A stretch of 64,000 nucleotides of DNA from Parapedobacter lycopersici. GTDB lineage: Bacteria; Bacteroidota; Bacteroidia; Sphingobacteriales; Sphingobacteriaceae. The notes below the pieces were generated by a model. It had not been told where the DNA came from, ran no database searches, and was given only the letters and a program-made list of their open reading frames with translations. Both the position numbers and the translations under genes were made by a program. The stretch lies in NCBI RefSeq assembly GCF_024643285.1, contig NZ_JAMSLW010000004.1, positions 124,001-188,000 of the forward strand. The letters are read 5' to 3'. Numbering within the stretch: position 1 is the first letter of the stretch; each line of letters starts with the position of its first letter. This document shows positions 1 to 64,000 of this stretch, piece by piece.

Positions 1-1023
1 GGCAATCAATATCGTTTCGGCGACTTCCAGCACAGATTTTTTGATAAACAGCGTGTTATCCATTGCGATATCCAGCTGCACATCGGCGGGCACCTCGTTT
101 TTGAGCTGCTCCATGCGTTCATAAAAGGCATCCGCAATATCAATGTAATTCGTACCGGGCTGGGGGATGATTGCCAATGCCACCATCGGGGTGCCCGACT
201 CCCGGAATTCGCTCTCCAGGTTCTGCGGACCGAGAACGGCACTGCCGACGTCGCTGAACCGGATAATGCGGTCGCCGTCGGATTTGATGATCAGGTCATT
301 GAATTCCGTTTCCGTGGTAAGGTTACCGATCGTTTTGATGGTCAGCTCCGTATTATCCCCAATGATTTTCCCCGATGGCAGTTCCACATTCTGCCGGTTC
401 AATGCGTTCCGTACATCCAGTGGCGTCAGGCCATATGCAGCTAACCGCATTGGATCGATCCATAGCCGCATGGAATAACGCTTTTCTCCCCAGATCTGCA
501 CCGAACTGATTCCCGGCAGGGTCTGTAACCGCTGAGCCAGTACATTGTCGGCAATATCCCCAAGGTCGAGCGGCGAGCGTGATTCGCTCCGGGCCGTCAT
601 GACAATGATCGGTTCGGAGTCCGCATCCTCCTTGGAAACCACCGGAGGCGCGTCAATGTCCTGCGGCAGGCTCCGCATCGCCTGTGATACCTTATCCCGT
701 ACGTCATTGGCCGCCTCCTCAAGGTCTTTGCTCAGCAGAAATTCGATATTGATACGGCTTGACCCCTGGCTGCTGGTCGAGGAAATATTACGGATGCCGT
801 CAATCTGGTTGATGGACCGTTCCAGCGGTTCCGTAATCTGCGATTCGATGATATCGGGGTTCGCCCCTGAATAACTGGTCCGCACGGACACAATCGGGGG
901 GTCTATCGACGGGAATTCCCGGACACCCAGAAATGTATAGCCGATAATGCCAAAAAGGATGAGCATCAGACTCATCACAATGGTCAGCACGGGTCTTTTA
1001 ATACTGGTGGAGGATAAACTCAT
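1..1023 (-). CDS. RND efflux transporter permease (HAE1 family), N-terminal part
   Basis: This is the first 341 codons of an inner-membrane RND pump subunit; the rest lies beyond the left window edge. The ATG is the complement of 1021-1023. The protein opens with a cytoplasmic stretch, a first membrane helix, and the family signature REFPSIDPP, then the porter-domain region including a RSLPQDIDAPPV segment. The gene starts 6 bp after the stop of the adaptor gene at 1030-2097, so the two form an operon read leftward. An adaptor plus permease pair of this type exports drugs, detergents or metabolites using the proton gradient; substrate cannot be told. No outer-membrane partner is visible here; it may lie further left. 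Family call is firm, substrate unknown. Confidence 0.93.
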   Translation of the reverse strand, partial: MSLSSTSIKRPVLTIVMSLMLILFGIIGYTFLGVREFPSIDPPIVSVRTSYSGANPDIIESQITEPLERSINQIDGIRNISSTSSQGSSRINIEFLLSKDLEEAANDVRDKVSQAMRSLPQDIDAPPVVSKEDADSEPIIVMTARSESRSPLDLGDIADNVLAQRLQTLPGISSVQIWGEKRYSMRLWIDPMRLAAYGLTPLDVRNALNRQNVELPSGKIIGDNTELTIKTIGNLTTETEFNDLIIKSDGDRIIRFSDVGSAVLGPQNLESEFRESGTPMVALAIIPQPGTNYIDIADAFYERMEQLKNEVPADVQLDIAMDNTLFIKKSVLEVAETILIA

Positions 1024-1029
1024 CGTCGG

Positions 1030-2097
1030 TTAATTATTTGATTCAATTAGATCAACCTGTACCGGTGTACCGTCGGCCAATGACATCAGGCCGGAAACCA
1101 GCACCGTATCGCCAATGGCTATCCCCTCATTAACCAGCACTTCACTGGCCGTGCGGTTCTCCGCTTCCACCGGGGTGGCCTTTGCCTGGCCGTCTTTAAA
1201 CAGGTAAACCTGTTTTCCATTCTGTACGGGGATCACTGCCTGTGTGGGAATCAGCACCGCCGTGTCGATGCGCTCCAGTGGCAATTCAATACGGGCAAAC
1301 GAACCGGGAAATAGCCGTCCCCCCGGATTATTGGCCAGCGCACGGATGCTGATCGTACGCGTTGCCGGATCGACCCCGGGTTCAATTGCGTAAATCTTAG
1401 CATCGTATTTGGTGTCTGAGCCACTGACCGAAAATTTAAGGTCCTGCCCGTCGAGGATCTGCGTACTGTATTTCTCCGGCACGGAGAACAGGATTTTCAC
1501 AGGGTTGATGCTCAAGAGATTGGCCACCACAGTCGTGGGCGTGAGGTATTCTCCCTCAGAGACCGACCGAAGTCCTACCTTGCCGCTGAACGGCGCACGG
1601 ACGGTTGTTTTGGCAATCTGTGCACGGATCAATGCCGTTTGCGCCTTGGCCGATTCAAAATCAGCATGGGCCACATCATATTCCTGCTGGCTGATGGCTT
1701 CCTTTTCCAGCAGCAACCGCGCCCGGTTTTCGTTATCTTCTGCCAGTTTTTCACGGCTTTGGGCCTGAATCAGCTGGGCCTGCAACTCGGAATCATCGAT
1801 GTGCAGCAACAGCTGGCCTTTCTGTACCATGGACCCTTCCTGGAAGCCAAGACTCCGTACAATGCCCGACACTTCACTCCGGATCTGTACTTGTTCATTG
1901 GGCTCAATGGAGCCCGATAGGGTAATGATGTTGGCAAAGGCACGAGGTTCGACAACAAGGGCGTTCACGGTCATGGGACCACCCCGTTGCCCCGCTTCGG
2001 GAGCGGCTACTTTTGCCTTGCCGTTACGCGTCAGAAAGTAACTGACAAACGCCACGGCGACCACCGCTATCGCAATATAAAGGTAATTTCGTTTCAT
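1030..2097 (-). CDS. RND efflux periplasmic adaptor (membrane fusion protein)
   Basis: About 355 residues. The start chosen is the methionine of MKRNYLYIAIAVV at 2097; a longer reading to 2166 adds 23 residues with no family resemblance. Residues 1-23 form a single membrane anchor. There follows a biotin-lipoyl-like half motif (GSIEPNEQVQIRSEVSGIV), a coiled-coil hairpin rich in Q, A and E, the second lipoyl half (IAKTTVRAPFSGKVG) and beta-barrel domains. The protein bridges the RND pump at 1-1023 to an outer-membrane channel. It heads the leftward operon; the gap upstream (2098-2286) is shared with the divergent M61 peptidase gene. No lipobox, unlike the second adaptor at 14311. Confidence 0.93.
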   Translation of the reverse strand: MKRNYLYIAIAVVAVAFVSYFLTRNGKAKVAAPEAGQRGGPMTVNALVVEPRAFANIITLSGSIEPNEQVQIRSEVSGIVRSLGFQEGSMVQKGQLLLHIDDSELQAQLIQAQSREKLAEDNENRARLLLEKEAISQQEYDVAHADFESAKAQTALIRAQIAKTTVRAPFSGKVGLRSVSEGEYLTPTTVVANLLSINPVKILFSVPEKYSTQILDGQDLKFSVSGSDTKYDAKIYAIEPGVDPATRTISIRALANNPGGRLFPGSFARIELPLERIDTAVLIPTQAVIPVQNGKQVYLFKDGQAKATPVEAENRTASEVLVNEGIAIGDTVLVSGLMSLADGTPVQVDLIESNN

Positions 2098-2237
2098 TTT
2101 TAGTATCTGGCATGCTAAACTGTGTTTTATTCGCTTTAAGGAATAATAAATATACACACTTAACATGTCAAAACTACTGTTCTCGACCGGGTAATTAATA
2201 CCTGTATCACATTTTTTACAGCAAAACCGTTAATTCC

Positions 2238-2268
2238 TTTGGCACATCGTCCTATACTTATACTTTTG
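2238..2268 (+). promoter_or_regulatory. Bacteroidota-type promoter for the M61 peptidase gene
   Basis: TTTG at 2238-2241, 19-bp spacer, TACTTTTG at 2261-2268. This matches the consensus TTTG-N19-21-TAnnTTTG of the Bacteroidota primary sigma factor exactly. The expected transcription start is near 2275, leaving a very short leader before the ATG at 2287. Confidence 0.75.
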
Positions 2269-2286
2269 CATTACGCCTAGTCTGAC

Positions 2287-4098
2287 ATGAGCATGAAAAA
2301 ATTTTTTACCAATCTGTTTATCTTTATGGTCACCCTCACCGCCCCCGCCTTTGGCAACACCTACATCCGTTTCGAAATTTCTTTCAAAGAACCCCAGGCA
2401 CATTATGCCGAAATAAAAATGGAAGTCTCCGGCCTGAAGAAGGATTTCATCGATGTAAAAATGCCTGTATGGACACCCGGGTCGTATCTGGTGCGTGAGT
2501 ACGCCAAACATGTGGAAGGTGTAGCAGCACACGATGCTTCGGGCAATTCCCTTGAAGTAGGTAAAATCAATAAAAATACCTGGCGTGTTGCTTCGGGTAA
2601 AAGTGACAGGGTGGTCATCAACTACCGGATTTATGGCTTTGAGGTGTCGGTACGCACCAACTTTATTGACGACAGCCATGCATTCCTATCGCCTGCGGCG
2701 ACTTTCCTGTATGTGGACGGAATGCTGGATCATCCCGCGGAAATTTCAGTGGTCCCCCACCCTGCATGGTCTTCGGTTTCGACCGGACTTGAGCCCGTGG
2801 CCGGAAAACCCAACACATTCGAAGCTGCGGATTTCGATCTGCTGTTTGACTCACCCATTGAAGTCGGCAACCAGGATATCATCACGTTCGAGGCCGCCGG
2901 TGTCCATCACGAAATTGCCATGGTGGGCGGCGGCAACTACAACAAAGAACGGCTTATCCGCGACTGCTCGACCATCGTTGAGGAATGTACACGGGTCTTT
3001 GGCGTAAATCCCAACAAACGTTATGTATTTATCGTGCACAACTACCAATCGGGCGGCGGCGGACTGGAGCACCTCAATTCAACCGTGCTGGGTGCCAGCC
3101 GCAACGGCTACCAGAACGAACGTTCCTATGTGGGATTCCTCGGTTTGGTGGCCCACGAATACTTTCACCTATGGCATGTCAAGCGGCTTCGCCCCATCGA
3201 GCTCGGGCCTTTCAATTACGATACGGAAAATTACACCCGGTCACTGTGGATCATGGAAGGCTTTACCGCTTACTTTGACAACCTGATTCTCCGGCGGAGC
3301 GGCTTCCTGACCGAATCTGCGTACCTGCAGGCGCTGGTCAACGATGTCAATGCCGTTGAAAACCGTGCGGGCAACCGGATACAGTCTGCCGCACAGGCCA
3401 GTTTCGACGCCTGGATCAAGTATTACCGCCCGGATGAAAATTCGGCCAACACATCGGTATCCTATTATAACAAAGGGGCGTTACTGGCCCTGATACTCGA
3501 CCTGCGGATACTCGAGGCGACCAACGGGACAAAACGGCTTGATGATGTGCTGAAAGCCGCTTACCAAACTTTTTATGTCGAAAAAAAGCGAGGCTTCAGG
3601 GAACCGGAACTTCAGCAGTTGATGGAGGAGGTGGCGGGCACATCGCTGGCCGATATTTTTCAGGCCGCCCACACGACGGAACCGATCGACTATAACCGCT
3701 ACCTGAATGCAGTGGGTTACGAACTGGTGGATTATCATGAAGACCGGAATATCCCCGAGCTCGGATTCGCTACCTCGGTAAACGACGGGCGCATTATGGT
3801 ATCCGCCGTCAGCCGCGGTACCGGAGCCTGGGACGGTGGTATCAACGTACGCGACGAGGTGATTGCCATCAACGGCGAACGGCTCGACGCGGGCGGCAAA
3901 GAACTGAACCGGGTGATGCAGACGGCAGCGGTAGGTGATGTGTTGCAGGTGCTGGTATCGCGTGATGGCCGCTTGCGGGAACTGACAATCACGTTAAGGC
4001 AGGAAACAAAGGGTGCATTCAACATTATGCCGCTATCCGGTGCAACCGAAGAACAGGAACGGCTGGGCAACATCTGGCTTTCGCAACCCCAGCAGTAG
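2287..4098 (+). CDS. M61 family metallopeptidase with PDZ domain
   Basis: 603 residues, exported: an N-terminal signal peptide (hydrophobic core to about residue 22, cleavage near AFG-NTY). An N-terminal beta domain is followed by the thermolysin-like catalytic domain with the zinc motif HEYFH (H290, E291, H294) and the third ligand E324 in EGFTAYFDN. The C-terminal third (about 480-580) reads as a PDZ domain (GGINVRDEVIAINGERL), the usual M61 arrangement of glycyl-aminopeptidase relatives. It probably acts in the periplasm on peptides; the true substrate is unknown. The gene stands alone behind its own promoter at 2238-2268. Confidence 0.93.
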   Translation: MSMKKFFTNLFIFMVTLTAPAFGNTYIRFEISFKEPQAHYAEIKMEVSGLKKDFIDVKMPVWTPGSYLVREYAKHVEGVAAHDASGNSLEVGKINKNTWRVASGKSDRVVINYRIYGFEVSVRTNFIDDSHAFLSPAATFLYVDGMLDHPAEISVVPHPAWSSVSTGLEPVAGKPNTFEAADFDLLFDSPIEVGNQDIITFEAAGVHHEIAMVGGGNYNKERLIRDCSTIVEECTRVFGVNPNKRYVFIVHNYQSGGGGLEHLNSTVLGASRNGYQNERSYVGFLGLVAHEYFHLWHVKRLRPIELGPFNYDTENYTRSLWIMEGFTAYFDNLILRRSGFLTESAYLQALVNDVNAVENRAGNRIQSAAQASFDAWIKYYRPDENSANTSVSYYNKGALLALILDLRILEATNGTKRLDDVLKAAYQTFYVEKKRGFREPELQQLMEEVAGTSLADIFQAAHTTEPIDYNRYLNAVGYELVDYHEDRNIPELGFATSVNDGRIMVSAVSRGTGAWDGGINVRDEVIAINGERLDAGGKELNRVMQTAAVGDVLQVLVSRDGRLRELTITLRQETKGAFNIMPLSGATEEQERLGNIWLSQPQQ

Positions 4099-4107
4099 CC
4101 GATAGGC

Positions 4108-4136
4108 TGCCGGCATTCCGCAGGGGGACGCCGGCA
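4108..4136. terminator. Possible bidirectional terminator hairpin
   Basis: Inverted repeat TGCCGGC (4108-4114) and GCCGGCA (4130-4136) between the convergent genes ending at 4098 and 4149. The stem is GC-rich, but no clear T-run follows on either strand, so termination is only inferred. Confidence 0.35.
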
Positions 4137-4148
4137 TCATCCGTATCC

Positions 4149-4643
4149 TTAAAAGACAAACCGGATAGACAGGCCGATCCCGTCGAACCGTACGCCCGAT
4201 TCAGGTGTCAGTTCCATCGTGGGCTTCCAGTCAAGTGAAAGGTTGATCGGCGCCGTGGGGATTTTATAATCGGCACCGACTACGCCATCGAAGCTCCAGG
4301 CCATGCCATTTTCGTCCGTGTCTTTATAACGGTATACACCGAGTCCGCCACCGAAGCCGTAATACCATTGCAGGCCTTCCACATCGATAAACGTGATGGG
4401 ACGGTGAATTTCGTATAATCCCAGCAACTTAAAGATGGTGAAGTTCCGGTTGCCCTGAAAATTCACAATCCCGTCTATCGCATTACTCTCCGTAAGAAAA
4501 TGCTTATAGGTAATCCCGTTTGCCACACCAAAGCGACCACCCACAGCCCGTGAATAGGTTGGACCTTCCTGGGCCAGCGCCGTTTGCTGTGCAACCCCGA
4601 TGACCATCAAAACCACTAACCAAACAAATCCTTTTCTTTTCAT
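4149..4643 (-). CDS. Small outer-membrane beta-barrel-like protein, unknown function
   Basis: 164 residues with a clear signal peptide (MKRKGFVWLVVLMVIGVAQQ, cleavage after TALAQ). The mature part has alternating hydrophobic/polar strands, many Gly and aromatic residues, and ends in the aromatic C-terminal strand IRFVF, typical of outer-membrane barrels recognised by BamA. At this length it would be about an eight-stranded barrel. It resembles small uncharacterised porin-like proteins of Bacteroidota, but I do not recognise a named family. It is transcribed alone, leftward, from the promoter at 4679-4710, which contains a palindrome, so it may be specifically regulated. Confidence 0.75.
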   Translation of the reverse strand: MKRKGFVWLVVLMVIGVAQQTALAQEGPTYSRAVGGRFGVANGITYKHFLTESNAIDGIVNFQGNRNFTIFKLLGLYEIHRPITFIDVEGLQWYYGFGGGLGVYRYKDTDENGMAWSFDGVVGADYKIPTAPINLSLDWKPTMELTPESGVRFDGIGLSIRFVF

Positions 4644-4678
4644 GCGATAACGAGCTAATATGTAATGTAAACGATAAA

Positions 4679-4710
4679 CGAAAGTAGGCTATCATAGCCT
4701 TTTTGTCAAA
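4679..4710 (-). promoter_or_regulatory. Promoter of the small barrel gene, with palindrome in the spacer
   Basis: On the minus strand TTTG (4710-4707), a 20-bp spacer and TACTTTCG (4686-4679; one mismatch to TAnnTTTG). The spacer holds the perfect 15-bp inverted repeat AGGCTATCATAGCCT (4686-4700), which touches the -7 box. A matching half-site word GTAGGCTA occurs at 4684-4691 and again at 4724-4731, 40 bp away. This layout suits a repressor operator; the regulator is unknown. Confidence 0.6.
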
Positions 4711-4825
4711 ACAAATGCCAAATGTAGGCTAATTCTTCGATTTCAGAACGACAATTTCAGCGAATAATTGTTATCTTTAGTGTATTATATCTCAAACACG
4801 ATAAACCGGGATAAAATAACCTGAT

Positions 4826-6589
4826 ATGGCAGCTCCAATGCGCATTTTTGACATTCTCCCCCATTATAAGGCCAACCACGCCAAATCCGTAATGGTCGCC
4901 GGAAAGGCGAATGGACAGTGGACAACCTACTCCACGGACGACTTCCTGACCCTTGTCGACCAGCTCAGCAGGGGACTGGCAGCCCGGGGGATCGGCAAGG
5001 GAGATAAAATTGCGTTAATGTCCGCAAACCGGCCGGAATGGAATTTCTGCGACTTTGCGGTCAGCCAGTTGGGTGCGGCGATTGTTCCGCTCTATCCCAC
5101 ATTGTCCAGCCAGGACCTCTCGTTTATTATCCACGATGCAGATGTAAAAATCATCCTGTTAAGCGACACCGAATTACATGAAAAGGTACAGGAAGCGCTT
5201 AAGCAGCACGAGCTGGCTGTTCCCATTTATACGTTCGATCCGGTAAAGGGCCAACCCTCATGGCAGCAGCTGATTGATGAAGGCAAGCAGAGCAACATTG
5301 ACCTTACCCCTTACCGGGAGGCCGTGAACGCGGATGACCTGCTGACGCTGATCTATACTTCCGGTACCACGGGTAAACCGAAGGGCGTATTCCTCTCCCA
5401 TAGGAACGTGATGAGCAACGTAGACGACTGCCAGCACCTGCTGCCCGGTTTCTTTAAAAAAGCCATCAGTTTTCTGCCGCTGTGCCACATTTTTGAACGC
5501 ATGGTGGTGTACCTCTACTTCCTGAAAGGTGTGGAAATCCATTATGCCGAAAGCATGGACACCATTGTGGCCGACATCAATGAAGTAAAGCCGGACGGGT
5601 TTACCACGGTTCCCCGGGTGCTCGAAAAGGTATATGACCGTATTGTGGCCAAAGGCAAAGAACTCTCGGGTGTGAAGCGGCACCTGTTCTTCTGGGCACT
5701 GCAACTGGGGCTCCGTTATCAGGAGCCGGGTAAAAACAGCTGGTGGTTTGCCCTGCAGCTTGGGATTGCCCGCAAACTGGTATTCAGCAAGTGGCAGGCC
5801 GCATTGGGTGGTCATATCAAACTGCTCATCTCCGGCGGTGCAGCCCTGCAGCCCCGTCTTTCGCGTGTTTTCTGGGCTGCCGGAATACCCGTTCTCGAAG
5901 GGTACGGGCTTACCGAAACATCACCGGTAATTGCCGTGAACAGCCTGGAGAAAGACGGTGTAAAATTCGGTACCGTAGGCCGGGTGCTCCGGAGTGTCGA
6001 AGTCAAGATTGCCGGTGACGGTGAAATCCTCTGCCGCGGACCGAACGTGAGCATCGGCTATTACAAAAATGACGCGGCCACCGCCGAGGCGATTGACAGC
6101 GAGGGGTATTTTCACACCGGCGACATCGGCGAACTGACTCCCGACGGATTTCTGCGCATTACAGACCGGAAGAAAGAGATGTTCAAAACCGCGGGCGGCA
6201 AGTACGTTGCCCCCCAGGCACTGGAAAATAAATTCATGGAATCCACACTGATTGCCCAGGTGATGGTGGTGGGCGAAAACCGGAAATTCCCTTCCGCACT
6301 GATTGTGCCCGCATTTGATGAACTTGAAAAATGGTGCAAAGTGAAGGGAGTTCCATTCAAATCAAGGGAAGAAGCCATTAAATCGGACGCGGTTATTGAC
6401 AAATACCAGCGTGAAATTGACCGGCTCAACCAAGGGTTTGGCCAGTGGGAAAAGGTAAAGAAGTTTGTGCTATTACCAAAGGAATGGACGATTGACGCCG
6501 GCGAGCTGACGCCAAAGCTGAGCCTGAAGCGCAAAGTCATCCTGCAGCGCAACGAAGCCGTGATCGACGGCATCTATCCGGAAGAATAA
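4826..6589 (+). CDS. Long-chain fatty acid-CoA ligase (AMP-forming)
   Basis: 587 residues, ANL superfamily. The ATP-binding P-loop YTSGTTGKPKG lies at 177-187, the adenylate motif YGLTETSP starts at 360, the hinge-region TGD at 431-433, and DRKKEMFKTAGGKYVAP follows, the pattern of bacterial and eukaryotic long-chain acyl-CoA synthetases. It activates fatty acids to acyl-CoA through an acyl-adenylate, at the cytoplasmic face of the membrane. A second ATG four codons in (4838) could also start translation. The YihY gene follows 47 bp later on the same strand and may be cotranscribed. Confidence 0.93.
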   Translation: MAAPMRIFDILPHYKANHAKSVMVAGKANGQWTTYSTDDFLTLVDQLSRGLAARGIGKGDKIALMSANRPEWNFCDFAVSQLGAAIVPLYPTLSSQDLSFIIHDADVKIILLSDTELHEKVQEALKQHELAVPIYTFDPVKGQPSWQQLIDEGKQSNIDLTPYREAVNADDLLTLIYTSGTTGKPKGVFLSHRNVMSNVDDCQHLLPGFFKKAISFLPLCHIFERMVVYLYFLKGVEIHYAESMDTIVADINEVKPDGFTTVPRVLEKVYDRIVAKGKELSGVKRHLFFWALQLGLRYQEPGKNSWWFALQLGIARKLVFSKWQAALGGHIKLLISGGAALQPRLSRVFWAAGIPVLEGYGLTETSPVIAVNSLEKDGVKFGTVGRVLRSVEVKIAGDGEILCRGPNVSIGYYKNDAATAEAIDSEGYFHTGDIGELTPDGFLRITDRKKEMFKTAGGKYVAPQALENKFMESTLIAQVMVVGENRKFPSALIVPAFDELEKWCKVKGVPFKSREEAIKSDAVIDKYQREIDRLNQGFGQWEKVKKFVLLPKEWTIDAGELTPKLSLKRKVILQRNEAVIDGIYPEE

Positions 6590-6636
6590 TGGTGCTTTGT
6601 TAACGGAGAAGGCTCCATTTTCAATGATATTGGCCC

Positions 6637-7596
6637 ATGAAAGTTTTTAGTATTTCCTTTTATAAAGAAATAGGAGAGCTCATAATGGAGACCTACCGTT
6701 CGTTTTCAAGCGACCGGGCAATGAAGATGAGCGCTTCCCTGGCTTATTATACCCTTTTTTCCATTGCGCCGCTGCTCCTGATTGTCATCTGGACTGTCGG
6801 GTTTCTGTATGGTGAGCATATCGCCGGACAGGAGGGCGTGCGGACCGAGGTATTTGACGAGCTGACCTCCCTGTTCGGCGCTGATGTCGCTGTACAGATC
6901 CAGCAGCTTATTGAAAAGATCAGTTTCGCCGATGAATCCGGCATCGGCATTGCCATTGGCATCGGCACACTGATCGTAGGCTCGACCACGATCTTTATGG
7001 AAATACAGGACTCGCTGAATACCATCTGGGGCTTAAAGCCGAAACCTAAAAAGGGGTGGCTGAAAATGCTGGTTAACCGTGCCCTTTCCTTTTCCATGGT
7101 ACTTGGTCTGGGCTTCCTGTTGATTGCTTCCCTCCTCCTGAATGGAATTATTGTTGCACTGAGCAACCAGATCGGACAATATTTCCCCGAAATCTCCCTT
7201 TGGATGGTGGAGTGGATCAATATCGGACTTACATTCCTCGTGATTACGACGCTGTTCGGCACCATTTTCGGTGTGCTGCCTGATGCACGTCTGCGTTTCC
7301 GTGATACCGTCGGCGGCGCCATTTTCACCGCGCTGCTGTTCATGCTGGGCCGGTACCTGATTTCATTGTACATGCAATACAGTGCGCCGGCATCGGCTTA
7401 TGGGGCGGCAGGCGCCGTCATTGTACTGCTCCTATGGATCTATTATTCGGCGGCAATCCTATATTTTGGTGCTGAATTCACGAAAGCCTACGCACACCGG
7501 TACGGCAAGGGTATTTCACCCGCTTCCTATGCGGTAAGGATCGTCCAGCAGGAACTCGAAGTCGAGCCCGGGACTCCCCCGCGCCGCGGCACATAG
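6637..7596 (+). CDS. YihY/virulence factor BrkB family membrane protein
   Basis: 319 residues with about six membrane helices. The family hallmarks are present: the amphipathic start followed by MSASLAYYTLFSIAPLLLI, the SLNTIWGLKPKPKKGW loop, and the C-terminal helix pair around AYGAAGAVIVLLLWIYYSA. Formerly annotated as RNase BN in error; members are inner-membrane proteins of unsettled function. It ends 13 bp before the convergent gene at 7610, so transcripts from both sides meet here; I see no strong terminator in the gap. Confidence 0.92.
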   Translation: MKVFSISFYKEIGELIMETYRSFSSDRAMKMSASLAYYTLFSIAPLLLIVIWTVGFLYGEHIAGQEGVRTEVFDELTSLFGADVAVQIQQLIEKISFADESGIGIAIGIGTLIVGSTTIFMEIQDSLNTIWGLKPKPKKGWLKMLVNRALSFSMVLGLGFLLIASLLLNGIIVALSNQIGQYFPEISLWMVEWINIGLTFLVITTLFGTIFGVLPDARLRFRDTVGGAIFTALLFMLGRYLISLYMQYSAPASAYGAAGAVIVLLLWIYYSAAILYFGAEFTKAYAHRYGKGISPASYAVRIVQQELEVEPGTPPRRGT

Positions 7597-7609
7597 TCAC
7601 AGCGCCAGT

Positions 7610-10333
7610 TTAGTTTATCGTATACCGGTAAATCGTCCGGCCGATGTTGCCGTGTACATCAGTACCCTCTACAACGACGCGGTAGCTGCCTTTTCCATCG
7701 GCATTATAAAAACTAACCCGGGCCTTCCCGTCGTCACCGGTAGTTACATCCGGATTCCAGTATATCGTGGAGCGGATGTCGTTTACCGCGCGGCGTTCAG
7801 GTGTGTCGTATTTAGGCACATAGAATTTGCGTTCCTTGACATATCCCAACGGTGTGAGGTCAATGATGTTGCTTTTAGGCAGCATGCTTTCAATTTCGCT
7901 CAACGACATCCGGGGTGCCTTTTCTTTCTTTTTGGTGTATATGGAAACGACACCATTATTCTGGTAGCTGCGGCTTACCACGCCCAGTTCATCACGCATA
8001 AATATCTCAATACCCTCAATTTCGGCGGGCATAATGCCGTTCAGCGCATTTACATCCACGGCCATGCCATTGAGAAAAAACTGTACCGGTATCCGTCCGC
8101 CGGCATTGTAATCACGCGTAATGTAGAAATTCTGGTTGCGATCATCGTAAGTAATCCCCGTCAGCACCGTACGCAGGCACATCATCAGCACGTTGCAGCC
8201 CTTCAGGCGGTCCGGCTCAATGCGATGGTCCGCCATACTCAGTCCCGATAGGGCGGGATAGTCTTTATGCGTGAATGCCGGACCGGTCCTGCCGGTCACC
8301 TCCACTTCTTCCAGCAGAATGGAAGTCCGGTATTCGTTGCGGCTGTTGCTGAGGTAAGGGGCGAGCGATGTGTCGATGTTAAGCAGGTTATCGGCCCGGT
8401 AGCTGCTCGAATCGATCGCCGGAAACTGCGTAGGGTTTACATTAATGACCATATTCCGGTAATTATCATTACCGCGCGCATTGATCGTCACCCGCACGGA
8501 GTCCGTAAACACGAGGTCCTTAAAAACAAACTCCCCATTTTCGTTGGTATAGGTATCCGTTCGGAAACTCCGCTCGGGTATGGAGAGCAACAGTCCGCCG
8601 TTAGGCACCGGTTTCCCGTTATTCAGGCGCAGCACGCCCGAAATCTCGATCCCCTGTTCCGGCAGGAAATACACCTGCGGATACTGGCCCGCCAGCACCT
8701 CTTCATACGAAAAGCGGCGGTAACCCTGCGTCAGCAGCAGCAGATCCAGTGCCTCCCACCGGATACCGTCCGGCCCGTTAAAATAAAAATTCGGCTGCTC
8801 CACATATCCCTGAATATCCGACGTGAGCAGCAGGTTACTGAGAATCGTAACCGCCTGATTATCATCAAAGGGAACCTTAGTTTCGTCCGTCACTGAAATC
8901 GAATAACCGCCCGCGGTCGGATCGCCATTGTTATTTACTGCAATATCAAGGTTCACCGGTTCCTTTGCGTTGTAAGCCGGTTTATCCGACTTGACCTGAA
9001 TATCAAGGGGTTTGATATTTTCCACAAAAGCCAGCCGCTCGCTGATGGGCTTGCCGTCCGATGTAAACAGGGTAAACTGGGCGATGCCCGTTGGAAAGCG
9101 GTCCTTCGGCAGGTTGATCAGCACGGAGGAATTCCGCAACGTAGCCTGGGCGGCATAGCACAGGATACCGTTGCTTTGGGCGATCACGTAATACACCTCA
9201 TTTTCGTGGGTCTTGTGAAAAGCTTCATTGGCCACAATAGCCAATTGAATCTGGGCCGTATCAGCCTTTAGAAATGTCAGGCCGATACCTTCGGCAACCA
9301 CCGGCGGCAATGGATAAGTCCGTTCCTGCCCGTTTTCAAAAGTTACGTTGGCGGTATAGGAATTTCCGGCCTGGGGAACGAACGTAAACTGTCCCATGCC
9401 CAGGTGTGTATCGGTGAAGGATACTGCGGTCTGATTACCCGGACCGACTACCTCGCCTTTCACGGGGAGCCCCAGTCCGTCATTTCCAACCGCCTTAAAG
9501 GCTATTTTCTGGGTCAGTCCCGCGATCAATTCACCACCTTCCGGAAAGAACTGCACGTCTGCATCCCAAAGGGCTGCCTGAAGCGGAAAATTTCCGACAA
9601 GCGGCGATGCCGACCCGCTCTGCGGGGATAATGATACGTGCAGGTTGCCCGCGCGCAGCAGTTCCCGGTCATTTCCATTAATATTAATAATGACGTTCCC
9701 CATGGCATCCGTTTCCCCTTTACCATTGTCAAGGGTCTCCCAGCCCGAAGTCACCTGCCAATTGATTTTTCTGTTGTTCAGAATCTTCCCTTCACGATCC
9801 CTGAATTGAATGGTAGCCTGCGAACGGGCGTTTTTGCCATTGCTGACATCCTTGAATGAGATGGTGTGGTGCAGGTTATTATTAAGCACATCGCCAATCG
9901 GGATAATCTTATTGAAGAAATAAGCCGGGTCAAAATTGACCATCCATTTGGTATAGGCGCGGAACCGGTAATTGCCCTGGGTATACCATTCCTGGTCGAG
10001 CACCAGGTGGCCGTCACCCATCCGGTCGGTAAGCGGGATACGCAGCGACTGCATCAGCGAATCGCGGCCGTTCATGACCTCCACATATACCACCTTGCTC
10101 AGGTCGTAATCGTACATATTACTGTTCAGGTAGGCCTTAAACCATATGGTATCGCCGACTGCATAATAAGGTTTATCAAAGTGAAGGTGTACCTTTTCGA
10201 TCGGGTAGGCGTCCAGCAGTTTCTGGGTACGCTCAACCAGCGTATTGATACTAACCGTATCCTGCCGGGCAAACGCAGCTACGAAAAACAGGCTAAAAAA
10301 TAAACAGGAAACGATTTTTTTGATCAGGCTCAT
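7610..10333 (-). CDS. MG2-domain/TonB-plug surface protein, Bacteroidota type
   Basis: 907 residues with a signal peptide (residues 1-22, ending FVAAFA-RQD). The N-terminal part has macroglobulin-like domains, opening with the MG2 pattern HLHFDKPYYAVGDTIWFKAY. Middle segments form beta-sandwich modules including a carboxypeptidase-regulatory-like domain (GVLRLNNGKPVPNGGLLL). Roughly residues 680-795 resemble a TonB-receptor plug (VTGRTG ... NGVVSIYTKK) with no barrel attached, and a final MG-like domain follows. Proteins of this build are common and uncharacterised in Bacteroidota; they are thought to be periplasmic or surface exposed. The gene is monocistronic. What it binds is unknown. Confidence 0.85.
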   Translation of the reverse strand: MSLIKKIVSCLFFSLFFVAAFARQDTVSINTLVERTQKLLDAYPIEKVHLHFDKPYYAVGDTIWFKAYLNSNMYDYDLSKVVYVEVMNGRDSLMQSLRIPLTDRMGDGHLVLDQEWYTQGNYRFRAYTKWMVNFDPAYFFNKIIPIGDVLNNNLHHTISFKDVSNGKNARSQATIQFRDREGKILNNRKINWQVTSGWETLDNGKGETDAMGNVIININGNDRELLRAGNLHVSLSPQSGSASPLVGNFPLQAALWDADVQFFPEGGELIAGLTQKIAFKAVGNDGLGLPVKGEVVGPGNQTAVSFTDTHLGMGQFTFVPQAGNSYTANVTFENGQERTYPLPPVVAEGIGLTFLKADTAQIQLAIVANEAFHKTHENEVYYVIAQSNGILCYAAQATLRNSSVLINLPKDRFPTGIAQFTLFTSDGKPISERLAFVENIKPLDIQVKSDKPAYNAKEPVNLDIAVNNNGDPTAGGYSISVTDETKVPFDDNQAVTILSNLLLTSDIQGYVEQPNFYFNGPDGIRWEALDLLLLTQGYRRFSYEEVLAGQYPQVYFLPEQGIEISGVLRLNNGKPVPNGGLLLSIPERSFRTDTYTNENGEFVFKDLVFTDSVRVTINARGNDNYRNMVINVNPTQFPAIDSSSYRADNLLNIDTSLAPYLSNSRNEYRTSILLEEVEVTGRTGPAFTHKDYPALSGLSMADHRIEPDRLKGCNVLMMCLRTVLTGITYDDRNQNFYITRDYNAGGRIPVQFFLNGMAVDVNALNGIMPAEIEGIEIFMRDELGVVSRSYQNNGVVSIYTKKKEKAPRMSLSEIESMLPKSNIIDLTPLGYVKERKFYVPKYDTPERRAVNDIRSTIYWNPDVTTGDDGKARVSFYNADGKGSYRVVVEGTDVHGNIGRTIYRYTIN

Positions 10334-10419
10334 TCAAGTCAATATTAGCTTTGCACACCCGGCTAATATATTCTTTTTTGCCCAATCACGCCAATGCTTG
10401 CGGCAATTTTAACATTTCA

Positions 10420-11430
10420 TCACACCGTTTTATGCTGGCGTGCCGCTGCTTTCTCTTCTACTGCGGCAATAACTGTCGGAAAGAAATCCGTGCCGTGCAA
10501 TTTCCCCGCGTGGCGCAGTCCGCCCGGACTGAACACGTTTATTTCCATTAACTTATCCCCAACCACATCGAGCCCAACCAGGAACATACCGTCCTTCCTG
10601 AGTTTCGGAGATACTACCTCCACAATTTCCCGGAGCTGTTTGTTCAGGGTCGCCTTCTTTGCTTCGCCCCCCTGGTGGATATTGCTCCGGATGTCTCCCC
10701 CCTGCTGAACCCGCCGGATAGCGGCCGGTTTGCCATCCGTCTCCAGCACCTCCCCATTCATCAAAAACAGCCGGATATCCCCTTTCCGGGCTTCCGGCAG
10801 GTATTCCTGGGCGATGGCAAAACCATCCCTGCAGATGGCTTCTACGATCTGTTTCATGTTTTTGCTGTCTTTTTTATCAACGAGAAACACATTCTTCCCG
10901 CCGGATCCTTTCAGCGGCTTAAGAATAATTTTGCGCTGGTGGTCGCGGTAAAAGGCCTCCACATCAGCTATATTCCGGGTAATGATGGTCGAAGGGCGTA
11001 CCTTTTCCGGAAAATACTGCAGGTACATTTTACTGGATGCATAAACCAGCCCATGGGGGTCATTAAGTACAGTAACGCCCTGTTCGCTGGCAAGCTGGCC
11101 AAAGGAAATACCGGCATCCTGCGCCCATGGCCGGCTTTCCAGGTCCGCTGCCGGGTCATTCCGGAGGAGTAGTGCGTCCAATTGTTTCGCACTGACCGGT
11201 TCCTTCTTGCTCTCACGCAGGGCCTCCAGTAAGGTGGCGGGCGACCGGAATTCCCGATCCGGCAGGCTGCGCGCGTGGGCTCCCATCTGCCCGTTAGCCA
11301 GGTAAGCCAGGTCGCCCACACCGATATAATATACCCGATGACCCATCCGATGGGCTTCCAGCGCAAGTCCGGTAGTCGTATATTCAGCCCCTTCCTTGTG
11401 TGTTTGATTAACTAAAAATCCAATGTTCAT
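10420..11430 (-). CDS. GshB-like ATP-grasp ligase (glutathione synthetase family)
   Basis: 336 residues. An N-terminal GshB-type preATP domain is followed by an ATP-grasp fold: KPLKGSGGKN at 171-180 as the glycine-rich loop, AQEYLPEARKGDIR around 208-220, and the Mg-binding end GLDVVGDKLMEINVFSPGG with D288, E296 and N298. Such enzymes join a carboxylate to an amine via an acyl-phosphate. True glutathione synthesis also needs GshA, which is not nearby. This is the last gene of a three-gene leftward cassette, 29 bp after the DUF1704 peptidase. The context points to a peptide or amino-acid ligase whose product is acted on by the neighbouring hydrolases; that is inference. Confidence 0.88.
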   Translation of the reverse strand: MNIGFLVNQTHKEGAEYTTTGLALEAHRMGHRVYYIGVGDLAYLANGQMGAHARSLPDREFRSPATLLEALRESKKEPVSAKQLDALLLRNDPAADLESRPWAQDAGISFGQLASEQGVTVLNDPHGLVYASSKMYLQYFPEKVRPSTIITRNIADVEAFYRDHQRKIILKPLKGSGGKNVFLVDKKDSKNMKQIVEAICRDGFAIAQEYLPEARKGDIRLFLMNGEVLETDGKPAAIRRVQQGGDIRSNIHQGGEAKKATLNKQLREIVEVVSPKLRKDGMFLVGLDVVGDKLMEINVFSPGGLRHAGKLHGTDFFPTVIAAVEEKAAARQHKTV

Positions 11431-11459
11431 GTTGCGTGAGTTAACGATAAAAGGGTTAA

Positions 11460-13304
11460 TTAACCGATCATTTTAAAAATGCTGCCACCGTTTTTGATAT
11501 CATCCAGCCGGTCGATGAATGGTTTATCCAGAAACCTGGGGCGCAGTGGCGACGGATTAAGCAGGCCGCGGTGCATCAGTTCCTCGATGACCGGCAAATA
11601 GTCCTGCCTGATTTTGCCAACAAGCAGTTTGGTGATATCCTTTCCCTGCTTAATGTACTCGATGACGTTGAGCAGGCCCTTCAGGTATACCGCATCCTTG
11701 GTGAGCCCTCCGCCGCGGTATACCCGCATGGCAATATGAAATGCTGTTTCCGACTTAAACTGATATTTATCCGTCAGCATAAAAAAAGTATCCGAAAACG
11801 AATTGCCGGCAATCATGTGGTATACGGCCACCACGCGTGCCGCAAGTATACGGATCCGCTCATTGGTAAGCCCCCCGACCAGGTATTCCGCAAGTACGGC
11901 AAGTCCTTCCTGCAACTGTTCATAACCCGGTACGCCCAGGTAAAACAATTTTAGCGGCTGCGCCATCCCGTTGTAGTAGGTTACCACATGCGTACCGATC
12001 TCATGCTGGACCAGCGCAAATGCCCGGGCCCGGGAAATCCTGTACCGGCTGCTGACATTCAGCGTGCCCCGGGAAACCATCACCCCTTCCACATCTTCCC
12101 GGATCCGGACGGCCGTCGATACCTGTCCGTACTGCTGTTTTAAGAATTGCAGTTCGGTTTCAGCCAGGCTGGCAAACTCGGCTGCCTGCAGCATTTCACG
12201 CTGTTTCGGCAATTCGCTGGGTTCGGCGGCGACCAGTATGGCGCGGGCCGTCTCAAGCAGGCTTTCCTCGATATTTCCGAAAAGCTGCTGGCTGCTGTAG
12301 AGGAAATCGGGCTTCTCCCGCTCACCGAGCATGTTCAGCATGCGGTCGATCTCCTTCCGCTTGTCGCGGAACAGATACGCAAGTGTCGGGTCCGAAATGT
12401 GCTCAATAGGCAGGTTGTACAGTTTGCGTTTAATCAGCTCGGGGTCTATCGGCATCGGACGGTAGTGGAACGAAGGTGTCCCGAGGTACTTGCTTTTGGA
12501 AAAGCCGGCCCACTCCTCTTTCACGTTGATCGGTGTTACCAGCAACAGAAAATCAAACAGCTGGGTATACTCGGCCAGCTTGTCATCAATTTCCCATACC
12601 AGTTCATGCAGCTCCGTCGTTCCCAGCATTTCAAAATGCGCCGCATTGTACGATGTCTGCATGCGCACAAATTCAAAAAAGCTTTTTTTCAGTGCTTTGC
12701 CAAACCCTTCACGCAGTTCCCGCAGGATCAACGGGTAAGGCAATCCGGTTTGCTGGTCGATGTAAATGGGGGCGATTTCAAGGCCGATCAGGATAATCTC
12801 ACTTTTACGGGCTTCCTCATTGCCCATCAGCGCATCATAGTAAGGCGGCGCAGGCATTTTTTTCTCCCGCTCCAGCACGGCCTCCATCTTGCTGCTCTGG
12901 CTCAGCCGGATTTCCTGCAATTCGTTCCGCAGTTTTTCGGCCACCGGCAACGCGCTTTTCTGGTTCAGGTGAATGGTAAATGCCGCAGCATCCGCCTGAT
13001 CCGAAAGCCATACCTCAAGCAGCATGAAGCCGCCAAATTTATCGGCCAGGTTATTGGCAATCGTTTTGATCGTCAGCCGGGTCGATTCATCATCCGGGTG
13101 AGCGGACGAAACCAGGTATGCCGATTCCGTTTCGCCGAGTGTAGGCGTAAATGTGTCTTCAGCCCCGGGCGGTATCCGATAAACCAGCAAAAAAGGCACC
13201 GGGCGATCCAGGTGCAGTTTTCCGCCATTCGGCAGGTCCATATGCAACGGGTTACCCTTTTTGAGTTTGTCGGCAATACGGTTGATGTATTTTTCAGTGG
13301 TCAT
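11460..13304 (-). CDS. DUF1704 / QEGLA-motif metallopeptidase (MATCAP-like)
   Basis: About 614 residues from the ATG at 13304, which has AAAGGAAAGG just upstream; an ATG at 13331 would lengthen it by nine residues. The C-terminal half carries HEIGTH (H434, E435, H439; an HExxxH zinc motif) and QEGLAVLAEYL with E466 as likely third ligand. This is the TIGR02421 family, in older databases called flavohemoglobin expression-modulating QEGLA protein. The eukaryotic DUF1704 protein MATCAP is a tubulin tyrosine carboxypeptidase, so a carboxypeptidase-like activity is a fair prediction. The start overlaps the upstream amidohydrolase gene by 11 bp, implying translational coupling. The N-terminal 300 residues are unassigned. 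Confidence 0.88.
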   Translation of the reverse strand: MTTEKYINRIADKLKKGNPLHMDLPNGGKLHLDRPVPFLLVYRIPPGAEDTFTPTLGETESAYLVSSAHPDDESTRLTIKTIANNLADKFGGFMLLEVWLSDQADAAAFTIHLNQKSALPVAEKLRNELQEIRLSQSSKMEAVLEREKKMPAPPYYDALMGNEEARKSEIILIGLEIAPIYIDQQTGLPYPLILRELREGFGKALKKSFFEFVRMQTSYNAAHFEMLGTTELHELVWEIDDKLAEYTQLFDFLLLVTPINVKEEWAGFSKSKYLGTPSFHYRPMPIDPELIKRKLYNLPIEHISDPTLAYLFRDKRKEIDRMLNMLGEREKPDFLYSSQQLFGNIEESLLETARAILVAAEPSELPKQREMLQAAEFASLAETELQFLKQQYGQVSTAVRIREDVEGVMVSRGTLNVSSRYRISRARAFALVQHEIGTHVVTYYNGMAQPLKLFYLGVPGYEQLQEGLAVLAEYLVGGLTNERIRILAARVVAVYHMIAGNSFSDTFFMLTDKYQFKSETAFHIAMRVYRGGGLTKDAVYLKGLLNVIEYIKQGKDITKLLVGKIRQDYLPVIEELMHRGLLNPSPLRPRFLDKPFIDRLDDIKNGGSIFKMIG

Positions 13305-14091
13305 CGGGCCTTTCCTTTTGCTTTTTATCAAGCATATCCAGTAAATACGGGATACTGCACTGCAGCAGCTGTTTCAAGTCGTTCAGGTGCTGTATGTCCA
13401 CCCTGCCGGTCCATTCGTCCATAAATACTTTTTTAAACTCCAGCGATAAAACACAACCGTACGATCCGTACCGATCATTTATCCATTCCGAGAATCCACC
13501 GCCGCCAAATTTGATATTCTCCCGTACGTCAGCCTGGTGATTGCCAATCCGGTGGTGCGTTAAAAAATGGGTGAAACGCTCGCCGAAGGTTTTCCATATT
13601 CCATGATTGTGTGCCGTCCCGATATTGATTTCCGGGTTTTCCGCCGGATCGGCTTCGGCATCGGGCGATTCGCGCCGGTAATTGTAACTGTGGATATCCA
13701 GCACCACAAAACCACCAAATGCCGCTATCGTGTCGTCCAGCAGCGCAGCTATATCCCCGTAAAAGGCATCGTATTGCTGCAACAGTTCCTGACACAGGGC
13801 GTCGGGCAGCTCCGGCTGCCAGACCTGCAACCCCCATGCGTCCTCGGGCCGGTGGTATATAGCGCTGTCGCGACGGCGGTTTAAGTCGAGCTGAAACCGC
13901 GATGTCCGTACCGTTACCCGGTTCACGGGCAGCATGGCCAGGTAATCCGTGTACGGGTCCTCTTCCCGAAAACGTTCATGTTCCTGCAGGGTTAGGTACG
14001 CACGCAGTGCGCGGTCAACAGTATGGCCATCGTGTATCGCCGCAGCGACAATGGGACTTTGTGCCCTTGTTATCGAATAGTGTAACTTCAT
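13294..14091 (-). CDS. N-formylglutamate amidohydrolase-like protein
   Basis: 265 residues of the FGase family, related in fold to zinc carboxypeptidases. Conserved pieces are IHDGH (19-23), SRFQLDLNR (64-72) and DIHSYNYRR (132-140). The characterised family enzyme removes the formyl group from N-formyl-L-glutamate in histidine breakdown, but no hut genes are present here. Instead it is first in a cassette with a DUF1704 peptidase and an ATP-grasp ligase, so it probably hydrolyses another small amide or acyl-amino acid. Its stop overlaps the next start by 11 bp. Promoter not clearly identified upstream of 14091. Confidence 0.87.
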   Translation of the reverse strand: MKLHYSITRAQSPIVAAAIHDGHTVDRALRAYLTLQEHERFREEDPYTDYLAMLPVNRVTVRTSRFQLDLNRRRDSAIYHRPEDAWGLQVWQPELPDALCQELLQQYDAFYGDIAALLDDTIAAFGGFVVLDIHSYNYRRESPDAEADPAENPEINIGTAHNHGIWKTFGERFTHFLTHHRIGNHQADVRENIKFGGGGFSEWINDRYGSYGCVLSLEFKKVFMDEWTGRVDIQHLNDLKQLLQCSIPYLLDMLDKKQKERPDDH

Positions 14092-14310
14092 ATCCGTTAT
14101 TCCGATGGTTCATCATCCCCTCCCGTTGACTCCGTAATCGAAAATAGTAACACACAAGCTACCTAAATGTTTGATCGTGTCCGGATGGCCGAGATGAACC
14201 TTGGCATGTATTCTGACTTTACCTATAACAACCGCGGCTTACTGAATTGCGGCAACAGTATCATCATTAACAACAGTACCAGCTATTAGAACATTAAACG
14301 AAAAACAGCT
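14092..14310. other. Intergenic region between divergent operons
   Basis: 219 bp separating the leftward hydrolase/ligase cassette from the rightward efflux operon. It should hold both promoters, but I could not find a convincing two-box match on either strand. A 40-codon open frame at 14167-14289 is the only coding-like element and I do not think it is a gene. Confidence 0.5.
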
Positions 14311-15507
14311 ATGAGCATCAAAATCGTAAATAAAAACAACACACTAATAATCAGCATATTAATAGGAATATCCAGCTTTAATTTTTCGAGCTGTACCATC
14401 GGATCGTCCAAAACGAACGAACGGGAACAGGCTGCGCTGGCGTTGCCCGTACACGTCGTCGACACGTCCACAGCCATTACCGTAAGGGACTATCTGGGAA
14501 CGATAGAAGGCACAGCCAATGTAGAAATACGTCCACAGGTTGAGGGCATTTTGGAAGAGATTTACGTGGATGAGGGAGCCTTTGTAAAAAAAGGTCAAAA
14601 ACTTTTTAAGGTCAATCCGCTGCCTTACCAGGAGCAGCTCAATAATGCGATCGCCAGTGAAAATGTAGAGAAGGCCAAGCTGGAAAATGCCAAGCTGGAA
14701 GTCGAGCGTTTACGGCCACTGGTAGTGAATGAAGTAATTTCAGAAGTGCGGCTCCGTACAGCTAAATCGGAATACGATGTAGCCAAAGCGTCGCTCGACC
14801 AGGCCACTGCCGCCGTTGCCACGGCACGGATTAATGTGGGATTTACCACCATAAAGGCACCGGTAAGCGGCTACATCGGACGGATTCCGAAACGGATCGG
14901 AAACCTGGTTACCAAAAGCGATTCGGAACCCATGACCGTATTATCCGATACGCACGATGTATTTGTGTATTTCGCCATGAGCGAATCGGATTTTCTCTAC
15001 TTCAACAAAAGACAGAATCAGCCGGAAACGGAAAAGACCGCGCAGGAAGACACATTGGGCAAATCGAAGTCGTCCGACCTGATTCCTTACGTATCACTCG
15101 TGTTGGCTGATGGAGAAACCTATCCGGAAAAGGGTGTGGTTGACGCGGTCAATGGACAGGTAAACCGTACCACCGGAGCCATATCCCTGCGCGCTACATT
15201 TCCCAACCCTGATAATATCCTCCGCTCCGGAAACAGCGGCACGCTGAAGATGGAAGAAAGCCAATCCGGCGTATTGTTAGTCCCCCAGGTTGCCACAACC
15301 GCTTTACAGGACAAAATATTTGTCTATACACTGACACCGGAGAACACCGTAAAACAACGAGCGATTAAAGTGGGAGGAAGCAGCGGTTCCAATTACATCG
15401 TGGAGGCGGGCCTCCAGGTGGGCGACCGGATTATCCTGACCGGTTTTGATAAGCTTACCGACGGCATGGAGATTCAGCCCATTATAAAAAACCTCTCGGG
15501 CAGTTAG
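14311..15507 (+). CDS. RND efflux periplasmic adaptor lipoprotein (AcrA/MexA type)
   Basis: 398 residues. The N-terminus is a lipoprotein signal with the lipobox-like FSSC and Cys28 as lipidation site. Lipoyl halves (TANVEIRPQVEGILEEIYV and GFTTIKAPVSGYIGRIPKR) flank an alpha-hairpin rich in EKAKLENAKLE, followed by the beta-barrel and membrane-proximal domains (VVDAVNGQVNRTTGAISLR). It is the first gene of a full tripartite operon: adaptor, pump (15609) and outer-membrane channel (18823). It is of the AcrA type, unlike the shorter adaptor at 1030-2097. Confidence 0.95.
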   Translation: MSIKIVNKNNTLIISILIGISSFNFSSCTIGSSKTNEREQAALALPVHVVDTSTAITVRDYLGTIEGTANVEIRPQVEGILEEIYVDEGAFVKKGQKLFKVNPLPYQEQLNNAIASENVEKAKLENAKLEVERLRPLVVNEVISEVRLRTAKSEYDVAKASLDQATAAVATARINVGFTTIKAPVSGYIGRIPKRIGNLVTKSDSEPMTVLSDTHDVFVYFAMSESDFLYFNKRQNQPETEKTAQEDTLGKSKSSDLIPYVSLVLADGETYPEKGVVDAVNGQVNRTTGAISLRATFPNPDNILRSGNSGTLKMEESQSGVLLVPQVATTALQDKIFVYTLTPENTVKQRAIKVGGSSGSNYIVEAGLQVGDRIILTGFDKLTDGMEIQPIIKNLSGS

Positions 15508-15608
15508 TACACCTGGCTTCTTACTGATTTTTTAACAGCTTTTAATATTGCCGTGCGCATGTAACAGCCTCCCTCGGGCTATTGCGCAGGCAGAACAAGT
15601 TACTTTTT

Positions 15609-18600
15609 ATGCTGAAAACATTCATCAACAGACCGGTCTTAGCTACCGTAGTATCCACGTTGCTCGTCATCATCGGGCTGGTTAGTATGTGGCAGCTGGC
15701 CATTACCCGTTTTCCGGAAATTGCCCCGCCAAGTGTTACGGTATCCACGTCTTATCCCGGTGCAAATGCCGAAACGGTGGCCGGTGCCGTGCTCCTGCCC
15801 ATTGAAGAGGCGATCAACGGCGTGCCCGACATGACGTACATCCGTTCGTCGGCCACCAACTCCGGGTCGGGCAATATCAATGTCTTTTTTGAAACCGGAA
15901 CCGATCCAAACCAGGCAGCGGTGAATGTACAGACCCGTGTTTCAAAGGCCAACGCCAATATTCCCGCCGAGGTAATCGAATCGGGCATTACCGTAGAGCC
16001 CCGGCAGAGCGGGATCATCATGACCATCGACATCTACAGCGATCACCCCGATACGGTATACGACGAAACATTCCTCCAGGCTTATGCACAGATTAATCTC
16101 ATGCGTGAGCTATCACGCGTGGATGGCGTCGGGCAGGTCAGGCGCGTCGGCGCGCGTGACTATTCCATCCGTACCTGGCTGAACCCCGAAAAGATGGCAC
16201 TCTACGGGTTGGTGCCCCAGGATGTGACCGCTGCAATACGCGACCAGAATTTCGAGATCGCTCCGGGTAAATTCGGTGAAACCTCAGATGAAGCTTTTGA
16301 AACCATTCTCCGGCACAAAGGCCGGTTTACGCTGCCTGAGGAGTTCGAAAAGATTGTCATCAAAACCAATGAAGATGGGTCAGTACTCTACCTCCGCGAC
16401 ATTGCCCGGGTTGAACTGGGCGCTACTAATCTCGGGAGCGACAACAAGGTAAACGGGTATCCCGGACTAACGCTGAATATCATCCAGACATCCGGCTCAA
16501 ATGCGCGGGAAATTGACATTCAGATCAGGGATGTGCTGGAACGGCTATCCGGAAATTTTCCGGATGGCATCCACTACAACATCAGCTACAGTGTACGCGA
16601 CCAGATTGACGAGTCGATCAGCCAGGTACAGCACACTATTTTTGAAGCCTTTATCCTGGTCTTTCTCATTGTATTTATTTTCCTGCAGGATCTCCGTTCT
16701 ACGCTCATACCCGCCATCGCGATACCGGTATCGCTCGTCGGTACGTTCTTTTTCCTGCAATTGTTCGGGTTTTCGATCAATGTGCTGACCATGTTTGCCC
16801 TCGTGCTTGCGATCGGGATTGTGGTCGACGACGCCATTGTGGTCGTCGAAGCCGTACACCAGAAAATGGAACGGACCACCCTCGGCCCCCGGAAAGCCAC
16901 CCTGTCGACCATGGGCGAAATTACCAGTGCCATCCTTTCCATCACCATGGTCATGGCCGCGGTATTCTTTCCTGTGGGCTTCATGAGCGGGCCATCGGGT
17001 ATATTCTTCCAGCAGTTTGCCTATACGCTGGCCACGGCCATCCTGATATCAGCACTGAATGCCCTCACCCTTACGCCCGCACTTTGCGCGCTGCTGCTCA
17101 AACGGCCGAAGCACCTGGATGAACAGGCACCCGACGCCCCGCAGGAAAAACAGGCATTATCGGGAGTGAACCGGCTTAAAGACCGGTTCTTCACGGCATT
17201 CAACACAGCCTTCGATTCCTTTTCCAGCAAATACATCGGGTCATTGCATTTCCTGATCAAACGGAAGGCACTCAGCATCGCGGGATTGGTAGTCATCACG
17301 CTACTGGGCATCTGGGTGATGGGCCGGACACCATCGAGCTTCATCCCTACGGAAGATGACAGCTTCATCACCTATTCCATGGCCATGCCACCGGGAGCCT
17401 CGCTCGCCCGTACAACAGACGCATTGGCCAAGGCCGACAGCATTCTCCAGCAGCGCGAAGCAATTGAGGGAATGACGACGGTTTCCGGTTATAACGCCAT
17501 TGACGCGAGTGCCAGCTCCGCATTTGCTGTGGGGTACATTAACCTCAAGCCCACAAAGGAGCGGGGCGAAATCCGGAACATCAACGCCTTTATGGATACC
17601 ATACGCAAGGACCTGGAACAGATTAACGAAGCCTCATTCAGCGTATTCCCAAGACCTACCGTACAGGGATTCGGTGATTTCTCCGGCCTGGAGTTTGTGC
17701 TGCAGGACCGGATGGGCGGGTCTATGTATGATTTCGGGCTGGCAGCAGATTCGTTCATCACCATCCTGGAAGGCCGGAAGGAAATCGCATCCGCCTACAC
17801 GACCTTCAACGCCAACTTCCCCCAATACGAACTGGCCATTGACCCCGTGAAGGCAAAAGCCCTGGGCGTGGATGTCAACGACCTGATGCGTACCGTCCAG
17901 GGGTATTACGGCCGTGTGCGGGTGAGCGATTTTAACCGGTTCGGGCGGCAGTACCGGCTGTACATGCAGGCCGATTTCGAATACCGCCAGAATCCGGAAT
18001 CATTCAAGTCCATCTTTGTTCGCAACGACAAGGGGGAAATGGTGCCGGCCAACACACTGATCACCCTGAATAAGGTGATGGGGCCCGAAATCGTAAACCG
18101 TTATAACCTGTACAATGCCATTGCGATCAACGCCAGTCCTGCGGAAGGTTACAGTACCGGCGAGGCCATGGACGCCATGGAAGAAGCGGCAGCCGAACAC
18201 CTGCCGGCAAATTACAGCTATGAATGGACGGGAATGAGCCTGGAAGAACGGCAATCGGGCAGTCAGACCACGCTGATTTTCACACTCAGCATCCTGTTTG
18301 TCTATTTCCTCCTTGCGGCACAGTATGAAAGTTACATCCTGCCGCTGGCCATTTTACTGTCGGTACCCGTGGGATTAATCGGTGTTTATGCCGCCGTAAA
18401 CCTCGTGGGACTTGAAAACAACATTTACGTGCAGGTCGGGCTCATCATGCTGATCGGCCTGCTGGCCAAGAATGCCATCCTTATTGTGGAATTTGCTGTG
18501 CAGCAACGCCGGGCGGGACTGAGCATTCTAGAGTCGGCAATTGAAGGCGCGCGCATGCGTCTGCGCCCGATCCTGATGACCTCCCTGGCATTTGTGGCCG

Positions 18601-18788
18601 GATTGATTCCGCTGATGTGGACCGTCGGCCCTTCCGCCCAGGGTAATCATTCCATCAGTTTCGGTACGGCCGGCGGGATGCTGGCCGGCGTTACGCTGGG
18701 TATTTTTATTATCCCCGTCTTGTATGTGATATTCAAGCACCTCGACGAACGGGTTAAAAACAGGCTGAAAACGGAAGACGAAGACTGA
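15609..18788 (+). CDS. RND multidrug efflux pump subunit (AcrB type, HAE1)
   Basis: About 1059 residues. I chose the ATG at 15609 ([17 protein letters not shown]); the TTG at 15582 adds a nine-residue tail that does not fit the family. Twelve membrane helices are expected. The proton-relay aspartate pair is present in helix 4 ([14 protein letters not shown]) and the helix 10 lysine in [12 protein letters not shown]. Two large periplasmic porter/docking regions are complete. It forms an inner-membrane trimer exporting drugs, dyes, bile salts or solvents with the adjacent adaptor and channel. Intact, with no frameshift. Confidence 0.96.
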
Positions 18789-18822
18789 GGGGCGGACCAT
18801 TGAAAAATAAAATAATGAACAG

Positions 18823-20304
18823 ATGAAACAATCCAGTATGCAATATAGCCGATTAGCGTTGCTTTTTATTCCGCTGCTCGTCGCGTCGTGCAACGTAGGG
18901 AAAGATTATGTCCGACCGGATCTGGATCTGCCGGATACGTACCGGCAGGCCGATAGCCTGAACAGCGACACCACCCATATCGGCGATATCCCCTGGCGCG
19001 ACTTTTTTACTGACAGCACCCTGGTCGGACTGATTGATACCGCCATCGCCAATAATTATGACATGCAGGCGGCGCTGAAAAACATCGAGATCGCCAACCA
19101 GTCGCTTCGGCAGTCGCGGGCGGCTTTCCTCCCCGAAGTGGAGGCACAGCTTGGCGGTGTCAATCAGCAGTGGCGGTCGCGTGATTATTATTCCAATCCG
19201 TCGTCCAACTGGTACGAACGGCCCGGCGAGGGCGAGCCACCCGAAAACCTGTATCGATTGCAGTCGCAGTATTCTTCCGAAATCAATGTCAGCTGGGAGC
19301 TCGACATCTGGGGTAAAATACGCCGGCAAAAGGAAAGCGCGCTGGCCGAATACTTACAAACCTATGAGGCCCGGAAAGCCGTGCAGACCGCACTCGTTGC
19401 GGCCATTGCCGATGGTTATTACAACCTGCTGATGCTGGACGAGCAGCTGGAGGTGGCGCGGCGCAACCTGCAATTAAACGACAGTACGTTACACATTGTC
19501 AAATTGCAGCGCGATGCGGGAGAGGTAACTGCCCTGGCTGTACAGCAGACAGAGTCGCAGATGCTGGTCGCCGCCTCATTAATCCCCCAGTTGGAACAGG
19601 AAGTCACCGTACAGGAAAATACACTGATGGCCCTGACAGGACGAATGCCGCGGGATGTTGTGCGCTCCGGCCGGCTGGATGATTTTGTTACCGAGGATAA
19701 CCTGGCGTCAGGTGTTCCGCTGTCTATGGTAGCCAACCGGCCCGACGTGCGGGAGGCCGAACTGGCCCTCCGGTCGGCCAACGCACAGGTGGGGGTAGCC
19801 CAGGCTTACCGCTACCCTGCATTGACCATCAATGCTTCGGGCGGACTGAATGCGATGTTACCGCAGAACTGGTTCAATATTCCGGGTGCACTCTTCGGCG
19901 GAATTATCGGCGGGGTTACGCAGCCGATATTCAGTGGACGGCGGTTGAAAACCCAGCACGAAATCGCCAGGCTGGAGCGTGATAAAGCGGAGCTTGGTTT
20001 CCAGCAGGTGGTGCTCGATGCCGTTAACGAGGTAACCAACGCACTGGCCATGATAGACAAGTTACATGAACAGTATGAAATTGCGGAAAAGCGGGTAACT
20101 ACTTCCCGTTTGGGGGTTAAAAATGCAAACCTGCTCTTCCGGAGCGGTTACGCAACCTACCTGGAGGTGATCACTGCCCAAAGCAGTGCACTTACCAGTG
20201 AATTGGACCTGGTGGCTGTAAAACAGCAGCAGCTGAATGCCAAAGTAGCGCTATATAAGGCGTTAGGCGGTGGGTGGAAGGATGTCCGTGAGGATAACAG
20301 TTAG
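18823..20304 (+). CDS. Outer-membrane efflux lipoprotein (TolC/OprM, NodT family)
   Basis: 493 residues. Lipoprotein signal ending LLVASC with Cys23. Two outer-membrane efflux repeats are visible, each with long helical hairpins and the family sequences ANNYDMQAALKNIEIANQSL, VSWELDIWGKIRRQKES and ANRPDVREAELALRSANAQV. It forms the trimeric exit duct for the pump at 15609-18788, 34 bp upstream. Its last 42 bp overlap the convergent thioredoxin-fold gene, so the two 3-prime ends are shared and no terminator separates them. Confidence 0.95.
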   Translation: MKQSSMQYSRLALLFIPLLVASCNVGKDYVRPDLDLPDTYRQADSLNSDTTHIGDIPWRDFFTDSTLVGLIDTAIANNYDMQAALKNIEIANQSLRQSRAAFLPEVEAQLGGVNQQWRSRDYYSNPSSNWYERPGEGEPPENLYRLQSQYSSEINVSWELDIWGKIRRQKESALAEYLQTYEARKAVQTALVAAIADGYYNLLMLDEQLEVARRNLQLNDSTLHIVKLQRDAGEVTALAVQQTESQMLVAASLIPQLEQEVTVQENTLMALTGRMPRDVVRSGRLDDFVTEDNLASGVPLSMVANRPDVREAELALRSANAQVGVAQAYRYPALTINASGGLNAMLPQNWFNIPGALFGGIIGGVTQPIFSGRRLKTQHEIARLERDKAELGFQQVVLDAVNEVTNALAMIDKLHEQYEIAEKRVTTSRLGVKNANLLFRSGYATYLEVITAQSSALTSELDLVAVKQQQLNAKVALYKALGGGWKDVREDNS

Positions 20305-20835
20305 CTCGGCCTGCAGGGATTTTCCCTTATCGTTATTGTACCAGTGCTGCAGGTCGGTCTTCACCCGTTCGAAATCCGCACCGGTCGCCAGCAGCTGCTG
20401 ATACACCTCCTGGCATGCGGCCGGCCGTGGCCCCCAGGTAGCCAGGTCTTCGCCGGCGCTGTTCCGGATGATCAGTTTCGGAATGGATTTACTCCCGGCG
20501 GTAAGGTATTCGTTGATCCGGAAAGGCGCGGAATCGCGCAGCTCGTAGGTCACTGAAATCAGTGGGTTATGCGTACTGGCGAGGTGCAGGAAAGGCAGGG
20601 AATGTGCCGCGTCGCCACACCAGGGTTCCGTAATCACGATCCATTGCTGTGGATGGGAAATACGCGTTACCGCGTCAACAAACGCTGGATCCAGCTGCCC
20701 TTTCTTTAGCCAACGGTTCATCCTCGACCAGTTGAGCCGCGTATAATCAAGGTACTCGGGACGATCATAAGGTGCCGGTGGCTTGGGGTTATTCAGGATG
20801 CGTCCGAACTCGGACAGGTAAGCGGTAAAATCCAT
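20263..20835 (-). CDS. Thioredoxin-fold protein with a single-cysteine WCGD motif
   Basis: 190 residues, cytoplasmic, no signal peptide. The active-site region reads EPWCGDAAHSLPFL (W72, C73, G74, D75), so the first redox cysteine is kept while the resolving cysteine of WCxxC is absent. The cis-Pro region is SIPKLIIRN. This matches a Bacteroidota/Firmicutes thioredoxin-like family of unknown role; with one cysteine it could act as a monothiol reductase or thiol carrier, or not be redox active. It overlaps the end of the efflux channel gene by 42 bp in the opposite direction. Confidence 0.85.
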   Translation of the reverse strand: MDFTAYLSEFGRILNNPKPPAPYDRPEYLDYTRLNWSRMNRWLKKGQLDPAFVDAVTRISHPQQWIVITEPWCGDAAHSLPFLHLASTHNPLISVTYELRDSAPFRINEYLTAGSKSIPKLIIRNSAGEDLATWGPRPAACQEVYQQLLATGADFERVKTDLQHWYNNDKGKSLQAELTVILTDILPPTA

Positions 20836-20918
20836 AACAATGTGCTATTTGCTGCGCTGCAAAAATACGCATTGCCGATGAGCGGCCGGTCTTGCCAATG
20901 TCAAAACTGGTGCAGCAG

Positions 20919-21272
20919 CTAACGCAGCATCTCCCGGTCTTTCCGGGGCAGCCCGGCCACCACCAGGTCGTAGCTATGGTCAATAAACCGGGCTAATGTC
21001 CGGTCATCCAGCTCACCGTTACACACAACGGTGTTCCAGTGCTTTTTATTCATGTGATAGGCGCCTGACACCGAATGCGGATGCTGTTCGCGCAGTTCCA
21101 GCGCATACGCCGGATCGCATTTTACGTTAAACGACAGGGGCTGGCTATCCATCCCGGTCAGGAGGAAGATTTTTCCCGTCACCTTAAACACCAGGGTATC
21201 CGGTCCGAATGGACAACCCTCCGTAACCCCGGGCTTCCGGAGGCAGTAATCACGCAATTGTTCGATGTGCAT
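20919..21272 (-). CDS. MmcQ/YjbR family protein
   Basis: 117 residues of the CyaY-like-fold YjbR family: LRDYCLRKPGVTEGCPFGPDTLVFKV at the start (split here as YCLRKPGVTEGCPFGP), the MNKKHWNTVV core, and the C-terminal SYDLVVAGLPRK. YjbR proteins are proposed DNA-binding or nucleic-acid-associated proteins with little direct functional evidence. It lies 83 bp upstream of the thioredoxin-fold gene on the same strand and may be cotranscribed. Upstream of its start is the repeat-rich region 21273-21774. Confidence 0.88.
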   Translation of the reverse strand: MHIEQLRDYCLRKPGVTEGCPFGPDTLVFKVTGKIFLLTGMDSQPLSFNVKCDPAYALELREQHPHSVSGAYHMNKKHWNTVVCNGELDDRTLARFIDHSYDLVVAGLPRKDREMLR

Positions 21273-21385
21273 GGGCGAGTTTACTAATGAACATCAATTA
21301 TACGGAAAAAGCAGCAATCCAACCAGCGGTCTCAGTTGTTTTCCACATTCCGGTCGCTTCCTATCCGTCGTATATCCGGGAGGTG

Positions 21386-21543
21386 TTCGAGTGCGCTTCG
21401 ACTGTTCTTCGAGACTGGTTCGAGGCTTCTTCGAGACTCGTTCGACCCCTGTTCGACTCCGCTTCGGGGCTGCTCGGCATGCAATCCGTTGCGTTCCGAA
21501 GACGTTCGAGGGATCCCCGAAGAAGCCTCGAACCAGTCTCGAA
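21386..21543. repeat. 11-bp-phased TTCGA repeat array with inverted copy
   Basis: Eight consecutive 11-bp units start at 21386, 21397, 21408, 21419, 21430, 21441, 21452 and 21463; seven begin TTCGA and the eighth TTCGG. Positions 6-11 are looser, often GACT plus C or G. On the minus strand a second run of the same units reads from 21543 down to about 21500. Units 3, 4 and the start of 5 (21408-21433) are identical in inverted orientation to 21518-21543: 26 nt with no mismatch, 84 nt apart. The 11-bp step is not a multiple of three, so it does not encode a peptide repeat; it is close to one helical turn. Confidence 0.9.
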
Positions 21544-21605
21544 CGATAGTCAACGCAGGCCGCAAGACGACTGCAATGTCGGTCGGGTACAATATAGCAG
21601 ATTAC

Positions 21606-21622
21606 GCAGCATTCCATGCTGC
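21606..21622 (+). promoter_or_regulatory. Short hairpin upstream of dnaK
   Basis: Perfect stem GCAGCAT-TCC-ATGCTGC (21606-21622) followed by AAAAAA. About 150 bp before the dnaK start. It could be a leader RNA hairpin or a protein site; it is not a CIRCE element (TTAGCACTC-N9-GAGTGCTAA is absent). Confidence 0.4.
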
Positions 21623-21774
21623 AAAAAATGACACAATGTCAGGATTCTGTAACCCGACCTGTACTTTATACGTTAAACTGCAAATAATTGGCACGGTACA
21701 GGGATTGGCACAGCCATTGATACACATTAAAAGGTAAAATTTTGTTCATCAACGTATAAAAGGAAAATTAAGAT

Positions 21775-23700
21775 ATGTCAAAAATTATTGGAATCGACTT
21801 AGGGACTACCAACTCCTGCGTAGCCGTGATGGAAGGCAACGAGCCGGTAGTGATCACGAACAACGAAGGAAAGCGCACAACACCGTCTATTGTGGCTTTC
21901 GTGGAGAATGGCGAGCGCAAAGTGGGAGATCCTGCCAAACGTCAAGCCATTACTAACCCCAAAAAGACCGTATATTCCATCAAACGGTTTATGGGAACTA
22001 CCTACGATGAGGCCAGCAAAGAGGCTAACCGCGTACCGTACACCCTTGTTAAGGGCGACAACAACACCCCCCGGGTGGAAATTGACGACCGCAAATATAC
22101 GCCTCAGGAAATTTCTGCGATGATTCTGCAGAAGATGAAAAAAACCGCTGAGGATTTTCTGGGCCAGGAAGTAACTGAAGCCGTGATTACCGTGCCGGCT
22201 TACTTTAACGACGCCCAGCGGCAAGCAACCAAAGAAGCCGGTGAAATTGCAGGCTTGACCGTAAAGCGCATCATTAACGAACCTACGGCCGCTGCACTGG
22301 CTTATGGATTGGACAAGGCCAATAAAGACATGAAAATTGTCGTGTTTGACTGCGGTGGCGGTACCCACGACGTTTCCGTGCTGGAGTTGGGCGATGGGGT
22401 ATTTGAAGTAAAATCCACGGATGGCGATACGCACCTGGGTGGTGACGACTTTGATCAGGTTATCATCGACTGGCTGATCGACGAATTTAAAAGCGAAAAC
22501 AACGATTTCGACCTCAGCAAAGACGCGATGGCGCTGCAACGGTTGAAAGAAGCTGCTGAGAAGGCCAAAATCGAACTGTCAAGTTCCTCTTCCACGGAAA
22601 TTAACCTGCCGTACATCACGGCCGACCAAACCGGGCCCAAACACCTGGTGCGCACATTAAGCCGTGCGAAATTTGAACAGCTGGCGGACGGGTTGATCAA
22701 ACGTACCATTGATCCCTGTAAATCCGCATTGAAAAATGCAGGCTACTCTCCCGCCGATATCGATGAGATTATTCTGGTGGGTGGTTCCACCCGTATTCCG
22801 GCCATACAGGATGCCGTAAAAAAATTCTTTGGCAAAGATCCGTCAAAGGGTGTAAACCCGGACGAGGTAGTTGCGCTCGGCGCCGCTATCCAGGGCGGGG
22901 TATTGACCGGAGAGGTGAAGGACGTATTGCTCCTGGACGTTACCCCACTGTCATTGGGTATTGAAACCATGGGCGGTGTAATGACCAAACTGATTGAATC
23001 GAACACCACGATTCCGACGAAAAAATCGGAAGTGTTCTCCACCGCGTCTGACAACCAGCCTTCAGTGGAAATCCACATTCTGCAGGGCGAGCGTCCGATG
23101 GCCGCGCAAAACCGCACCATCGGCAGGTTCCACCTGGACGGTATTCCACCCGCACCGCGCGGCATACCACAGATCGAAGTAACGTTTGATATCGATGCCA
23201 ATGGTATTCTGCATGTATCGGCCAAGGATAAAGCTACCGGCAAGGAACAGAAGATCCGTATTGAAGCTTCTTCCGGCCTGTCGGACGACGAGATCAAGAA
23301 AATGAAGCAGGAAGCAGAAGCCAATGCCGAATCCGACAAAAAGGCGAAAGAGGAAATCGACCTGCTGAATGCAGCGGATGCGCTGGTTTTCTCCACCGAA
23401 AAGCAACTGAAGGAATACGGCGACAAGATCAGTGCCGACAAAAAAGCACCGATCGAAGAAGAGCTGAAAAAATTGAAGGATGCGCATGCCGCCAAAGACT
23501 TCGCTGCGATTGAAACAGCGCAGGCTGCACTGCAAAATGCCTGGAATGCGGCTTCGGAAGAATTGTACAAGGCGTCACAGGACGCAGCAGCTTCCGGACA
23601 GCCAGCCGGTGATGCCGGTGCCGGACAGCAGGCAGGCGGTGGCACGGATGATGTGACCGATGTGGAATATGAAGAAGTGAAGGACGACGATAAAAAATAG
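21775..23700 (+). CDS. dnaK: Molecular chaperone DnaK (Hsp70)
   Basis: 641 residues, full length. The ATPase domain starts [17 protein letters not shown]; phosphate 2 region reads [17 protein letters not shown], with His where most DnaKs have Phe; the adenosine motif is [13 protein letters not shown]; the interdomain linker is [15 protein letters not shown]; a lidded substrate domain follows, and the tail is Gly/Ala-rich ending in acidic EEVKDDDKK. It folds nascent and stressed proteins with DnaJ and GrpE, neither of which is adjacent. The gene stands alone, with a strong terminator at 23722-23752. Confidence 0.98.
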
Positions 23701-23721
23701 TCGGACGAACTGATAAAAACA

Positions 23722-23752
23722 AGCCCCGCAGAAATGATCTGCGGGGCTTTTT
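23722..23752. terminator. Rho-independent terminator after dnaK
   Basis: Perfect 11-bp stem: AGCCCCGCAGA (23722-23732), 5-nt loop, TCTGCGGGGCT (23738-23748), then a T-run. On the other strand the A-rich left flank gives TTTTT, so it can also serve the convergent gene ending at 23762. Confidence 0.9.
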
Positions 23753-23761
23753 GCTTTAGCG

Positions 23762-24673
23762 TTAAAAAAGCTTTTCAGGATAAACACCGTCCCGGACCAG
23801 CCGGGCAATGCTTTCCTGTACAATGGGTTTATCCTCCTGATAGGTTACACCAAACCATTTTTCCGAGGTGGGCAGTACCTTAAACCGTGCTTTACCGCTT
23901 TTAATAAGCGCGTCAGCTACCAATGGAATGAAGAACTCTGCCTTGGGGTTGTGTTCATTTGCAGCTACAAAATCTTTGAACAGGGCCTCGGTTTCCGCGA
24001 AAACCGCCGGCGTGAATCCCCAGAAGTTCATGGATACACGGCTGCTCCGCGGTAATTCGGTTTCCTTGCCATCTTCCTCGTAAAAGATCCGCTTCTGTCC
24101 GTCCACGTCTTTAAAATAGACCTTGATGCGCTCATCAATACCGGTCATGTTGCCCTCATCGTCCACCTGGCAGACCCCCCTGGACACCGAACCATAGTCT
24201 GAAAGTGTCTTATCTATCTGGTATCCCATCAGGGAAAAGGTATCATCTTTTACGCCGGCTGTCAGGAATTTCGACATTTTTTCGAATGCTTCGTAGCCAT
24301 AAAAATCATCGGCATTGATCACGCAGAAAGGCTCGTTGATCTGGTTACGTGCGGAAAGTACTGCGTGGGCAGTACCCCAGGGTTTAGCCCGTTCGATTTC
24401 CTTATCGATGCCAAAAGGCGTAAGGTCAAAATCCTGAAACACGTAATCAGTGGCGATCCGGCCGTTCAGTTTCGGCTCAAAAATATCACGGAACTTTTCC
24501 TCAAATTCCCGGCGGATAATAAAACTGATTTTGCCGAAACCGGCGCGTATAGCATCGTAAATGGAGTAGTCGATAATGGTCTCTCCATTGGGGCCAAAGG
24601 CATCAGTCTGTTTCATGCTCCCATAACGGCTCGCCATTCCGGCGGCAAGAATCAATAATGTCGGTTTACTCAT
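23762..24673 (-). CDS. Sugar-phosphate nucleotidyltransferase-like protein
   Basis: 303 residues of the GT-A-like NTP transferase fold. The signature is [20 protein letters not shown] near the N-terminus (a variant of GGxGTRL-type loops), with [20 protein letters not shown] carrying the metal-binding DD in the middle. It probably transfers a nucleotidyl group to a sugar phosphate or similar compound, cytoplasmic. It differs from RfbA at 45633 in the loop and is of the branch often found alone or beside sugar kinases in Bacteroidota. Monocistronic, with its own well-matched promoter. Substrate unknown. Confidence 0.85.
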
Positions 24674-24728
24674 GTTTAACTAATGTATGTTTTTAAAGCA
24701 ATAAACGGAATTTTCCATCGATTGTTGC

Positions 24729-24760
24729 CAAACTTAGGCAAAGTTGCTTCGATATGCAAA
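24729..24760 (-). promoter_or_regulatory. Bacteroidota-type promoter of the nucleotidyltransferase gene
   Basis: Minus-strand TTTG (24760-24757), 20-bp spacer, TAAGTTTG (24736-24729): an exact match to the consensus. The gene start is 56 bp downstream at 24673. Confidence 0.75.
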
Positions 24761-24846
24761 CGATAATCGCAGGATAAAAACCAACGGGAATAAATCACGC
24801 TGCAACCCGTTAAAACCCCGCTTTTAGCGGCAATGTACCCCTTCTG

Positions 24847-26388
24847 TTACCGCTTGCGGCGGAACATGGCGGCCAATATGCCGTTTGCAATCCTGCCGAG
24901 CAGCTTTACCCCTTCGCGGGCCAGGGTTGCCGAGGCCGCTTTGGTCGCGGCTTCCATCGGGGTTTGCCGGGTACTTCCCCGCCGGGCCGTTGGTTTTGTG
25001 CCTGTGTTTCCCTCCCGGACCTCTTCCGCTTCCCGGGCTCCCTCCCGCTCATCCAGCATCTCGCTGGCACTGCGCCGGTTTACCGTTTCATGATATTTGG
25101 CATAAAAAGGCGAAGCATTAACCAGCTGCTGGTAGGCAGTCCCTTCCAGGGGCCCCATCACAGCGCGGGGCGGGATCAGGTGCGTGGCCACTACTTCGGT
25201 GGGAATTCCTTTTTCGTTGAGTACCGTAATCAGCGCCTGTCCCGTTCCCAGGGAGGTAAGCGCACGGTCTATTTCGTAAAAATCGGAATGGGGATAAGTA
25301 CGTACCGTCTTGCGGAGTGCTTCGGCATCGTTTGGTGTAAACGCCCGTAGCGCATGCTGCACCCGGTTTCCCAGCTGGCCCAGTACCGTTTCGGGGATAT
25401 CCGTCGGTGCCTGGGTACAGAAGAATACACCCACCCCCTTGGAGCGGATCAGGCGGACAATCTGCTCAACCTGCGAGAGGAACGGCTTGGGTGCGTCTTT
25501 GAACAGCAGGTGGGCCTCATCAAAGAAAAACACGAGCTTGGGCTTATCCAGGTCGCCTACTTCCGGAAGGTTCCTGAACAGCTGCGCTAAAAGACTCAGC
25601 AAAAACGTCGAGAACAGAATCGGCTGGTGCTGAATATCCGAAATATTCAGCAGGCTGATGACACCTTTTCCGTCGACACGCTCAAACAAGTCCTGGACAT
25701 CAAATTGCTTTTCGCCGAAAATATGGGCAACGCCCTGTTGTTCAAGCGCAACTATTTTCCGTAGAATGGCACCGGAAGTGCTGCCACTGATGCGGCCGTA
25801 GGTCGCTTTAATCGCTTCGGCCCCCGGCCCGTCTGAAAGATAGGCCAGTAGTTTCTTTAAATCCGCAAAATCCACCAAAGGCATCTGCTCATCTTCGGCA
25901 TATTTAAAAAGTGCGGCCAGCACACCGGTCTGCGTATCGTTAAGCTGCAGGATCCGGCCCAGCATTACCGGACCGAAATCTGTCACGGTGATGCGCATCG
26001 GGTTGCCTGTCTCTCCCGACAGGGAAAATAATTCAACCGGGAAGCCGGCAGGTACGAAGGGCCATTTTAATGCTTCCCCCCGCTCGACCAGCGCGGGATT
26101 CGATGCGCCCGGCTGATGCAGCCCGGACAGGTCACCCTTCACATCCAGCATGAATACTGGCACACCGGCATCCGAGAGCTGCTCGGCAATCAGTTGAAGT
26201 GTACGGGTTTTCCCCGTTCCGGTGGCACCGGCAATGAGCCCATGCCGGTTCATCATTTTTAACGCCAGGTTTACTTTGGCATCGGCAACAACCCGGCCAT
26301 CCAGGATTCCCGCACCGAGAAAAATAGCAGCACCCTTCGGGTGGTAGGAGGTGGTAATTCGCGTTATAAATTGGGTTTGATCACTCAT
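24847..26388 (-). CDS. HerA-like ATPase (DUF853, YjgR type)
   Basis: 513 residues. Walker A GATGTGKT at 54-61 follows LKMMNRHGLIA; a Walker B-like stretch KLVFFFDEAHLLF lies mid-protein, and CTQAPTDIPETVLGQLGNR gives the sensor region. The family belongs to the HerA/FtsK ATPase clade and is called YjgR in E. coli; the biological role is unsettled, and a DNA-translocase or unfoldase activity is assumed from the fold. A basic C-terminal tail ends MFRRKR. It lies 63 bp before (upstream of) no partner: nuclease NurA is not adjacent. Confidence 0.9.
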   Translation of the reverse strand: MSDQTQFITRITTSYHPKGAAIFLGAGILDGRVVADAKVNLALKMMNRHGLIAGATGTGKTRTLQLIAEQLSDAGVPVFMLDVKGDLSGLHQPGASNPALVERGEALKWPFVPAGFPVELFSLSGETGNPMRITVTDFGPVMLGRILQLNDTQTGVLAALFKYAEDEQMPLVDFADLKKLLAYLSDGPGAEAIKATYGRISGSTSGAILRKIVALEQQGVAHIFGEKQFDVQDLFERVDGKGVISLLNISDIQHQPILFSTFLLSLLAQLFRNLPEVGDLDKPKLVFFFDEAHLLFKDAPKPFLSQVEQIVRLIRSKGVGVFFCTQAPTDIPETVLGQLGNRVQHALRAFTPNDAEALRKTVRTYPHSDFYEIDRALTSLGTGQALITVLNEKGIPTEVVATHLIPPRAVMGPLEGTAYQQLVNASPFYAKYHETVNRRSASEMLDEREGAREAEEVREGNTGTKPTARRGSTRQTPMEAATKAASATLAREGVKLLGRIANGILAAMFRRKR

Positions 26389-26451
26389 GGGGTTAAACTA
26401 TACTGAAACTAACATTTAAAACAAACGGTATCGATAACAGCTGAAGGTCTT

Positions 26452-28314
<1,863 letters not shown>

Positions 28315-28363
28315 GTTTTTGTAACAATTTACACAAAGAAACAGTATGGAACGTGTTTTTTAA

Positions 28364-28371
28364 TATTTTTG
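28364..28371 (+). promoter_or_regulatory. Candidate -7 promoter element
   Basis: TATTTTTG matches TAnnTTTG and lies 38 bp before the ATG at 28409. No TTTG is found at the proper upstream distance, so this is a one-box match only. Confidence 0.4.
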
Positions 28372-28408
28372 TATTATTGGCGACGAAAGTTACATAACTT
28401 GTTGGGAA

Positions 28409-28747
28409 ATGTCAACGGGGATAAAAAGGAAAATATACGCTAAATTGTTTTTTGCCATCTTCTTTACGAAGATGGTCATTTCCTCTGCTCCTATTTTTGT
28501 CCACGGTTTTGATCGCCAGGCGTTGCTGCAAGTGGTGTTGCAGCTGGAGATTGAAAACAACAACGGCAAAGGCGGCATAGGTGACCAGGCAAAGGACCTG
28601 TTTTCCAAATTCTACGCAAAGGACCTGATCTTTTCACATTCCGACCTTCCGTTGCACTACCTGAACAGTACCAATTTTATTGCAGACGATAAACGGCACA
28701 TCCGTGCATTTTATCCGGCCGTACCCACCCCTCCCCCGAATTGTTAA
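28409..28747 (+). CDS. Small exported protein of unknown function
   Basis: 112 residues. Residues 8-30 form a hydrophobic signal or anchor segment (KLFFAIFFTKMVISSAP). The remainder is soluble, with QALLQVVLQLEIENNNGKGG as a possible helix, then FSKFYAKDLIFSHSD, and a Pro-rich end finishing in Cys. I do not recognise the family. Composition and codon use look genuine, with no competing gene on either strand and a plausible promoter element upstream. It lies 125 bp before the SulP transporter on the same strand, so a link with that operon is possible. Confidence 0.6.
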   Translation: MSTGIKRKIYAKLFFAIFFTKMVISSAPIFVHGFDRQALLQVVLQLEIENNNGKGGIGDQAKDLFSKFYAKDLIFSHSDLPLHYLNSTNFIADDKRHIRAFYPAVPTPPPNC

Positions 28748-28872
28748 ATTTTTTACGCTGAACGGATTTCCGGGCTTAACAGCCTGAAAATCGATGCCGG
28801 ATGATACCGCTATAGGCAGGTACTGTGCGGCAGGGAATTGTAAAATTCATTTAACAATTAGATTTATTTATT

Positions 28873-30504
28873 ATGTTAGGTACACGTGCGTCCGCGTTTT
28901 TAAAATTATCAAAGCGGGACTTAAAATACGATTTACCGGCCAGTATCGTGGTGTTTTTAGTGGCACTGCCCTTATGTTTGGGTATTGCACTGGCTTCTGG
29001 CGCACCCTTATTCGCCGGCATTTTAACGGGGATTATTGGTGGTATCGTGGTCGCTTCGCTTAGCGGTTCGCAATTAAGCGTGAGCGGTCCGGCGGCGGGA
29101 TTGACCGTCATTGTACTCGGGGCAATCCAGCAACTGGGTGCATACGAGACCTTTTTACTTGCTGTCCTTATTGCAGGAGCAATGCAGTTTGTTCTGGGGA
29201 TAGTGAAGGCCGGAATGATTGGCAATTTTTTTCCATCTTCTGTCATTATCGGTATGCTGGCTGCCATTGGTATTACGATTATTCTCAAGCAGATTCCTTA
29301 TGCCGTGGGATACGATTCCAGTTTCTTCGGCGAGGAGAGTTTTATCCAGCTCAATCAGGAAAATACATTTTCGGCGCTGGAGAAAGCCATGGGAGCCATT
29401 CACCCCGGCGTACTGATTATCTGTGCGGTATCCTTGGCCATCCTGATCTTCTGGCCGAGAATCAAGAAACTTAATGTGGTGCCTGCGCCGCTGCTCGTCG
29501 TAGTGATGGGTGTGGTGCTTGGCCAGGCCTTTACCGGTACGGCTTTGGACGTGGGAAACGAACACATGGTGGCTGTTCCCATCGTGAATTCATTCAATGA
29601 ATTCCTCGGCTTGTTCACATTCCCTGATTTTTCACAGCTCTTCAATAAGGACGTCTGGATTATCGGTTTCACAATTGCAGTCATCGCCAGCCTGGAAACC
29701 CTGCTGAGCCTGGAGGCGGTCGACAAGATCGATCCGTTCAAGCGGGTATCACCGACAAACCGTGAGTTAGTGGCCCAGGGCATCGGCAACATGACCAGCG
29801 GCCTGCTGGGCGGTATGCCGATGACAGCCGTTATCGTCCGTTCCTCAGCCAATGTCAATGCCGGAGGGCGCTCGCGGCAGAGTGCGATTCTACACAGTGT
29901 CTGGCTGCTCATCGCCGTACTGGCCATCCCGACCGTCATTAACCTGATTCCGTTATCGTGTCTGGCAGCTATCCTGCTGCACACCGGATATAAGCTGGCC
30001 AAGGGTTCGATCTTCAAGCAGATGTGGCATAAAGGATTGGATCAGTTTATTCCATTTATTGTGACTATATTAGCTGTTGTTTTCACCGACCTGCTAACCG
30101 GAGTAGCCATTGGACTGGTAGTTGGTATATTTTACATCCTTAAAAACAACCTGTCGAATGCATTTGAATACGATATTGATGTCAATGACCATGGTGCGAA
30201 AATCACGATCACACTGGCAGAGGAAGTATCGTTTCTGAACAAGGCGTCGATACAGAAGTCGCTTTACGGTCTCCCGAAACGGATCAACGAGATCATTATT
30301 GACGGTTCACAGAGCCGTTTCATCGACAAGGATGTCATCGAAGTCATTAAGGATTTCGAACAGAACGCCGTAAGCAAGGGGAAAACAATTGAACTGGTAG
30401 GCATCGTAAACAAGAAAAATGTGCCGAATATCAAGCGTTTTACACAGACCATCCTCAAGAATAATGTTCCTAAAAAAGAACGGATCAAACAGGAAGAAGA
30501 ATAG
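28873..30504 (+). CDS. SulP family anion transporter, probable bicarbonate uptake
   Basis: 543 residues. The SulP core has about 12-14 membrane helices, starting DLPASIVVFLVALPLCLGIA and SLSGSQLSVSGPAAGLTVIV, with the conserved NTIGN-equivalent region GIGNMTSGLLGGMPMTAVIV. The C-terminal 110 residues form a STAS-like domain (IDGSQSRFIDKDVIEVI). Members move sulfate, bicarbonate or dicarboxylates. A beta-carbonic anhydrase gene follows 77 bp downstream on the same strand, a pairing seen widely and pointing to bicarbonate, as in BicA-type carriers; the substrate remains inference. Confidence 0.92.
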   Translation: MLGTRASAFLKLSKRDLKYDLPASIVVFLVALPLCLGIALASGAPLFAGILTGIIGGIVVASLSGSQLSVSGPAAGLTVIVLGAIQQLGAYETFLLAVLIAGAMQFVLGIVKAGMIGNFFPSSVIIGMLAAIGITIILKQIPYAVGYDSSFFGEESFIQLNQENTFSALEKAMGAIHPGVLIICAVSLAILIFWPRIKKLNVVPAPLLVVVMGVVLGQAFTGTALDVGNEHMVAVPIVNSFNEFLGLFTFPDFSQLFNKDVWIIGFTIAVIASLETLLSLEAVDKIDPFKRVSPTNRELVAQGIGNMTSGLLGGMPMTAVIVRSSANVNAGGRSRQSAILHSVWLLIAVLAIPTVINLIPLSCLAAILLHTGYKLAKGSIFKQMWHKGLDQFIPFIVTILAVVFTDLLTGVAIGLVVGIFYILKNNLSNAFEYDIDVNDHGAKITITLAEEVSFLNKASIQKSLYGLPKRINEIIIDGSQSRFIDKDVIEVIKDFEQNAVSKGKTIELVGIVNKKNVPNIKRFTQTILKNNVPKKERIKQEEE

Positions 30505-30581
30505 TTCAGCGAAGGTGTATTAAATCTTCGGGTATAAAACCCCGGAGCAATCATTTTAATAATCATTGTAATCAATACTAT

Positions 30582-31244
30582 ATGTTAAAGAAACAATTAA
30601 ATAATCCCGTACTAAAAGCAAGTTTTGAAAAGATATTAGCCGGTAACGAAATATGGATCAAGGAAGTACAGGAGGATAAGACAGGAAAGCTCCAGCAGCT
30701 GGCCAAGGGGCAGAATCCTGAGATTTTATGGATTGGCTGTGCCGACAGCCGTGTACCGGCCAACCTGATTACGAATACGCTGCCCGGAGAGGTTTTTGTG
30801 CACCGCAACATCGCCAACATGGTGGTGCATTCCGACATGAACATGCTAAGCGTGCTTGACTATGCGGTGAATGTGCTCAAGGTAAAGCATGTGATTGTGG
30901 CAGGTCATTACGGCTGTGGCGGGGTGGCAGCTTCGTTAAGCCGCAGTCAATTTGGTGTAATTGATAACTGGATTTGCCACATTAAAGATGTTTACCGGCT
31001 GCACCGTGAGGAAATTGACGGCATTGGCGAGCACGAGGATAAAGTAAACCGCCTGATTGAACTCAATGTGGCTGAGCAGGTGTTCAACCTGTGCACCACC
31101 AGCATTATCCAGAATGCGTGGAAGGAACGGGATGACCTGGCTGTGCATGGTATGGTCATTGACATTGCAACCGGTAAACTTGTTGACTTAAACATCACGT
31201 TTACGGATATGGAGGGACTGGGCGAAGTATTTGCCTACAAATAG
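30582..31244 (+). CDS. Beta-class carbonic anhydrase
   Basis: 220 residues. Zinc site residues are C53 and D55 (with R57) in IGCADSRVPA, and H109 and C112 in GHYGCGGV. The dimer-interface motif HRNIANMV is present. It interconverts CO2 and bicarbonate in the cytoplasm, supplying bicarbonate to carboxylases such as those for fatty acid and anaplerotic synthesis. Located after the SulP transporter, with which it likely forms one transcription unit or a co-regulated pair. A strong terminator lies 62 bp downstream. Confidence 0.96.
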   Translation: MLKKQLNNPVLKASFEKILAGNEIWIKEVQEDKTGKLQQLAKGQNPEILWIGCADSRVPANLITNTLPGEVFVHRNIANMVVHSDMNMLSVLDYAVNVLKVKHVIVAGHYGCGGVAASLSRSQFGVIDNWICHIKDVYRLHREEIDGIGEHEDKVNRLIELNVAEQVFNLCTTSIIQNAWKERDDLAVHGMVIDIATGKLVDLNITFTDMEGLGEVFAYK

Positions 31245-31305
31245 CATCCCCTATGCGTTTGCCTGAGTTCCCGGGGGGCCAAAAGCCGGGAATTCATTTT
31301 AATAT

Positions 31306-31332
31306 GAAACCCCGCCGGACCGGCGGGGTTTC
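31306..31332. terminator. Bidirectional terminator between carbonic anhydrase and pruA
   Basis: Perfect inverted repeat: GAAACCCCGCCGG (31306-31318), one central base, and its complement (31320-31332). It separates convergent genes. A second weaker stem, TTCCCGG and CCGGGAA, lies just upstream around 31268-31292. Confidence 0.8.
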
Positions 31333-31370
31333 TTCATAAATAAATAATGGTATTGCAGGCAGGTATCGGG

Positions 31371-33005
31371 TTACTCCTTTTCCATGAACGGGTATCGGTA
31401 ATCCGTTGGCGGATCAAATGTCTCTTTAATCGTACGCGGAGAAACCCAGCGCAGGAGGTTGATCATGGAGCCCGCTTTGTCGTTGGTTCCTGACCCCCTC
31501 GCACCCCCGAAAGGCTGCTGCCCCACAACAGCTCCGGTACACTTGTCGTTGATGTAGAAATTTCCGGCTGCATGACGCAGTGCGTGGGCAGCCTGGTCGA
31601 TCGCATAGCGGTCCTGCGCGATGACGGCTCCCGTCAGGGCATAAATGGACGTCTGGTCGATTAATTGCAATGTGTTTTCCCAATCCGCGTCGTCATAGAC
31701 GTAAACAGTCAGTACCGGGCCGAACAATTCTTCGCACATGGTGACGTAATCCGGACGTTTAGCCACGATCACGGTAGGCTGTATATAATACCCCTCCTGT
31801 TTGTCGTAAGTGCCCCCGACAATAATTTCCGCATCTGTATCCTGTTTTGCCCGGTCAAGGTAAGCAGCGAGTTTATCGAACGATTTTTCATCGATTACCG
31901 CGTTGATAAAATTGGAAAAGTCCTCTACCGGGCCGATGTTAAATGACCGGATATCGTTGACCATCAATTCCCGGAGCTGCGGCCACAGCGATTGGGGAAG
32001 ATATACCCTTGATGCGGCGGAGCATTTCTGTCCCTGGTATTCAAAGGCACCCCGTACAATGGCCGTGGCGGCTGCCTTTGGATCCGCAGAACGGTGTACG
32101 ACAATAAAATCCTTGCCGCCGGTCTCGCCCACAATCCGCGGATACGACCGATAGCGCTGAATGTTTTCCCCGATTGTTTTCCATATGGTCTGGAACACGC
32201 CGGTGGAACCGGTAAAGTGTATGCCCGCAAAATCGGGATGCTGGAAGATAACGTCGCCAGCCGTGGGACCATCGACATAAATGAGGTTGATCACGCCATC
32301 GGGTACTCCGGCTTCCCGGAAAACCTCCATCAGTACATTGGCTGAATAAATCTGTGTATCGGCCGGTTTCCAAACCACCACATTGCCCATCAATGCGGCT
32401 GAGGTGGGCAGGTTGCCCGCAATGGCCGTGAAATTAAACGGCGTGAGGGCGAATACGAACCCCTCCAGCGGCCGTTGCTCGAGCCGGTTCCAGGTACCCC
32501 GCGGCGAAATAGGAGGTTGCTGTGCGTAGATCTCGGTCATGTACTTTACGTTGAACCGCAGGAAATCTACGATTTCGCAGGCGGAGTCGATTTCGGCCTG
32601 AAACGCATTTTTGGATTGGCCCAGCATAGTTGCTGCATTCAGCTTATAGCGGTACGGACCGGCAATGAGATCGGCCGCCTTTAAAAATACAGCGGCCCTC
32701 TGTTCCCATGGAAGGTTTTCCCAACGGCTTTTGGCTGCCAGCGCCGCGTCGATCGCCTGCGTGATGTGCTCCCGGCTTCCCCGGTGGTAATGACCCAGCA
32801 CGTGTTTATGGCGGTGCGGCGGATGAAGGGAAACCCGGTCATCCGTACGGACTTCCCGGCCACCGATATACATCGGAATATCCGCTTCCTGCGCCATGGC
32901 CGTTTGCAGTGCCTGCTGCAGCAGCTTCCGCTCCCGGGATCCGGGCGCGTAGGAAAGTATGGGTTCATTTACGGGTTCGGGGACATGGAAAAAACCTTTT
33001 AACAT
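31371..33005 (-). CDS. pruA: L-glutamate gamma-semialdehyde dehydrogenase (P5C dehydrogenase)
   Basis: 544 residues from the ATG at 33005 (MLKGFFHVPEPVNEP), the normal start for this family; a longer reading to 33062 runs through the promoter. It is an aldehyde dehydrogenase of the PruA/ALDH4 type: the catalytic cysteine is C328 in GQKCSAAS, the general-base region is GETGGKDFIV, and PFGGARGSGTNDKAGS is the ALDH4-specific tail motif. It oxidises glutamate semialdehyde to glutamate with NAD in proline breakdown. Proline dehydrogenase is not adjacent. Monocistronic with its own promoter. Confidence 0.96.
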   Translation of the reverse strand: MLKGFFHVPEPVNEPILSYAPGSRERKLLQQALQTAMAQEADIPMYIGGREVRTDDRVSLHPPHRHKHVLGHYHRGSREHITQAIDAALAAKSRWENLPWEQRAAVFLKAADLIAGPYRYKLNAATMLGQSKNAFQAEIDSACEIVDFLRFNVKYMTEIYAQQPPISPRGTWNRLEQRPLEGFVFALTPFNFTAIAGNLPTSAALMGNVVVWKPADTQIYSANVLMEVFREAGVPDGVINLIYVDGPTAGDVIFQHPDFAGIHFTGSTGVFQTIWKTIGENIQRYRSYPRIVGETGGKDFIVVHRSADPKAAATAIVRGAFEYQGQKCSAASRVYLPQSLWPQLRELMVNDIRSFNIGPVEDFSNFINAVIDEKSFDKLAAYLDRAKQDTDAEIIVGGTYDKQEGYYIQPTVIVAKRPDYVTMCEELFGPVLTVYVYDDADWENTLQLIDQTSIYALTGAVIAQDRYAIDQAAHALRHAAGNFYINDKCTGAVVGQQPFGGARGSGTNDKAGSMINLLRWVSPRTIKETFDPPTDYRYPFMEKE

Positions 33006-33031
33006 GGTATAATCTTTTGGGTAAGACAATA

Positions 33032-33063
33032 CAAAGGTACCAAAAGCCGGCGGACTCTGCAAT
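33032..33063 (-). promoter_or_regulatory. Promoter of pruA
   Basis: Minus-strand ATTG (33063-33060; one mismatch to TTTG), 20-bp spacer, TACCTTTG (33039-33032). The start codon is 27 bp beyond the -7 box, consistent with a short leader. Confidence 0.65.
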
Positions 33064-33194
33064 TTATCCGTCTGTCCATTTGGTCGGGGTGTCCTTGAAT
33101 ATGAATCAATTGCGGGGCCAACACCCGGTGTTTCACCAATCCGGCAGGTTAAAAACCCTTGCCTTTAGCCGAACCACCACCGCAGTAAAAACAA

Positions 33195-33228
33195 ACAGCG
33201 GCTAATATGCCGATGGCATAGCCGCTGT
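33195..33228 (-). terminator. Terminator of sodA
   Basis: Stem ACAGCGGC (33195-33202) with GCCGCTGT (33221-33228), extended inside by TATGCC and GGCATA around a GAT loop, with a three-base bulge. On the minus strand it is followed by TTTGTTTTT, so it ends sodA transcription. Confidence 0.75.
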
Positions 33229-33257
33229 CCGTTGTGATATTTTAAGGCGCTCAGCCT

Positions 33258-33866
33258 TTATTTCGCGTCAGCATAACGCTTGGCTACTGCATTCCAGTCG
33301 ATCACGTTAAAAACCGCATCGAGGTAGGCCGGCCGTTTATTCTGGTACTTCAGGTAATAAGCGTGTTCCCATACGTCAATGCCCAGAATCGGTGTTCCTT
33401 TTACTTCTGCGATATCGAACAGCGGATTATCCTGATTTGCCGTTGATGTGACCTGTAATTTTCCGTTGCCATCCACGATCAGCCAGGCCCAGCCTGAACC
33501 GAAACGCGTGGCACCGGCAGCCTGAAGTTGTTTTTTCAGTTCATCAAACGAACCGAAGGCTTCGTTAATCGCTGTTGCCAGTTCGCCTGAGGGTGCACCG
33601 CCGCCGTTTGGCGACAGGATGGTCCAGAATAACGAGTGGTTAAAATGCCCGCCGCCGTTATTGCGTACCGCAGCTGAGTATTTGGAAATGTTCTTGCTGA
33701 TTTCCTCTATGGAGCTGTTTTCCGCGTCGGTGCCGGCAATGGCCTTATTGAGATTATCCACGTAAGCTTGATGGTGTTTACCGTGGTGGATTTCCATGGT
33801 TTCCTTATCGATATGGGGTTCCAATGCATCTGTGGCGTAAGGTAGCGCCGGTAATTCAAAAGCCAT
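33258..33866 (-). CDS. sodA: Superoxide dismutase, Mn/Fe type
   Basis: 202 residues, cytoplasmic. Metal ligands are H27 (MEIHHGKHH), H77 (NHSLFW), D164 and H168 (DVWEHAY). The outer-sphere glutamine Q145 in ANQDNPL is in the position typical of manganese enzymes (iron enzymes usually have it near residue 69-77), so Mn or cambialistic use is likely. It converts superoxide to peroxide and oxygen. Monocistronic, with a -7 element TATATTTG at 33920-33913 upstream and a terminator at 33195-33228. Confidence 0.97.
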
Positions 33867-33912
33867 AATATATATAGTTTTAAAAGTTAATAATTATTGA
33901 GTAAGTGATAGA

Positions 33913-33920
33913 CAAATATA
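33913..33920 (-). promoter_or_regulatory. Candidate -7 element of sodA
   Basis: Minus-strand TATATTTG matches TAnnTTTG, 46 bp upstream of the sodA ATG. No convincing TTTG at the proper distance. Confidence 0.45.
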
Positions 33921-33963
33921 ACGAAAATAACGGGCATTTTGTTTTGGATAACGCAGCCGCCCG

Positions 33964-34437
33964 CTACTTCAACCGTTTATTACGGAAAAATGACGTGACC
34001 AGTTCGGCACATTCATTGGCCAAAACACCGCCGACAATGGTTGTTTTGGGGTGCAGTATGGCATCTCCAAATCCGGAAAATCCCCGTTTTTCATCGAGTG
34101 CCCCGAACACGATCCGGGAGATCTGCGTCCAGTAGGCAGCACCTGCGCACATGACACACGGTTCAACGGTGACATACAGTGTACAGCCCTGAAGGTATTT
34201 GCCGCCAATGTAATGGGCGGCGGCGGTAAAGGCCTGCATTTCCGCGTGGGCAGTTACATCGCCCAGCCGCTCGGTAAGGTTATGTCCTTTGCCGATGATC
34301 CGGCCATTATAGGTAATCACCGCACCGATCGGAACTTCATCCTGTGCAAGTGCCTGTTGGGCCTCCTTAAGGGCTAGTTTCATGAAATATTCATCAGAAA
34401 CAGCATCCTCGGCATCTTCAAAATTGATGTATTTCAT
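33964..34437 (-). CDS. tadA: tRNA adenosine(34) deaminase-type nucleoside deaminase
   Basis: 157 residues of the cytidine/deoxycytidylate deaminase fold. Zinc and catalytic residues: H64 and E66 in AHAEMQAF, C94 and C97 in PCVMC. The C-terminal FFRNKR matches TadA proteins, which convert A34 to inosine in tRNA-Arg(ACG). The first 13 residues are an extension relative to E. coli. Third in a close leftward cluster: CsbD-like (34810), csaA (34467), then tadA 29 bp later. Guanine deaminase is a less likely alternative. Confidence 0.9.
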   Translation of the reverse strand: MKYINFEDAEDAVSDEYFMKLALKEAQQALAQDEVPIGAVITYNGRIIGKGHNLTERLGDVTAHAEMQAFTAAAHYIGGKYLQGCTLYVTVEPCVMCAGAAYWTQISRIVFGALDEKRGFSGFGDAILHPKTTIVGGVLANECAELVTSFFRNKRLK

Positions 34438-34466
34438 TCGTCGGATATTAACTGGCAGTCCATTAT

Positions 34467-34805
34467 TCAGATTAACCTGGCTCCATTAGGCACCTTTCGC
34501 TCCACGGTACTGAGCACAATGTCTCCCTGTTCATCTGCAAAGCCAGTAACCAGACACTCCGACATGAAATTGGCAATCTGTTTTCTGGGGAAATTAACAA
34601 CGGCAATAACCTGTTTGCCGATGAGGGCTTCCGGCTGGTAATGCGCAGTGATCTGTGCGCTGCTCTGCCGGACTCCCAGTTCACTGCCGAAATCAATTTT
34701 CAGCTGGTAGGCTGGTTTTTTTGCTTTGGGAAAGGCGGAAACGGCGATAATGGTACCTACACGAAGCTCCACTTTTTCGAAATCGGCCCAGGAGATCTCT
34801 TCCAT
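34467..34805 (-). CDS. csaA: tRNA-binding domain protein CsaA
   Basis: 112 residues from the ATG at 34805 ([19 protein letters not shown]); a longer frame to 34895 runs into the upstream gene and is a shadow. It is a lone OB-fold tRNA-binding domain of the CsaA type, with [11 protein letters not shown], the [12 protein letters not shown] strand and the C-terminal VPNGARLI. CsaA has been described as a secretion-related chaperone in Bacillus; the fold binds tRNA elbows. It starts 4 bp after the CsbD-like gene ends and is followed by tadA. Confidence 0.92.
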
Positions 34806-34809
34806 TTGC

Positions 34810-35025
34810 TTAGAGCCGGTTACTTTCCAGGTCGACCAGCCCTTTACTGAGCGTGTACCGGATATAATCCCGGTTGCGACGCACCCGCTGGGCAAGCCTG
34901 CCGATCAGTTCGTCCTCCTGCCCCGCCTGAAATTGCAGGTCCTCTTCGGTCAGGTGATTGTATTTCCTTGTAAACTTCAACTTCAGTATTTCCCATTCTT
35001 CGGGGCTCATTTTAAATGCTGCCAT
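34810..35025 (-). CDS. Small CsbD-like stress protein
   Basis: 71 residues, highly charged, helical. The pattern W-x2-LK-x3-K-x2-HLTEEDL-x5[10 protein letters not shown] resembles the CsbD family of general stress proteins (WNxLKGKxxxxxxxLTDDDL). Function is unknown in the family; members rise under stress. First in the cluster with csaA and tadA, driven by an exact-match promoter at 35041-35071. Confidence 0.7.
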
Positions 35026-35040
35026 GTCGTTTGATTTCTA

Positions 35041-35071
35041 CAAAAATATAAAATCCCGTAATGCAGGCAAA
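35041..35071 (-). promoter_or_regulatory. Promoter of the CsbD-like/csaA/tadA cluster
   Basis: Minus-strand TTTG (35071-35068), 19-bp spacer, TATTTTTG (35048-35041): exact match to the Bacteroidota consensus. The ATG at 35025 is 16 bp beyond the -7 box. Confidence 0.75.
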
Positions 35072-35171
35072 AGTTTAGTAGGGTTTACATTTTCGGCTTG
35101 AATTTTGCGGACCCTTGGAAAGTAAACATCAGGTACCATACAATTACATTAAAAAACTAAATGGGATTATT

Positions 35172-35768
35172 ATGAAGAAGTATTTTATTCTACTCTGTCT
35201 TTTTACTGCAACGGTTTTTGTAGCCAATGCACAGCTGCTGCCGACATTCCAGTTCGGTGTTAAAGCAGGACTTAACTTTTCCAACCTGAAGTCGGAAGAT
35301 GGCGGATGGCTGGATGCCAGCACCCGTACGGGATACCAGGCCGGGGTATGGGCACGGATCGGCGGTGCGGGAATCCATTTCCAACCCGAACTGTACGTAA
35401 CCGGCAAAAGCTCGGAAGCCAAATTGATTGAAGAAGATAAAAAAGGTAAAGTGACTTTTACTTCGTTGGATTTACCCCTGCTACTGGGCACGCGGATTGG
35501 ATTTGGACCCGCGGGATTACGCATTGTTGCCGGTCCCGTTGTTTCGTTTGTTGTAGATAAGAATATTGGCGAATCTTTACGCCAGGTTCCAAAATTCAGC
35601 GAGTATAAAAACCAGGCTTGGGCGGTAACGGGCGGACTTGGACTGGACATCAGCAATTTCCGGGCGGATGTTCGTTATGAGCATGGCTTAAGCGAACTGA
35701 GCAAAAATGACAACGCCCCGCAAAAAGTAAATCTTTGGACGGTTGGAGTAGGTTATCGCCTGTTCTAA
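35172..35768 (+). CDS. PorT-like outer-membrane beta-barrel protein
   Basis: 198 residues from MKKYFILLCLFTATVFV at 35172; an earlier start at 35115 adds 19 residues without signal-peptide character. The signal peptide ends ANA-QLL. The mature protein has the beta-barrel pattern of the outer-membrane protein beta-barrel domain (FGVKAGLNFSNLKSE at its start, DVRYEHGLSEL and WTVGVGYRLF at its end, terminal Phe). These small barrels are common in Bacteroidota and mostly uncharacterised. Monocistronic with a strong terminator. Confidence 0.85.
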   Translation: MKKYFILLCLFTATVFVANAQLLPTFQFGVKAGLNFSNLKSEDGGWLDASTRTGYQAGVWARIGGAGIHFQPELYVTGKSSEAKLIEEDKKGKVTFTSLDLPLLLGTRIGFGPAGLRIVAGPVVSFVVDKNIGESLRQVPKFSEYKNQAWAVTGGLGLDISNFRADVRYEHGLSELSKNDNAPQKVNLWTVGVGYRLF

Positions 35769-35794
35769 TCCATCCGGCTACGTTAATAATTACT

Positions 35795-35826
35795 GCGCCA
35801 GGTTTAACAACCTGGCGCTTTTTTTT
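35795..35826 (+). terminator. Rho-independent terminator
   Basis: Perfect 10-bp stem GCGCCAGGTT-TAAC-AACCTGGCGC (35795-35818) followed by eight Ts. Ends the barrel gene 27 bp after its stop. Confidence 0.92.
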
Positions 35827-35839
35827 GGGTATATTAAAC

Positions 35840-35854
35840 TTAGAACAGTTCTAA
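35840..35854. promoter_or_regulatory. 15-bp perfect palindrome upstream of sdhCAB
   Basis: TTAGAAC-A-GTTCTAA at 35840-35854, 22 bp upstream of the -33 box of the sdh promoter and 13 bp after the previous terminator. Position and symmetry suit an activator or repressor dimer site. Regulator not identified. Confidence 0.5.
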
Positions 35855-35876
35855 ATTACTGATTTTTTTGGTTTGG

Positions 35877-35908
35877 TTTCACCGATATTAAATCTATTGG
35901 TAGTTTTG
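35877..35908 (+). promoter_or_regulatory. Promoter of sdhCAB
   Basis: TTTC (35877-35880; one mismatch to TTTG), 20-bp spacer, TAGTTTTG (35901-35908). Expected start near 35915, before the Shine-Dalgarno AAGGAG and ATG at 35936. Confidence 0.65.
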
Positions 35909-35935
35909 CTTACCAAAATTAATATTTCAAGGAGA

Positions 35936-36709
35936 ATGAGTAAATCTAAACAGGTGTTGTCTTCTTCGTTGGGGAAGAAACTGATCATGAGTTTGACCGG
36001 GTTGTTTCTGTGTAGTTTTTTAGTGGTGCACCTCATTGGCAACCTACAGCTGTTCTATAATGACCAGGGCAAGGCGTTCAATGATTATGCGTATTTTATG
36101 ACCCATTTCACGCCGATTAAGATCATCTCTTATCTTCTGTATACGTCGATCGTGGTACACGCGATATACGCATTGGTGGTGACCATCCATAACCGGAAGG
36201 CGCGGCCGGTTGGCTATGCGGTTTACCGCGGATCGGAAAACAGTGCGTGGAGTTCCCGGAACATGGGCATTTTAGGCACGGTGCTGCTGGTATTCATTGT
36301 AACGCACATGAGTAATTTCTGGTGGAAATACCATAACGACAGTGTACCCTATGTGGAATACCGCACCGATTTAAAAACAAATCAGACCACGGTGACCGAG
36401 TTGGTAGCAGGTGAATTCACGGAATACGTAAGTTACGTGGATAACGAAGTGGAAGTCATCAAGGCCAAAGACCTCTACAAGCAGGTGGCATTTGCATTCA
36501 AGGAATGGTACCTGGTTGCGTTTTACGTGCTGGGTATGGCCGCTTTATCATTTCACCTGATCCACGGCTTTAAAAGCGCATTCCAAACGCTGGGATTTGA
36601 CAACCGGAAATACATCCCTATTATCCGTTTCCTGGGTATCTGGATTTTCGGCGTGGTTATTCCGATTGCTTTCGCAGCTATGCCGCTGTACTTCTATTTT
36701 TTAAAATAA
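35936..36709 (+). CDS. sdhC: Succinate dehydrogenase cytochrome b subunit
   Basis: 257 residues from the ATG at 35936, which is preceded by AAGGAG; a TTG at 35873 upstream lies in the promoter. Five membrane helices with histidines for two haem b groups (for example VVHLIGN, VVHAIYA, VTHMSNF, HLIHGF). This is the single-subunit B-type anchor as in Bacillus and Wolinella, suited to menaquinone. A charged insertion around residues 145-190 sits between helices. First gene of sdhCAB. Confidence 0.95.
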   Translation: MSKSKQVLSSSLGKKLIMSLTGLFLCSFLVVHLIGNLQLFYNDQGKAFNDYAYFMTHFTPIKIISYLLYTSIVVHAIYALVVTIHNRKARPVGYAVYRGSENSAWSSRNMGILGTVLLVFIVTHMSNFWWKYHNDSVPYVEYRTDLKTNQTTVTELVAGEFTEYVSYVDNEVEVIKAKDLYKQVAFAFKEWYLVAFYVLGMAALSFHLIHGFKSAFQTLGFDNRKYIPIIRFLGIWIFGVVIPIAFAAMPLYFYFLK

Positions 36710-36753
36710 GCTAATTACCGTGCCCAAAAGGCCTTCTTAATAAAGAATCTGTT

Positions 36754-38685
36754 ATGTTGAATTCCAAAGCACCAGCAGGGCCACTGGCCGAAAAATGGTC
36801 AAAACATAAGTTTAATCTTAAACTGGTAAACCCTGCCAATAAGCGGAAATATACCATTATCGTGGTAGGAACCGGGCTGGCAGGTGCCTCGGCTGCAGCC
36901 TCATTAGCTGAGCTGGGCTACAATGTAAAATCATTTTGCTACCAGGATAGCCCCCGCCGGGCACATTCCATTGCTGCCCAGGGCGGTATAAACGCGGCAA
37001 AAAATTACCAGAATGACGGGGACAGCGTTTTCCGTTTATTCTATGATACGGTTAAGGGCGGTGACTACCGTTCGCGCGAGGCCAATGTTTATCGCCTTGC
37101 GGAAGTTTCCGTTAATATCATTGATCAGTGCGTGGCACAGGGCGTGCCGTTCGCACGCGAATATGGCGGCCTGCTCGATAATCGTTCATTTGGCGGTGCG
37201 CAGGTTTCCCGTACGTTTTATGCCCGTGGCCAAACGGGACAGCAACTTTTACTAGGTGCTTATTCAGCACTTAACCGGCAGATCAGCAAAGGGAAAGTAG
37301 AAGCATACAACCGGCATGAGATGCTGGACCTGGTTACGATTGACGGCCATGCGCGTGGTATCGTTACCCGGAACATGGTGACGGGTGCCATTGAAACGCA
37401 CGCGGGCCATGCGGTATTGCTATGCACCGGCGGGTACGGCAACGTGTTCTACCTATCGACCAATGCCATGGGCTGTAATGTCACCGCGGCATGGCGGGCG
37501 CATAAACGGGGTGCATTTTTTGCCAACCCCTGCTATACGCAGATTCACCCTACCTGTATTCCGGTTACCGGCGACCACCAGTCGAAGCTGACACTGATGT
37601 CCGAGTCGCTGCGGAATGACGGCCGGGTGTGGGTACCGAAAACAGTGGAGCTTGCGCAGAAACTGCGCAAAGGAGAGCTGAAAATCTCCGATATTAAGGA
37701 AGAAGACCGGGATTATTACCTGGAACGCAAGTACCCTTCATTCGGAAACCTGGTGCCCCGCGACGTGGCATCAAGGAATGCGAAGGAGGTAGTGGACGAG
37801 GGGCGCGGCGTAGGTGCGTCGGGCATTGCCGTTTTCCTTGATTTTAAAGATGCCATCAACCGCATGGGTGAGGATACTGTACGGGCCAAGTACGGCAACC
37901 TCTTTGATATGTATTACCAGATTACGGACGAGAATCCGTATAAACAACCCATGCGCATTTATCCTGCCGTGCACTATACCATGGGCGGTGTATGGGTGGA
38001 CTATAACCTGATGACCACGGTGCCGGGATTATACGCGCTTGGCGAATGTAATTTCTCTGACCATGGAGCGAACCGTTTAGGTGCCTCGGCCCTGATGCAG
38101 GGACTTGCCGATGGCTATTTTGTGATTCCTTATACGGTGGGTGATTACCTGGCCGGTTTAGGGTTTGACCCGGTGGATGAAAAACACCCCAGTTTTGAAA
38201 AGACCCGGAAAGAAGTGGAAGACCGTGTACACCGGTTACTGTCGTTGAAAGGCAGCAAAACAGTGGACGATATCCACAAAAAACTGGGCCACATCATGTG
38301 GGAATACTGCGGCATGGCACGTACCGAAGAAGGACTGGCAAAAGCGAAGGGAATGATCCAGGAATTGCGCAAGGAATTCTGGGAAGATGTGACTGTACTG
38401 GGTGAGAACGAAGAATTGAACCAGTCATTGGAAAAGGCGGGAAGGGTCGCCGATTTCCTGGAATTGGGTGAGCTGATGGTAGATGATGCGCTGCACCGCC
38501 GGGAATCATGCGGGGGACACTTCCGTATAGAAAGCCAAACGGAGGAAGGGGAAGCGAAACGTGACGATGAGAACTTCCGTTATGTTGCTGCATGGGAATA
38601 CCGGGGAGATAACCAGCCGGAGGTACTTCATAAAGAGGAACTGGAATTTGAGAATGTCAAACTGACGCAACGAAGCTATAAATAA
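36754..38685 (+). CDS. sdhA: Succinate dehydrogenase/fumarate reductase flavoprotein
   Basis: 643 residues. FAD-binding loop GTGLAGAS at 39-46; the covalent-flavin histidine is H71 in [13 protein letters not shown]; the substrate-site motif HPTCIP is present; the C-terminal helical domain is complete. It oxidises succinate to fumarate in the cytoplasmic arm of complex II, passing electrons to SdhB. Sequence features ([16 protein letters not shown], longer C-terminus) are of the B-type FrdA/SdhA branch. It follows sdhC by 44 bp. Confidence 0.97.
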
Positions 38686-38770
38686 AATAGGCGATACGCT
38701 TTACCGGATTGGCCTATCATGCCATGAACGTAAAGTATAATGCATCGCTTAATGCTTAAAGCAAAAAAAC

Positions 38771-39541
38771 ATGAGTGGAAACATGAACCTGACGCTGAAA
38801 GTATGGCGTCAAAAAAATGACAAAACACGGGGGAAATTCATCACCTATCAAGCAAATGGCATATCGCAGGATATGTCGTTTCTTGAAATGCTGGATGTGG
38901 TAAATGAAGATCTGGTACGGAAGGGAGAAGATCCGATATATTTTGACCACGATTGCCGCGAAGGCATCTGTGGGATGTGCTCATTGCACATCAATGGCCG
39001 GCCGCATGGACCCAAGCAGGGGACGACTACCTGCCAGCTGCACATGCGCAGCTTTCATGATGGACAAACCATCGTGATCGAACCCTGGCGGGCCGCGGCT
39101 TTCCCGGTTATTAAAGACCTTGCCGTTGACCGTACCGCGTTTGACCGTATTCAGCATGCCGGTGGATATGTCAATGTCAATACAGGAGGCGTGCCCGATG
39201 CAAACGGCATTCCGATCCCCAAAACCGTGGCTGATGAGGCCTTTGAATCGGCAACCTGCATCGGCTGCGGTGCCTGTGTGGCGGCCTGTAAGAATGCGTC
39301 CGCTATGCTGTTCGTATCGGCTAAGATCTCGCAATATGCCCTATTGCCACAGGGCCAGACCGAACGCTACAGCCGTGCCCAGGCCATGGTGGCGCAAATG
39401 GATGCGGAAGGGTTTGGCAATTGTACCAATACCGGTGCCTGCGAGGCTGAATGCCCGGTTGGCATTAAGCTGACCAATATTGCCCGCATGAACCGGGAGT
39501 ATTTAAACGCGAAGCTATTCAAGGAAGAAGAAGCCCATTAA
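38771..39541 (+). CDS. sdhB: Succinate dehydrogenase iron-sulfur subunit
   Basis: 256 residues. The [2Fe-2S] cluster ligands are C62, C67, C70 and C88 (CREGICGMC, then TTTC). The C-terminal ferredoxin domain carries [13 protein letters not shown] and [15 protein letters not shown] for the [4Fe-4S] and [3Fe-4S] clusters. It carries electrons from SdhA to the haem/quinone site in SdhC. Gap of 85 bp after sdhA. A second Met at residue 5 could start translation. A terminator follows. Confidence 0.97.
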
Positions 39542-39586
39542 TGGTGCCGACCGGCTGTTGTTCGCAATGGCCAGTACGCAATTTGC

Positions 39587-39627
39587 AATCCCCTCAATCG
39601 TTATTGTTGTGGGGATTTTCTATTTTT
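39587..39627 (+). terminator. Probable terminator of sdhCAB
   Basis: Stem AATCCCC (39587-39593) with GGGGATT (39611-39617), then TTCTATTTTT. Long 17-nt loop, so moderate strength. Confidence 0.55.
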
Positions 39628-39649
39628 ACGTTATCCAAATAAACGGAAC

Positions 39650-42600
39650 GTGAGTACTGTTTTCAAAATAAGGCTGTTGCTGCTGGCGTTGACATTGTGT
39701 TTCGTGGGCACCGCTATCACCATCCACCTTACGTTCAACAACGACGAAACGCTGCTGCTTGATGCACGTACCATTCAGCGCAACCTGCATAACAAGGAAC
39801 AGACAATCAATACGTTCTTGGAGGATGCGGCCCGGTTTGAGGCCTTAAAAGACCTCGAAAATAACATTGAGCTGTCCGAGGAAGTAATTTCGTATTTTGT
39901 TGAGGGCAACGATATTTACCCGTTCACTTACGTCAACAATGAGCTGGTTTTCTGGGGAACAGACAAATTTGTTCCGAAGACGGATGCCGGCATACGGGAT
40001 GGTGTAGGGATCGTCAAAGCCGGAAACGGATGGTATGAGTCCATCAAAAAAAGTGCAGGAAACTTTTCAGCCCTGTTCCTGATTCCCATTAAGGCGGATT
40101 TCCAGAAAAATAACGTGTATTTGCAGAACACGTTTTCCCGTGATTTAATACGGACCGACAACTTAGCGATTGCCGACTATGACGATAGCCCGGTTTACAA
40201 CATACGGAGTGTCACCGGAGAATACCTGTTTTCAGTAAAATTACAGGATGCACAGCACGACACGTTTTTTACCAAACTGGAATTAACCATGTGGCTATTG
40301 GCCGGTTTCTCCGTGATGTTATTGCTGAATATCATCTGTATGTGGATGGCCAGACGGGGCTGGATATGGGTTTCCATCCTGGTATTTGCGGTATGCCTGG
40401 CCTGCATCCGGTATATCGACCTGCACTTCGGATGGCTGGCCAACCATTTCGTTACAGGCATCTTCGATCCGCGCAATTACGCTTCCAGCTTCTTATTTCC
40501 GCACCTGGGCGGCTTCATTTTAAACATCGTTGCCTTTACCTGGTTTGTCGGATACCTTTATGCATTTAAGGGCCGCCTGAAAATGCCGGCCTTTAGCTAT
40601 ACCAAAATCGGAAGCGCGGCGGTTATCCTAACCTTCGGACTGTTGCTCTACCTGTTGAGTTATGGGTTATCGGAAGTATTTGCAGGACTGATTAATAATT
40701 CCGGGATCAATTTCAATCTGGCAAACATCCTAAACCTCAACGTGTACAGCTGGCTGGGAATTTCGGCACTGTGCCTGAGTATGATGGCGCTTCTGTTGTT
40801 AATCGATCTATTGGTGCATATTGCACATCAGCTCATTCCCAATATGCGCCGGTTATTTTCGATCCAGGTGCTTGCCTTTGCAATCGTGGCGGTACTGCTC
40901 ATGTACACCCGGCATTTCTCGACCACGTTTGTCCTGTTGACGACACTGATTCTGCTGCGCACTTGGTATGTCAGGCACCAGGGGCAGTTTGACCTGGCGG
41001 TATTTATCTCGACGCTGCTGCTTCTGGCTTCGGTAACCTCCCTGAAGCACGCCCAGTTTCAGCGCCATAAAAAACAGGAAGAACAGAAGCTGGCCATCTC
41101 CCGGCTGGAGTCGCTGGACGATGCCAATGCGATCGCACTTTTCTATGACCTGGAACAGGAAATAGTCAAGGACCCGGTACTGATTGATTATTTCAAAAAC
41201 CCGGGGAGTAAGGACCAGGGGTTATTGGATGAGCATTTGAAACGGACATACCTGAGCGGATACTTGTCGAAATATGAGTTCAGCGCGGGGGAATACGATA
41301 CAAACTGGATTCCGATTGGCCAAAGTTCGGCCAGAAAGCACGAAGAATATCGTGAAAAAGTAATATCGGGTGCAATTAAGGTGTCGGAAAATTTCTATCG
41401 TGGAAATAGTAGTTTCGGCAACTTTGAATACTTTGCGCAGTTACCCGTGATCGAAGACGGGGATCAATTGGGGATTCTCGTCATTGAATTGCAAAACAGG
41501 TCGTTCAGTCAGCTATCCACCTATCCGGACATCTTAACTGACAGTCGACTTGAGCAACAGCAGACTAACCTGATTGCTGAATATGCCTATGCATTTTACC
41601 GCGACGGCAACCTGGTCAGCCAGTATGGTGACTATGTATATCCCCCTACTGACAACAATTTTCCCACTGAACAACGCAAATATATCCACCTGGGTTATAC
41701 CGACGGATTCGGGCACTTGATGTACCGCCCGAATAGCCGGACACTGATTGTGTTAAGCAAACCGGAACAAAGCAACTGGATGCAACTGGCGTCACTTTCC
41801 TTCATTTTTCTGGTGATGCTTATTTTTGCAATCCTCGCTTACACCATCCAGTGGCTTATTCTTACGTTAAACAGCAACGATTTCAGTCTACGGAACCTGC
41901 GATGGAGTTTTCTGATCCTGACCAATCGGGTATTATACAGTACCCGTATACAGACTTTTATGGTAATGGCCGTGGTTTTCACCCTGATTACCGCCGGTAT
42001 TATCACGTATTTCAGCATCAGCAGCCAATTCCGGAAGCAGCAGGAGAATGCTGTGCTGAAGTACGTCATTGATATTTCAAGGCGGTTTGAACTGCGCATG
42101 CTCAAGGCGACGGGAATTACCCATGGTATTCACAACGATGAGCAGTTCAACGCAATGGTGGAATCCATTGCGTCTGACCTGAATTTATACGGAATGGATG
42201 GCCAGCTTATTTACTCCACACAGCCCCGGATTTATGATCTCCGGCTTATTTCCCGCTACATGGACCCGAAAGCCTGGCTGCACATGGCTGCGCGTCAGCG
42301 ATCGGAATTCATTCAGCACGAGGAACTGGGTACGCTGAATTACATTGCGGCCTATGCACCCATCCGGAACGATCGTTATGAGCCTGTTGCTTATTTGAGT
42401 CTGCCCCATTATTCGTATCAAAAAGAATTTGATCAAAATGTGGGCATGCTGCTTAACACATTGATCAATATTTATGCTTTGGTGATATTGGTACTTGGGT
42501 TATTTGCGGTATTCGTGGCCAACAAGATTACTGCGCCGCTGGCGTTGGTACAGCGGAGCCTGGCCAAGACCGGTATTGGCCAGCAGAATGAACCGATATT

Positions 42601-43414
42601 CTGGAAGCGCCACGACGAGATCGGCAGTCTTATCCGGGAGTATAACCTGATGATTGTGGCGCTTGAACAAAGTGCCAATACGATCATGCGGTCGGAACGA
42701 GAGTCTGCCTGGCGTGAGATGGCGAAGCAGGTAGCCCATGAAATCAAAAATCCGCTTACGCCATTAAAGCTGGGCATTCAACAACTGGAACGTTCATGGA
42801 AGGAACGGGATCCGAGATTTGACGAGCGGTTTGAGCGATTCAGCACCTCGTTCATCGAACAGATTGACAGCCTGTCGCTGATTGCTTCGGAATTCTCCGA
42901 ATTCGCCAAGATGCCGGATATCCAGCTCAAGGAGGTGGACATACTGGACATCATGACCAACGCCGTGGAAGTATTCCGCAGCAATGCAGGGGTAGAAATA
43001 CAGATTACCAAACTATGTGATGACGATTCCGTCAAAATCCAGGGTGACCATGACCAACTGCTCCGGTCTTTCAATAACCTGATCAAAAATTCGATTGAGG
43101 CTGCCATTGCCAAGCGGAAATGCCGTATCGATATCAGTATCGGTTACGATCTGCAGCAGCATGTGTCGATTGCTGTCAAAGACAACGGGCATGGCATAGC
43201 GCCGGAGGCCCGGGGCAAAATGTTCCAGCCCAATTTCACAACCAAGAGCTCCGGAACCGGTCTCGGGCTGGCATTTGTGAAACAGGCGATAGAAGGTATG
43301 AATGGCACAATCCGGTATGAAACCGCGGTTGGGAAAGGAACGGTCTTCTATATCGTCATCCCTTCATTGGATCTTACCAGGAGGAAAAACAGTTTATATA
43401 GCGACCTCGGGTAG
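39650..43414 (+). CDS. Very large membrane sensor histidine kinase (NtrY-like)
   Basis: 1254 residues, GTG start. One N-terminal helix, an extracytoplasmic sensor of about 200 residues, a block of about eight membrane helices (roughly 230-460), a second sensor region (about 470-690), two further helix-sensor units, then a HAMP segment (LQRSLAKTGIGQQNEPIFWKR split region near 960-990). The phospho-acceptor is H1030 in AHEIKNPLTPLKLG, followed by the N box NLIKNSIEAA and G boxes DNGHGIAP and GTGLGLAFVKQ. It is a complete kinase, about twice the usual length. No response-regulator gene lies next to it, so its partner is elsewhere. Confidence 0.93.
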   Translation: MSTVFKIRLLLLALTLCFVGTAITIHLTFNNDETLLLDARTIQRNLHNKEQTINTFLEDAARFEALKDLENNIELSEEVISYFVEGNDIYPFTYVNNELVFWGTDKFVPKTDAGIRDGVGIVKAGNGWYESIKKSAGNFSALFLIPIKADFQKNNVYLQNTFSRDLIRTDNLAIADYDDSPVYNIRSVTGEYLFSVKLQDAQHDTFFTKLELTMWLLAGFSVMLLLNIICMWMARRGWIWVSILVFAVCLACIRYIDLHFGWLANHFVTGIFDPRNYASSFLFPHLGGFILNIVAFTWFVGYLYAFKGRLKMPAFSYTKIGSAAVILTFGLLLYLLSYGLSEVFAGLINNSGINFNLANILNLNVYSWLGISALCLSMMALLLLIDLLVHIAHQLIPNMRRLFSIQVLAFAIVAVLLMYTRHFSTTFVLLTTLILLRTWYVRHQGQFDLAVFISTLLLLASVTSLKHAQFQRHKKQEEQKLAISRLESLDDANAIALFYDLEQEIVKDPVLIDYFKNPGSKDQGLLDEHLKRTYLSGYLSKYEFSAGEYDTNWIPIGQSSARKHEEYREKVISGAIKVSENFYRGNSSFGNFEYFAQLPVIEDGDQLGILVIELQNRSFSQLSTYPDILTDSRLEQQQTNLIAEYAYAFYRDGNLVSQYGDYVYPPTDNNFPTEQRKYIHLGYTDGFGHLMYRPNSRTLIVLSKPEQSNWMQLASLSFIFLVMLIFAILAYTIQWLILTLNSNDFSLRNLRWSFLILTNRVLYSTRIQTFMVMAVVFTLITAGIITYFSISSQFRKQQENAVLKYVIDISRRFELRMLKATGITHGIHNDEQFNAMVESIASDLNLYGMDGQLIYSTQPRIYDLRLISRYMDPKAWLHMAARQRSEFIQHEELGTLNYIAAYAPIRNDRYEPVAYLSLPHYSYQKEFDQNVGMLLNTLINIYALVILVLGLFAVFVANKITAPLALVQRSLAKTGIGQQNEPIFWKRHDEIGSLIREYNLMIVALEQSANTIMRSERESAWREMAKQVAHEIKNPLTPLKLGIQQLERSWKERDPRFDERFERFSTSFIEQIDSLSLIASEFSEFAKMPDIQLKEVDILDIMTNAVEVFRSNAGVEIQITKLCDDDSVKIQGDHDQLLRSFNNLIKNSIEAAIAKRKCRIDISIGYDLQQHVSIAVKDNGHGIAPEARGKMFQPNFTTKSSGTGLGLAFVKQAIEGMNGTIRYETAVGKGTVFYIVIPSLDLTRRKNSLYSDLG

Positions 43415-43421
43415 GGTTTCG

Positions 43422-44360
43422 TTATTTCAGCACGATGCTACTCTGGCCCATCACGGTGTTATCCGCGTACAGCAGGATGGTATAAGTACCACGCTGGAAT
43501 CCTTTAGGGTCTATCCAATCGATCCGGTAGGACTTACCATCGTTGCTAAACTCAATATTGGTTTTATAGGAATACTGGATCTGGTTGCCATCAACTTCAA
43601 AAAGTCCGTTGTCACGCATACGCAGGTTGCCGTTGGGATCGATGACCCGCATGTATACTTCGTGTGTCCCCAGTTCAGCCAGGGGGTTATCCACAACATT
43701 GAAATTGATTTCCAGCTTATCGACCCGGCGTGCCCGGCTTTCCTGGCTTCCTTTACCGTTGCTGCGTTCACGAACGCCGACAATTTGGATATCCGATACT
43801 TTAAGGGCGGACGCAAGACGTACTTTCGCTTCCAGGTCTGTATTTTCTTCTTCCAGTGTTGCCAGTTGGTCGGCGGAGCTGGATACCTGTTCCCGTAACT
43901 GATCCCGCTCCGTGCGGAGTACTGTATTGCGGTTGCGCAGATTACCTACTTCCTCAGCGTACCTGGCCACCTCTCCTTTCAGCCGGTTTATTTCGGTCTG
44001 GGCAGTGGCAAGCTGCCCCTGGGTGAGGTCATTATGGGCCAACTGTTCCCGCAACCGGGTGATTCCGACCCGCACACTATCCCGTGATGCCTGCAATGCT
44101 TCGCTAAGTGCAACGCGCTCTCCCGACAACCGATCCAACTCTGCCTCTATCCGGTCAATCTCGGTTTCCATATTCACTTTCCCGCTGGTCAGTTCATATA
44201 CGGTATCGCCCGAATTTTTATACTTGATATAAAAATACACATTGGTTGCAAGCAGCGCTGCAATAGCAACTAAAAAAAAGTAAATCTTTGTCGTGTCTTT
44301 TCTGCCTTCTTCGGTCCTGGAATCAACACTTGTTTCCTGCATCGTATGTGTTTCTTGCAT
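43422..44360 (-). CDS. Single-pass membrane coiled-coil protein, unknown function
   Basis: 312 residues. A short cytoplasmic N-terminus, one membrane helix at about 28-46 (YFFLVAIAALLATNVYFYI), then a long coiled coil (about 60-185) rich in E, L, R and Q with heptads, and a C-terminal beta domain of about 120 residues (KLEINFNVVDNPLAELG, GTYTILLYADNTV). Such proteins are often mislabelled as SMC-like from the coil alone. The C-terminal domain is likely periplasmic and may bind partners. It converges on the histidine kinase with 7 bp between stops. Function unknown. Confidence 0.8.
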   Translation of the reverse strand: MQETHTMQETSVDSRTEEGRKDTTKIYFFLVAIAALLATNVYFYIKYKNSGDTVYELTSGKVNMETEIDRIEAELDRLSGERVALSEALQASRDSVRVGITRLREQLAHNDLTQGQLATAQTEINRLKGEVARYAEEVGNLRNRNTVLRTERDQLREQVSSSADQLATLEEENTDLEAKVRLASALKVSDIQIVGVRERSNGKGSQESRARRVDKLEINFNVVDNPLAELGTHEVYMRVIDPNGNLRMRDNGLFEVDGNQIQYSYKTNIEFSNDGKSYRIDWIDPKGFQRGTYTILLYADNTVMGQSSIVLK

Positions 44361-44470
44361 AATTTTATATACAGCAAAACCCCACCATTATCTAACTGGT
44401 TCAACAATGCAAAAATTGTTCCAACATGCTTTACGGCAAAGGAGGTGGCAATTAATAACGCCGGCGGCAA

Positions 44471-45622
44471 TTATTCAAAATAGTTCAGGGTCTCAAAGCC
44501 GCCCGATTTAAGGTATTGCTCCTTTCGCATTAGCTGAAGATCGGCATGTACCATATCTTCAATCAGCGCCTGAAGGTCATACTTTGGTTCCCAACCGAGC
44601 TGCTGCCGGGCTTTTGAGGCATCGCCGATCAGCAAGTCCACTTCTGTCGGCCGGTAATACATCGGATCGACCCTGACAACGGTTTGTCCGAACCGGATAT
44701 GCTGGGGATCGATCCCCAGCTCGCCGAGCCGCGTCTCATCCACATCAATAATAACTCCTTTTTCGTGCTGATCCTTTCCGCTGAACTCGACATCGATGCC
44801 TAATTCCGAAAAACAACGTTTCACAAACTCACGGACGGTGGTTGTAACTCCCGTGGCCACGACATAATCTTCGGGGGTATGCTGTTGCAGCATCAGCCAC
44901 ATCGCCTCCACATAGTCTTTGGCGTGTCCCCAGTCGCGCTGGGCAGAGAGGTTACCTAAAAAAAGCTGATCCTGTAGCCCGAGTGCGATCCGGCTTACCG
45001 CCCGGGTAATTTTCCGGGTTACAAATGTTTCGCCCCGGACGGGGCTTTCGTGATTAAACAAAATGCCATTACATGCGTACAGGTTATAGGCTTCCCTGTA
45101 ATTTACCGTAATCCAGTACGCATATAACTTGGCTACCGCATAAGGGCTGCGGGGATAAAACGGGGTGCTTTCGCGTTGGGGGACCTCCTGTACCAGCCCG
45201 TATAATTCGGATGTGGCCGCCTGGTAAAAACGACACCGGTCACCGATGCCGAGCAACCGGATCGCCTCCAGTATCCGGAGGGTTCCCAGACCATCCGCAT
45301 TTGCCGTATACTCCGGCGTATCAAAGCTCACCTTTACATGGCTTTGTGCCGCCAGGTTATAAATTTCATCGGGCTGGGTTTCCTGGATAATCCGTATCAG
45401 GTTTGTAGCGTCCGTGAGGTCGCCATAGTGCAGGTTAAACTGCCGGTCCGATTCGTGCGGATCCTGGTACAGGTGATCAATCCGGTCGGTATTGAATAAC
45501 GAGCTTCTTCTTTTCAATCCATGCACACGGTAGCCTTTCCGCAATAGAAATTCAGCAAGGTAAGCGCCATCCTGTCCCGTTATACCGGTAATTAATGCCG
45601 TTTTTTTCGTTTTTTCAGCCAT
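44471..45622 (-). CDS. gmd: GDP-mannose 4,6-dehydratase
   Basis: 383 residues from the ATG at 45622, preceded by AAGGA; an ATG at 45640 overlapping the end of rfbA would add six residues. Extended SDR: NAD(P) loop [13 protein letters not shown], catalytic SELYG and YAVAK (YxxxK), and the family stretch [17 protein letters not shown]. It makes GDP-4-keto-6-deoxymannose, the precursor of GDP-fucose, GDP-rhamnose or GDP-perosamine. The next enzyme of such a path is not adjacent. Second gene of an rfbA-gmd operon. Confidence 0.96.
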
Positions 45623-45632
45623 AGGGTTATCC

Positions 45633-46508
45633 TTATCCATTACTTTTCTTCAACACGGAACGAAGCAGATACTGTCCGTACCCGCTTTTCAGCAGCGGCT
45701 GCGCGATCGTCTCGAGCTGGCCGCCGTCAATAAATCCCATGCGGTATGCTACTTCCTCAATGCAGCCGATCTTTAATCCCTGGCGTTCTTCGATAACCTG
45801 CACAAATTGTCCGGCCTGCATAAGCGACGTAAATGTGCCGGTATCCAACCAGGCTGTCCCCCGGCTGAACACGCCGACTTTCAGTCGCCCTTCCGTCAGG
45901 TACACTTTATTTACATCGGTAATTTCATATTCGCCCCGGGCAGACGGCTGGATATTTTTTGCGATGCTGACGACGGAATTGTCATAAAAATAGATTCCGG
46001 GAACCGCATAATTCGACTTGGGATGAGCCGGCTTTTCTTCAATGGAGATGACGCGCTGCTGGTCATCAAACGTGACCACGCCATAACGCTCGGGATCGGA
46101 AACCGGATAGGCAAATACAACGCCGCCTTCGGGATCCGCGCTTTGCTGCAACAGACGGGAGAGTCCGTCGCCGTAGAATATGTTATCGCCCAGTATCAAC
46201 GCCACCTTATCATTACCGATAAATGATTCGCCGATAACAAATGCCTGTGCGAGGCCGTTTGGTTCAGGCTGTTCCGCATAGGAAAATGTGCACCCCAGTT
46301 GGGAGCCGTCGCCCAGCAGGCTGCGGAACATCGGTAAATCGTGTGGTGTGGAAATAATCAAAATATCGCGGATGCCCGAAAGCATCAGCGTAGACAATGG
46401 ATAGTAAATCATTGGCTTATCGTAAACCGGCATCAGCTGCTTACTAACGGCCAATGTAAGCGGATGTAATCGTGTACCGGAGCCTCCGGCCAAAATAATT
46501 CCTTTCAT
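45633..46508 (-). CDS. rfbA: Glucose-1-phosphate thymidylyltransferase
   Basis: 291 residues, full length. Signature [20 protein letters not shown], then [14 protein letters not shown] and the LGDNIFYG metal/nucleotide site; C-terminal helices are intact. It couples dTTP and glucose-1-phosphate to dTDP-glucose, first step to dTDP-rhamnose and related deoxysugars. rfbB, rfbC and rfbD are not in the window. It is translated just before gmd; the stop codon is embedded in AATGGATAA, which also carries an alternative gmd start. Confidence 0.97.
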
Positions 46509-46569
46509 ACTGTGTGTTATTTAACTATCCTTGAAGGGATAAAAGTATTAAATTTAAGGGATCGTATGG

Positions 46570-46606
46570 AAAAAAATTTGCCATTCCGCTCCGGCGACCG
46601 GAATGG
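46570..46606 (-). terminator. Terminator of the DUF2911 gene
   Basis: Stem CCATTCCG (46581-46588) with CGGAATGG (46599-46606); on the minus strand it is followed by a run of Ts (complement of 46570-46579). Lies 54 bp after the stop at 46660. Confidence 0.7.
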
Positions 46607-46659
46607 AATGGCAATGTGGTATTACCGCGTGATATCACGCAGATAAAATGCCGTACAAA

Positions 46660-47181
46660 TTAATTGGCGGCCTTAACGGTAAACGATGTCTGGTCATCTC
46701 CCCAGAGCAGCGAAATTTTACCGTCCTGATCGGCAGTAATTGTAAATTGTTCGGTTTGGTCGTGTTGAACGGTGGGATCTGATGTAACCCGAAGGGCATC
46801 GGCTGATTCATCATAATCCGTACCCCACTGCTCCCAGTTTTTATTAAAGATCACGACCATATTCTGTTCGCTGGGAATGGTATACAGGCTGTATTTCCCT
46901 GCCGGCAGCGGCTGCCCCTGTACTTGCACAGCCTTATCGATTTCAAACGTGGTGGCCTCATTGGCACCCGTACGCCATACTTCACCGTAAGGCGCGAGTT
47001 CGACACCGAACTGGCGGCCTTTCAACGAAGGCTTGCTGTATTGAATGGTGATGGTAACACCGTCGGAGGTAGTGACCATGGTGTTGTCCAACGGACTCGG
47101 ACGGCTACTTTTGTCCTGTGCACAGGCACCCAGTGAAAAGACCGCGATAAAAAGCAGGGATAATAAGTTCACATTTTTCAT
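46660..47181 (-). CDS. DUF2911 lipoprotein
   Basis: 173 residues from the ATG at 47181; one two codons earlier at 47187 is also possible. Lipoprotein signal ending SLGAC with Cys20. The DUF2911 domain is recognisable by TIQYSKPSLKGRQFGVELAPYG (split: YSKPSLKGRQ and APYGEVWRTGANE) and by GKYSLYTIPS, NKNWEQWGTDYD. These proteins are frequent in Bacteroidota; role unknown, located at the inner leaflet of the outer membrane or periplasm. A second lipoprotein gene lies 30 bp upstream on the same strand. Confidence 0.9.
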   Translation of the reverse strand: MKNVNLLSLLFIAVFSLGACAQDKSSRPSPLDNTMVTTSDGVTITIQYSKPSLKGRQFGVELAPYGEVWRTGANEATTFEIDKAVQVQGQPLPAGKYSLYTIPSEQNMVVIFNKNWEQWGTDYDESADALRVTSDPTVQHDQTEQFTITADQDGKISLLWGDDQTSFTVKAAN

Positions 47182-47211
47182 AATCATGTATGGAGTTTAA
47201 ACTAATTTAGC

Positions 47212-47727
47212 TTATTGATAACGATCGAAATTGAACACCAGATAGCCGGTTTGTCCCTCAAGATCCAGTGGCATACGTAACACCATCCGTTCGGCATCGG
47301 CATATGCCAGGTCGAGCCGGTAACCGGAAGTTACGTTGCTGGCCCGGTCTCCGGGATAAATCTTTTTAAACTGAAACTGGGGTTCACCCATGTTTTTTCC
47401 GGGGTTATAGATAGACCAGACAATATTACGCACGGCTCCGGGGGCGCAAAGCTTCCCGTCGGCATTGAATGTAATACTGCCATTACCGTTATTGGGGAGG
47501 TTCCAGACGCTGCCGACAAAACATTCGGCAGGGGCTTCTTCAAATACAGTCTTTACTGCAAAAGCATCGGGAAAGCTTTCTTTTCCTACGGATTTCAGTA
47601 CCCATTGGCCTTTTACACCATTGCGCCATGCTGACGCGGAAGGAGAGCCATCTGCCGACCCTTGTTGCTGAGCGGCACAGGAAGCTAACAGAAAGAGCGC
47701 GAGGATTGGGAATAACAACCTATTCAT
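47212..47727 (-). CDS. Lipocalin-like lipoprotein
   Basis: 171 residues from MNRLLFPILALFLLASC at 47727, with Cys17 as lipidation site; an earlier start at 47763 would push the signal inward. The body starts GQWVLKSVGKESFP, the usual opening strand of the lipocalin-like domain of Bacteroidota lipoproteins, and proceeds as a small beta barrel ending GYLVFNFDRYQ. Ligand unknown. It is likely cotranscribed with the DUF2911 gene and is divergent from the gene at 47791. Confidence 0.8.
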   Translation of the reverse strand: MNRLLFPILALFLLASCAAQQQGSADGSPSASAWRNGVKGQWVLKSVGKESFPDAFAVKTVFEEAPAECFVGSVWNLPNNGNGSITFNADGKLCAPGAVRNIVWSIYNPGKNMGEPQFQFKKIYPGDRASNVTSGYRLDLAYADAERMVLRMPLDLEGQTGYLVFNFDRYQ

Positions 47728-47758
47728 AATTAAAAGAAATTGTGTCGTTTGGTAATTG

Positions 47759-47766
47759 TACATTTG
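47759..47766 (+). promoter_or_regulatory. Candidate -7 promoter element
   Basis: TACATTTG matches TAnnTTTG, 24 bp before the ATG at 47791. No TTTG at the right spacing, so low certainty. Confidence 0.4.
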
Positions 47767-47790
47767 TGATGTAAAGATAACAGAATTTGT

Positions 47791-48126
47791 ATGACTATTT
47801 CATCCAAAAACCATACCATCAGCAAATTTGTTGCTAAACTGTTGGTCCGGTTGTTTATTTTATTGTTATTATTTGCTTTTGCACCCTTTATTCTGAAGGA
47901 ACAGACGCAGGGATCGTTGGCGCAGACCTTTTTCTATCTCGATAATAAGTGGGCCTTTATATTCCCCGGACTGCTGTTTCTAAGCTTTATTGCGCTGCTG
48001 GTTCTCACCCTCAGGCATCAATATCGACTGGTCGATCTAAACTGGATGCTGTCGTTGAACGCTGCATTGCTCATTGGTTATGTGGTCATGCTTTACATTC
48101 GGATTTACCCGGTCATCTTTGGCTGA
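47791..48126 (+). CDS. Small membrane protein, unknown function
   Basis: 111 residues with three hydrophobic segments (about 15-35, 52-72 and 85-108). No soluble domain of note. I do not recognise it. It is the first of four closely spaced rightward genes: flippase-like protein (18-bp gap), SDR and lipoprotein, which suggests a role in the envelope. Confidence 0.65.
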   Translation: MTISSKNHTISKFVAKLLVRLFILLLLFAFAPFILKEQTQGSLAQTFFYLDNKWAFIFPGLLFLSFIALLVLTLRHQYRLVDLNWMLSLNAALLIGYVVMLYIRIYPVIFG

Positions 48127-48143
48127 TTGTCGCGATTAACGGT

Positions 48144-49058
48144 ATGCTGATGAAATTCTGGCGCACAACCAAGACGCTGCTTAAAATAAGTGTTACCGCA
48201 TTGGCCCTCTATTGGGTATTCGGCAAAGTAGAGCCGAGGGACCTCCGGGAAGCGCTGGTACAGTCAAACCCGCTTTTCCTGGTGCTGGCGTTTATTGCCT
48301 ATTGCGGTTCCATCTTAATCGCATCGTCCCGGCTGAATGGGTTTTTTAAGGGAATGGGGCTGCACCTGTCCGAACGCTATAACCTGAAGCTATACCTGCT
48401 GGGGTTGTTCTACAACCTGTTTTTACCCGGAGGTGTCGGGGGAGACGGTTATAAGATATATTTCCTCCGCCGCAAGTTTCATGTCAAGGGCAGGCACCTG
48501 CTCACAGCGGTGTTTTTCGATCGCGTAAGCGGACTCTGGGCGCTATGCCTCATTACAGCGGCGCTAGTCCTTTTTATCCCGCAATTGAATATCCCGCGGG
48601 AGGTACCCATTGCCTGCGTCATTGCGGGTTCTGCGGCCTACTATTTTGTGATTAATAAGTATTTCAATGCTTTTAGCCGCCATTTCCTGATTACACACCT
48701 GAAGGCACTGGGCGTCCAGTCGATGCAGGTAGTCTGTGCAATTCTACTGTTATATGCATTGGGGTTTGACGGCAAATTTTCACCTTATTTATTCATGTTT
48801 CTCCTTTCTTCGCTGGTTGCCGTCGTACCCTTTACCGTCGGGGGCCTCGGTGCACGCGAAATGGTATACGTGTACGGCGCGGAATACTTCCAGCTTGATG
48901 CGCATCTTGCCGTATTAATCAGTTTATTATTTTATCTTACTTCGGCACTGCTGGCCGTTATGGGGTCATATTTCATTTTCCGCCCCCGTGGCCTGGGCGA
49001 AGACAAGCTGCCAACCACGGATGAAGTAGAACGGGGTGTGGATGATGAAAACGACTAA
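48144..49058 (+). CDS. Flippase-like membrane protein (LPG synthase TM / UPF0104 family)
   Basis: 304 residues from the ATG at 48144 (a second ATG at 48150 is equally possible); a longer frame to 47949 is a shadow of the preceding gene. About eight membrane helices with the family motif YNLFLPGGVGGDGYKIYFL and FTVGGLGAREMVY. These proteins are relatives of the membrane half of lysylphosphatidylglycerol synthase (MprF), a lipid flippase domain. In Bacteroidota they are linked to glycolipid or ornithine-lipid handling; the substrate here is unknown. A second member of the family is at 52251. Confidence 0.85.
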   Translation: MLMKFWRTTKTLLKISVTALALYWVFGKVEPRDLREALVQSNPLFLVLAFIAYCGSILIASSRLNGFFKGMGLHLSERYNLKLYLLGLFYNLFLPGGVGGDGYKIYFLRRKFHVKGRHLLTAVFFDRVSGLWALCLITAALVLFIPQLNIPREVPIACVIAGSAAYYFVINKYFNAFSRHFLITHLKALGVQSMQVVCAILLLYALGFDGKFSPYLFMFLLSSLVAVVPFTVGGLGAREMVYVYGAEYFQLDAHLAVLISLLFYLTSALLAVMGSYFIFRPRGLGEDKLPTTDEVERGVDDEND

Positions 49059-49072
49059 CGAATACAACGATT

Positions 49073-49777
49073 ATGGCAACAATTATCATTAGTGGGGCAA
49101 GCGGCGGGCTTGGCTTTGAAACGGCGCTGGCATTGGCCGCTATACCCGGTAACCACATTGTGGCGCTGGCCCGTTCGGCAGACGGATTGCAACGATTGCA
49201 GGAAGCCGGAAAACAATATCCGGACAGCTCCATCCACACGCTGCCATTTGATATTGTTCAGGGTGATTATAACGCCGTACTGCTTCCGTTTATCGAAGAA
49301 AAGCTTGGAAAAGCAACCATTGTGATTAATAATGCCGGTTCGCTGATCAACAAGGCTTTTACTGACACTACGGCCACAGATTTTCATTCGTTATGGCAAA
49401 ATAACTTTTTAGGGCACGTTTACATGATTCAGCACCTGCTGCCGAAAATCCCCCCGGGTGGACATATTGTAAACATCGGCAGCATGGGTGGATTCCAGGG
49501 CAGTGTCAAATTTCCGGGACTGGCGGCATATTCCGCCAGCAAGTCGGCCCTGCACACCCTAACGGAATGTTTAGCCATGGAGCTGTCGGGCGAAGGAATA
49601 AAAATAAATTGCTTAGCTTTGGGTTCAGCGCAAACAGAAATGCTGGCAAAAGCGTTTCCACAGTATGAGTCGCCCGTGGCAGCTGATGAAATGGGTAAAT
49701 ATATTGCCGATTTTGCACTTACCGGCCACCGATTTTTCAACGGGAAGGTACTGCCTGTGGCAGTGACCACCCCTTAA
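49073..49777 (+). CDS. Short-chain dehydrogenase/reductase
   Basis: 234 residues, classical SDR: NAD(P) loop GASGGLG at 8-14, NNAG at 86-89, catalytic S137, Y153 and K157 (YSASK). The Rossmann start and lack of an acidic residue after strand 2 (ALARSA) suggest NADPH preference. Substrate unknown. It starts 14 bp after the flippase-like gene and precedes a lipoprotein by 11 bp, so it belongs to this operon. Confidence 0.92.
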   Translation: MATIIISGASGGLGFETALALAAIPGNHIVALARSADGLQRLQEAGKQYPDSSIHTLPFDIVQGDYNAVLLPFIEEKLGKATIVINNAGSLINKAFTDTTATDFHSLWQNNFLGHVYMIQHLLPKIPPGGHIVNIGSMGGFQGSVKFPGLAAYSASKSALHTLTECLAMELSGEGIKINCLALGSAQTEMLAKAFPQYESPVAADEMGKYIADFALTGHRFFNGKVLPVAVTTP

Positions 49778-49788
49778 AGAATGCAAAA

Positions 49789-50316
49789 ATGAAAAGGTCC
49801 AACCGGCCGTTACTTATGGCATTGATTACCCTGATAGCTGCAATCTCGGCATGCCGTAACGAAGCCAGCCATACCGCTGCGGATGATACGGCCGACAGTG
49901 CCGTTGCCGAACCCACGGAAACACCACCAACCCTTCCCGCCCCCGCCCCGGCCCTGCCCTATACCGCCGTATTCAATGACCGTACCGATCAGCTGGATGC
50001 ACAGGCGAACCCCGATTTTGACCGTACTGGATTAAACATTGATACGCTGACCCGGCGATTGGCGCTCGCATATCCGGAAATCCAATTGCGTATGGACCGG
50101 GTATCGAATGACACTGCCTATGTCCGGATTGCTGACGCCGAATACCTCACGCAGCAAATGGGTTCTTCTGGCGCGACCATGTACCTGCTTGAGGCCACTT
50201 ATGCTTATACGGAGCTGCCCGGCATCCGGGTTGTGCATTTTGACTTCCGGGAAGGTGACCATGCGATCCCAGGTGCATATACCCGGCAGCGTTTTGCGGA
50301 GGAAGCGCTGCGGTAA
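49789..50316 (+). CDS. Lipoprotein of unknown function
   Basis: 175 residues. Lipoprotein signal ending AISAC with Cys22. A low-complexity linker of A, D, P and T (residues about 25-60) is followed by a compact domain with LALAYPEIQLRMDRVSND, GATMYLLEATYAYTELP and VVHFDFREGDHA. The strand pattern resembles small sporulation/germination-type (GerMN-like) folds only loosely, so I give no family. Fourth gene of the operon starting at 47791. Confidence 0.75.
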   Translation: MKRSNRPLLMALITLIAAISACRNEASHTAADDTADSAVAEPTETPPTLPAPAPALPYTAVFNDRTDQLDAQANPDFDRTGLNIDTLTRRLALAYPEIQLRMDRVSNDTAYVRIADAEYLTQQMGSSGATMYLLEATYAYTELPGIRVVHFDFREGDHAIPGAYTRQRFAEEALR

Positions 50317-50390
50317 GTTTGGATATTGGCCAAACAAACATAAATGATATCTTTACAGCCTTTACCGATCACCTCATATTTTTAGTATAC

Positions 50391-51122
50391 ATGAGAAAAT
50401 TTCTGGGCTATCTACTTTCACCGGTACATTACCTTTTATTCGGGATAATTATTGTTGTCTTCCATCCGATACAATGGCTATGCCTGAAATTAGGGGGGTA
50501 TGGAGCACACAAAAAATCGGTTGACATGCTCAATTTTTGCCTGGTTACCAGCTATTATGTATTGGGCAATACGGTGAAGTTTATCAATAAACAGCAGCTG
50601 CCGGTAAACCGGCCGCTGATTTTCGTAGCCAACCACCAGAGCATGTATGATATCCCGCCATTGATTTATTTTTTGCGGAAGCATCATGCAAAATTCATAT
50701 CAAAGATTGAGCTGGCTAAGGGCATTCCCAGCATTTCATTCAATTTACGGCACGGGGGAGCCGCCAATATTAACCGAAAAGACCCCAAGCAGTCCATTTC
50801 AGAAATTCTTAAGCTGGCCAACAACATGAAAAATAAAAATTGGTCGGCTTTTATTTTTCCCGAAGGTACCCGGGCTAAGACAGGAAAGGTAAAACCCTTT
50901 AATGTAGGTGGTATTGCCACGATACTAAAGAAAGTACCCCATGCGTTGATCGTACCGGTTGCCATCAATAACTCCTGGCAGATGGTACGTTACGGATTTT
51001 TCCCGCTTAACACGTTTATCAACATGTCATGGGAAGTATTACCCCCTATCGATCCCCAGGGACAGCCTCCGGAAGATGTGGTAGCGCAGGCCGAGGCGCG
51101 TATCCGGAGTAAAATCCGATAA
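50391..51122 (+). CDS. 1-acyl-sn-glycerol-3-phosphate acyltransferase (PlsC family)
   Basis: 243 residues from MRKFLGYLLSPVHYLLFG at 50391; a TTG-started frame from 50319 is less likely. Acyltransferase motif HQSMYD (HX4D: H82, D87), then the FPEGTRAKTG motif. An N-terminal membrane helix anchors it. It adds the second acyl chain to lysophosphatidic acid, giving phosphatidic acid. A convergent glycosyltransferase gene ends 12 bp away. Confidence 0.93.
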   Translation: MRKFLGYLLSPVHYLLFGIIIVVFHPIQWLCLKLGGYGAHKKSVDMLNFCLVTSYYVLGNTVKFINKQQLPVNRPLIFVANHQSMYDIPPLIYFLRKHHAKFISKIELAKGIPSISFNLRHGGAANINRKDPKQSISEILKLANNMKNKNWSAFIFPEGTRAKTGKVKPFNVGGIATILKKVPHALIVPVAINNSWQMVRYGFFPLNTFINMSWEVLPPIDPQGQPPEDVVAQAEARIRSKIR

Positions 51123-51133
51123 CACACGTCATC

Positions 51134-52270
51134 TTATTTCACGTATCGGCCTTTCCATTCGTATTTCCCGACGTTTCCGGCTAAACCGATATAAACCATG
51201 TAGATAATGTGCAGCAGCGAGAGCACAGGAAGGTACCAGAGTAAAGAAACCCGTTCCATGAAACGGCATAATGGGTAAAGAAAAATCAGTTCGACCAGTA
51301 ATTTCGACCCAAAAGCGACGATAAATACACTGAACAGGCTGCCTATAAAGAAACTGCCCACTCCAGCCAGCAATAGCAGTAGGTTGAACAGCCATATGGC
51401 AACTCCCAATGCAACAATTCCCTTATTTTTGTAATGTGTGCTTTTTGAGGCCCACCGCTTCCGTTGGCTAATAAATTCCCGCAGGTTGCTTTTCGCGGCG
51501 GTATATACAATGGCCTGGCGCGACTTGCAGAACCCGATCCGTCCGGGGTATTTTGCAGTTACTTTATGCAGGAATAATTCATCGTCACCGGATGCCAGCC
51601 GGTCAATGCCGTTAAATCCGCCAAGGTCATGGAATACTGTCCGGCGGTAAGCAAGATTGGCGCCGTTACATGTGGATGGATAACCATTACCTATACCTGC
51701 TGCACCCAATCCGATGAGATAAAGGAACTCCAGTGTCTGCAGCGTTTCGAAAAAGCTGCGTTCTTCCGAGTAGGCGACGGGAGAAGACACCAGAAAATGT
51801 TGGTGGCTTTCCATATAATGGATGACGGTAGCCAACCACTTCGGTCCCATCCGGCAATCGGCATCAGTGGTTACGATCACATCGCCCTTAGCCATGGCAA
51901 TCGCTTCCGTGATCGCTTTTTTCTTGTATGAATTCAACGGCCTCGATTCATTCATTTTAAGCAATTTCACGCCCTGCCCGGCAAAGGACTGAACGATGGC
52001 CGATGTATTGTCCGTGGAATGATCGTCTATTACAATGATCTCCAGCAGTTCTTTTGGGAATTCCTGTGCCAGGATATCCGTGAGTGTATGTGCGATGTTG
52101 GCTTCTTCATTGCGGGCTGCGATCAAAATGCTAACTGTTACAGCCGTGCCGGACTCCTGCTGTGTGGCGACGCCGGATAAAATGTGCCATCCCCTACGCA
52201 TGTAACAGACCAATACCATGTACACCACTGCAAATACAGCAAGTAAGGTGCTAATGAGTTGTATTGCCAA
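51134..52270 (-). CDS. Membrane-anchored GT2 glycosyltransferase
   Basis: 378 residues. An N-terminal helix, then a GT-A domain: VSILIAARNEEANI, VIDDHSTDN, TTDADC (DxD equivalent), a SGDDE catalytic region and QRKRW (QxxRW), the motif of processive or lipid-linked GT2 enzymes. Three helices close the C-terminus. It likely transfers a sugar to a lipid. Its start overlaps the end of the upstream flippase-like gene by 20 bp, so the pair is translationally coupled: glycolipid made by the GT, moved by the flippase-like protein. Confidence 0.92.
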   Translation of the reverse strand: MAIQLISTLLAVFAVVYMVLVCYMRRGWHILSGVATQQESGTAVTVSILIAARNEEANIAHTLTDILAQEFPKELLEIIVIDDHSTDNTSAIVQSFAGQGVKLLKMNESRPLNSYKKKAITEAIAMAKGDVIVTTDADCRMGPKWLATVIHYMESHQHFLVSSPVAYSEERSFFETLQTLEFLYLIGLGAAGIGNGYPSTCNGANLAYRRTVFHDLGGFNGIDRLASGDDELFLHKVTAKYPGRIGFCKSRQAIVYTAAKSNLREFISQRKRWASKSTHYKNKGIVALGVAIWLFNLLLLLAGVGSFFIGSLFSVFIVAFGSKLLVELIFLYPLCRFMERVSLLWYLPVLSLLHIIYMVYIGLAGNVGKYEWKGRYVK

Positions 52271-53321
52271 AGAAGTTAATTTTTAAAACGAATACCGAGC
52301 CTAAAATGGCAGGCAATATAAGATTTATGAACCAAATACACGAAGCGATAGCCATCACCGCAATGTCGTGGTCGGTGATGTGGCTATACAGGTAACTTGC
52401 CGTCACGCTTCGCAGGCCAAAATCGAATAGGTCCAGTGTGGGGAGGGCCGCCTGCACAAAAAACAGAATGAAGATCATCAACAGCATCGGAACAAAATCA
52501 ATACTGGGAATAAGCACCAGCATCAGGATGCAGTACTGTGAAGTAAACACCACAAAACGTCCGAGAGACTGAAGAAAAATGATGGTTAATTCGCGACGGT
52601 CGTAGCGGTTCAGCAACTCAAAGAAACGATAAAACCGCTTCATGAAACCGATATGCCGGATCAGCCGGTCGATCCACCTTACGTTAAAATACAGCAGCAG
52701 GAAAATTCCCGCATAGCTGATCGCCAGCACCCACATTCCGATCTCGCCCCACCATCCAATATCAAAAAAACGAACGGTAAACCAGGCGATACTCAAAGAT
52801 CCAGCCACGCTGGTCAGCACGAGCTGTGCCAATGCACCAACGCCCATGGCTACCACACCAAAAATACGTTTACGGGGTTTGAGGAACATGACCCGGCCCC
52901 CGTATTCACCGATCCGATTGGGTGTAAAGGCAGCCCAGGTGAGCCCACAGAAAACAGCCTGAATGGATTGCCAAAGACTGATCCGTTCAATATAACGGCA
53001 TAGGTATTTCCATTTTACCGCCTCCAAAATCCAGTTGACAAACATGAGCACAACAACGATCGTTAATGTGATGGCTACGGTGCCGGCACCGAGGTTACGC
53101 ATTAACCGATTGAATTCCATTAAATTTTGATGGTTATTGAGTTTATGATAAAGTACCCAAGCCACCAGTAGTAGAATGGTAATCTTAATAACAATACCTA
53201 CTATCCTTTTTGCCCTGTTGGTCAAACCCAGTGTTTTAACGTGCAATGTTACTAATTTTTTATGGAATGCGGCATTTGTCCCCTCCTGGGAAGGTAGAAC
53301 AACTTTCGCCAAACTTTCCAT
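52251..53321 (-). CDS. Flippase-like membrane protein (LPG synthase TM family)
   Basis: 356 residues, about eight membrane helices, family motif FTPNRIGEYGGRVMFLKPRKR and a C-terminal half with LPTLDLFDFGLRSVTAS. The first 40 residues are soluble and may not all be translated; a Met further in was not found, so I keep the longer start. It overlaps the downstream GT2 by 20 bp. Divergent from ruvC with 42 bp between. Confidence 0.85.
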   Translation of the reverse strand: MESLAKVVLPSQEGTNAAFHKKLVTLHVKTLGLTNRAKRIVGIVIKITILLLVAWVLYHKLNNHQNLMEFNRLMRNLGAGTVAITLTIVVVLMFVNWILEAVKWKYLCRYIERISLWQSIQAVFCGLTWAAFTPNRIGEYGGRVMFLKPRKRIFGVVAMGVGALAQLVLTSVAGSLSIAWFTVRFFDIGWWGEIGMWVLAISYAGIFLLLYFNVRWIDRLIRHIGFMKRFYRFFELLNRYDRRELTIIFLQSLGRFVVFTSQYCILMLVLIPSIDFVPMLLMIFILFFVQAALPTLDLFDFGLRSVTASYLYSHITDHDIAVMAIASCIWFINLILPAILGSVFVLKINFFGNTTH

Positions 53322-53363
53322 TGCGGAGCCAATAGGTTCAAATGAAAACCGTAATATTGTACC

Positions 53364-53927
53364 ATGCGCACAACCAAGGCAAGCGAACGAATTATCCTGG
53401 GTATCGACCCGGGAACAGTGGTATTGGGATATGGTGTATTAAAGGAGGTAGGAAGTACCCTCACCTTGATCAGCCTTGGTGTAATCAAGCTTGGTCACCT
53501 TGATGACCACGGACTTAAATTACAGCGTATTTTCCAAAAAACCAGTGCGCTGATCGCGCAATATAAACCAGATTGCATGGCACTGGAGGCTCCTTTTTAC
53601 GGAAAAAACATCCAGGTTATGCTTAAACTGGGACGTGCACAGGGTGTAGCCATGGCGGCGGCCCTCAATAACAGCATTCCTATTTTTGAATACGCTCCAC
53701 GGAAAATCAAACAGTCGGTCACCGGCAACGGCAACGCCACAAAGGAACAGGTTGCCGCAATGTTAAAGACACTGTTGAAATTTGAGGAAAGTCCGCAATT
53801 CCTCGATGCGACAGACGGTCTTGCGGTAGCGGTATGCCATGCATTCCAGGTGCATGCACCGGCGGGTAAAAAGAGTTATACAGGCTGGGAGGCGTTTGTA
53901 AAGGACAATGCAGATCGGTTAAAATAA
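53364..53927 (+). CDS. ruvC: Crossover junction endodeoxyribonuclease RuvC
   Basis: 187 residues. Acidic catalytic residues D15 (GIDPG), E75 (ALEAPFYG), D148 and D151 (LDATDGLAVAVCHA). It cuts Holliday junctions in homologous recombination together with RuvAB, which are not here. Complete, slightly extended at both ends relative to E. coli. The next gene converges with no gap (stop at 53928). Confidence 0.97.
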   Translation: MRTTKASERIILGIDPGTVVLGYGVLKEVGSTLTLISLGVIKLGHLDDHGLKLQRIFQKTSALIAQYKPDCMALEAPFYGKNIQVMLKLGRAQGVAMAAALNNSIPIFEYAPRKIKQSVTGNGNATKEQVAAMLKTLLKFEESPQFLDATDGLAVAVCHAFQVHAPAGKKSYTGWEAFVKDNADRLK

Positions 53928-54992
53928 TCAGCTTTTTACCTGTCGGATCACATTTTTCACATTCATTTCGATAATATCCGTCATCGTACGGCAACCGAAG
54001 TAATGCTCATTCCGATAAAAATCGGCATATCCTTCGCGTAATTGCTTAACATGGACGGCGGTAGACAATTCCTCTGTATTCGAAACATCCCGCAGTGCGG
54101 CTATCCGATGACGCTCGCTACGGACCCGGTGCACAATAGAAGACCGTTCTTCCTGCTGGTACTGCAACACCGTCGTCGCTGTGAGGTGTTCCATGCATAG
54201 CTGTACATAAGGCAGGTTATCTTTAAAAAATTGGGGCATGTATATTTTGGGATTGCCCTCATAAAACTGCTGATCAAAATCGATGGCCCGGATGCGGAAC
54301 TGGAAATCATCAAAATCAGGCGTAATCTGAACGACAAAATTATAAGCACGCATATCACCCAACAATGTAATCATGCATCGTTCATTAAATTTCACAAATT
54401 CCTTGGCGATGCGCTTTGGGTTATAATCGGGGTTATTGATCAGTGACTGTGTAAATACGTCGCCCGGTATACCGACGATATGCTCTTCCACTAATGTCTG
54501 CCCGTCCACGATGTAGTTAACCGGATTGGGTGAAATGATCTGCTCGAGTTCCAGTCCATATATCCGCGAAGCATCTGCCTGTTTCACATAAAAATAGTCA
54601 TAGACATCATTAAGCCGATTAACTATTCTGATCCGGAACGGATGGCTATTGCCAAATGCGCAATACTCTACCCGGTCGATATATTTATGCTCTACAATAC
54701 GTATATTCCCCGATGCTTTGAGCTTGGCATAAAGGATTTTTAAGCCATTATAAAGATTTTCCTGTATATGCGGCGGATAAAGCGGGGTTTCCCACAGCGT
54801 GTCTTTACCGTTTTTATCAATCACCGGCGATGTCTCATAAAATTCCATCAGATCGTCATAACTAATGGGCATCCGTGCATCCCGTTGGTAGGTACGCAGG
54901 TATTTACGCAGCCCGGAAGTTACCGGATATATCGGCTTCTTCTTCGAAATCCGAACATCATATGCCTCTCCATTCATTTTTCCTGATTCCAA
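53928..54992 (-). CDS. Unknown protein with protein-kinase-like fold signatures
   Basis: 354 residues, no signal peptide or membrane helix. I do not recognise the family. Features line up with a kinase or aminoglycoside-phosphotransferase fold: K137 in YFYVKQAD as a beta3 lysine, E148/E150 in GLELEQI as helix C glutamate, a hinge-like NYIVDGQTLVEEHIVGI, the loop GDMRAYN with D213 and N218 (DxxxxN), and AIDFDQQF with D238 and D240 as a DFD metal motif. The activation and C-lobe regions are short. Start could also be the Met at 54977. Divergent from ychF. Role unknown. Confidence 0.75.
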   Translation of the reverse strand: MESGKMNGEAYDVRISKKKPIYPVTSGLRKYLRTYQRDARMPISYDDLMEFYETSPVIDKNGKDTLWETPLYPPHIQENLYNGLKILYAKLKASGNIRIVEHKYIDRVEYCAFGNSHPFRIRIVNRLNDVYDYFYVKQADASRIYGLELEQIISPNPVNYIVDGQTLVEEHIVGIPGDVFTQSLINNPDYNPKRIAKEFVKFNERCMITLLGDMRAYNFVVQITPDFDDFQFRIRAIDFDQQFYEGNPKIYMPQFFKDNLPYVQLCMEHLTATTVLQYQQEERSSIVHRVRSERHRIAALRDVSNTEELSTAVHVKQLREGYADFYRNEHYFGCRTMTDIIEMNVKNVIRQVKS

Positions 54993-55082
54993 TTGTGTCG
55001 CGTCTTTTGATACCTGGATACAGCCGGCGGTTTGATTTCCGCTGCGATATCCAAAGATACGGATTTGTTCGCGCGATATTTT

Positions 55083-55090
55083 TATCTTTG
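55083..55090 (+). promoter_or_regulatory. Candidate -7 element of ychF
   Basis: TATCTTTG matches TAnnTTTG and sits 28 bp before the ychF start. A TTTG at 55064-55067 is only 15 bp upstream, too close for a standard pair. Confidence 0.5.
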
Positions 55091-55117
55091 CGGCAATTTA
55101 AACAAACAGATGAATCC

Positions 55118-56218
55118 ATGGCATTACAGTGCGGTATTGTAGGCTTACCTAATGTAGGCAAATCCACGTTATTTAATTGTCTTTCCAATGCTAAGGCGCA
55201 GGCAGCCAACTTTCCATTTTGCACGATTGAGCCGAATGTTGGCGTGATCACGGTGCCTGATGCCCGATTGAATACCCTGACGGATCTCGTGAAGCCGCAG
55301 CGTGTGGTTCCGAATACGATTGAAATCGTGGATATCGCAGGGTTGGTAAAAGGAGCCAGTAAAGGTGAAGGACTGGGAAATCAGTTCCTTGGAAATATCC
55401 GTAATACGGATGCCATCATTCACGTGCTCCGTTGTTTTGATGATGGCAATGTGGTGCACGTCGACGGATCGGTAGACCCGGTACGCGACAAAGAAATCAT
55501 AGATACGGAATTGCAGTTAAAAGACCTGGATACAGTTATTAAACGCATCCAGAAAGTAGAAAAGATGGCCAAGACAGGAGGCGACAAGGATGCGAAGCGC
55601 ACTTACGAAATACTCAGTGTGGTCAATCAGCACTTAGCATCCGGGAAATCCGCGCGTACAGCACCGATTACAGAAGAAGACTTTGAATTTATTGCTGATT
55701 TGGCTCTGCTTACCGTAAAACCGGTCCTCTATGTATGTAATGTGGATGAAGCGTCGGTAAATACGGGCAATAGCTATGTGGACCGGGTCCGTGAAACGGT
55801 GAAAGAAGAAAATGCCGAAGTACTGGTGATCTCAGCACAGATCGAGTCGGAAATCGCGCAGCTGGACAGTTATGAAGAACGGCAGCTTTTCCTGGAAGAC
55901 CTGGGCCTGACGGAATCCGGTGTCAATAAACTGATCCGTGCAGCCTATAAACTGTTGGATCTAGCCACCTACTTTACGGCTGGCGTACAGGAAGTCCGTG
56001 CATGGACAATTGAAAAAGGGTTTACTGCGCCGCAGGCCGCCGGGGTAATCCATACCGACTTTGAAAAAGGGTTCATCCGTGCAGAGGTTATCAAATTCGA
56101 AGATTTCGTTAATTTCGGTTCAGAGGCTGCTGTAAAAGAGGCCGGCAAACTGAGTGTGGAAGGCAAAGCCTATATCGTGCAGGACGGTGACATTATGCAT
56201 TTCCGCTTTAATGTATAG
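55118..56218 (+). CDS. ychF: Redox-regulated ATPase YchF (Obg-like)
   Basis: 366 residues from the ATG at 55118 ([17 protein letters not shown]); longer frames upstream run into the divergent gene. P-loop GLPNVGKST, switch region, [10 protein letters not shown] (G3), and a non-standard G4, as usual in this ATP-preferring Obg relative. A coiled-coil insert and the TGS-like C-terminal domain ending [14 protein letters not shown] are complete. It associates with ribosomes and is tied to oxidative-stress responses. Followed by the tRNA-Arg gene. Confidence 0.97.
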
Positions 56219-56311
56219 CGTGCACCGCATTGGCGAAATACCCTACGGATAATCTCGCCTGCCGATTTTTACGCCAAATGAAAATTTATATGAATTAACG
56301 CAGACAAATCA

Positions 56312-56319
56312 TATCTTTG
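56312..56319 (+). promoter_or_regulatory. -7 promoter element of tRNA-Arg
   Basis: TATCTTTG ends 7 bp before the mature tRNA 5-prime end at 56327, so the primary transcript would have almost no leader. No clear -33 box. Confidence 0.5.
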
Positions 56320-56326
56320 CAATCCC

Positions 56327-56398
56327 GTTCCCGTAGTTCAATGGATAGAATTTCAGATTCCGGTTCTGAAGATAGGGGTTCGAATCCCTTCGGGAACA
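56327..56398 (+). tRNA. tRNA-Arg (CCG anticodon)
   Basis: Cloverleaf by eye: acceptor GTTCCCG/CGGGAAC with A discriminator; D arm GTTC/GAAT; anticodon stem TCAGA/TCTGA around loop TTCCGGT, giving anticodon CCG for codon CGG; T arm AGGGG-TTCGAAT-CCCTT. CCA is not encoded. A terminator follows immediately. It sits at the boundary before the exopolysaccharide operon. Confidence 0.92.
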
Positions 56399-56400
56399 CT

Positions 56401-56425
56401 AAAAAGGCCTTTACGGCCTTTTTTT
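56401..56425 (+). terminator. Terminator after tRNA-Arg
   Basis: Stem AAAAAGGCC (56401-56409), 5-nt loop, GGCC and a T-run (56415-56425). Confidence 0.85.
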
Positions 56426-56666
56426 ATATACTGCTACCCGTAATTCGGTTTGATGAAATGCCCTTAATAATTGGCAATCCGCCCCTGTTCTTCAACAAAC
56501 CCGGTGGATTTCGAGCGTTCTGTTCTGTAATCTTTGGCAGCTCCCAAAAATAATCCCTGAATGCCGTTTTCCCAATTTTTACAGCACGAGGTACTTATGC
56601 CTCATGTATGCTTAACAAATGGCATCTTTATTGTAGCCGCTTTTCCTATAAACAACAATAAAAGAG

Positions 56667-56882
56667 ATGCTTAACAAACCCATCAACATAGGTGTCGCAA
56701 AGGGGGCGCAGAAGATAATGATCGAAACGAAAGGTAATAAAGTAATATCTATCATTTTCGATGTGGAGCATGACCAGCTGTTTATCTATCCAGATAACGC
56801 GACATCATCGGGGTTTAATACGGAAAACGTGGATATATTAAGCAATGGGTATTTGGTTTTAGACCTGAATTCCGCGAGCTGA
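56667..56882 (+). CDS. Small protein of unknown function
   Basis: 71 residues, soluble. Composition is regular and the frame has AAAAGAG a few bases before its ATG. Segments NKVISIIFDVEHDQLFIYPD and ENVDILSNGYLVLDLN have alternating strand patterns, suggesting a small beta-rich fold (perhaps DUF2283-like, uncertain). The flanking 56426-56666 shows no other gene. A terminator and a 12-bp tandem duplication follow. Confidence 0.5.
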   Translation: MLNKPINIGVAKGAQKIMIETKGNKVISIIFDVEHDQLFIYPDNATSSGFNTENVDILSNGYLVLDLNSAS

Positions 56883-56887
56883 TACGT

Positions 56888-56911
56888 GGCGAAGCATCCG
56901 GCGAAGCATCC
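56888..56911. repeat. 12-bp perfect tandem duplication
   Basis: GGCGAAGCATCC occurs twice in a row (56888-56899, 56900-56911), just after the stop at 56882. Likely slippage; no sign of function. Confidence 0.85.
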
Positions 56912-56923
56912 AGACTAAATGCA

Positions 56924-56951
56924 AAAAAATCAGCCAATTGACTGATTTTTT
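56924..56951. terminator. Bidirectional terminator
   Basis: AAAAAATCAG (56924-56933), 8-nt loop, CTGATTTTTT (56942-56951). A-run and T-run on both sides serve the convergent gene ending at 56882 and the sugar transferase ending at 56979. Confidence 0.8.
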
Positions 56952-56978
56952 TGATTTTTCCTGATTTTACCGGTTCTT

Positions 56979-57725
56979 TTATTGACCTTTCCCCTGGGTC
57001 ATTACCCTGACCGTCTGAAAAATAATATTCAAGTCTGCTCGAAGCCCCATTTTGGAAAGATATTCCAAATCAAAAACCATCCGGTCACACATTTGGTCGA
57101 CGGTTTCCGCATACCCATACGTAACCTGTCCTATGGAAGTAATACCTGGTTTAATACGGAATAATTCCCGGTAGGCTGGAGCCCGTTTTGCTATTTCATT
57201 AATAAAATACTCCCGTTCAGGACGCGGCCCTACAACAGCCATATCGCCTTTTAACACATTCCAGAACTGTGGTAATTCATCCAGGTGGGTCCTGCGCATG
57301 AACCGGCCCCATTTTGTCACCCTCGGGTCGTGATCGGACGCCAATTGCGGACCGTTCTTTTCGGCATCGGGACGCATGCTCCTGAACTTATAGATAAAAA
57401 AAGGTCTTCCTTCCTTACCAATGCGTTCCTGCTTATAGAAAACCGGGCCACGTGACGTCAGCTTAGTGATGAGCATCAGTACCAAAAATACCGGAAGGCC
57501 AGCAATGATCACCAATGAAGAAAAAACAACATCAAATACCCGTTTAATGAATACAGTTTCCTGATGCACTAAAATCCGCTTTTTTATAGACTGCAGATTG
57601 ACGCGGAAGGCTGGTTGATAAGTAAAGAAATCGTCAATGCTCCCCTGCAGCGATACCCCACCATGCAGTAACATATTGTTATCTCCGGGGTACGTTATTT
57701 CCTGTATTTGCTCTTCCCTTATCAT
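56979..57725 (-). CDS. Undecaprenyl-phosphate sugar-1-phosphate transferase (initiating)
   Basis: 248 residues of the bacterial sugar transferase family (WcaJ/PglC type). A soluble N-terminus, one membrane segment (VVFSSLVIIAGLPVFLVLML), then the catalytic domain: GPVFYKQERIGKEGRPF, YKFRSMRPDAE, RRTHLDELPQFWNVL with the DE pair, GDMAVVGPRPE, and RIKPGITSIGQV. It loads the first sugar phosphate on the lipid carrier, starting the glycan made by this operon. It is the last gene, 165 bp after the GT2 at 57891, and may have its own promoter (TACCTTTG at 57881-57874). Confidence 0.95.
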   Translation of the reverse strand: MIREEQIQEITYPGDNNMLLHGGVSLQGSIDDFFTYQPAFRVNLQSIKKRILVHQETVFIKRVFDVVFSSLVIIAGLPVFLVLMLITKLTSRGPVFYKQERIGKEGRPFFIYKFRSMRPDAEKNGPQLASDHDPRVTKWGRFMRRTHLDELPQFWNVLKGDMAVVGPRPEREYFINEIAKRAPAYRELFRIKPGITSIGQVTYGYAETVDQMCDRMVFDLEYLSKMGLRADLNIIFQTVRVMTQGKGQ

Positions 57726-57873
57726 AGTTCTTCAATAATTCAATACTGTTTCAACAACCAATAAAGTGCCATGTTTGTAAAAAGGCAATGAGCGTCCAAA
57801 ATGGGCAGTAAGGGGGTTATAGTCGATAAAAACAGGGGGAAACGTGGGGAAAATTTCCACAATCAGGGCAACG

Positions 57874-57881
57874 CAAAGGTA
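57874..57881 (-). promoter_or_regulatory. Candidate -7 element before the sugar transferase
   Basis: Minus-strand TACCTTTG matches TAnnTTTG, 149 bp upstream of the ATG at 57725. No -33 box at standard distance. Would give a leader of about 140 nt. Confidence 0.35.
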
Positions 57882-57890
57882 GCTGGGAAA

Positions 57891-58841
57891 TTACAATGAC
57901 TTATCCCAATATCGCTTATGCATGGAAAAAGTACGTCGAAGGTTCAGGGGTAACATCCGGTACCGTAGTCCAAGTTGGTATCCGAACCATTTTGCAAAAA
58001 AAGAACAGCCGACTTTGGGTAATAACAGGGGGTTATGCCGACCAACGTAGTTGATCTCCGATTTCGCGTATTTCAGCCCTTCTCTATTGGCATGGCCGAA
58101 AGTATCAATGATCCAGGGTGTCAAACGATGGAAAACACCAATATCAAAATAACGTGCGAATTCCTGACCCAGAGTATAATCATGTGAATGGTATACACAG
58201 GCTGCCGCCGCGTAGGCGATCTTCCACCCTTTCCGCACCAGGTTGCCGGCGGTGATCACATCTTCGCCCATAATGGTGTTTTTCGGAAATCCGCCAACAC
58301 TTTCGAAGGCGGTCCGGCGGTAAGCGGCAAATGAGTTGGAGCAAAAAATAGTTTTAACACCATACTGATCGGCATCGCGCAGTTGCCGTACATAGCCTTT
58401 TGGAGAATAGTTATATAAACGCGCATGCGCTTCGAGCACAGTAGCATCCGGATTGGGGAGCTGTCTACCATAGGCGATTCCGACTTCCGGATCGTCAAAT
58501 ACCTGGACAATATGAGTTAATGTATCGGCATTAGCCGGGACGGCATCCTGCGTAAAAAAAACATAAATATCCGCTTCCGGATACTGTTCAACAGCAAATT
58601 GGCGTGTCCCTCCGTGATCAAAATCGGCGCTGTCTACCCTAAGAACCTGAAAACCGGCATCCCGGGCCGCTGCCACGGTATTATCCGACGAACCCGAATC
58701 GACCAGTATGTTGCAATTTATTGGATAAGTTTGGCGATTCACCGCCTGTAGCACCGCTTTCCAGCGGCTTCCCGCATTGAATGTGGGGATGTATATATTA
58801 ACCGTCGTCAAAATCAAAAATACATTGTGTTCATTCTTCAA
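57891..58841 (-). CDS. GT2 family glycosyltransferase (rhamnosyltransferase-like)
   Basis: 316 residues, cytoplasmic GT-A fold: VNIYIPTFNAGSRWKAVLQA, VDSGSSDNT, FFTQDAVPANADT (DxD equivalent), and MGEDVITAGNLVRKGWKIAY (ED catalytic region). Resembles rhamnosyltransferases of O-antigen clusters, but acceptor and donor cannot be told. Its start overlaps the end of the beta-helix gene by 11 bp. Confidence 0.92.
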   Translation of the reverse strand: MKNEHNVFLILTTVNIYIPTFNAGSRWKAVLQAVNRQTYPINCNILVDSGSSDNTVAAARDAGFQVLRVDSADFDHGGTRQFAVEQYPEADIYVFFTQDAVPANADTLTHIVQVFDDPEVGIAYGRQLPNPDATVLEAHARLYNYSPKGYVRQLRDADQYGVKTIFCSNSFAAYRRTAFESVGGFPKNTIMGEDVITAGNLVRKGWKIAYAAAACVYHSHDYTLGQEFARYFDIGVFHRLTPWIIDTFGHANREGLKYAKSEINYVGRHNPLLLPKVGCSFFAKWFGYQLGLRYRMLPLNLRRTFSMHKRYWDKSL

Positions 58842-60567
58842 TGACTTCCACGGATCCGTAATCCGGATAACCGGTCACTATTTTTTCCCGCACAATCCGT
58901 GCGGTGCCCCTGCCGGTTAAGCGGATGGAGTTATCCTGTTTGCCCGCGCGATGTTCATTATTTTCCAGCAGCAGTCCATTCGGGTTACGACTCATAAACG
59001 TACGTTGCAGTTCGCCACCCGGCAACGCCACAAATGTATTGTTCGTTACTTTCATCCCTGGCGACCCATCGTCAAAAACACATGCGTTCCTGGATTCCAC
59101 CATATTACTGTCGATCTGTACATGCCCGGCACTTTTGCGTGTCGTAATAGCCGACCCTCCCGTGCTGTGAATGCGGTTGTTCCGGATGGTGGTACTGGAA
59201 GCATTGACTACCAACAGTGCCCCCAAAGGATCTTCACTGTGCAGCGTATTGTTTTCGAACCGGATGTGACCAGACAAATTGAAATGGACCGGCCCGCTTT
59301 TAATCTGATTGCCGACAAAGACCAGTGAGTCTACCTGAATACCGGTAGGCAATGACACCCTGTTCACCGTATTTTGCTCTAAAAACAATGATTCGCCGTT
59401 TGCATTAGCCAATAATAGCAGGTTTCCGAAGGTACTTTGCCGCAGGTTGATATCCGCAAACCGGTGAACAATTTCGATCGTTCCGTCTGTATAATTATTG
59501 TTAAAATCAATCTCGCCGCAATTTTCAAGGTAGAGGGCAGGCCGGTTGTTCTTAACCGATCTGTTGTTGCGAATGACCACATCGCTTACATTAATCAGGG
59601 TGGCGATACCCGACCCATCAGGTGTGCTTTGCCCGTCGACAAACCCGTTATCTGTACTGTAATTAGATGCGATCAAGCCATTTATAGGTATCGCCTGGTG
59701 GGCTGTTCGATTGTTTATGTCAATTGCATCCGCAGCGTTGTATTCAAACCGGTTGTTGGTAATCGCGAAATCTTTTTCCAGCGCAGCGCTGCCAAAAGCG
59801 ATTTGTATTGCACTCATGCCATTGTGATGGATACGGTTACGATCTACCGTCACTCCTGAAGTTGCATGTATAAAAATCCCGTTTTCCCCATTATGATGAA
59901 TATTATTCTGGCTTAATGTTACGTATTCGCTGGCGAGTACACGGATTCCCGTTCCGGGTTGGTAACTGGACGCAGACTGCCTTGCTTTCCCATAATTACT
60001 GATTTCAGTATCGCTTACCCGGCAATTATTGCATTGATACAGCAAGATACCCGGGAACGACCGCAATTTCGAAGAATCACCAACGATGTAGCTGTTACGA
60101 ATGCTGATGTTCTCGCTCGTTGACACATAAATAGCCTCGTTCATTGTTTCTGCACGAAAAGATAGATCGATGTCGGATACACGATGTGCCCTGATCAATG
60201 GCCATTTGGAGTGCTGCCGCTGAAGTGTATAATCTTCATCGTCTTTTGGTGTCAATTGCTTTAAGGTGCCTATCCCTTTTAGGTGAACATTGGAGCGCAG
60301 ACGAATGGTCTGTATCAAGAATGTACCCTGTGGAATGACGACCGTATCTCCGGCATTAGCGGCATTAATGGCGGCCTGTATGGCCTTGGTGTCATCGGTG
60401 CGACCATCGCCTTCTGCACCATAATCACCTACATCTACGATTTGGCCAACTCCAGCTGCCTTTGCCACGTTGTTTACTCCACGTTGGTCACAACCAGCCA
60501 TAAGTTGTCCCAGCACCATGACAGTAAAAAACACGGTTTTTGATAAAAACGCCAGCTGATAGCTCAT
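58831..60567 (-). CDS. Right-handed beta-helix lipoprotein (pectate-lyase-like)
   Basis: 578 residues from the ATG at 60567; the ATG at 60606 would overlap the upstream gene by 28 bp and adds a charged tail before the signal. Lipoprotein signal ending QLMAGC with Cys26. Then the pectate-lyase-3 opening VDVGDYGAEGDGRTDDTKAI and about 15 parallel beta-helix coils (GIFIHATSGVTVDRNRIHHN and repeats). Such proteins in glycan operons act as lyases or C5 epimerases on the polymer; no catalytic residues could be fixed. Placed inside the polymer operon. Confidence 0.88.
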   Translation of the reverse strand: MSYQLAFLSKTVFFTVMVLGQLMAGCDQRGVNNVAKAAGVGQIVDVGDYGAEGDGRTDDTKAIQAAINAANAGDTVVIPQGTFLIQTIRLRSNVHLKGIGTLKQLTPKDDEDYTLQRQHSKWPLIRAHRVSDIDLSFRAETMNEAIYVSTSENISIRNSYIVGDSSKLRSFPGILLYQCNNCRVSDTEISNYGKARQSASSYQPGTGIRVLASEYVTLSQNNIHHNGENGIFIHATSGVTVDRNRIHHNGMSAIQIAFGSAALEKDFAITNNRFEYNAADAIDINNRTAHQAIPINGLIASNYSTDNGFVDGQSTPDGSGIATLINVSDVVIRNNRSVKNNRPALYLENCGEIDFNNNYTDGTIEIVHRFADINLRQSTFGNLLLLANANGESLFLEQNTVNRVSLPTGIQVDSLVFVGNQIKSGPVHFNLSGHIRFENNTLHSEDPLGALLVVNASSTTIRNNRIHSTGGSAITTRKSAGHVQIDSNMVESRNACVFDDGSPGMKVTNNTFVALPGGELQRTFMSRNPNGLLLENNEHRAGKQDNSIRLTGRGTARIVREKIVTGYPDYGSVEVIEE

Positions 60568-60578
60568 GATTCGATATT

Positions 60579-61571
60579 TTAAGGTGTTGCCAAAATAGTG
60601 TCCCACGTTTTCATTGCCGTTTTATCCCAGGAAAACTCCGCCGCACGATGATAACCGAGCTGAACATAGTGCTGGTATATCGTTTTTTCATTTACCAGGG
60701 TTTCGATCCCATGTGTGATCGCTGAAACATTCTTCGGATCAACACACAGTGCGGCTCCCCCCGATATTTCCGGCAGCGCACTTGTACTTGCAGTAATTAC
60801 CGGTGTACCGGAAGCCATAGATTCAATAACCGGTAAACCGAAACCTTCCATAAGCGAAACATACAGTGTCGCAAAGGCGCCTTTGTAAAGTGCAGGAAGA
60901 TCCTGCTCGGGAATATATCCCAAAAAACGTACCCGATGCGCAATGCCAAGCTTGCCGATATGGACGGCTAATGCCGGTTCCGTTTCGCCCGAAAGAAAAA
61001 ACATGAATTCATCAGGAATAACTGCACGGGCAAAGGCGCTTAACATAGCCAGCAGGTTTTTATTTTTCCGGCGGTTGCCCACATACAGAAAATAGGGACG
61101 GCCGCTAAAATATGCAACCGTATTTTCCCGGAAATTTTCGTCTACTCCATTGTAAATTACCGTAATTAAATGATCCGGTAGACCTAATAATTCAATGAGT
61201 TGCTGCTTACTGAAATGGGACACCGTAATGATCTGTTTTGCTTTTGCTGCACATCTGGCAATGACCTGCTTATAGTAAATCCGATGCCATTTCGTATAGT
61301 AAAATAAATGCATCAGGTCGTGTATGGTTAGCACAAATGGTATACGGCTATACAAGGGGGGCATAAACGAGGGGCTATAAAATACATCCGCCGGAGTTTT
61401 ACGGATTTCATTGGCAAGTATTACTGGCGTCAGCATGTTCCCCAGTCCCACCTCAACCTGTATGAATGAGGGAACAACATGCACAGGCATGCGTGCCATT
61501 ACTTCGCGATACAGTTTACCGATGCCGGTATCACCATCCCATCTTTTATCAATCAATATCCGTTTAATCAT
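60579..61571 (-). CDS. GT4 family glycosyltransferase
   Basis: 330 residues, GT-B fold. Donor-site motif MEGFGLPVIESMASGTPV (E-x7-E) near residue 240; the glycine-rich start is IDKRWDGDTGIGKL. Transfers a sugar from a nucleotide donor to the growing lipid-linked glycan. Overlaps the O-antigen ligase gene by 4 bp (ATGA-type coupling). Confidence 0.93.
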   Translation of the reverse strand: MIKRILIDKRWDGDTGIGKLYREVMARMPVHVVPSFIQVEVGLGNMLTPVILANEIRKTPADVFYSPSFMPPLYSRIPFVLTIHDLMHLFYYTKWHRIYYKQVIARCAAKAKQIITVSHFSKQQLIELLGLPDHLITVIYNGVDENFRENTVAYFSGRPYFLYVGNRRKNKNLLAMLSAFARAVIPDEFMFFLSGETEPALAVHIGKLGIAHRVRFLGYIPEQDLPALYKGAFATLYVSLMEGFGLPVIESMASGTPVITASTSALPEISGGAALCVDPKNVSAITHGIETLVNEKTIYQHYVQLGYHRAAEFSWDKTAMKTWDTILATP

Positions 61572-62755
61572 ATCGCTATCACACGTTGTTCAACCTGTTT
61601 AAAGTTAATCGCCCGCGAACTTCCGAGCAGCAGAATTAACACCAGGTATAATATAATATCATTATCGTAGCCAGAATACAGGATCATCATGATGGCCAGT
61701 AACGGGGCAAAAGCGATCCACCAAAACGATTTCCCCGGCTGTTGTTTTAAACAAAAACGATAAAAGAAATAAAGGAATAAGCCATAGGAAAGTAGTCCGA
61801 TGATGCCAAAATCCAAATAGCAACTCATGAATGTATTATGAATATGCGGCTCTCCATGGTAAAACCGTGCGTATTGGCTGAGAAAGGCGCTGCCGCTCAT
61901 AAAACCATTCCCCAACGGGGAAATTTCTGTAAAATGTTCAATGAATGTTTTCCAATATTCCACCCGCACACCCATGCCGTCATTCGAAGCGGTTATCGTG
62001 TCTATCCGTATTACCTTTTGTGCAACGAAAGGTGTGGCCAAAAGTGCAACCACGACCAGCATTATTCGCCATCGAACAGAAAACACCAACCACAACAGAC
62101 CGTAGACCCCAATGAGCAACGCGACTACCGGAGTCCGTGAAAGTGATAGCCAGGCCAACAGGAATACCAACAGGATCCGCCACCAAAGGATACGGTGTTG
62201 TCGGATTACCGGCACCAGTAAATAGATGAACCCCAGTAAGGCAATGCGTGCACCAAACATATTCTTATCAATCAACCCCCAGAAATAGAGCACCGGCCGG
62301 TATAGGGCACTGCCCTTGGCCGACGTAGAGCTACCAGCAATCCATTGGAAACCAGTTGCTTCGTGATAAACAAGCAGTTGAATGAGTGTCAACGCCAATA
62401 CCACATGCAGCGTAAGATCAATACGGCGGATCAGGGCCGTATTATCCCGTTGCGTCACCCATCCAGCGGCAAAATAGAGGAAGCTAAAGTTTATCGGCAG
62501 CTTAAGAAAATTGATAATTTCGGTATGGTTTGCAGGTAAATCAGTCAAAAAAATCCATCCGGCGTAAGCAGTAAATAAAGCTAAAAAAAACACCCAGTAA
62601 TGGCGTAGCAGCCTGGGTGTATCGATATAAAAGCATAATGCAGCCAGCAGAAAGACTAATGGATAAATTTTGATGGGGATAAAAACGGACACAATGGAAA
62701 AACAGCATAGTGCTTCAGCCATATTGCCTTTGTATTTTTCGATGATGTTATGCAT
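61568..62755 (-). CDS. O-antigen ligase/polymerase family membrane protein
   Basis: 395 residues with about ten membrane helices. The Wzy_C/WaaL-type region has LAWLSLSRTPVVALLIGVYG and a periplasmic loop containing HFTEISPLGNGFMSGSAF and HIHNTFMSCYLDFG, with the His typical of this superfamily. It either polymerises repeat units (Wzy) or ligates the chain; sequence alone cannot tell. It starts 5 bp after the upstream GT4. Confidence 0.88.
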   Translation of the reverse strand: MHNIIEKYKGNMAEALCCFSIVSVFIPIKIYPLVFLLAALCFYIDTPRLLRHYWVFFLALFTAYAGWIFLTDLPANHTEIINFLKLPINFSFLYFAAGWVTQRDNTALIRRIDLTLHVVLALTLIQLLVYHEATGFQWIAGSSTSAKGSALYRPVLYFWGLIDKNMFGARIALLGFIYLLVPVIRQHRILWWRILLVFLLAWLSLSRTPVVALLIGVYGLLWLVFSVRWRIMLVVVALLATPFVAQKVIRIDTITASNDGMGVRVEYWKTFIEHFTEISPLGNGFMSGSAFLSQYARFYHGEPHIHNTFMSCYLDFGIIGLLSYGLFLYFFYRFCLKQQPGKSFWWIAFAPLLAIMMILYSGYDNDIILYLVLILLLGSSRAINFKQVEQRVIAI

Positions 62756-62760
62756 CCGTT

Positions 62761-63954
62761 TTATTTCTTTATCGCTGCTTGTAATACCGCTTCATATTCG
62801 CCCGCCATCCGATCCGGATTAAGCAATGGTGCGATAGATTGCCTCGCACACTGAGAAAGCTGATTATACAATACATTATCCTGCCACAGCGTGGTTAACG
62901 CCTCACCGAGCGAATCGGGCTCGTTGGGCTCGCATAACAAACCGTTTACACCGTGGATAACCGTTTCTGGTAATCCACCACGGTTACTGGCTATAACGGG
63001 CAAATTATTTGCCAAACCCTCAACAGCAACCATACCAAGTGGCTCTTCCCAGCATGACGGCACTACAAGCAGGTCGATGCCTGCATAAAAATCCGCGGCG
63101 TCCACGTATCCGGCAAATGTGATGCGTGGGTCGGTCGCCACCAGGTTTTCCAGGTGGCGTACATATTCCGCCTGACCCCGGCCCGCAATATGCAGACTCC
63201 CCTCAATCCTGGACTTTCGAAACTGGGTGATTAACCACTCCACCCCTTTAATCAACGAGAGTGTGCCGATATAACCGATTTTCAGTGGTGAACCAGGTTC
63301 ACGTTTACGCGTGCCGGAAGCGGTGGGGATACGGCGCGCATTATAAATGACATGGCGGGGTACTCCCGCAAAATACCCAGCGGCCGTAAACCGGTCCAGT
63401 ATGTTTCGACTGATACCCACCACAGCACTTGCCTGCAGCGACCGACGCTCATGGCCGGTACGGAGCACGCGGCAACGGAAACATTGCCCGTGGCAGACCC
63501 CCTCTTCTTTATACATGTTGCTATTGGCACACATCAAATACATATCATGCAACACCTGAACGAATGGGATATTGGCCCTGGCAACTTCATCCCACACGGC
63601 GACAGACCAGCCGACCAGGTTATGGCACGATACCACATCCGGCCGCTCGATCTGGAGTACATGTTCAATATCCGACCCGATCGCAGCATTATATCGGTCG
63701 CGCAGGTGCCAAGCCAGTCGCCTGAACGCACCTGGACGTTCCTGCGAAAACGGCCAATAGTAGTTCCGCAAGCCAGCACGGTATACCCGGACACCGTCTA
63801 CCTGTTCGCTGTGAATACCTTCCCGCGGTGCCAGGCTTAACACTGCTACATCGTGTCCTCTCGCCTGCATACTTTCCACGATTAATTTGAGGGAGATTTC
63901 CGCTCCTCCTGCCACATAAGGACTATACAGCACATTAATATAGAGTATTTTCAT
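62761..63954 (-). CDS. GT4 family glycosyltransferase with cysteine cluster
   Basis: 397 residues, GT-B fold. N-terminal YSPYVAGGAEISLKLIVESM binds near the acceptor; the donor motif is EEPLGMVAVEGLANNLPVI (E-x7-E). Between them is CHGQCFRCRVLR, four cysteines in a short insert, seen in a GT4 subfamily and possibly a metal site. First complete gene of the polysaccharide operon in this window; more genes lie beyond 64000. Confidence 0.93.
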   Translation of the reverse strand: MKILYINVLYSPYVAGGAEISLKLIVESMQARGHDVAVLSLAPREGIHSEQVDGVRVYRAGLRNYYWPFSQERPGAFRRLAWHLRDRYNAAIGSDIEHVLQIERPDVVSCHNLVGWSVAVWDEVARANIPFVQVLHDMYLMCANSNMYKEEGVCHGQCFRCRVLRTGHERRSLQASAVVGISRNILDRFTAAGYFAGVPRHVIYNARRIPTASGTRKREPGSPLKIGYIGTLSLIKGVEWLITQFRKSRIEGSLHIAGRGQAEYVRHLENLVATDPRITFAGYVDAADFYAGIDLLVVPSCWEEPLGMVAVEGLANNLPVIASNRGGLPETVIHGVNGLLCEPNEPDSLGEALTTLWQDNVLYNQLSQCARQSIAPLLNPDRMAGEYEAVLQAAIKK

Positions 63955-63955
63955 A

Positions 63956-64000
63956 TCACGGATAGCCTATGTGGTCTTCATTACTTCTTTTCTGATCAAT
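63956..64000 (-). CDS. Possible C-terminal end of an upstream operon gene
   Basis: The last bases contain open frames on the minus strand ending just before the GT4 start: one stops with TGA at 63956-63958, another with TAG at 63967-63969. One of them is probably the end of the preceding operon gene, but the stretch is too short to choose. Confidence 0.25.
   Translation of the reverse strand: MDQKRSNEDHIGYP

Follow-up and report, generated by a model that had tools for sequence, protein, structure and literature searches.

A conserved cassette of FGase-like, MATCAP-like and GshB-like enzymes in Parapedobacter lycopersici and its relatives in other bacteria

Three adjacent genes of Parapedobacter lycopersici, encoding an FGase-like zinc amidohydrolase, a MATCAP/QEGLA metallopeptidase and a GshB-like ATP-grasp ligase, form one functional unit. 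They lie in this transcriptional order on the minus strand at 10420-14091 of the window (the whole 64,000-nucleotide stretch analysed, GCF_024643285.1 NZ_JAMSLW010000004.1:124001-188000), which belongs to a 3.6-Mb Bacteroidota assembly that is 99% complete. We give about an even chance to the reading that they constitute a cytosolic ligase/carboxypeptidase/N-acyl-amino-acid-hydrolase cassette, which would write and erase residues, probably acidic ones, held in amide linkage on the tail of a peptide or protein. The features are as follows.

13294..14091, minus strand: FGase-like zinc amidohydrolase, 265 aa, predicted intact (PF05013, model fold, conserved residues)
11460..13304, minus strand: MATCAP/QEGLA metallopeptidase, 614 aa from ATG (PF08014, TIGR02421; start set by alignment to relatives)
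12639..13304, minus strand: degenerate, probably catalytically dead FGase domain at the N terminus of MATCAP, spanning residues 10-231 or so in 623-aa numbering (fold match, hhalign and lost zinc and substrate residues)
11460..12545, minus strand: C-terminal MATCAP catalytic domain, residues 263-623, with the HEIGTH and QEGLA zinc site (structure match to 7z5g)
10420..11430, minus strand: GshB-like ATP-grasp ligase, 336 aa (PF02955, NF009110, 1gsa alignment)

The mechanical start of the MATCAP gene is a TTG at 13331, giving 623 aa (11460-13331), and the internal ATG at 13304, where its relatives begin in the alignment, gives 614 aa. With the ATG start, the FGase and MATCAP genes overlap by 11 bp (13294-13304), and 29 bp (11431-11459) separate MATCAP from the ligase. 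The boundaries, the overlap and the gap reported in a preliminary description of this locus are exact with this start, and so is its numbering of the active site, H434, E435 and H439 in HEIGTH and E466 in QEGLA. Third codon positions carried about two to five times as many differences as the first two, which is the pattern of working genes. Promoter and terminator scans, together with a search for the Bacteroidetes -33/-7 pattern, returned nothing exceeding chance near the operon.

A strong QEGLA gene was present in 15 of 296 Bacteroidota genomes. The close ligase form (PRK12458-type, 396 bits or more, the next best protein reaching 215) occurred in exactly the same 15 genomes and was always adjacent to QEGLA; the naive chance of identical genome sets, ignoring relatedness, is 1.6e-25. 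Parapedobacter, Olivibacter and Niabella retain the order FGase-MATCAP-ligase, which was also found on rhizobial megaplasmids, S. meliloti pSymB included. Sampling beyond Bacteroidota consisted of plasmid records, among which 127 carried a MATCAP relative, 79 of them from Sinorhizobium. Such ordered conservation across phyla far exceeds chance, and the ATP-grasp and FGase partners that the preliminary description proposed to look for around TIGR02421 proteins are conserved and partly fused. Outside the 15 genomes, a divergent solo QEGLA copy was seen in G186 and a trace match in G035. In the literature we found nothing joining DUF1704 with ATP-grasp or FGase with glutathione synthetase, and nothing on gshB2 or the SMb-tagged genes of S. 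meliloti. A comparative-genomic prediction of amidoligase operons by Iyer et al. in 2009 is said to describe ATP-grasp/peptidase links and may include operons of the DUF1704 type.

The cassette occurs in two forms. Form I, that of the window, has a separate FGase, a MATCAP protein of about 615 aa and a ligase of type a; in form II a ligase of type b is followed by FGase and a short MATCAP. A single fused protein of 662-667 aa combines the form II FGase and MATCAP in Photobacterium, Vibrio and several Bacteroidota, and other Bacteroidota (L044, L045, L047, L049) have the two separately. The MATCAP-domain tree and the ligase tree show the same two-group split, and two genomes (G103, G118) have a mixed cassette with both ligases present. 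Both the fusion and the co-divergence strongly indicate that the enzymes work in a single process; synteny, fusion and co-distribution show the three genes to be one functional unit. Niabella pedocola keeps MATCAP and ligase with FGase missing at the locus, so FGase is not indispensable. MATCAPs that stand alone, with no partners, occur in Pseudoalteromonas, Legionella and others, and in Vibrio HDW18 no ligase adjoins the fused FGase-MATCAP protein. The second, fused form was missed by the preliminary description, as was the decayed FGase domain described below.

Family scores confirmed the trio as amidohydrolase, MATCAP-like peptidase and GshB-like ATP-grasp enzyme. As phmmer with the single MATCAP and single FGase proteins gave no solved relative, fold comparison was required. 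By score (PF05013, 78 bits against a cut-off of 28.9), fold and residues, the window FGase belongs to PF05013. Its model (pLDDT 88.9) matched the FGase structure 2q7s with Z 23.1 (3.0 Å, 237 aa) and 2odf with Z 22.0, and its conserved residues are H20, H23, R65, D69-L70-N71-R72, H134 and E218. Among active FGase homologues, H20, R65, N71, R72 and E218 were present in 26 of 26 and H134 in 25 of 26.

The second protein is a member of the MATCAP / TIGR02421 QEGLA family by score, zinc site and fold. It scored 301 bits against PF08014 (cut-off 27) and 345 bits against TIGR02421, passing the cut-off of 338.65, and its four zinc-site residues, which are H443, E444, H448 and E475 when counted from the TTG, were invariant across 16 sequences. 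In the predicted model (mean pLDDT 81.8, pTM 0.61), the C-terminal domain aligned with human MATCAP 7z5g at Z 21.8 (3.2 Å, 287 aa aligned, 20% identity), so the structural comparison suggested earlier does yield the MATCAP fold; the profile match of the protein to 7z5g had an E value of 0.0006. Plain Foldseek with the whole model gave no matches at E <= 0.001, and the domain assignments rest on a VIA-align second look, the 7z5g profile match and hhalign. From fold and zinc site, carboxypeptidase activity is predicted, by which the domain would take off a C-terminal residue. The source of the name 'flavohemoglobin expression-modulating', given to bacterial MATCAP relatives, was not traceable.

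The N-terminal part of the MATCAP protein, 230 residues long, had no Pfam match in hmmscan. Model residues 34-226 resemble FGase 2q7s (Z 14.1), and hhalign of 20 such N-terminal domains against the FGase half of the fused homologues gave a probability of 97.9% with an E value of 3.8e-13 over columns 13-222. At the positions equal to H20, R65, N71, R72 and H134 of active FGases, which by clan analogy we take to be zinc and substrate ligands, the residues are lost in 20 of 20 domains. The N-terminal domain is therefore a degenerate, probably catalytically dead FGase domain, and its recognition as an FGase domain without the zinc and substrate residues is new here. Form I MATCAP thus resembles an old FGase-MATCAP fusion in which the FGase half lost its activity, and a separate FGase gene would have taken over that function, if the history ran in this direction. 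The dead domain probably serves as a docking or substrate-binding module.

A further clue to the FGase step came from genomes that lack it. Three carriers from three families (G053, G273 and G360) have no PF05013 gene anywhere in the genome, and in each of them an AstE/AspA-type gene bearing the motifs HGNE, DLNR and D-x-H adjoins the cassette or lies within about 3 kb. Such a gene was at the cassette in 3 of 3 FGase-less genomes and in 0 of about 20 FGase-bearing ones (p 0.0006; p 0.002 when Niabella pedocola, its FGase missing and unreplaced, is counted). The motifs DLNR and D-x-H are common to FGase and AstE. Aspartoacylase and AstE cleave N-acyl acidic amino acids. Because AstE/AspA replaces FGase in three genomes, a substitution that is new here, the cassette FGase most likely acts similarly to aspartoacylase/AstE, on N-acyl acidic amino acids. 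This displacement argues for N-acyl acidic amino acids more generally, beyond N-formylglutamate, and fits the earlier suggestion that the FGase-like enzyme acts on a related amide.

By its profile matches, the ligase belongs to the GshB/RimK branch. It scored 174 bits against PF02955 and was borderline against NF009110 (PRK12458; cut-off 408), with 407.8 alone and 408.1 with neighbours in frame. It fell under the cut-offs of TIGR01380, the true glutathione synthase (211 against 299), NF003573 (217 against 272) and the RimK family (81.5 against 143.4). The hmmscan matches included GSH-S, RimK and YheCD models and no TTL domain, and a TTL homologue was rejected on this ground. Hence one half of the tubulin parallel drawn in the preliminary description stood, namely the MATCAP fold of the peptidase, and the other half, a ligase corresponding to tubulin tyrosine ligase, did not. 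The closest solved structure is 1gsa, and in alignment with it R90, K134, K171, R220, R240, R248, D288, E296 and N298 are conserved in both ligase types; their individual roles we presume to be those of the catalytic and carboxylate-binding residues of E. coli GshB. The motif S-P-T-C-I-R-E, which follows the Mg-binding Asn in E. coli GshB, is S-P-G-G in the cassette ligase. The gshA families PF04107 and PF04262 were absent from the host genome and from nine other carriers.

Published RNA-seq of Photobacterium damselae links the cassette to salinity. In the excerpts of PMC10308900, A0J47_RS17020 (GshB) and A0J47_RS17025 (QEGLA), two consecutive genes, rose 38.4-fold and 27.5-fold at 1% versus 3% NaCl, and RimK (RS00405) rose 52-fold; these excerpts put the GshB and QEGLA genes into separate categories and draw no link between the two. 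The shared low-salt rise of the three genes is pointed out here for the first time, as far as the excerpts go. The response comes from one study of one species, and the evidence for adjacency in P. damselae consists of its locus tags together with two other Photobacterium records, in which the ligase gene overlaps a fused FGase-MATCAP gene. RimK-type functions are commoner in brackish than in marine genomes (PMC10219603), and the related Rlo proteases are required when the medium is hypoosmotic (PMC12239564). The Vibrionaceae cassette appears to respond to low salt, induction being reported for P. damselae.

Since the GshB/RimK catalytic and carboxylate-binding residues are intact, the predicted reaction of the ATP-grasp enzyme is to join an incoming amino acid, through an amide bond, to the C-terminal carboxylate of an acidic amino acid, peptide or protein tail. 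The MATCAP domain would remove the C-terminal residue again, and the FGase, interchangeable with an aspartoacylase/AstE-type enzyme, would hydrolyse the acidic amino acid that is left in N-acyl or side-chain linkage. Amide-linked residues would in this way be written and erased in the cytosol, as RimK does with RimB on poly-glutamate. This reading is supported by the shared design of RimK-RimB-AstE cassettes, and a small N-acyl peptide is an equally possible substrate. Solo MATCAPs, the Niabella pedocola locus and Vibrio HDW18 speak against it, and an operon that combines hydrolases with a ligase may just as well encode a biosynthetic route that includes trimming.

Several known systems share parts of this arrangement. 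RimK, a RimB-type protease and an AstE gene occur together in several of the same genomes (L079, L081, L085). Like the window cassette, each is an operon that brings together an ATP-grasp ligase, a hydrolase of the aspartoacylase clan and an unrelated peptidase, and in P. damselae both RimK and the MATCAP cassette genes are up at low salt. Their peptidase, however, is retropepsin-like and their ligase is RimK, and by its ligase score and MATCAP peptidase the window cassette falls outside this group; at most it would work like it. Rlo of Pseudomonas has no AstE-type gene. In the GCS2/ATP-grasp/FGase cassette (L087-L089), bond-forming enzymes likewise adjoin an FGase, but a GCS2 ligase is present and MATCAP is absent. 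Human MATCAP/TMCP (KIAA0895L, PF08014) has the same catalytic fold, HExxxH zinc motif and downstream active-site Glu, whereas the bacterial protein has the extra, probably dead FGase domain and a linked ATP-grasp ligase, in a setting that lacks microtubules. Prokaryotic GshB shares the PF02951-PF02955 architecture and the catalytic residues of the ligase, which differs by its sub-equivalog scores, the lack of both tested gshA families and the other motif after the Mg-binding Asn.

A rival to the write/erase reading is a small-metabolite pathway, in which the ligase makes a short N-acylated acidic peptide that loses its C-terminal amino acid to MATCAP and its N-acyl group to the FGase/AspA-type enzyme, keeping up a peptide pool that is possibly an osmolyte or a store. 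The N-acetylaspartylglutamate (NAAG) cycle of animals uses a RimK-like ligase, a carboxypeptidase and aspartoacylase, and the cassette enzyme set mirrors it; the AstE/AspA replacement with its common motifs, the GshB small-peptide residues retained by the ligase and the salt-dependent expression point the same way. However, the conserved partners seen include neither an N-acyltransferase nor a transporter, the induction comes at low salt rather than high, and characterised MATCAP relatives work on protein tails (PMC10499314). We regard this pathway as possible though on balance unlikely. Somewhat more doubtful is the specific proposal that the cassette attaches a C-terminal residue to a cytosolic protein and takes it off again upon osmotic change, making it a counterpart to both the tubulin tyrosination cycle and RimK/S6, and that the MATCAP detyrosinases of eukaryotes originated from this bacterial context.

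The remaining readings fare worse. In a scavenging operon, FGase and MATCAP would degrade formylated or acylated peptides with the ligase as a passenger; two of the three enzymes are hydrolases and FGase is named for N-formylglutamate, but no partner is kept as faithfully as the ligase, which is present in 15 of 15 genomes and persists even where FGase is gone, and we consider this reading improbable. Ordinary glutathione metabolism, a GshB with two glutathione- or gamma-glutamyl-degrading enzymes, would agree with the annotation of the ligase as glutathione synthetase (PRK12458) and with 1gsa as its closest structure. It is disfavoured, and such a role is very unlikely, because the scores lie under the TIGR01380 and PRK05246 cut-offs and both tested gshA families are missing; moreover the motif is S-P-G-G, and a GshB leaves the linked MATCAP and FGase unexplained. 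Neither outcome named in advance as fatal to the original idea was observed: the partners are conserved in related genomes, and the host has neither tested gshA family. An ATP-grasp enzyme plus a peptidase makes up part of the graspetide recipe, and in such a RiPP-type cluster the ATP-grasp enzyme would cross-link a small precursor peptide for the peptidases to process. The ligase, however, is of GshB type, no exporter or leader-peptidase partner was seen, and within 2 kb of 24 cassettes no small ORF was conserved between genera, antisense shadows of known genes aside; lacking such a precursor ORF, the graspetide/RiPP candidate was rejected and we grant it hardly any probability.

MATCAP is a recently found class of tubulin detyrosinase, and the cassette, in which ligase, carboxypeptidase and acylase form a conserved unit, gives a direct handle on what its bacterial relatives do through its fused form, its probably dead, regulatory-looking domain and its strong salt response. 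The design shared with other ATP-grasp cassettes, in which a ligase is joined by an unrelated peptidase and a hydrolase of the aspartoacylase clan, seems to have more than one origin.

An RND efflux operon starts about 220 bp away from the window cassette, and its adaptor gene occupies the same position beside the cassette in most Parapedobacter loci. Immediately upstream of the Vibrionaceae cassette, in which FGase and MATCAP are fused, a DUF413/MaoP gene is located.

Window 14311-20304, divergent from the cassette: RND efflux operon with genes for an adaptor, a pump and an outer-membrane factor
L053:5805-6209 and L054:6915-7274: DUF413/MaoP gene

The cassette genes of three Niabella genomes (L032, L033 and L035) carry frame breaks, which are probably sequencing errors.

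MATCAP genes without cassette partners were also observed. Those of L050, L056 and L057 encode proteins of about 425 aa on a separate branch, and neither ligase nor FGase was found near them. A further solo gene stands in record OQ572403.1, which bears the name Pseudomonas phage Y1 with an UNVERIFIED flag and is possibly host DNA.

L078:4680-5987: solo MATCAP gene of OQ572403.1

Distinct from the window cassette is a cassette of RimK-like ATP-grasp (~487 aa), GCS2 ligase (PF04107) and FGase; in L087 and L089 it includes an extra protein of C39-like appearance, as judged by eye. The P. lycopersici host genome itself contains a RimK-RimB pair, with which no AstE was found; the AstE family PF24827 is absent across that genome.

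L087:4701-8818, L088:3955-7324 and L089:5325-9717: GCS2-containing cassette
L075:7371-8734, contig C1 of the host genome: RimK-RimB pair

Two loci hold a rhodanese-type sulfurtransferase within the cassette, and a DCC thiol oxidoreductase adjoins several cassettes of the same family.

L037:10132-10953 and L045:5436-6275: rhodanese-type sulfurtransferase

The rhodanese and the DCC thiol oxidoreductase may reflect a sulfur link; alternatively, their presence at the cassettes may be mere synteny.

Follow-up and report, generated by a model that had tools for sequence, protein, structure and literature searches.

A dispersed repeat of convergent, 11-bp-phased TTCGR arrays upstream of dnaK in Parapedobacter lycopersici

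The window analyzed here is a 64,000-nucleotide stretch of the Parapedobacter lycopersici genome (NZ_JAMSLW010000004.1, positions 124,001 to 188,000), in which an array of short phased repeats lies between two divergently oriented genes. On the left, a small open reading frame on the reverse strand (20919-21272), which we take to resemble MmcQ/YjbR, begins 114 bp from the array, and the same gene pair is found in seven congeners. On the right stands dnaK on the forward strand (21775-23700), whose conserved upstream block (ATGACACAATGTCA .. TTGGCAC) is retained, such that the repeat element lies outside this block. Within the dnaK upstream region (window positions 21626-21730; loci L181-L189), a near-palindrome, ATGACACATTGTCAT (ATGACACAATGTCA in the window), is kept in 9/9 Parapedobacter genomes, as are the TTGGCAC-type motifs. 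The second of these motifs resembles a sigma-54 -24/-12 site (TTGGCACAAGGCTTGTT), which would be unusual for dnaK.

The element opens with a left array of eight 11-bp units on the forward strand (21386-21473; consensus TTCGR-S-N-S-Y-K-S), seven of which begin with TTCGA (at 21386, 21397, 21408, 21419, 21430, 21441 and 21452) and the last with TTCGG (at 21463). A core without assigned strand follows (21474-21505; TCGGCATGCAATCCGTTGCGTT CCGAAGACGT), with the short palindrome GCAA-N4-TTGC inside it, and then a right array on the reverse strand (21506-21543), whose inverted YCGAA units stand at 21506 (TCGAG), 21517, 21528 and 21539, again at 11-bp steps. An arm of 26 nt in the left array (21408-21433, forward strand) is the exact reverse complement of its partner in the right array (21518-21543, reverse strand), with 84 nt between the two, and ungapped extension carries the match to 51 nt at 80%. 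Both the eight strictly phased units and the 26-nt arms had been described in a first-pass annotation of this DNA, and both are exact to the nucleotide. Beyond the right array, a tail (21544-21600) bears a faint family likeness (CTGCAATGTCGG); this end of the element fades, with pairwise identity reaching background ~105 bp beyond the core.

A search of the whole genome for TTCGA-N6-TTCGA-N6-TTCGA gave 69 matches in 21 clusters, compared with 0 for the reversed control, placing the array far above chance. The initial selection relied on the TTCGA motif, which biases the set towards intact units, though it asked for no more than three units in a row; a sequence model built from 18 copies found ~22 loci in this genome and two weak ones (L228 and a locus at C12:89203). 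The array is therefore not the local accident that the first-pass annotation had allowed for in case no second copy were found. One architecture is common to all clusters, namely a TTCGR-N6 left array, a core and a YCGAA-N6 right array, with the two arrays convergent, and the elements are ~160-230 bp long with ~5 to 14 left units per copy. The core is the best-conserved part apart from the TTCG grid; it usually reads TTCGGGGCTGC TCGGCGTGCAAT(C/G)C(G/A)TTGCGTTCCGAAG, with a different centre in L020, L022 and L024, and the window's left array shares its register and its last unit, TTCGGGGCTGC, with most copies in the genome. An inverted duplication, as suggested earlier for the window, fits the 26-nt arms, which are peculiar to this copy, but does not extend to the convergent layout, which is family-wide and in which opposite spacers are usually non-complementary. 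The idea of a local minisatellite in which an inverted duplication arose by chance can be practically dismissed: some lone array matches in other phyla are indeed plain 11-bp TTCGA minisatellites (e.g. L064 and L066, in unrelated bacteria), but the ~22 copies in this genome have one core and one unit order, and their spacers differ from unit to unit.

Simple ORF calls on 21 copies place 14 between co-directional genes and 6 between convergent ones; the window's copy is the single one with divergent neighbours. Of the 14 co-directional copies, 11 are oriented with their genes. Most genes beside the copies have housekeeping roles (rimP, a tRNA synthetase, ribosomal L3, glutamate dehydrogenase, a metA-type gene). 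A link to replication strand was rejected, as orientations alternate within contigs when inspected by eye. The 22 copies are more regularly spaced than chance placement would give (smallest gap 41.8 kb, P ~0.001; CV of gaps, P ~0.01), a pattern noticed post hoc in a single genome. Such over-dispersion would fit either insertion immunity or a chromosomal role.

Within the arrays, motif and pitch are fixed and the spacers are free. Left-arm steps equal 11 bp in 199/201 cases, and in the right arm most steps are multiples of 11 bp, with many copies having one of 10 bp beside the core. When copies were aligned on the core alone, without gaps, pairwise divergence was 1.8% in TTCG vs 43% in the spacers, and over the six core-proximal units 0/24 TTCG sites were variable, compared with 28/30 spacer sites. 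The same holds among seven near-identical copies of Sphingobacterium sp. UT-1RO-CII-1 (0/52 variable sites in TTCG vs 13/72 in spacers), and the flank preference, [TG][CG]TTCG[AG], is equal in both arms. Conservation of motif and pitch with free spacer and stem, and one motif serving both arms, is the trace expected of a protein that binds cooperatively along one face of double-stranded DNA. The invariant grid and strict steps thus lend sequence-based support to a multi-site binding array, one of three readings offered by the first-pass annotation, and we consider, with modest confidence, that the element is probably a mobile or duplicating one whose double-stranded DNA sites, set in phase, serve a putative protein. 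Points against this reading include the motif-based choice of copies, the stable RNA folds of some single copies (z = -7) and the alignment of 11/14 co-directional copies with their genes.

The last two of these bear on a different explanation, in which the transcribed arms form a long hairpin, the 11-bp pitch corresponds to a turn of A-form helix, and the RNA terminates or stabilises transcripts at gene ends or marks them for processing. The single-copy fold is strong (MFE -95.5 kcal/mol, z -7.0), the tip hairpin GCAA-N4-TTGC is conserved, perfect stems are present in some relatives (G360), and the placement of the copies, with 1/21 between divergent genes and most co-directional ones aligned with their genes, is in keeping with it, although these counts depend on simple ORF calls. 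Against it, mirrored spacers form 252 Watson-Crick pairs in fixed register vs 265 +- 9 when right arms are permuted among copies, and arm-to-arm pairing at spacer position 5 is likewise at chance; with the register left free, an earlier test had shown a slight excess of pairs (427 vs 379 +- 18), owed to four copies, the window's among them. The consensus fold spans the tip only, arms differ in unit number, clearly so in Sphingobacterium copies, and Rfam gave 0 matches at E<=1 over 20900-22000. Folding energy pointed to no transcribed strand, as neither was consistently better. Since opposite-arm spacers do not covary, we rejected hairpin RNA, the second of the readings offered earlier, as a general constraint; the strong single-copy folds are a product of the TTCGR/YCGAA grid, to which the window's copy adds its local perfect arm, and the lack of covariation together with the unequal arms suits binding sites better than a stem. 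We regard a structured RNA as quite improbable.

The third earlier reading, a small mobile repeat, draws support from the sites that are empty in relatives. Upstream of dnaK, the element is absent in 8/8 congeners, seven of which have the same left neighbour, while the dnaK upstream block is otherwise conserved; downstream of leuS, where P. lycopersici carries copy L028, it is again absent in 8/8 congeners, four of which keep the same next gene nearby. The copies at these two sites were therefore gained in this lineage. The sequence model found fewer loci than in this genome in most congeners and none in two. The flanks of our copies did not match those of relatives' copies except at L019, where a block ~2 kb away, inside the following TonB-type receptor gene (ORF call), is common to several relatives' copies. 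The copies showed no target-site duplication, no terminal repeats and no sharply defined right end, the left end varies in unit number, and the congeners are too diverged for junction alignment, so that the case for transposition comes from the absence of copies in relatives. A Y1 (RAYT) transposase (PF01797) gave 0 matches in this genome, with control matches in 5/14 genomes, and a plasmid or phage origin was rejected, as the element matched neither. In one congener, an IS256-like transposase gene (L197, recognised by eye) follows leuS, where the window species has its copy.

A mobile repeat need not serve its host. The element may be selfish, like MITEs or BOX, with TTCG intact only because spreading copies need to be recognised by a transposase acting in trans; its dispersal, lineage specificity, modular build and variable unit number would all agree with this, and the over-dispersion (nearest pair 41.8 kb, P ~0.001) could be a product of transposition immunity. 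However, resident copies of such an element would be expected to lose TTCG at the spacer rate, and TTCG is kept where spacers are 43% different; the genome also lacks a Y1 transposase, and neither terminal repeats nor target duplications were seen. On balance we find a selfish element without host role possible but unlikely.

The window copy is an intergenic member of a repeat family dispersed in Bacteroidota: Sphingobacterium, Olivibacter, Daejeonella and Breznakibacter are among the groups with related arrays, and control patterns gave no match. A four-unit pattern gave 1 to 95 matches per genome in 16 named Bacteroidota genomes, selected for having already given a match, and the reversed control gave 0 in all of them. 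A strict full-architecture pattern matched 5 of 395 Bacteroidota genomes and its control 3, indicating that it is too strict for mapping the distribution and that the array pattern serves better. In another Bacteroidota genus, short relatives of ~110 bp (L205, L206, L207, L211 and L214) carry the tip TTCGGAAAAA..TTTTTCCGAA. Four copies (L161, L168, L171 and L220) lie upstream of DUF6266-family genes or look-alikes, the Pfam match having been tested for L161, and L168 and L171 adjoin blocks of TTGGCA-type repeats. The repeat is apparently undescribed; no account of it was found in a literature search whose scope left out most subscription journals.

The window copy and most copies in its genome are intergenic. 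Many Sphingobacterium, Parapedobacter and Olivibacter copies, along with L019 and L026 of this genome, instead lie in the 5' part of long open frames that run into the signal peptide of a TonB-type receptor (SusC) or TlpA-like gene. At 15 such leader loci, the frame from the conserved start through the element to the signal peptide holds 0 stops, and the remaining five frames hold 2-24 each; seven copies of Sphingobacterium sp. UT-1RO-CII-1 are all placed in this way. These loci could indicate an element built stop-free so that open frames can accommodate it, in the manner of Rickettsia palindromic elements, with intergenic copies secondary. Leader substitutions, however, fall on the three codon positions without bias (23/23/25, 15/12/14 and 26/16/24; dN/dS 0.6-0.8), which argues that the frame is open while the peptide is free, and 11 bp is not a whole number of codons. 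The stop-poor frames noted in the first-pass annotation hold up on counting: 1850 nt of arrays contain 3 stops in six frames, vs 15 with spacer letters shuffled, a shortage accounted for by the position-specific letter preferences of the unit. A coding repeat was rejected for the window copy, and elsewhere frames are open without codon bias; with most of the genome's copies intergenic, we give a coding-compatible element little credence.

Several features of the leaders deserve mention in their own right. Where the leaders extend 500-1000 nt before SusC/TlpA-type signal peptides (L219, L221-L226; L163-L167; L019; L026; L177), one frame only is stop-free. One Sphingobacterium genome has seven leaders that are nearly identical yet mosaic, and the genes behind them differ. 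HTH-like genes often begin near leader copies (L221, L222, L223, L225, L026, L166 and L167), with Pfam recognising an HTH only at L166 and L167 and, weakly, at L223.

Returning to the phased array of protein sites, we chart a tentative model in which a protein would recognise the functional part of the element as double-stranded DNA, from one face of the helix. PhoB/OmpR-type regulators and ParR-type centromere proteins bind 11-bp repeats, and by analogy the putative protein would bind head-to-tail along each arm, the two arms meeting at the core. Candidate binders would be a host protein with an architectural or regulatory role, or the element's own transposase-like protein, and the element may have spread by duplicative insertion or recombination driven in trans. 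More speculatively, and in our view doubtful as it stands, the arrays might constitute a new chromosomal system in which a protein polymerises along convergent TTCGR arrays set at intervals on the chromosome (42 kb between the closest two) and organises the DNA or tunes nearby genes; the arrays in SusC/TlpA-type leaders, whose frame is kept open, would belong to it and possibly serve leader exchange between loci. If the arrays are binding sites, a DNA-binding system recurs across Bacteroidota, and its grammar of motif, pitch and polarity makes the protein searchable by pull-down. If they are mobile, they form a type of modular repeat that lacks both the customary ends and the customary transposase. 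The leader copies pose a separate question, namely why surface-protein genes keep long frames open without a conserved peptide.

Several known repeat systems share part of this design. PARCEL repeats (PMC2996958) have a similar dyad symmetry and patchy spread, but consist of a 75-nt coding repeat with a 25-residue motif (PMC2996958); we rejected this identity, as the repeat length differs and the element consists of 11-bp units that are not in frame. Rickettsia palindromic elements (cited in PMC10969869 and PMC2996958) are likewise palindromic and, in some species, lie within open frames, whereas the window copy is intergenic and leader amino acids are not conserved here. An open frame is retained at the leader loci and not at the window copy. 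REP/BIME sequences with RAYT (PMC3733652, PMC2817692) resemble the element in being palindromic, extragenic and present in many copies; REPs, however, measure 20-40 bp, bear a GTAG or CGTC tag and are associated with a Y1 transposase (PMC3733652, PMC2817692). The element, at ~160-230 bp, has no common tag and resides in a genome without Y1 transposase, and on these grounds of size, tag and enzyme a REP/RAYT identity was rejected.

BOX elements are modular, the number of inner repeats varying between copies, and their unit is 45 bp long; our element is modular in the same sense (~5 to 14 left units). As in BOX elements of Streptococcus pneumoniae and other MITE-like repeats (PMC10969869), its copies are dispersed, intergenic and of dyad symmetry, and, as with MITEs, they are missing at orthologous sites of relatives (dnaK and leuS; 8/8 congeners). 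It differs from both in its 11-bp unit, fixed TTCGR, free spacer and two convergent arrays, and no defined ends, terminal repeats or parent transposase were found for it in searches that covered Y1 transposases. In the boxes of PhoB/OmpR-type regulators and in parC of ParMRC, a short motif is repeated head-to-tail once per helix turn and is bound cooperatively on one face. We know of no such box, nor of a parC site, that uses TTCGR as its motif, and parM/parR genes are absent beside the element, whose neighbours are dnaK and the MmcQ-like frame in the window and mostly housekeeping genes elsewhere. The element also departs from these systems in its many dispersed copies, its arms of up to ~13 units and their convergence; it resembles the PhoB/OmpR boxes in its head-to-tail 11-bp direct repeats (199/201 steps), a likeness read from sequence.
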